A program made the translations under genes and the position numbers. From Myxococcales bacterium (GTDB lineage: Bacteria; Myxococcota; Bradymonadia; UBA7976; UBA1532), in contig JAGQJJ010000041.1 in assembly GCA_020430675.1 (NCBI GenBank), positions 1-13,671 on the forward strand: a stretch of 13,671 nt of DNA, read 5' to 3'. The notes beneath the pieces are model-generated. The model was not told where the DNA came from. It was given only the letters and a program-made list of their open reading frames with translations, and did no database searches. Of the stretch, positions 1 to 13,671 are shown in pieces (within the stretch, counting starts at the first letter, position 1; the number at the start of each line of letters is the position of its first letter).

Positions 1-237
1 GGCGATCTGGTCGGTGGCGTGCGTGAGTGGTGCCTCAACGCCTATCAGCGCGCCGGGCCGCCGGGCGAGCATCTGCGGGTCGAGACGCCGCCGCTCGATG
101 ACCCCGAGCTGCGCGAAGGCCGCGGCGGCGCGTGGTTGACGCATGCCACCCTCGTCCGCCCGGCCGGGCGCTTCGCCGGGCGCCCCGAACAACGCTTCAC
201 CACGGTGGGATTCCGGCTCGCCCGCTCGTTCGGTTGA
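1..237 (+). CDS. C-terminal end of a formylglycine-generating-enzyme-type (SUMF1/FGE-sulfatase) domain protein, 5' truncated
   Basis: The frame is open from base 1 to a TGA at 235-237, giving 78 residues of a protein that begins outside the window. The residues GDLVGGVREWCLNAY match the family pattern GNVxEWCxDxY, RGGAW matches the RGGSW block, and the final VGFRLAR matches the closing GFRxxR block. Family knowledge: this C-type-lectin-like fold occurs in true formylglycine-generating enzymes, which oxidise a sulfatase active-site Cys, and also as a fused domain on bacterial Ser/Thr kinases and other proteins. The catalytic cysteines cannot be assessed because the rest is missing, so enzyme activity is not claimed. 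A GTG at 19 is only an internal codon. The gene converges on the next gene, with 14 bases between stop codons. The domain call is good and the overall protein is unknown. Confidence 0.75.
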   Translation, partial: GDLVGGVREWCLNAYQRAGPPGEHLRVETPPLDDPELREGRGGAWLTHATLVRPAGRFAGRPEQRFTTVGFRLARSFG

Positions 238-256
238 CCGAGCCGCGCCGGTCAAC
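233..256. terminator. Perfect 8-bp hairpin holding both convergent stop codons
   Basis: GTTGACCG (233-240) and CGGTCAAC (249-256) are exact reverse complements around an 8-base loop. The TGA of the + gene lies in the left arm (235-237) and the stop of the - gene lies in the right arm (252-254, TCA on the + strand). The position between convergent genes suggests a bidirectional terminator or transcript-end stabiliser. There is no T tract on either side, so classic intrinsic termination is not supported. Confidence 0.4.
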
Positions 257-818
257 GATTGGCGTCGACCATCAGGTCGCCCGCCTGCAGAGGGAAGGTC
301 TTGGCCGGCAGCAGCGCGGCCTTGCCGGTGCGCATGCCATCGGGCAACGCGCCCGACCGCAACGAGAACCAGGTGAGGCCGGCCAGCGGGCAGGCATCGG
401 CGCAGGCCCCCGGCGTGAGCTGCACCACCGAGGTCACCGCGCCATCCCGTTCATCGACCAGCAGATGCACCCGCTGCGAATCGAAGCGGGCGGTCAGCTT
501 GTCACCGACCGAAGGCACGATGAACAGCGCCTTGGCCGGTGGCCGGCTGACATCGATGGGGCGGAGTGTCAGGCGCCCCGCCAGCTGGTCGGCGCGCACC
601 GGCTGGGTGAACAGCCACGCGGAGGCGGCCTGGTCGTCGTTGAGCACCCACACCTGACCGACGCTGGTCTCGCCAACGTTGGTCACCAGCACCACCTCCG
701 AGTGCTGCCAGATGCCATCGACGCCGATCGGCACCTGCGCGCTGGCGCGGCTCGCGAAGATCAGAGCAGCGATGAACAGGCCACAGGCGATGGACGAACG
801 GGTGTTGCAGGCGTACAT
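252..818 (-). CDS. Small secreted protein of unknown function
   Basis: This encodes 188 residues. I chose the ATG at 818 because GGAG lies six bases upstream and because a clean Sec signal peptide follows: a short polar start, a hydrophobic stretch (about residues 9-22), and a probable cut after ASRASA at residue 27. The open frame continues upstream to 1115, but that stretch has no coding character. The mature part is about 160 residues, mostly beta-like with repeated short hydrophobic strands, and holds a Cys pair in ACADACPLAG that could form a disulfide. I do not recognise the family. By its signal it is periplasmic or extracellular. It stands alone, convergent with the FGE-type gene and divergent from the hybrid histidine kinase. 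Confidence 0.7.
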   Translation of the reverse strand: MYACNTRSSIACGLFIAALIFASRASAQVPIGVDGIWQHSEVVLVTNVGETSVGQVWVLNDDQAASAWLFTQPVRADQLAGRLTLRPIDVSRPPAKALFIVPSVGDKLTARFDSQRVHLLVDERDGAVTSVVQLTPGACADACPLAGLTWFSLRSGALPDGMRTGKAALLPAKTFPLQAGDLMVDANR

Positions 819-824
819 GGCGCA

Positions 825-828
825 CTCC
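825..828 (-). promoter_or_regulatory. Ribosome binding site deciding the 818 start
   Basis: Read on the - strand this is GGAG, six bases before the ATG at 818. No comparable motif precedes the upstream possible starts of the same open frame, so it selects the start that carries the signal peptide. Confidence 0.5.
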
Positions 829-835
829 GATTCTT

Positions 836-941
836 GAAGACGTTTGGGATGTCTGGCTGCCTCGGGGCGCCTGACTGGCGGCCTCGCGGCTCGCTCAGAG
901 GTGATTTCAAGGCCCGTGCCAGCCTGAAACCCGCAGTCTTC
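836..941. repeat. Imperfect long inverted repeat in the intergenic region
   Basis: The arms begin with GAAGAC (836-841) and its complement GTCTTC (936-941). Further matched blocks run inward on both sides, including GGG, GGCTG and CGGG with small gaps, over about 35 bases per arm around a GC-rich centre. It sits upstream of the secreted protein gene and the kinase. It does not contain the core of the 222-bp elements found later in the window. GC-rich sequence produces imperfect repeats by chance, so this is tentative. Confidence 0.3.
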
Positions 942-968
942 CGTCAACACCACCCCGGATCGGGCGAT

Positions 969-1041
969 CCGGACGGTCCACCGGTCCGTCGCCGAGGTCC
1001 GCTTCGATGCACGGTCCGCAGGGTCCACCCGGACGGTCCGG
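969..1041. promoter_or_regulatory. Cluster of GGTCC repeats with two CCGGACGGTCC sites, possible operator
   Basis: GGTCC occurs six times in 65 bases, beginning at 975, 983, 996, 1013, 1022 and 1035. The 11-mer CCGGACGGTCC occurs twice, at 969 and 1029. The second copy is a perfect inverted repeat, CCGGAC-G-GTCCGG (1029-1041); the first keeps the inner four base pairs. The cluster lies just upstream of the histidine kinase start region. Repeated dyads before a gene are typical of regulator binding sites, but no regulator is identified and function is inference. Confidence 0.35.
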
Positions 1042-1069
1042 CCGGCGCGCCGCGTGATCTGCCACGCAC

Positions 1070-2842
1070 ATGCCTTGCGCCCCGAAGGCCCGCTGCGCGA
1101 TGATCGGCGCGCCAATCCCGGGAGGAGGCGAAGGTCGGCCGTTGACGCGAGACCGCCAGCCTGACGACAGCGACGACCTCGGGCCGCAAGACCCGGCGCG
1201 CCAGGTCGAGACGCTGCGCTTTCAGCTCGACGCGCTGCGCGCCGCGCACGCCGCGCTCGCGGCCGCGCACGACAAGGCGCTCGCCGCCAGCCGCGCCCGC
1301 GCCGAGTTCCTCGCCGCCATGAGCCACGAGATCCGCACGCCGATGAACGGCATCCTGGGCATGACCGGCCTGCTGCTCGACACCGAGATGGATGACGTGC
1401 AGCGCGATTACGTGCAGACCGTGCGGTCGAGCGCCGAGTCGCTGCTGACGGTGCTCAACGACATCCTCGACTTCTCGAAGATCGAAGCCGGCCATATGGA
1501 GTTGGAGCGCATCGCCTTCAACCCACGCCGCGTCGCCGACGAGGTCGTCGAGCTGCTCGCCGGGCAGGCGCGCGACAAGGGACTCGACCTGCTCTGCCAC
1601 CTCGACGCCGGCGTGCCCCGCGCGGTGATGGGCGACCCGGCCCGCTTGCGCCAAGTGCTCACCAACCTGATCGGCAACGCCATCAAGTTCACCGAGCAGG
1701 GCAGCGTGCGGCTCTACGTGCGCCCCGAGACGGGCGCGCTGGGCCGGGCCATCCTGCGCTTCGAGGTCATCGACACCGGCATCGGCATCCCGCAGGACCG
1801 TCTCGCCCGCCTCTTCGAGCCGTTCGAGCAGGGCGACGTCTCGATCACGCGCCGCTACGGCGGCACCGGCCTCGGCCTCTTCATCAGCCGCACCGTGGTC
1901 GATCGCCTGGGCGGCGCGCTGGGCGTCGAGAGCACGGTCGGCGAAGGTTCGCGGTTCTGGTTCGCGCTGCCCCTGCCCGCCGCCGAGCGCGAGGGCACGC
2001 TGCCGCCGCTGACCCCGCTGCGGGTGCTGGTGGTTGAAGGCCGTCCGCATGTGCAGGCCGCGTGGCTCGATCGCCTCGGCGCGTTCGGCTGCACCGCCGA
2101 CGCTGCGCTCGACGTCGAAGGCGCCATCGCCTGGCTCGAAGCGCATCGCGAGGTGACCCCGCATCCTCGCGTGGTGCTGCTCGGTCTGCGCGGCGTGACC
2201 GACGTCGCCGAGACCTGCGACCGCCTGCACGCGGCCGCCGGCGAGCACGCCGAGGTGGTCGCGGTCGCGCCGGTGCCGGGCTTCGAGCAGGTGCAAGGCC
2301 CGGAGCGGGTCATCGTCGAGCCGCTCAGCGACGGGCGCCTCGTCGACGCGCTGCTGACCATCATCGACCCCCGCGCCGCCGCTCGCCGCCGCCGCCAGGA
2401 CTCGGGCGCGCCCGCCGGCCGCCCCATGGGCACCGGCCGCGTGCTGCTCGTCGAAGACAACCCGGTCAACCGCCGCGTCGCCACCCTGCTGCTGCGCAAG
2501 AAAGGCATCCGCGCCGACTGCGCGGTCAACGGCGCCGAGGCCCTGCGCATGTGGGGCGCGCGCTCGTACGACCTCATCTTGATGGACTGCCAGATGCCGG
2601 AGATGGACGGCTACGAGGCCACGCGCCAGATTCGCCGCCTTGAGATCGGCGGCCATACGCCCATCCTGGCCATGACCGCGAACGCCATGTCGGGCGACCG
2701 CGAGCGCTGCCTCGCCGCCGGCATGGACGACTACATCAGCAAGCCGGTCAACGCCGACGAGCTGTTCCGCAAACTCGACGAGTGGATGCCCGCCGCCGCC
2801 AGCAGCGATGAGTCCCTCTCCCCGATCACGCCCGAGTACTGA
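1070..2842 (+). CDS. Cytoplasmic hybrid sensor histidine kinase with a degenerate and an intact receiver domain
   Basis: Numbering is from ATG 1070. A short coiled-coil region (about 45-80) leads into HisKA, with the phosphoacceptor H86 in [11 protein letters not shown]. The HATPase_c domain has the N box (N199, N203 in NLIGNAIKF), the DTGIGI box at 235 and GGTGLGL at 264-270. Receiver 1 (about 317-425) looks inactive: the acidic pair is E323-G324 and the expected phospho-Asp position is G372 in VVLLGLRG. Receiver 2 (about 457-575) is complete, with E462-D463, phospho-Asp D506 in [11 protein letters not shown] and K558 in ISKP. There is no transmembrane, PAS or GAF segment, so the signal is probably sensed in the cytosol or through a partner. 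Phosphate would pass H86 to D506 and on to an Hpt or regulator not in this window. The start is unresolved: ATG 1070 is the longest, ATG 1100 is possible, and TTG 1142 has the best Shine-Dalgarno context. The stop overlaps the next start. Confidence 0.93.
1120..1134 (+). promoter_or_regulatory. Purine-rich candidate ribosome binding site for a TTG start at 1142
   Basis: The stretch contains GGGAGGAGG (1120-1128) followed by GAAGG (1130-1134). GAAGG lies seven bases before an in-frame TTG at 1142; the stronger GGAGG is 13 bases away, which is long. No such motif precedes ATG 1070. If used, the kinase would lose 24 poorly structured residues and keep every domain. Confidence 0.35.
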
Positions 2843-3528
2843 TGAAACCCACCGCCCCGGCCCGGCGCGTCGTCGCCCTGGCCCTGTTGTTCATCGCCGC
2901 TGGCGCCGCGCCCGCCGCCGCCGACATGGGCGGCTGGTTCGCCGCCGGCCTCGGCGCCCGCCACGCCTTCGACGTCGACCTCGCCCGCCTCGCCGACGCC
3001 AAGGGTTACGGCAGCGCCAACGACGGCAGCCCGGCCAGCCTGGGCCTCGCGCTCAGCGGCGGCTTCATCTTCAACGAGAGCATCGAGGTCGGCGTGCGCG
3101 CCGAGCTGCACGTCGGCGGCCTCGACCTCGCCGCCATCGAGAAGCGCTATTTCGGCGACGAAGACAACGTGGGCAGCGCCTTGACCACCGCGCTTGAGCT
3201 GATGGGCCGCGTCGCCCTGCCGCTCACCGAAGAGCTCGACCTGATCGCCGGCGGCGCCGCCGGCTATACCCTGCTCAGCGCCGCTTCGGGCGTCGGCTCG
3301 GGCCGCATCGAAGGCATCGGCATCGGCCCCCAGGTCGGCCTGCGCTACCGCGTCAACGGCCTGCCCGGCCAGGACTCGGGCCACCTGCAGCTCACGCTCG
3401 ACGGCCGCTACCTCATCCCGTGGCAGGTCAAGGTCGGCTCGGGCGACACCGCGAAGTTCGATGACACCAGCGGCGAAGGCGTGCTGCTCGCCGGCGGGGT
3501 GCTCAGCTACGTGTTTGCCTTCCGCTAA
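2842..3528 (+). CDS. Small outer-membrane beta-barrel-like protein, function unknown
   Basis: This encodes 228 residues. The ATG at 2842 shares its A with the kinase stop (TGATG), so translation is probably coupled. A Sec signal peptide is clear: basic start, hydrophobic core (residues 10-22) and a probable cut after APAAA at 27. The mature part alternates Gly-rich and aromatic or hydrophobic strands, such as LGLALSGGFIF, GIGIGPQVGLRYR and VLSYVFAFR at the end. These look like amphipathic strands of an 8- to 10-stranded OmpA/OmpW-sized barrel. No family signature is sure enough for a name. Co-transcription with a sensor kinase may mean it is part of the same envelope response, but that is inference. 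The 222-bp element begins at the base right after its TAA. Confidence 0.75.
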   Translation: MKPTAPARRVVALALLFIAAGAAPAAADMGGWFAAGLGARHAFDVDLARLADAKGYGSANDGSPASLGLALSGGFIFNESIEVGVRAELHVGGLDLAAIEKRYFGDEDNVGSALTTALELMGRVALPLTEELDLIAGGAAGYTLLSAASGVGSGRIEGIGIGPQVGLRYRVNGLPGQDSGHLQLTLDGRYLIPWQVKVGSGDTAKFDDTSGEGVLLAGGVLSYVFAFR

Positions 3529-3750
3529 GGATCTGGCAAACAACTACTCGGCCAAGCGAGGGCGTGAGATCGACCCCCGGTCGCCAGCGCCCCCGCAGCC
3601 GGCGACGAAGGCGCACCCGGAGGTGCGTCGAGGCTGCCAAGCCCGCGACCCGACGGGGCGCAGGCAGCGCCCGCAGGGCGGGCAAGGACGAAAGCGGCGA
3701 ATGGGGGTCGAGATCGCGGCCGCCGCACCGAGTCGTTGTTTGCCAGATCC
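3529..3750 (-). repeat. 222-bp palindromic element A: inverted arms, three hairpins, conserved core (core on - strand)
   Basis: The outer arms 3529-3551 and 3728-3750 are 23-bp inverted repeats with one mismatch (left begins GGATCTGGCAAACAAC). An inner pair, TCGACCCCC (3570-3578) and its complement (3703-3711), sits symmetrically inside. Read on the - strand, three hairpins follow each other: GCCCGC-CCT-GCGGGC (3683-3669); a core hairpin closed by GCTGCC/GGCAGC (3668-3633) with inner GCCC/GGGC and loop CGTCGGGTCGC; and CGCACC-TCCG-GGTGCG (3627-3612). The 30-base core (3636-3665) is 29/30 identical to element B at 9195-9224. The element fills the gap between two convergent stop codons exactly. 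No open reading frame in it looks real and no target-site duplication is evident. Candidate structured RNA or mobile palindromic repeat; transcription is unknown. Confidence 0.8.
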
Positions 3751-3754
3751 CCAG

Positions 3755-5302
3755 TCAAGCGCGCCCGCGGCGCAGCTTGCGGCGAAGCACGCCGAGCAGA
3801 CGAGAGACCTCGGGCAATCGCAACGCGCGGGCCAGCGCCAGGCAGGTGAGCGCGGCGACGCCGCCATTGAGCGCGCCCCGCAGCAGCGCCGGCCAGGCGG
3901 GAAGGGCGCGGTCGAGCAGCAAGCCGACGCCGATGCCGCCACCAGCCGCGAGCGCCAACCGCCACAGCGCGTCGAGCAGGCCTGGGCCCTCGACGTCACG
4001 CCCCAGCCGGCGACGCAGCAGCAGCATCAGCGCGGCGAGGTACAGGCTGATCGCCGCCGACGAAGCGAGCGCGAGGCCATCACCGCCGGCCCGGTCGGCC
4101 AGCAGTCCATACACCGGGAACGTGACCGCCATGACGCCCGAGCCGACGAGCGTGGGCGTCCAGGTGTCGCCCTGGGCGTAAAATCCACGCGCGATGAGCA
4201 TCTGCGCCGACCACGCCCAGAGCCCGAGGCAGAGCAGCCCGGTGTAGCGCCCGATATCGGCCAGCTCGGCGGGCGTGAAGCGCGCGCGGCCCCAGACGAC
4301 GGCGGCGATCTCGGTGCCCGCCACCGTCAGGCCCACCTGGGCGGTGAACGCCAGCAACAGCATCAGCCGCAGCGCGCCGACCAGCGTGCGCCACGCCTCT
4401 TCGCGCTGGCCGCCCGCGATCAGTCGGCTGAGCGTCGGGAAGGCAGCGAGCCCGGCGGCCATGCCAAAGACGCCCATCGGCACCTTCATCAGCGTGCGGG
4501 CGTATTGCAGCCGCGAGATGACGCCCTCGGCCACGCTGCTGGCGTAATGCTTGATGACCATGTCGTCGAGCACCACCACCGAGAAGCCGAGCATGACCGG
4601 CAGCGACAACAAGAGATAGCGGCGCAGGTCGGGGTGGCGCAGGTTGAGGCCCAGGCGCCAGCGCAGGCCGCGGCGCACCGCGGCGACGAGCGGCAGACCA
4701 AACGGGCCGAGCGCTGAGCCGGCGAGCACGCCCCACGCAAAGCCCTCGGCGCCGAGCGTGGGCCCGAGCAACAACCCACCGGCGACGATGCAGCCCGTGT
4801 AGACCACCGGCGCCGCCGCCGGCGCGGCGTGCGCGTCACGGGCCTGCAACGTCGCCGAGATGAGCCCGCCGGTCAGGTGGAAGATCTGCGCCGGCAGAAT
4901 GATGCGCACCAGCCGATCGAGCAGCACAAGCTGCCCGGCGTCGAGGCCGGGCGCGATGATCGGGGTCAGCTTCGGCGTCAGCGCCCACAGCGCCGCCGTC
5001 GCCAGCAACAGCAGCCCGGTCAACACGTTGGCGATGGCCGAAAACGCCCGCCAGCCGCCCTCTTCGTCGCCCGCGGCCAGGTAGCGCTGGAACATCGGGA
5101 TGAAGACGATCGAGAGCACCCCGCCCGCGAGCAGGTAGTTGAGGAAGTCGGGCAGGACAAACGCCGTCCAGTAGACGTCGGCCTCGGGCCCGTCGCCCAG
5201 CGTGCGCCCGATGACCGACTCGCGGATGAGCCCGACCAGCCGCGAGAGCAGGATGCTGACGCCGTAGATCAGCGAGGCCACGCCGATGACGCGGCGGCTC
5301 AT
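3755..5302 (-). CDS. murJ: Lipid II flippase MurJ (MviN family)
   Basis: This encodes 515 residues, the usual MurJ length, with about 14 hydrophobic segments. Known role: moving the peptidoglycan precursor lipid II across the inner membrane (MOP superfamily). Diagnostic parts are the N-terminal SRLVGLIRE (R21, R27) with D42 downstream, LPDFLNYLLAGG (50-61), and YARTLMKVPMGVFG in the middle, which corresponds to the ADRLMEFPxGVxG region of E. coli MurJ. From memory of the E. coli protein, the Arg pair after LPN and the Glu of RLME are not kept (N55-Y56 and a Lys here), so this is a divergent branch. The ATG at 5302 overlaps the upstream stop as ATGA, which argues for coupling. It is the last gene of a GNAT, CPBP-like, murJ unit and ends 5 bases before element A. 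A flippase for another polyprenyl-linked glycan is the main alternative. Confidence 0.92.
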   Translation of the reverse strand: MSRRVIGVASLIYGVSILLSRLVGLIRESVIGRTLGDGPEADVYWTAFVLPDFLNYLLAGGVLSIVFIPMFQRYLAAGDEEGGWRAFSAIANVLTGLLLLATAALWALTPKLTPIIAPGLDAGQLVLLDRLVRIILPAQIFHLTGGLISATLQARDAHAAPAAAPVVYTGCIVAGGLLLGPTLGAEGFAWGVLAGSALGPFGLPLVAAVRRGLRWRLGLNLRHPDLRRYLLLSLPVMLGFSVVVLDDMVIKHYASSVAEGVISRLQYARTLMKVPMGVFGMAAGLAAFPTLSRLIAGGQREEAWRTLVGALRLMLLLAFTAQVGLTVAGTEIAAVVWGRARFTPAELADIGRYTGLLCLGLWAWSAQMLIARGFYAQGDTWTPTLVGSGVMAVTFPVYGLLADRAGGDGLALASSAAISLYLAALMLLLRRRLGRDVEGPGLLDALWRLALAAGGGIGVGLLLDRALPAWPALLRGALNGGVAALTCLALARALRLPEVSRLLGVLRRKLRRGRA

Positions 5303-6078
5303 GCCTCTTCTTCTCCGATGCGCTCGGGCTCAAAGGCGCGGAGCAGCAGGCCGACGCCGACCGCGGTCAGCGCGGCGCCGATGAGCGTGAACCAGATGGG
5401 CTGAAACGGCCGCACGCCAGCGGCGAAGGTGTCAAAGCCCTGCACGCCGACGCGCACTTCGTACAGGTCGAGCGCCGAGAGCAGCGTGGTCGGCAGATAG
5501 GCGGCGATGGCCAGCGTGAGGGTGCGCGTGCGCAAGAAGAGCCACGCCGGCAGGCCCATGAGCAGCGCCGCCTGGGCGATCTGCGCGCCCGGCCATGTCA
5601 GCGCGGCGGCAAACGCGGTGACCAGCACCGCCGTCCACGGCCCGGCGAAGGCCAACAACGCGCGCTCGGTGATGCCGACGGCGACCAGCACCAGGCAGAG
5701 CGGGTGCAGGCCGCCGATCAGCACCGCCAGCAGCCAGCGCGGCTCGGGCAGCGGCGCGGCCGGGTCGGCGACCGGCGGGTCGACGCCGGCGAGGTGCAGA
5801 CCCACATTGCCCACCTCGCTGCCGAGAATCGTGAAACCGACCCCCGCGAGCACCGCCGCCAGCAGCCACCACCCGCGCAACGGCCACAGATAGCGCGGCG
5901 GGCCGGGTGGACCCAGGCGCTTGTCCGCCGCATACAGCGCGGCGGTCGCCGCCACCAGCCCCAGCGCCAGCAGCCACGCCGCGGGCGCGCCTTTGCCGCC
6001 AAGCTGAACCGGCACCACCGAGAGCAGACCCCAGAGCGGCAGCGCAAACAGCGCCCAGAGCAATGTCTTGATCGGCAT
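5299..6078 (-). CDS. Multi-pass membrane protein resembling a CPBP (CAAX protease/Abi) fold without clear catalytic motifs
   Basis: This encodes 259 residues from ATG 6078, chosen for the GGAGG four bases upstream; the longer frame to 6171 runs back into the GNAT gene. There are about seven to eight hydrophobic segments. The block GITERALLAF (136-144), then LTWPGAQIAQAALLMGLPAW (160-179) with WLFLRTRTL after it, and AAYLPTTLLSALDL (192-205), follows the order of the three CPBP motifs (EExxxR, FxxxH, HxxxN). However, the second motif has no His, the third has Pro-Thr where His is expected, and the first keeps only E138. Active CPBP proteins are intramembrane glutamic proteases, so this one is probably a non-catalytic relative or a different membrane family. 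It overlaps murJ by four bases and follows the GNAT gene by 16 bases. A link to lipid II flipping is only suggested by the operon. Confidence 0.7.
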   Translation of the reverse strand: MPIKTLLWALFALPLWGLLSVVPVQLGGKGAPAAWLLALGLVAATAALYAADKRLGPPGPPRYLWPLRGWWLLAAVLAGVGFTILGSEVGNVGLHLAGVDPPVADPAAPLPEPRWLLAVLIGGLHPLCLVLVAVGITERALLAFAGPWTAVLVTAFAAALTWPGAQIAQAALLMGLPAWLFLRTRTLTLAIAAYLPTTLLSALDLYEVRVGVQGFDTFAAGVRPFQPIWFTLIGAALTAVGVGLLLRAFEPERIGEEEA

Positions 6079-6082
6079 CGAG

Positions 6083-6087
6083 CCTCC
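6083..6087 (-). promoter_or_regulatory. Ribosome binding site deciding the 6078 start
   Basis: On the - strand this reads GGAGG, four bases before the ATG at 6078 and within the 16-base gap after the GNAT stop. It supports this start over the longer open frame. Confidence 0.6.
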
Positions 6088-6094
6088 GGGCGCG

Positions 6095-6898
6095 TCAGGC
6101 CACTTCGTCGGGGGAGATGGGCAGCACGAGGCAATGCGTATGGCCGACCAGCGCCATGCCTTGCGCGGCATAGACGCGGTCGGCGCGCGTCTCGCGGTCG
6201 GCGCAGATGAAAGCGGGCGTGCCCGGCCGCTCGGCGTGCAGGCGGGCCAGCGCGGTGTGAATCAGATGCGAGCCGACATGGCGCCCTTGCTGGTCGGGGC
6301 GCACACCGACGTCCTGGAACCGCGCCTCGCCGGCGCCAAAGACCAGCCCGCAGGACGCCACCAGCGCGCCATCGACAAACGCGCCGAAGGCCCAGGCCTC
6401 GCCCGCTTCGACCCGAGCGCGAAGCTGGCCACGGGCCCAGGTCATGAACGCCGGCTCGCTGATGCCATGGGCGGCCAGCGCCACTTCCAGCGCCACCTGC
6501 CAGTCGGCGTCACCCACCAGCGCGCGGCAGCGCAACCCGGGCGGCGCCGGTCGCGGCGCGGGCGGCGACCCCAAGCCTCGGCGCACGGTGCACGCGGCGT
6601 ACTCCCAGCCCTCGGCCGCCGCGCGTTCGGCCCATTCGGGGTGCGATGCATCGGTCTCCCACACCAGATAGGCGCGTTTTGGCCGGTCTGGGTGACGATT
6701 TTCGGCCAACCATCGCTTTCGCCATTTCTTGACACCGTCGTCCCATGGTTCCTTAGTCAAGATCAGACGGTGGCCGAACCAATAATCGCGCCGCGCGGGG
6801 GTCTGGACGGCCCAGTACCCCGATCGGCGCAAATACTGGCTGTTTCCGGGCAACGCAAAACGATCCGTGCGGTGTCCGGGGAAAGCGAAGGTGGCCAT
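6095..6898 (-). CDS. GNAT-family N-acetyltransferase
   Basis: This encodes 267 residues. The C-terminal half (about 123-262) is a GNAT fold: a strand AFGAFVDGALVASCGLVFG (170-188), then DVGVRPDQQGRHVGSHL (196-212), whose QQGRHVGS is the acetyl-CoA pyrophosphate-binding motif A (usually QxxGxG/A, here with His and Val inserted positions), and a late strand THCLVLP. The N-terminal 110 residues (FAFPGHRTDRF, YWFGHRLIL) form a conserved-looking extra domain that might select the substrate, which is unknown. The ATG at 6898 overlaps the start codon of the divergent gene inside CCATGG, leaving no room for an untranslated leader with a Shine-Dalgarno site that is not also coding. It is the first gene of the unit with the CPBP-like protein and murJ. 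Confidence 0.85.
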   Translation of the reverse strand: MATFAFPGHRTDRFALPGNSQYLRRSGYWAVQTPARRDYWFGHRLILTKEPWDDGVKKWRKRWLAENRHPDRPKRAYLVWETDASHPEWAERAAAEGWEYAACTVRRGLGSPPAPRPAPPGLRCRALVGDADWQVALEVALAAHGISEPAFMTWARGQLRARVEAGEAWAFGAFVDGALVASCGLVFGAGEARFQDVGVRPDQQGRHVGSHLIHTALARLHAERPGTPAFICADRETRADRVYAAQGMALVGHTHCLVLPISPDEVA

Positions 6899-7253
6899 GG
6901 GCGCACACTACGAAGATTCCAAGCCGCCCGCCAGCACCCCGGCGTGGGCGGCGCAGGTTGAGGCGTCGTCCGAGCGGGTGCCCACCGAGGCCCCGCTCAG
7001 CGAGGCGGGGCGCCGCCTGTTGACCGCGTTGCGCGACGAGGGCCGCCCCATCGTGCTGACCGATGACGGCGAAGAGGTCGCGCTGCTGCTGCCGATGGCC
7101 ACCTGGAAGATGCTGCGCCGCGAGCTGATGCAGCTTCGCGCGCGCCAGGCGATGCACGACGCCGCGCGGTATGGCGGCGAGCCCCCCACCCCGCTCGACG
7201 TGCTCAACCGCGCCGAGCTGGCCGCTCTGCTCGCGCCCTTCAAGCGGCGTTAG
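6897..7253 (+). CDS. Orphan Phd/YefM-type antitoxin-like protein
   Basis: This encodes 118 residues. I chose ATG 6897 because GAAGG lies about six bases upstream; an in-frame GTG at 6867 is less supported. Residues 35-75 follow the Phd/YefM DNA-binding pattern: LSEAGRRLLTALRDEGRPIV, then LTDDGEEVALLLPMATWKML, where a helix is followed by the strands 'epivltrrGkpvavLv' typical of the family. The N-terminal 34 residues are Pro-rich and the C-terminal part (76-118) is helical with many Arg. Family members repress their own promoter and bind a partner toxin (Doc, YoeB or others), yet both neighbours run on the opposite strand and no toxin gene is present. It is either solitary or works with a distant partner. 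Its TAG stop overlaps the plsY TAA by three shared bases. Confidence 0.6.
   Translation: MGAHYEDSKPPASTPAWAAQVEASSERVPTEAPLSEAGRRLLTALRDEGRPIVLTDDGEEVALLLPMATWKMLRRELMQLRARQAMHDAARYGGEPPTPLDVLNRAELAALLAPFKRR
6905..6910 (-). promoter_or_regulatory. Possible -10 element for leaderless GNAT mRNA
   Basis: Read on the - strand the bases are TAGTGT, a TAnnnT hexamer ending six bases before the GNAT ATG. At usual spacing transcription would start at the A of the ATG, giving a leaderless message, which would explain the absence of a Shine-Dalgarno site there. No good -35 was found, and the hexamer lies within the coding start of the + gene. Confidence 0.25.
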
Positions 7254-7837
7254 CGTCGGCGCTGCTGCCAGCGACCCTTGAGCACCCGCAGGTTGCTCGT
7301 GTGGCGCACCAGAATGAGGGCAAACAGACAGATGGTGAAGAGGTGCACCTCGTTTGGTGCATGGGTCAGGCGAGGCAGCGCCACAAACAGCGCCGCCGCG
7401 CAAAGGCTGGCGAGCGCGGGCGTGCGGGTGAAGTAGAGCACCGTGCCCCAAGCCAGGGCCGCGACCAGCGCGACCATGGGCAGGATGGCTGCCATGACCC
7501 CAAACGCCGTCGCCACGCCTTTGCCGCCACGCAGCTTGAGCCAGATCGGATGGCAGTGGCCCAGCACCGCCGCGAAGCCGGTCAGAAGCGCCATGTCGAG
7601 ATCAGCCAGCCGGGCGGCCAGCAAAGTTGGCAGCAACCCTTTGAGCAGGTCGATCACCAGGGTCAGCGCGCCCCATTTGCGTCCCAGGGTGCGGGTCACA
7701 TTCGACGCGCCGATATTGCCGCTGCCGGCCCGGCGCGGGTCGCGGCCGACCAGGCGGCCAAGCAGCACGCCGGTGGGGATGGAGCCCGCCAGATAGCCGA
7801 TGATCGGCCAGACGAACGCCGGCATGGTCTCGCTCAC
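7250..7837 (-). CDS. plsY: Glycerol-3-phosphate acyltransferase PlsY
   Basis: This encodes 195 residues from GTG 7837 (MSETMPAFVW); ATG 7825 is a possible shorter start. The enzyme transfers an acyl group from acyl-phosphate to sn-glycerol 3-phosphate, the first step of phospholipid synthesis, at the inner membrane. All three family motifs are present: GSIPTG (18-23) with RDPRRAGSGNIGASNV (32-47), the Gly-rich loop GGKGVAT (104-110) after LGHCHPIWLKLR, and RHTSN (178-182) near the C terminus. There are about five membrane segments. The GTG start overlaps the stop of the upstream metallopeptidase gene as GTGA, suggesting coupling. The C-terminal tail is basic. The family assignment is firm; the start is less certain. 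Confidence 0.96.
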   Translation of the reverse strand: MSETMPAFVWPIIGYLAGSIPTGVLLGRLVGRDPRRAGSGNIGASNVTRTLGRKWGALTLVIDLLKGLLPTLLAARLADLDMALLTGFAAVLGHCHPIWLKLRGGKGVATAFGVMAAILPMVALVAALAWGTVLYFTRTPALASLCAAALFVALPRLTHAPNEVHLFTICLFALILVRHTSNLRVLKGRWQQRRR

Positions 7838-9069
7838 TTCCGCACGACGTGCCCGTCGGCGAGCACCCGCGCCACCGCCTGCTTCGCCAGGTCGGCGTCA
7901 TCGGAGAAGGCATAAGCCAGATCGGCGCCGCGGCGGGTGGTCACCAGCGTCGGCTTCGGCGCCGCGCGCTTGCCATGCACCTTGTTCAGCGCCGCCTCGA
8001 ACGCGGTGGCATCGGCCTCGGTGTCCCACGTCGACAACGTCACCGCGACGGCCTTGTCGCCGCTGACCTCCAGCACGGTGAAGTCACCATCCCAGCCCGC
8101 GGCGCCCTCGACGGCCTCGGCGATGGGCAGCGCCATCAAGAGAAGCTGCCGCGCGTGGAACTCGCCGGTGGTGCCATCCCACGTGCGCTTGAAGCCGGGC
8201 AGCACCGCCGCCGGCAGGGTCACTTCGCTCGGTTCATCGCGCTTCAGGTACCGCTCGGGGTGCAGAATCTGCTCGGTCGTGTGCGGCGGGTCGGCGTAGA
8301 CCGCGCGAATCTGATCCCATGACTGCCCCGCCTGCCGCAGCGCCGCCACGAAGAGCAGGCCCTGCTGGTAGGGGAAGATCAGCGACTGCTTGAGATAATC
8401 GGGCGCCGAAGCCATCACCGGGAACTGCGCGCTCGACATCTGCATCGGCAGGCTGGTGGCGATCAGGTTCACCATGAACGGCGAGAGGCTCATATCGGCC
8501 TCGGGGTCGACCTCGCGCTGCTGGTAGTTGAACATGACCACGGTCGCGTCGCCTTCAAGCAGCGCCGCGTGCGCCAGCACCGAGTCGTGGGTGTACTTCT
8601 TCGAGTCGATCAGCTTGCCGCCATCCCATTCCTGGTCCTGGATGGCATGGAAGATCTCATGCGCCATGACCGGGCCCTGCATCAGCGCGGGCAGCCAGTC
8701 GGCGATGTGCAGCTCCTGGCGGGTATGGTCGTAGAAGCCGGCCACCTGCTCGGTCAAGAGCGCGGTGACAAAGCGCGCGTAGTCGAGCTTGGGCGGCAGC
8801 AGCCCCTGCAGGCCGAAGAGGCGCCCTTCGGCGGCGACCTTCTCGGGGCCGTACTCGTCATCGAGCCGCTCGCGGATGAAAGCCGTCACCTGCTCCCGGT
8901 TCTTGACGCCCATCTTCAGCGGCTTCGAGAGCTTCTGCCCGCGCATCTGTTCGACGCCGGCCAGGATGCCGCGCGCCATCGCTTCGAGGGCGGCCGGCTC
9001 GGCGGCCGGCGCCTCGGGCCCGGTGGCGAGCTGGGCGAGCAGCCCCAGCAGGGCGATGAACGTGGTCAT
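7834..9069 (-). CDS. Secreted gluzincin-type zinc metalloprotease (HExxH)
   Basis: This encodes 411 residues. ATG 9069 is preceded by AAGGA about eight bases upstream and begins a short signal peptide (about residues 1-23, ending near APAA). The zinc site is visible as HEIFH (H137, E138, H141) in AHEIFHAIQDQ, and a likely third ligand is E172 in LLEGDAT, 31 residues after the second His, the spacing of gluzincins. Family knowledge: bacterial proteins with HEhxHAhQDQ and EGxA of this type are mostly uncharacterised secreted or periplasmic peptidases. The C-terminal third (about 300-411) is a separate alpha/beta region with no recognised motif. Substrate is unknown. The end overlaps the plsY start by four bases. 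Upstream, only 38 bases separate it from element B, so its promoter must lie in or across that element's arm. Confidence 0.8.
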   Translation of the reverse strand: MTTFIALLGLLAQLATGPEAPAAEPAALEAMARGILAGVEQMRGQKLSKPLKMGVKNREQVTAFIRERLDDEYGPEKVAAEGRLFGLQGLLPPKLDYARFVTALLTEQVAGFYDHTRQELHIADWLPALMQGPVMAHEIFHAIQDQEWDGGKLIDSKKYTHDSVLAHAALLEGDATVVMFNYQQREVDPEADMSLSPFMVNLIATSLPMQMSSAQFPVMASAPDYLKQSLIFPYQQGLLFVAALRQAGQSWDQIRAVYADPPHTTEQILHPERYLKRDEPSEVTLPAAVLPGFKRTWDGTTGEFHARQLLLMALPIAEAVEGAAGWDGDFTVLEVSGDKAVAVTLSTWDTEADATAFEAALNKVHGKRAAPKPTLVTTRRGADLAYAFSDDADLAKQAVARVLADGHVVRK

Positions 9070-9418
9070 GGCGGGCGTCCTTTCGCGCGGGCGAGCCGCG
9101 GCAACTTAGCCCGAAAAGTGCGTGAGCGCATCTACTACGCGCCGGGATCCCACGCCATCTCTGGCCTTGCTCGCCCTCGGCCCCTTCGGGGCGGGCCTAC
9201 GCCCCGTCGGGTCGCGGGCTTGGCCCCTCGCGGTACCACCAGTACCGCTCCGCGCCCTCAAGCTCCGCGAGGCCAGATCTGACGCGGTCTACCGCCGCTC
9301 GCGACGATCGCTCACGCACTTTTCGGGCTCGCGGTCGTCACGCACCGGTGCAACCGCGGGCGGCGGCGCGCCGATTCCGGCGATTGCCCGGGGGTCGATG
9401 ACGTGATACGCCCACTGC
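9070..9418. other. 349-bp divergent intergenic region, mostly occupied by element B
   Basis: The gap separates the divergent metalloprotease and nadC genes. Bases 9070-9107 hold the protease ribosome binding site region, 9108-9329 hold the 222-bp element B, and 9330-9418 hold the nadC leader, in which I see no convincing Shine-Dalgarno site or -35/-10 pair. The short open frames crossing the region look like readings of the repeat, not genes. Confidence 0.7.
9108..9329 (+). repeat. 222-bp palindromic element B: inverted arms, three hairpins, conserved core (core on + strand)
   Basis: The outer arms 9108-9128 and 9309-9329 are perfect 21-bp inverted repeats (left begins AGCCCGAAAAGTGCGTGAGC). 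An inner pair, TCTGGCCT (9160-9167) and AGGCCAGA (9270-9277), lies exactly 52 bases in from each end. Three hairpins follow: GCCCC-TTC-GGGGC (9180-9192); the core hairpin closed by GGGCC/GGCCC (9193-9226) with inner GCCC/GGGC and loop CGTCGGGTCGC; and GCGGTAC-CACCA-GTACCGC (9230-9248). The length and the order of parts match element A, and the core is 29/30 identical, as is the CCTTGCyCGCCC block before it (9165-9176), but the arms share no sequence with those of A. The core lies sense to nadC, so it could be in the nadC 5' leader. A lies between gene ends, which argues against a gene-specific riboswitch. Confidence 0.82.
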
Positions 9419-10273
9419 ATGCGCGCCCACGAATTCACCCCGACCCCGCACCTCGACACGCTGCTCGACCTCGCGCTGGCCGAGGATCTGGGCTGCGGCG
9501 ATGTCACCGCGGCGACGCTGATCCCTGCCGAAGCCACCGGGCGCATGACCCTGGTCGCGCGCGAGCCGCTGGTCTTCTGCGGCGCGCCGGTGGTCGATCG
9601 GCTGCTGTGGCGCTACGGCCCGAAGGCGCCCACCGTCGAGTGGCTGGCCCGCGAAGGCGAGCAGATGGCCGCTGGGGCGCGCGTGGGCCGACTCGAAGGA
9701 CGAATTCGTGACCTTTTGGTCATTGAACGCACGGCGCTCAACTTCCTGCAACGCCTCTCGGGCGTGGCCACCAAGACACGGCGCTTTGTCGACGCGGTCA
9801 GCGACACCCGAGCGCGGGTGGTCGACACCCGCAAGACGATGCCCGGCCACCGCCTGCTCGACTAGTACGCCACCCGCGTCGGCGGCGCGAGCAACCACCG
9901 CTTTGCGCTCGATGGCGGCATCTTGATCAAGGACAACCACCTCGCCGCCGCCGGGGGCGTGGCCGCCGCGGTCGCCACCGCGCGGGCCAACGCGCCGCAC
10001 GTGCTGCGCATCGAAGTCGAGGTGGAGGATCTCGACGGCCTCGACGCCGCGCTCGACGCCGGGGCCGAGGTGGTGCTGCTCGACAACTTCACGCCCGCCC
10101 AGGTCAAGGTCGCCGTCGCGCGCGCCGCCGGCCGGGCCGTCCTCGAAGCGAGCGGCGGGGTCAACCTCGACACCGTGCGCGCCTTTGCCGAGGCCGGCGT
10201 CGACCTGATCGCCATCGGCGCGTTGACCCACTCGGCGCGCGCGGTCGACCTGGCGGCCGAGATCGAAGAGTGA
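9419..10273 (+). pseudogene. nadC: nadC, quinolinate phosphoribosyltransferase, interrupted by one in-frame amber codon
   Basis: The enzyme converts quinolinate and PRPP to nicotinate mononucleotide, CO2 and PPi, the committed step of de novo NAD synthesis. The frame spans 284 amino-acid codons, a normal length, and every conserved block is present: EDLGCGDVT (22-30), ERTALNFLQRLSGVAT (103-118), DTRKTMPGHR (136-145), NHRFAL (159-164), LIKDNH (169-174), [14 protein letters not shown] and EASGGVN. Codon 149 (9863-9865) is TAG, where relatives carry the Lys of the R-x-L-E-K-Y-A-V motif; a single A-to-T change of AAG would produce it. The frame is intact before and after. Translation would stop before NHR and IKDNH, so the truncated product should be inactive. 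An internal TTG at 9923 cannot rescue function. A recent null mutation, a sequence error or amber readthrough are the options. ATG 9419 follows an in-frame TGA at 9404. Confidence 0.92.
9863..9865 (+). other. In-frame amber codon within nadC
   Basis: TAG lies between CTCGAC and TACGCC, in frame with the homologous sequence on both sides. It aligns with the conserved Lys codon of the EKYAV motif. TAG also ends the antitoxin-like gene (7251-7253) and the sulfatase (12652-12654, - strand), so it is used as a normal stop here. Confidence 0.95.
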
Positions 10274-11568
10274 CGACCAGAGCGCTCATCTTGACCGCGA
10301 TGCTCGCCGCCTCGTCGGCGCGGGCCAGCGTCTGGGACTCGTTCGGCTTCGGCGCGCGGGCGACGGCGATGGGCAACGCCCAGGCGGCGGCGGGCGAGGA
10401 TTTCACCGCGGTCTACTACAACCCGGGCGCGCTGGCCGGGGCCGAAGAGCCCGAGGTGGGCACCGGCTTCGACCTGCTCTCGCCCTCGCTGACGGTCGAT
10501 CGCGACCGCGCCGCCGATCCGAAGGCGCCGACCGATCGCCTGCCCGGCACCAACCTGGGCGTGCACCTGGGCCTGGTCTTCCCGCTCGGCGCGCTGATCG
10601 GCAACCGGCTGGCGATCGGCGCCGGGCTGTACGTGCCCGCGCTCGAGGTGACCCGCGTCGACGGCGTCGAGCCCGAGCGGCCGCATTTCTATCGCTACGA
10701 AGCGCTGCCCGACAAGCTGGTGCTGGCCTTGGGCCTGGCCGGCGACCTGCACGAGCGGGTGAGCGTGGGCCTGGGCTTCCAGTTCCTCGGCGACCTGCAA
10801 GGGCGGGCCAACGTCGAGCTTGATCTGCTGACACAGCGCTTCGTGCGCAAGACGCTCAAGGTCGACGTCGGCGCGACCGGTGCGCTGACCGCGGGCCTGC
10901 TGGTGCGGCCGCTCGATGGCCTGCGGCTCGCGTTTTCGTTCCGCGACGAGCTGGAGCTGGATTACACGCTGGCGATCAACACGGTGATCAGCAATACGGG
11001 GCGGCTGCTGGTCGACATCAACGGCGTCTCGCTCTACACGCCGCAGCAGTTCACCTGGGGCGTGGCCTGGGATCCGCTGCCTTCGCTGACGCTCACGACC
11101 GACATCATCTGGGCCCGCTGGAGCCGCGCGCCCGATCCGGCGGCGCACTTCGAGGTCAGCCTCGACGGCGAGCCGCTGGGCTTCGGCGCGCTGGAGGTCG
11201 AGAGCGCGCCGGTTCGACTGGGCGCGCAGGACACCGTCAGCCCGCACGTCGGCCTGGAGTGGCGCACCACCGATTCGCTGGCCCTGCGCGCCGGCTACGC
11301 CTTCGTGCCCACGCCGCTGCCGGCGCAGACCGAGCGCAACAACCACATCGACAGCGACGCCCATCAACTGGGCCTGGGGCTCGCCTTCCGCGTGCGCAAC
11401 CCCATCGCGCTGAAGCACGCGCCCTTGACCATCGAGTTGTCGGGCCAGATGACCGTGCTCGAATGGCGCCGCATGGAGAAGCGCAGCGACGACGATCCGG
11501 TGGGCGACTACGGCGCCGGGGGTACGCTGTGGCGGGGCGCGTTGACGCTGCGGCACGCCTTCTACTGA
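10270..11568 (+). CDS. OmpP1/FadL/TodX-family outer-membrane transport protein
   Basis: This encodes 432 residues. The GTG at 10270 overlaps the nadC TGA (GTGA) and starts a Sec signal peptide cut probably after SARA at 19. The mature N terminus carries the family hatch signature: [20 protein letters not shown] (25-44) followed by [13 protein letters not shown], where aromatic-Asn-Pro-Ala/Gly is typical of FadL proteins. The rest alternates amphipathic strands such as [25 protein letters not shown] and [18 protein letters not shown], and ends in an aromatic residue (LTLRHAFY) as barrel proteins do. Family members pass long-chain fatty acids or other hydrophobic molecules across the outer membrane; the substrate cannot be told here. 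Being coupled to nadC does not give it a role in NAD synthesis. Confidence 0.88.
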
Positions 11569-11595
11569 CCGCATCGCCGCCGCGCGGAGGGCACC

Positions 11596-12642
11596 ATGCG
11601 ACGACTCATTGCCCCGACCGCATTGCTGGCCGCCTTGCTCACCGGCTGCGAGGGCAGCGCGGTGCACGCCGACGCCGCGCCGGTGCCCGAGGCGGACCAA
11701 GGGCCCGACGCCGCGCCCTCGGATCCGGACGCCGCGCCCTTTGCTGATGCCGACCATGACGCCGCGCCCCCAATCGACGCCGCCGCCGATGCCGCGCCCC
11801 CAAGCGACGCCGCCGCCGACGCCGCGCCCCCGGTCGATGCCAGCGCCGATGCCGGCCCCGACGCCTCGCCCATCGGCCCTTCCGACGAGTTCGACGGCCC
11901 CGCCGTCGACCTGCTGGCCGCCAATGACACCGGCTGGCAGATCCTGCACCCCGAGCGCGCGGCGCGGGTCGAGATCGCCGACGGCCACTTGACCATCGTC
12001 GCCCGCAACCCGCCCGCCGATGACCATTGGGGCTGGTTCGAGGACTACTACGGCGTGCTCGTCCATCGCGAGATCGAGGGCGACTTTGCGGTCACCGCGC
12101 GGCTGCGGGTGGTCGACGACCTCGACCCGTCCGCGCCGCCCACCGGCGACTTCAACGCCGGCGGCTTTGTGGTGCGAGACCCGGCAGGCACGCACGCGGG
12201 CGACGAAAACTGGGTGATGTACAACTTCGGCGCCCAGGGCCCCACCGGCTACTCGCGCGAGATCAAGAAGACCCAGAACTCGCGCTCGGGCCTGTACCTC
12301 AACCCGCAGGCGTTCGAAGAAGAGACCCTGCTGCTCTGCCGCATCGGCGGCGTGTTCCGCTTCTGGCGTTGGGACCAAGGCTGGCAAGCCGAGCACTTCG
12401 CGCCCGGCGTCACCAACAACCAGGCGCGCGCGTGGCCCGAGATCGACGTCACCGGCGCCGCGCCGATGGCCTTCGAGATCAACCTGCCCCAGCGGCTTCA
12501 GGTCGGCATCGTCACCCACGTCTGGAGCCCCGCCGGCCCCAACGACGCCTCGATGACCCGCGCCATCGTCGACTACGTGCGCTTCGCCGCCACGCCGCCG
12601 GTCGACTTCGCCGACTGCCCCGCCGCCTTCCCGATGCCGTAA
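11596..12642 (+). CDS. Lipoprotein with DAAP-repeat linker and concanavalin-like beta-sandwich domain
   Basis: This encodes 348 residues. ATG 11596 has GGAGG five to six bases upstream. Residues 1-18 are a lipoprotein signal ending in the lipobox LTGC (C18); Glu at +2 fits outer-membrane sorting. Residues about 23-95 are a Asp/Ala/Pro linker of DAAP units, three of them exact 10-residue repeats. From about 96 (DEFDGPAVDL, W...IL) a beta-rich domain follows, with VEIADGHLTIVA, GDFAVTARLRV, GGFVVRDPAG and NWVMYNFGAQ; this pattern resembles concanavalin/LamG-type jelly-roll or DUF1349-like sugar-binding domains. Many Trp and Tyr residues and a Cys pair (LLLCR, DCPAAF) are present. Ligand unknown. 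It is probably displayed at the cell surface or periplasmic face and may belong to the nadC and FadL-type transcription unit, 27 bases after the latter. It converges on the sulfatase with 9 bases between stops. Confidence 0.8.
   Translation: MRRLIAPTALLAALLTGCEGSAVHADAAPVPEADQGPDAAPSDPDAAPFADADHDAAPPIDAAADAAPPSDAAADAAPPVDASADAGPDASPIGPSDEFDGPAVDLLAANDTGWQILHPERAARVEIADGHLTIVARNPPADDHWGWFEDYYGVLVHREIEGDFAVTARLRVVDDLDPSAPPTGDFNAGGFVVRDPAGTHAGDENWVMYNFGAQGPTGYSREIKKTQNSRSGLYLNPQAFEEETLLLCRIGGVFRFWRWDQGWQAEHFAPGVTNNQARAWPEIDVTGAAPMAFEINLPQRLQVGIVTHVWSPAGPNDASMTRAIVDYVRFAATPPVDFADCPAAFPMP
11758..11847 (+). repeat. Three 30-bp tandem repeats encoding DAAPPxDAAA
   Basis: The units 11758-11787, 11788-11817 and 11818-11847 encode DAAPPIDAAA, DAAPPSDAAA and DAAPPVDASA. 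Degenerate DAAP units flank them upstream (from about 11707). They form the flexible acidic linker of the lipoprotein and may vary in number between strains by replication slippage. Confidence 0.85.
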
Positions 12643-12651
12643 GCCTGCCGG

Positions 12652-13671
12652 CTAACGCTTGCCCGGGCGGCGGCGCGGCTTGGGCGGTCGCGCCGGTTTG
12701 TCGGGTGATCCCGGGGGCTTGCGCGCGCCGGTCAGGCCCTGGGCCAGATGGTAGAGGTGGTGGTCGAGATAGGTCAGCAGCCGTTCGCGCAGCGCGGGGG
12801 CGTCGGGGTGCACATCGTAGACGTTGTCGCGCTCGCCGGGGTCGGTGCCGAGGTCGTAGAGCTCGAACGAGTTGGTATCGAGCCGGTGGATCAGCTTGAG
12901 CGCGCCGAGGCGCACGCCGACCTGATGGGACTCGTAGTTGCTGTCGGGGAAGACTTCGAAGAACACGGGCTCGACCGCCGCCGGCTGACCCGTGCGGGCC
13001 TCTTCGGCGCGGCTGCGGCCGAGCCAGGAGCGCGGGGTTGGCACACCAAGCAGGTCGAGCAGCGTCGGGCCGACCTCGAAGTGGCCGATGGGCGTGTCGA
13101 GGGTGCGCGGCGCCAGGCCGGGCACGTGCACGATCAGCGGCACATGCACCATCTCTTCGTACAGCGTGCGGCCGTGGAAGCGATTGCCGTGGTCGCCGAA
13201 CTCGTCGCCGTGGTCGGCGGTGACCACAAACAGCGTGCGCTCCCAGAGGCCCCGCTCTTTGAGGCCGTCGATCAGGCGCCCGACCTCGGTGTCGACGGAC
13301 CGCACGATGGCCTCGTAGCGACCGTGGTCGCTGTCCTCTTCGGCCGGGTAGCCCTCGACCTCGAAGTACGGGTCATGCGGGTCGTAGTAGTGGCCCCAAA
13401 GATAGAAGCGGTCGCGCTGCGGGCGCAGGCCGCCTTTCATCCAGCGATCGACGTGGGCCAGCATGCCGCTGGTCATGTGCGCCGAGCCGGGTTTGGCGCC
13501 GTGCACGGTGTAGTGGCTGGTCTCGTAGTCGGCGACCAGCGCGCCCTGGCGCAGCCCGCGCACGAAAAAGACCGTGACGTTGGCAAACAGCGCGGTGTGC
13601 CAGCCGGCGTCGCGCAGCACCTCGGTCAGCAGCACCTCTTCGTTGACCGGCGTCTGGTCGCCGCCCATATG
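12652..13671 (-). CDS. Sulfatase (alkaline-phosphatase superfamily hydrolase), N-terminal part outside the window
   Basis: The frame is open to the window edge; 339 C-terminal residues are seen, ending with TAG. Counting from the Met at 13668, visible sulfatase features are LLTEVLRDAGWHTALF (13-28), YLWGHYYDPHDPY (89-101, the family's H-x-x-D-P-H-x-P-Y block), and TADHGDEFGDHG (150-161) with metal-ligand D152 and H153, followed by FHGRTLYEEMVHVPLIV. The C-terminal subdomain has ALKLIHRLD and ELYDLGTDPGERDNV, typical of sulfatases. The CxPxR or SxPxR motif that is converted to formylglycine lies beyond the edge, so the activation type cannot be judged. The tail (last 25 residues) is Pro-, Arg- and Lys-rich and probably disordered. 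Sulfate or phosphate ester hydrolysis is likely; substrate unknown. The frame-initial Met is not the true start. Confidence 0.88.
   Translation of the reverse strand, partial: HMGGDQTPVNEEVLLTEVLRDAGWHTALFANVTVFFVRGLRQGALVADYETSHYTVHGAKPGSAHMTSGMLAHVDRWMKGGLRPQRDRFYLWGHYYDPHDPYFEVEGYPAEEDSDHGRYEAIVRSVDTEVGRLIDGLKERGLWERTLFVVTADHGDEFGDHGNRFHGRTLYEEMVHVPLIVHVPGLAPRTLDTPIGHFEVGPTLLDLLGVPTPRSWLGRSRAEEARTGQPAAVEPVFFEVFPDSNYESHQVGVRLGALKLIHRLDTNSFELYDLGTDPGERDNVYDVHPDAPALRERLLTYLDHHLYHLAQGLTGARKPPGSPDKPARPPKPRRRPGKR

Follow-up and report, generated by a model that had tools for sequence, protein, structure and literature searches.

The bacterial MITEs ERIC, NEMIS and RUP are short, non-coding, intergenic elements with terminal inverted repeats and a target duplication. 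The sections of PMC3733652 drawn on here name all three as MITEs with stem-loops, and report REPs of the GTAG and CGTC types inserted in palindromes in three species, namely GTAG-15 in A. variabilis, CGTC-1 in H. neapolitanus and GTAG-23 in T. roseum. According to the same sections, target palindromes free of a REP were not found in A. variabilis or H. neapolitanus and number in the hundreds in T. roseum, G-T stem pairs are frequent in GTAG REPs, and REP stems occur with alternative complementary bases; the conclusions of PMC3733652 leave open the spread of REPs that lack a dedicated transposase.

The window analysed here, a DNA stretch of 13,671 nucleotides, contains two palindromic elements, A and B (Table 1). 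With a probability of roughly 0.8, we read them as two unrelated non-autonomous MITEs of a Myxococcota-like genome, each carrying the same REP-like double hairpin of about 50 bp near its tip. They appear to be repeat DNA of a myxobacterium-like lineage, not one new structured RNA.

Both elements lie where the first-pass annotation had placed them, and each forms a long, imperfect palindrome in which the same three hairpins occur close to the tip. Folded as RNA with about 8 flanking bases, A reaches -151.8 kcal/mol (z -7.87) and B -135.5 kcal/mol (z -7.75), and in either case 0/200 shuffles were as good. The core described as common to the two is indeed shared: 20 bases of it occur in two exact copies in the window, where 0.02 matches with three or fewer mismatches are expected. 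A small hairpin on each side of the core is retained in both elements with different stem sequences, again as annotated. The equal length of 222 bp holds for A, taken from repeat to repeat, and fails for B, which measures 218 bp when cut where its end matches an IS1380 element; the longer figure for B arises from two chance-pairing flanking bases added on each side, so the equality carries little weight.

Element A almost fills the gap between two convergent genes. Its 3' repeat starts at the first base beyond the TAA (3526-3528) that closes the ORF at 2842-3528, the frame ending there is open for 238 codons, and the MurJ ORF is 4 bases away from A. The ORFs around B are divergently read. Searched against Rfam, the window gave no match at the gathering score, and the tRNA/tmRNA search of the window found none. 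Elsewhere in the window, a nadC homologue, whose first part covers QRPTase_N and the beginning of QRPTase_C, has a single in-frame TAG at 9863-9865, after which a second ORF (9923-10273) continues in the same frame; this may equally be a pseudogene, recoding or a sequencing error. At 11728-11847, within the ORF at 11596-12642, 30-bp tandem repeats code for a segment rich in Asp, Ala and Pro, close to the N-terminus of a protein that, judged by eye, looks like a lipoprotein.

Table 1. Positions of elements A and B and of their parts in the window.
Feature	Position	Strand	Size, basis and remarks
Element A, palindromic, MITE-like; A-type backbone with nested module	3529..3750	-	222 bp; fold and alignment
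5' terminal inverted repeat of A	3728..3750	-	22/23 bases pair with 3529-3551; sequence and alignment
3' terminal inverted repeat of A	3529..3551	-	sequence and alignment
Nested module in A (small hairpin P2 and core hairpin P3)	3634..3682	-	about 49 bp; lies to the left of P4
P3 region of A in module alignment A2	3633-3668	-	alignment
Tip hairpin P4 of the A-type backbone, GCACC/GGTGC	3612..3627	-	present in module-free relatives too
Element B, palindromic; IS1380-type ends with nested module	9110..9327	+	218 bp; fold and end match
5' terminal inverted repeat of B, CCCGAAAAGTGCGTGAGCG	9110..9128	+	first 18 bases compared with the IS ends in L115
3' terminal inverted repeat of B	9309..9327	+	exact reverse complement of 9110-9128; sequence
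TTAG adjoining B on the left	9106..9109	+	CTCG on the right is 9328-9331
Nested module in B (P2 and core P3)	9174..9225	+	about 52 bp; limits approximate
Hairpin right of the module of B, GCGGTAC/GTACCGC	9230..9248	+	sequence and fold

To judge from alignment scores, the similarity between A and B is probably confined to the module of about 50 bp that comprises P2 and the core. The two modules align with a score of 59 (shuffles 17.3). The backbones with the module removed score 22, where shuffles average 19.0 (sd 2.7) and 44/300 reach 22; outside the module A and B are thus no more alike than shuffled sequence, which gives no support to their annotation as one structured-RNA family. Slightly higher scores were obtained against single copies of two further palindrome types described below: backbone A scored 27 with a D-type copy (reached by 3/200 shuffles) and 25 with a C-type copy (10/200), and backbone B scored 24 with a D-type copy (14/200). 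These weak similarities, which speak against the reading of A and B as unrelated, may point to remote kinship or to shared composition.

A scan for the 20-mer over the contigs of one genome per species (84,980 species) gave four loci: L001 and L003 in MAG 3_bin.88 (G001), L004 in MAG 2_bin.46 (G002) and L002 in a Streptomyces. The last was taken as chance and dropped; it has the core only, in flanks that contain no long palindrome. Viral contigs gave 0 matches to the 20-mer, and four plasmid records returned by a distant search with B were set aside, each covering only 13-17% of the query. We read the lineage of G001 and G002 as Myxococcota-like because each has 50 MYXO-CTERM matches and 0/14 control genomes have any. 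Searching with the full element gave at least 59 matching pieces in G001 and at least 49 in G002, and searching with the core gave at least 41 and at least 44 matches, respectively, so that the further copies expected from the first-pass annotation are numerous. By BLAST, the core has a match in 2/13 genomes of the family. A covariance model of the core, built from 37 sequences, matched at least 3/57 genomes of the class at E 0.01 (at least 22 matches in G001, at least 40 in G002 and at least 7 in G006) and at least 3/235 genomes of a phylum sample at E 0.001. Both searches, which used stricter filters and scored few candidates, no more than 121 and 29 per genome respectively, and may therefore miss weak copies elsewhere, returned the same genomes, G001, G002 and G006, all in the family of 13.

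At least three backbone families have fixed points at which some copies contain the module and others lack it; the module measures about 57-60 bp in relatives and about 50 bp in the window. The A-type alignment comprises A and 27 other copies from two genomes; partial, truncated, chimeric or minimal copies (L019, L061-L064, L066, L072, L073, L080) were left out. With two of these relatives the backbone of A scores 172 and 192, where shuffles give about 20. Among the 28 backbones the module lies left of the tip hairpin in 11 (including A), lies right of it in 3 and is absent in 14. The limits of the module in A are approximate, cut against module-free A-type relatives, a module-free copy of A itself not being known. 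D-type backbones (row L123 not counted) are filled in L119, L120 and L121 and empty in L122, L124, L125, L127, L129 and L131; at another point L132 is filled, and L146 and L148 are empty. C-type backbones (rows L152, L169 and L173 not counted) comprise 4 filled and 13 empty copies; at the junction the module takes the place of about 4 bases. A further long palindrome harbours a variant core in G006, where five of the seven loci were viewed, L181 and L189 being the other two. Relatives whose backbone lacks the module, or in which the module has a different context, speak further against a single family.

Some loci have more complex arrangements. At L093 (G002:C77:347027-347405), two modules that face opposite ways and are separated by about 330 bp lie within a giant inverted repeat whose arms are long and nearly perfect. 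At L090 (G001) and at L091, L097 and L099 (G002), modules are clustered with other recurring GC-rich hairpins, for example GGGCGGGATCTCC, and these clusters look like mosaics of several repeat types. L062 (G001:C54 near 56552) is a chimera, its left half resembling a C-type arm and its right half an A-type arm, which suggests recombination between palindrome families.

The A-type backbones behave as MITEs. Element A itself combines 222 bp, 23-bp terminal repeats of which 22 bases pair, 28 aligned copies and no transposase gene. Direct target duplications are observed in the family: an identical 3-bp direct repeat flanks 15/31 copies, against a mean of 3.66 when the right flanks were redealt, and 0/20000 shuffles reach 15. 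This is the pattern of mobility that the first-pass annotation had led one to look for. No copy (0/31) has four identical flanking bases. TNA adjoins the left end of 18/31 copies and the right end of 19/31, about 60% of flanks. The 31 copies counted include three mini versions, and their ends were set by hand from alignments; automatic end calling by local pairing or folding was often wrong, too far out or inside the element, and was not used. The other 16/31 copies lack identical 3-bp flanks, and A itself, flanked by TGG and TTA, has no intact target duplication.

An autonomous relative with A-type ends was not seen in the G001 and G002 MAGs, which were searched with PF01797, PF01609 and NF033539, nor at four loci checked for terminal repeats, nor at nine inspected places where matches resembling A-type ends were unpaired or lay close together. 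Six of these nine places (L081, L082, L086-L089) look like chance, and the other three (L083, L084, L085) retain both ends and are mini versions of the element. Such mini versions (also L061 and L063) are about 55-75 bp long and contain little beyond the two ends; in L083 and L084 the 3-bp flanks are the same on both sides. Internal loss may have left the mini versions as its end products. In the D-type, CTAG was seen by eye on both sides in 8/12 readable rows; being its own complement, it may be a duplication or a repeat end.

For element B, the four DDE_Tnp_1 loci of G001 and G002 were checked for terminal repeats, and only L115 (G002) has B-like ends. It holds a 1,560-bp element with TTAG on both sides and a protein of 439 aa that scores 499.6 bits with DDE_Tnp_1_4 and 407.3 bits with the IS1380 equivalog NF033539 (cut-off 180), the only NF033539 match in G001 and G002. 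The terminal 18 bases of B match the left end of this IS at 17/18 positions and the right end of the IS at 14/18; the best place in the locus other than the IS ends reaches 12/18. Since the flanks of B (TTAG and CTCG) form no intact 4-bp target duplication, we class B as having IS1380-type ends and not as a proven recent insertion. Beyond the end match in L115, no further copies of the arms of B were found in the fetched loci at E 0.1, the interior of B has no match to the L115 IS at E 0.01, and B contains no transposase. B, we infer, owes its mobilisation to a transposase of the IS1380 type and is now an old or rearranged copy.

Under the reading that A and B are unrelated non-autonomous MITEs, the backbone would be cut out at its ends and pasted elsewhere by a DDE transposase supplied in trans; the duplications support such mobilisation for the A family, and for B it is inferred. 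In the A family, insertion would produce a 3-bp target duplication with TNA in about 60% of flanks, at times at the stop codon of a gene. The module would then enter near the palindrome tip, by template switching in replication or by repair of a tip break, and would afterwards move along with its host MITE. We tentatively prefer this route of entry, at slightly less than even odds, because the junctions show no clear duplication, a few bases are replaced at some of them and G001 and G002 gave no Y1_Tnp match. Weighing against the overall reading, an intact target duplication is missing from both A and B, as from the 16/31 A-type copies mentioned above, and the MAGs may lack IS and RAYT genes. 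In a stronger form, which we think unlikely, the module would be a transposase-free hairpin parasite of palindromes, a double hairpin that within one myxobacterium-like family repeatedly colonises the tips of unrelated palindromic MITEs with no HUH enzyme; the P3 loops would be kept as the recognised or replication-blocking part and the stems would exchange freely.

Within the same MITE reading, the module could instead be a true mobile hairpin of the REP type that is transferred in single-stranded form. Its Y1/HUH transposase would have been lost or be absent from the MAGs, and palindrome tips would be its favoured targets. The small palindromic unit, its many copies and its several insertion points are consistent with such transfer, as is the right flank of the module, which reads CCTCG or CCTTCG at the majority of A- and D-type sites, and insertion inside palindromes is reported for GTAG-15, GTAG-23 and CGTC-1 REPs in the sections of PMC3733652 cited above. 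However, the right flank is different at C-type and D2-type sites, and GTAG and CGTC are not terminal: by eye in alignment A2, the module has no unpaired terminal GTAG or CGTC tag, CTAC/GTAG lying across the internal loop and CGTC at the core apex. Moreover, Y1_Tnp (RAYT) gave 0 matches at E 0.001 in G001 and G002, MAGs that may be incomplete, and the three of 13 family genomes that do have a Y1_Tnp match gave no module match. A RAYT was set aside as the mover of the module, there being no Y1_Tnp in G001 or G002, and we regard HUH transfer as possible at odds well below even.

It is also conceivable within this reading, but improbable, that the palindromes had the module from the start and lost it precisely many times, for example by replication slippage. 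Two A-type subfamilies have the same module sequence and junction, and in a tree of 27 module-stripped A-type backbones (L077 left out) filled and empty copies are intermixed on near-identical backbones; several supports in this tree are low, so events were not counted. Against repeated loss, the two positions relative to the A-type tip hairpin and the differing junctions of the C-, D- and D2-types need several gains.

Retention of the elements as bidirectional terminators or stabilisers of mRNA 3' ends seems more doubtful still. Element A does lie between two convergent stop codons, 9/28 A-type elements (L077 left out) adjoin the stop of a frame with 100 or more open codons, and of the stop triplets that flank A-type elements 9/16 close such a frame, as compared with 323/1376 of the stop triplets in the same loci. 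Yet the choice of TNA as target can account for the stop codons, the equal flanks of A-type copies are direct and not inverted repeats, and B lies between divergently read ORFs.

The paired changes in the stems bear on the claim of the first-pass annotation that pairing is kept by selection. Of 40 module copies, 37 (23 distinct) were kept in the P3 alignment, L026, L111 and L034 being left out. Pairing in the P3 stem holds in 89.1% of cells, compared with 82.3% in shuffled controls. Four basal pairs have changed on both sides (8/500 shuffles reach 4). The annotated replacements of T-A by G-C and of C-G by G-C below the core in A and B are confirmed. Two-sided changes in the P3 base fill 16 cells against 3.7 in shuffles, and the covariation score is 0.184 against 0.057, dropping to 0.090 or less once the partner is slid. 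Further pair types number 6, not above chance (107/500 shuffles reach 6). The outermost P3 pair tested is unpaired in 21/23 rows, and the next five basal pairs have 5 failing cells in total. One-sided changes between standard pairs at the core base amount to 0 in 276 cells, Watson-Crick to Watson-Crick switches being the only kind; the compensatory changes at the core base are real and have no G-U intermediates. In P2 (38/40 copies kept; L026 and L111 left out), 37/38 copies have at least 4 perfect pairs, compared with 43.5% of base-shuffled flanks; there are 17 different stems, and a TNC loop, counted by eye, occurs in 28/38 copies.

The arms of the backbones show no predominance of G-U pairs. 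In the A-type (L077 left out), 25-base arms have 22 G-U pairs and 22 A-C mismatches, and 60-base arms have 29 and 71; 60-base arms of the C-type have 48 and 62, a rough count with some ends wrongly cut, and those of the D-type 28 and 36. The copies being related, the counts for module and arms are descriptive. The A-C excess in the A-type 60-base arms (G001/G002) corresponds to a G-U excess on the complementary strand and may reflect inheritance in copies that share descent. Taken together, these pairing figures do not favour an RNA of the strand read. We see no sign of RNA selection, because one-sided changes between standard pairs are absent and G-U pairs do not exceed A-C mismatches in the arms; of the claim that pairing is kept by selection, the paired stem changes stand and selection on an RNA is not supported. 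DNA folding, or mutual correction of the arms, explains the paired changes: a DNA hairpin or cruciform, or arms that correct each other, would keep both the arms and the module base paired with no RNA role needed.

That A and B belong to one undescribed structured RNA (or ssDNA) family, with a common ancestor, a functional core and outer stems that diverged with pairing kept, is therefore very improbable: the folds are far better than shuffles, the P2-P3 order recurs within long palindromes of several backbones and in a third genome (G006), and the core base has compensatory changes, but the standing of this account is lowered because module-free backbones exist, and the lack of detectable similarity between backbones stripped of the module, the presence or absence of the module at fixed points (two different ones in the A-type), the absence of one-sided changes, the G-U counts in the arms and the lack of an Rfam match at the gathering score all stand against it. 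Two unrelated mobile repeats can mimic one structured RNA family, in that a shared nested hairpin together with palindromic arms resembles a conserved core with compensatory stems.

In a search of the literature on nested MITEs and REPs, IS1380 MITEs and myxobacterial REPs or MITEs, the last of which gave no paper, none of the titles listed names these repeats. The first-pass annotation could not assign the layout to a named family; the sections of PMC3733652 considered here do, however, already describe REPs that sit within long palindromes. Compared with the known MITEs ERIC, NEMIS and RUP, A and B are likewise short, non-coding and intergenic with terminal inverted repeats, the A family has a target duplication and the ends of B are common to an IS, whereas the arms of A and B pair over most of the element, the copies are strongly divergent and a second repeat is nested near the tip. 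With the IS1380 family, B shares 17/18 bases of the left end of the element in G002 in its 18-bp ends; it differs in having no transposase and an interior without a match to that IS. The module resembles the REPs in palindromes of PMC3733652 in being a small palindromic hairpin, multi-copy as REPs are (the model matches given above), within a larger palindrome, and in having stems with alternative complementary bases. It differs in that its CTAC and CGTC lie in loops of the core and not in an unpaired end tag, in that no RAYT was found in the two module-rich genomes, and in that, set against the cases in these sections of PMC3733652, one module occurs in several backbones with module-free backbones alongside; the G-T pairs described there as frequent in GTAG REPs are absent from its core base. 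Should the module truly move with no Y1 transposase, the filled and empty copies on near-identical backbones would make the spread of transposase-less REPs, the question raised in the conclusions of PMC3733652, testable. The nested module is a variant of the kind of REP inside a palindrome that PMC3733652, in the sections considered, describes.
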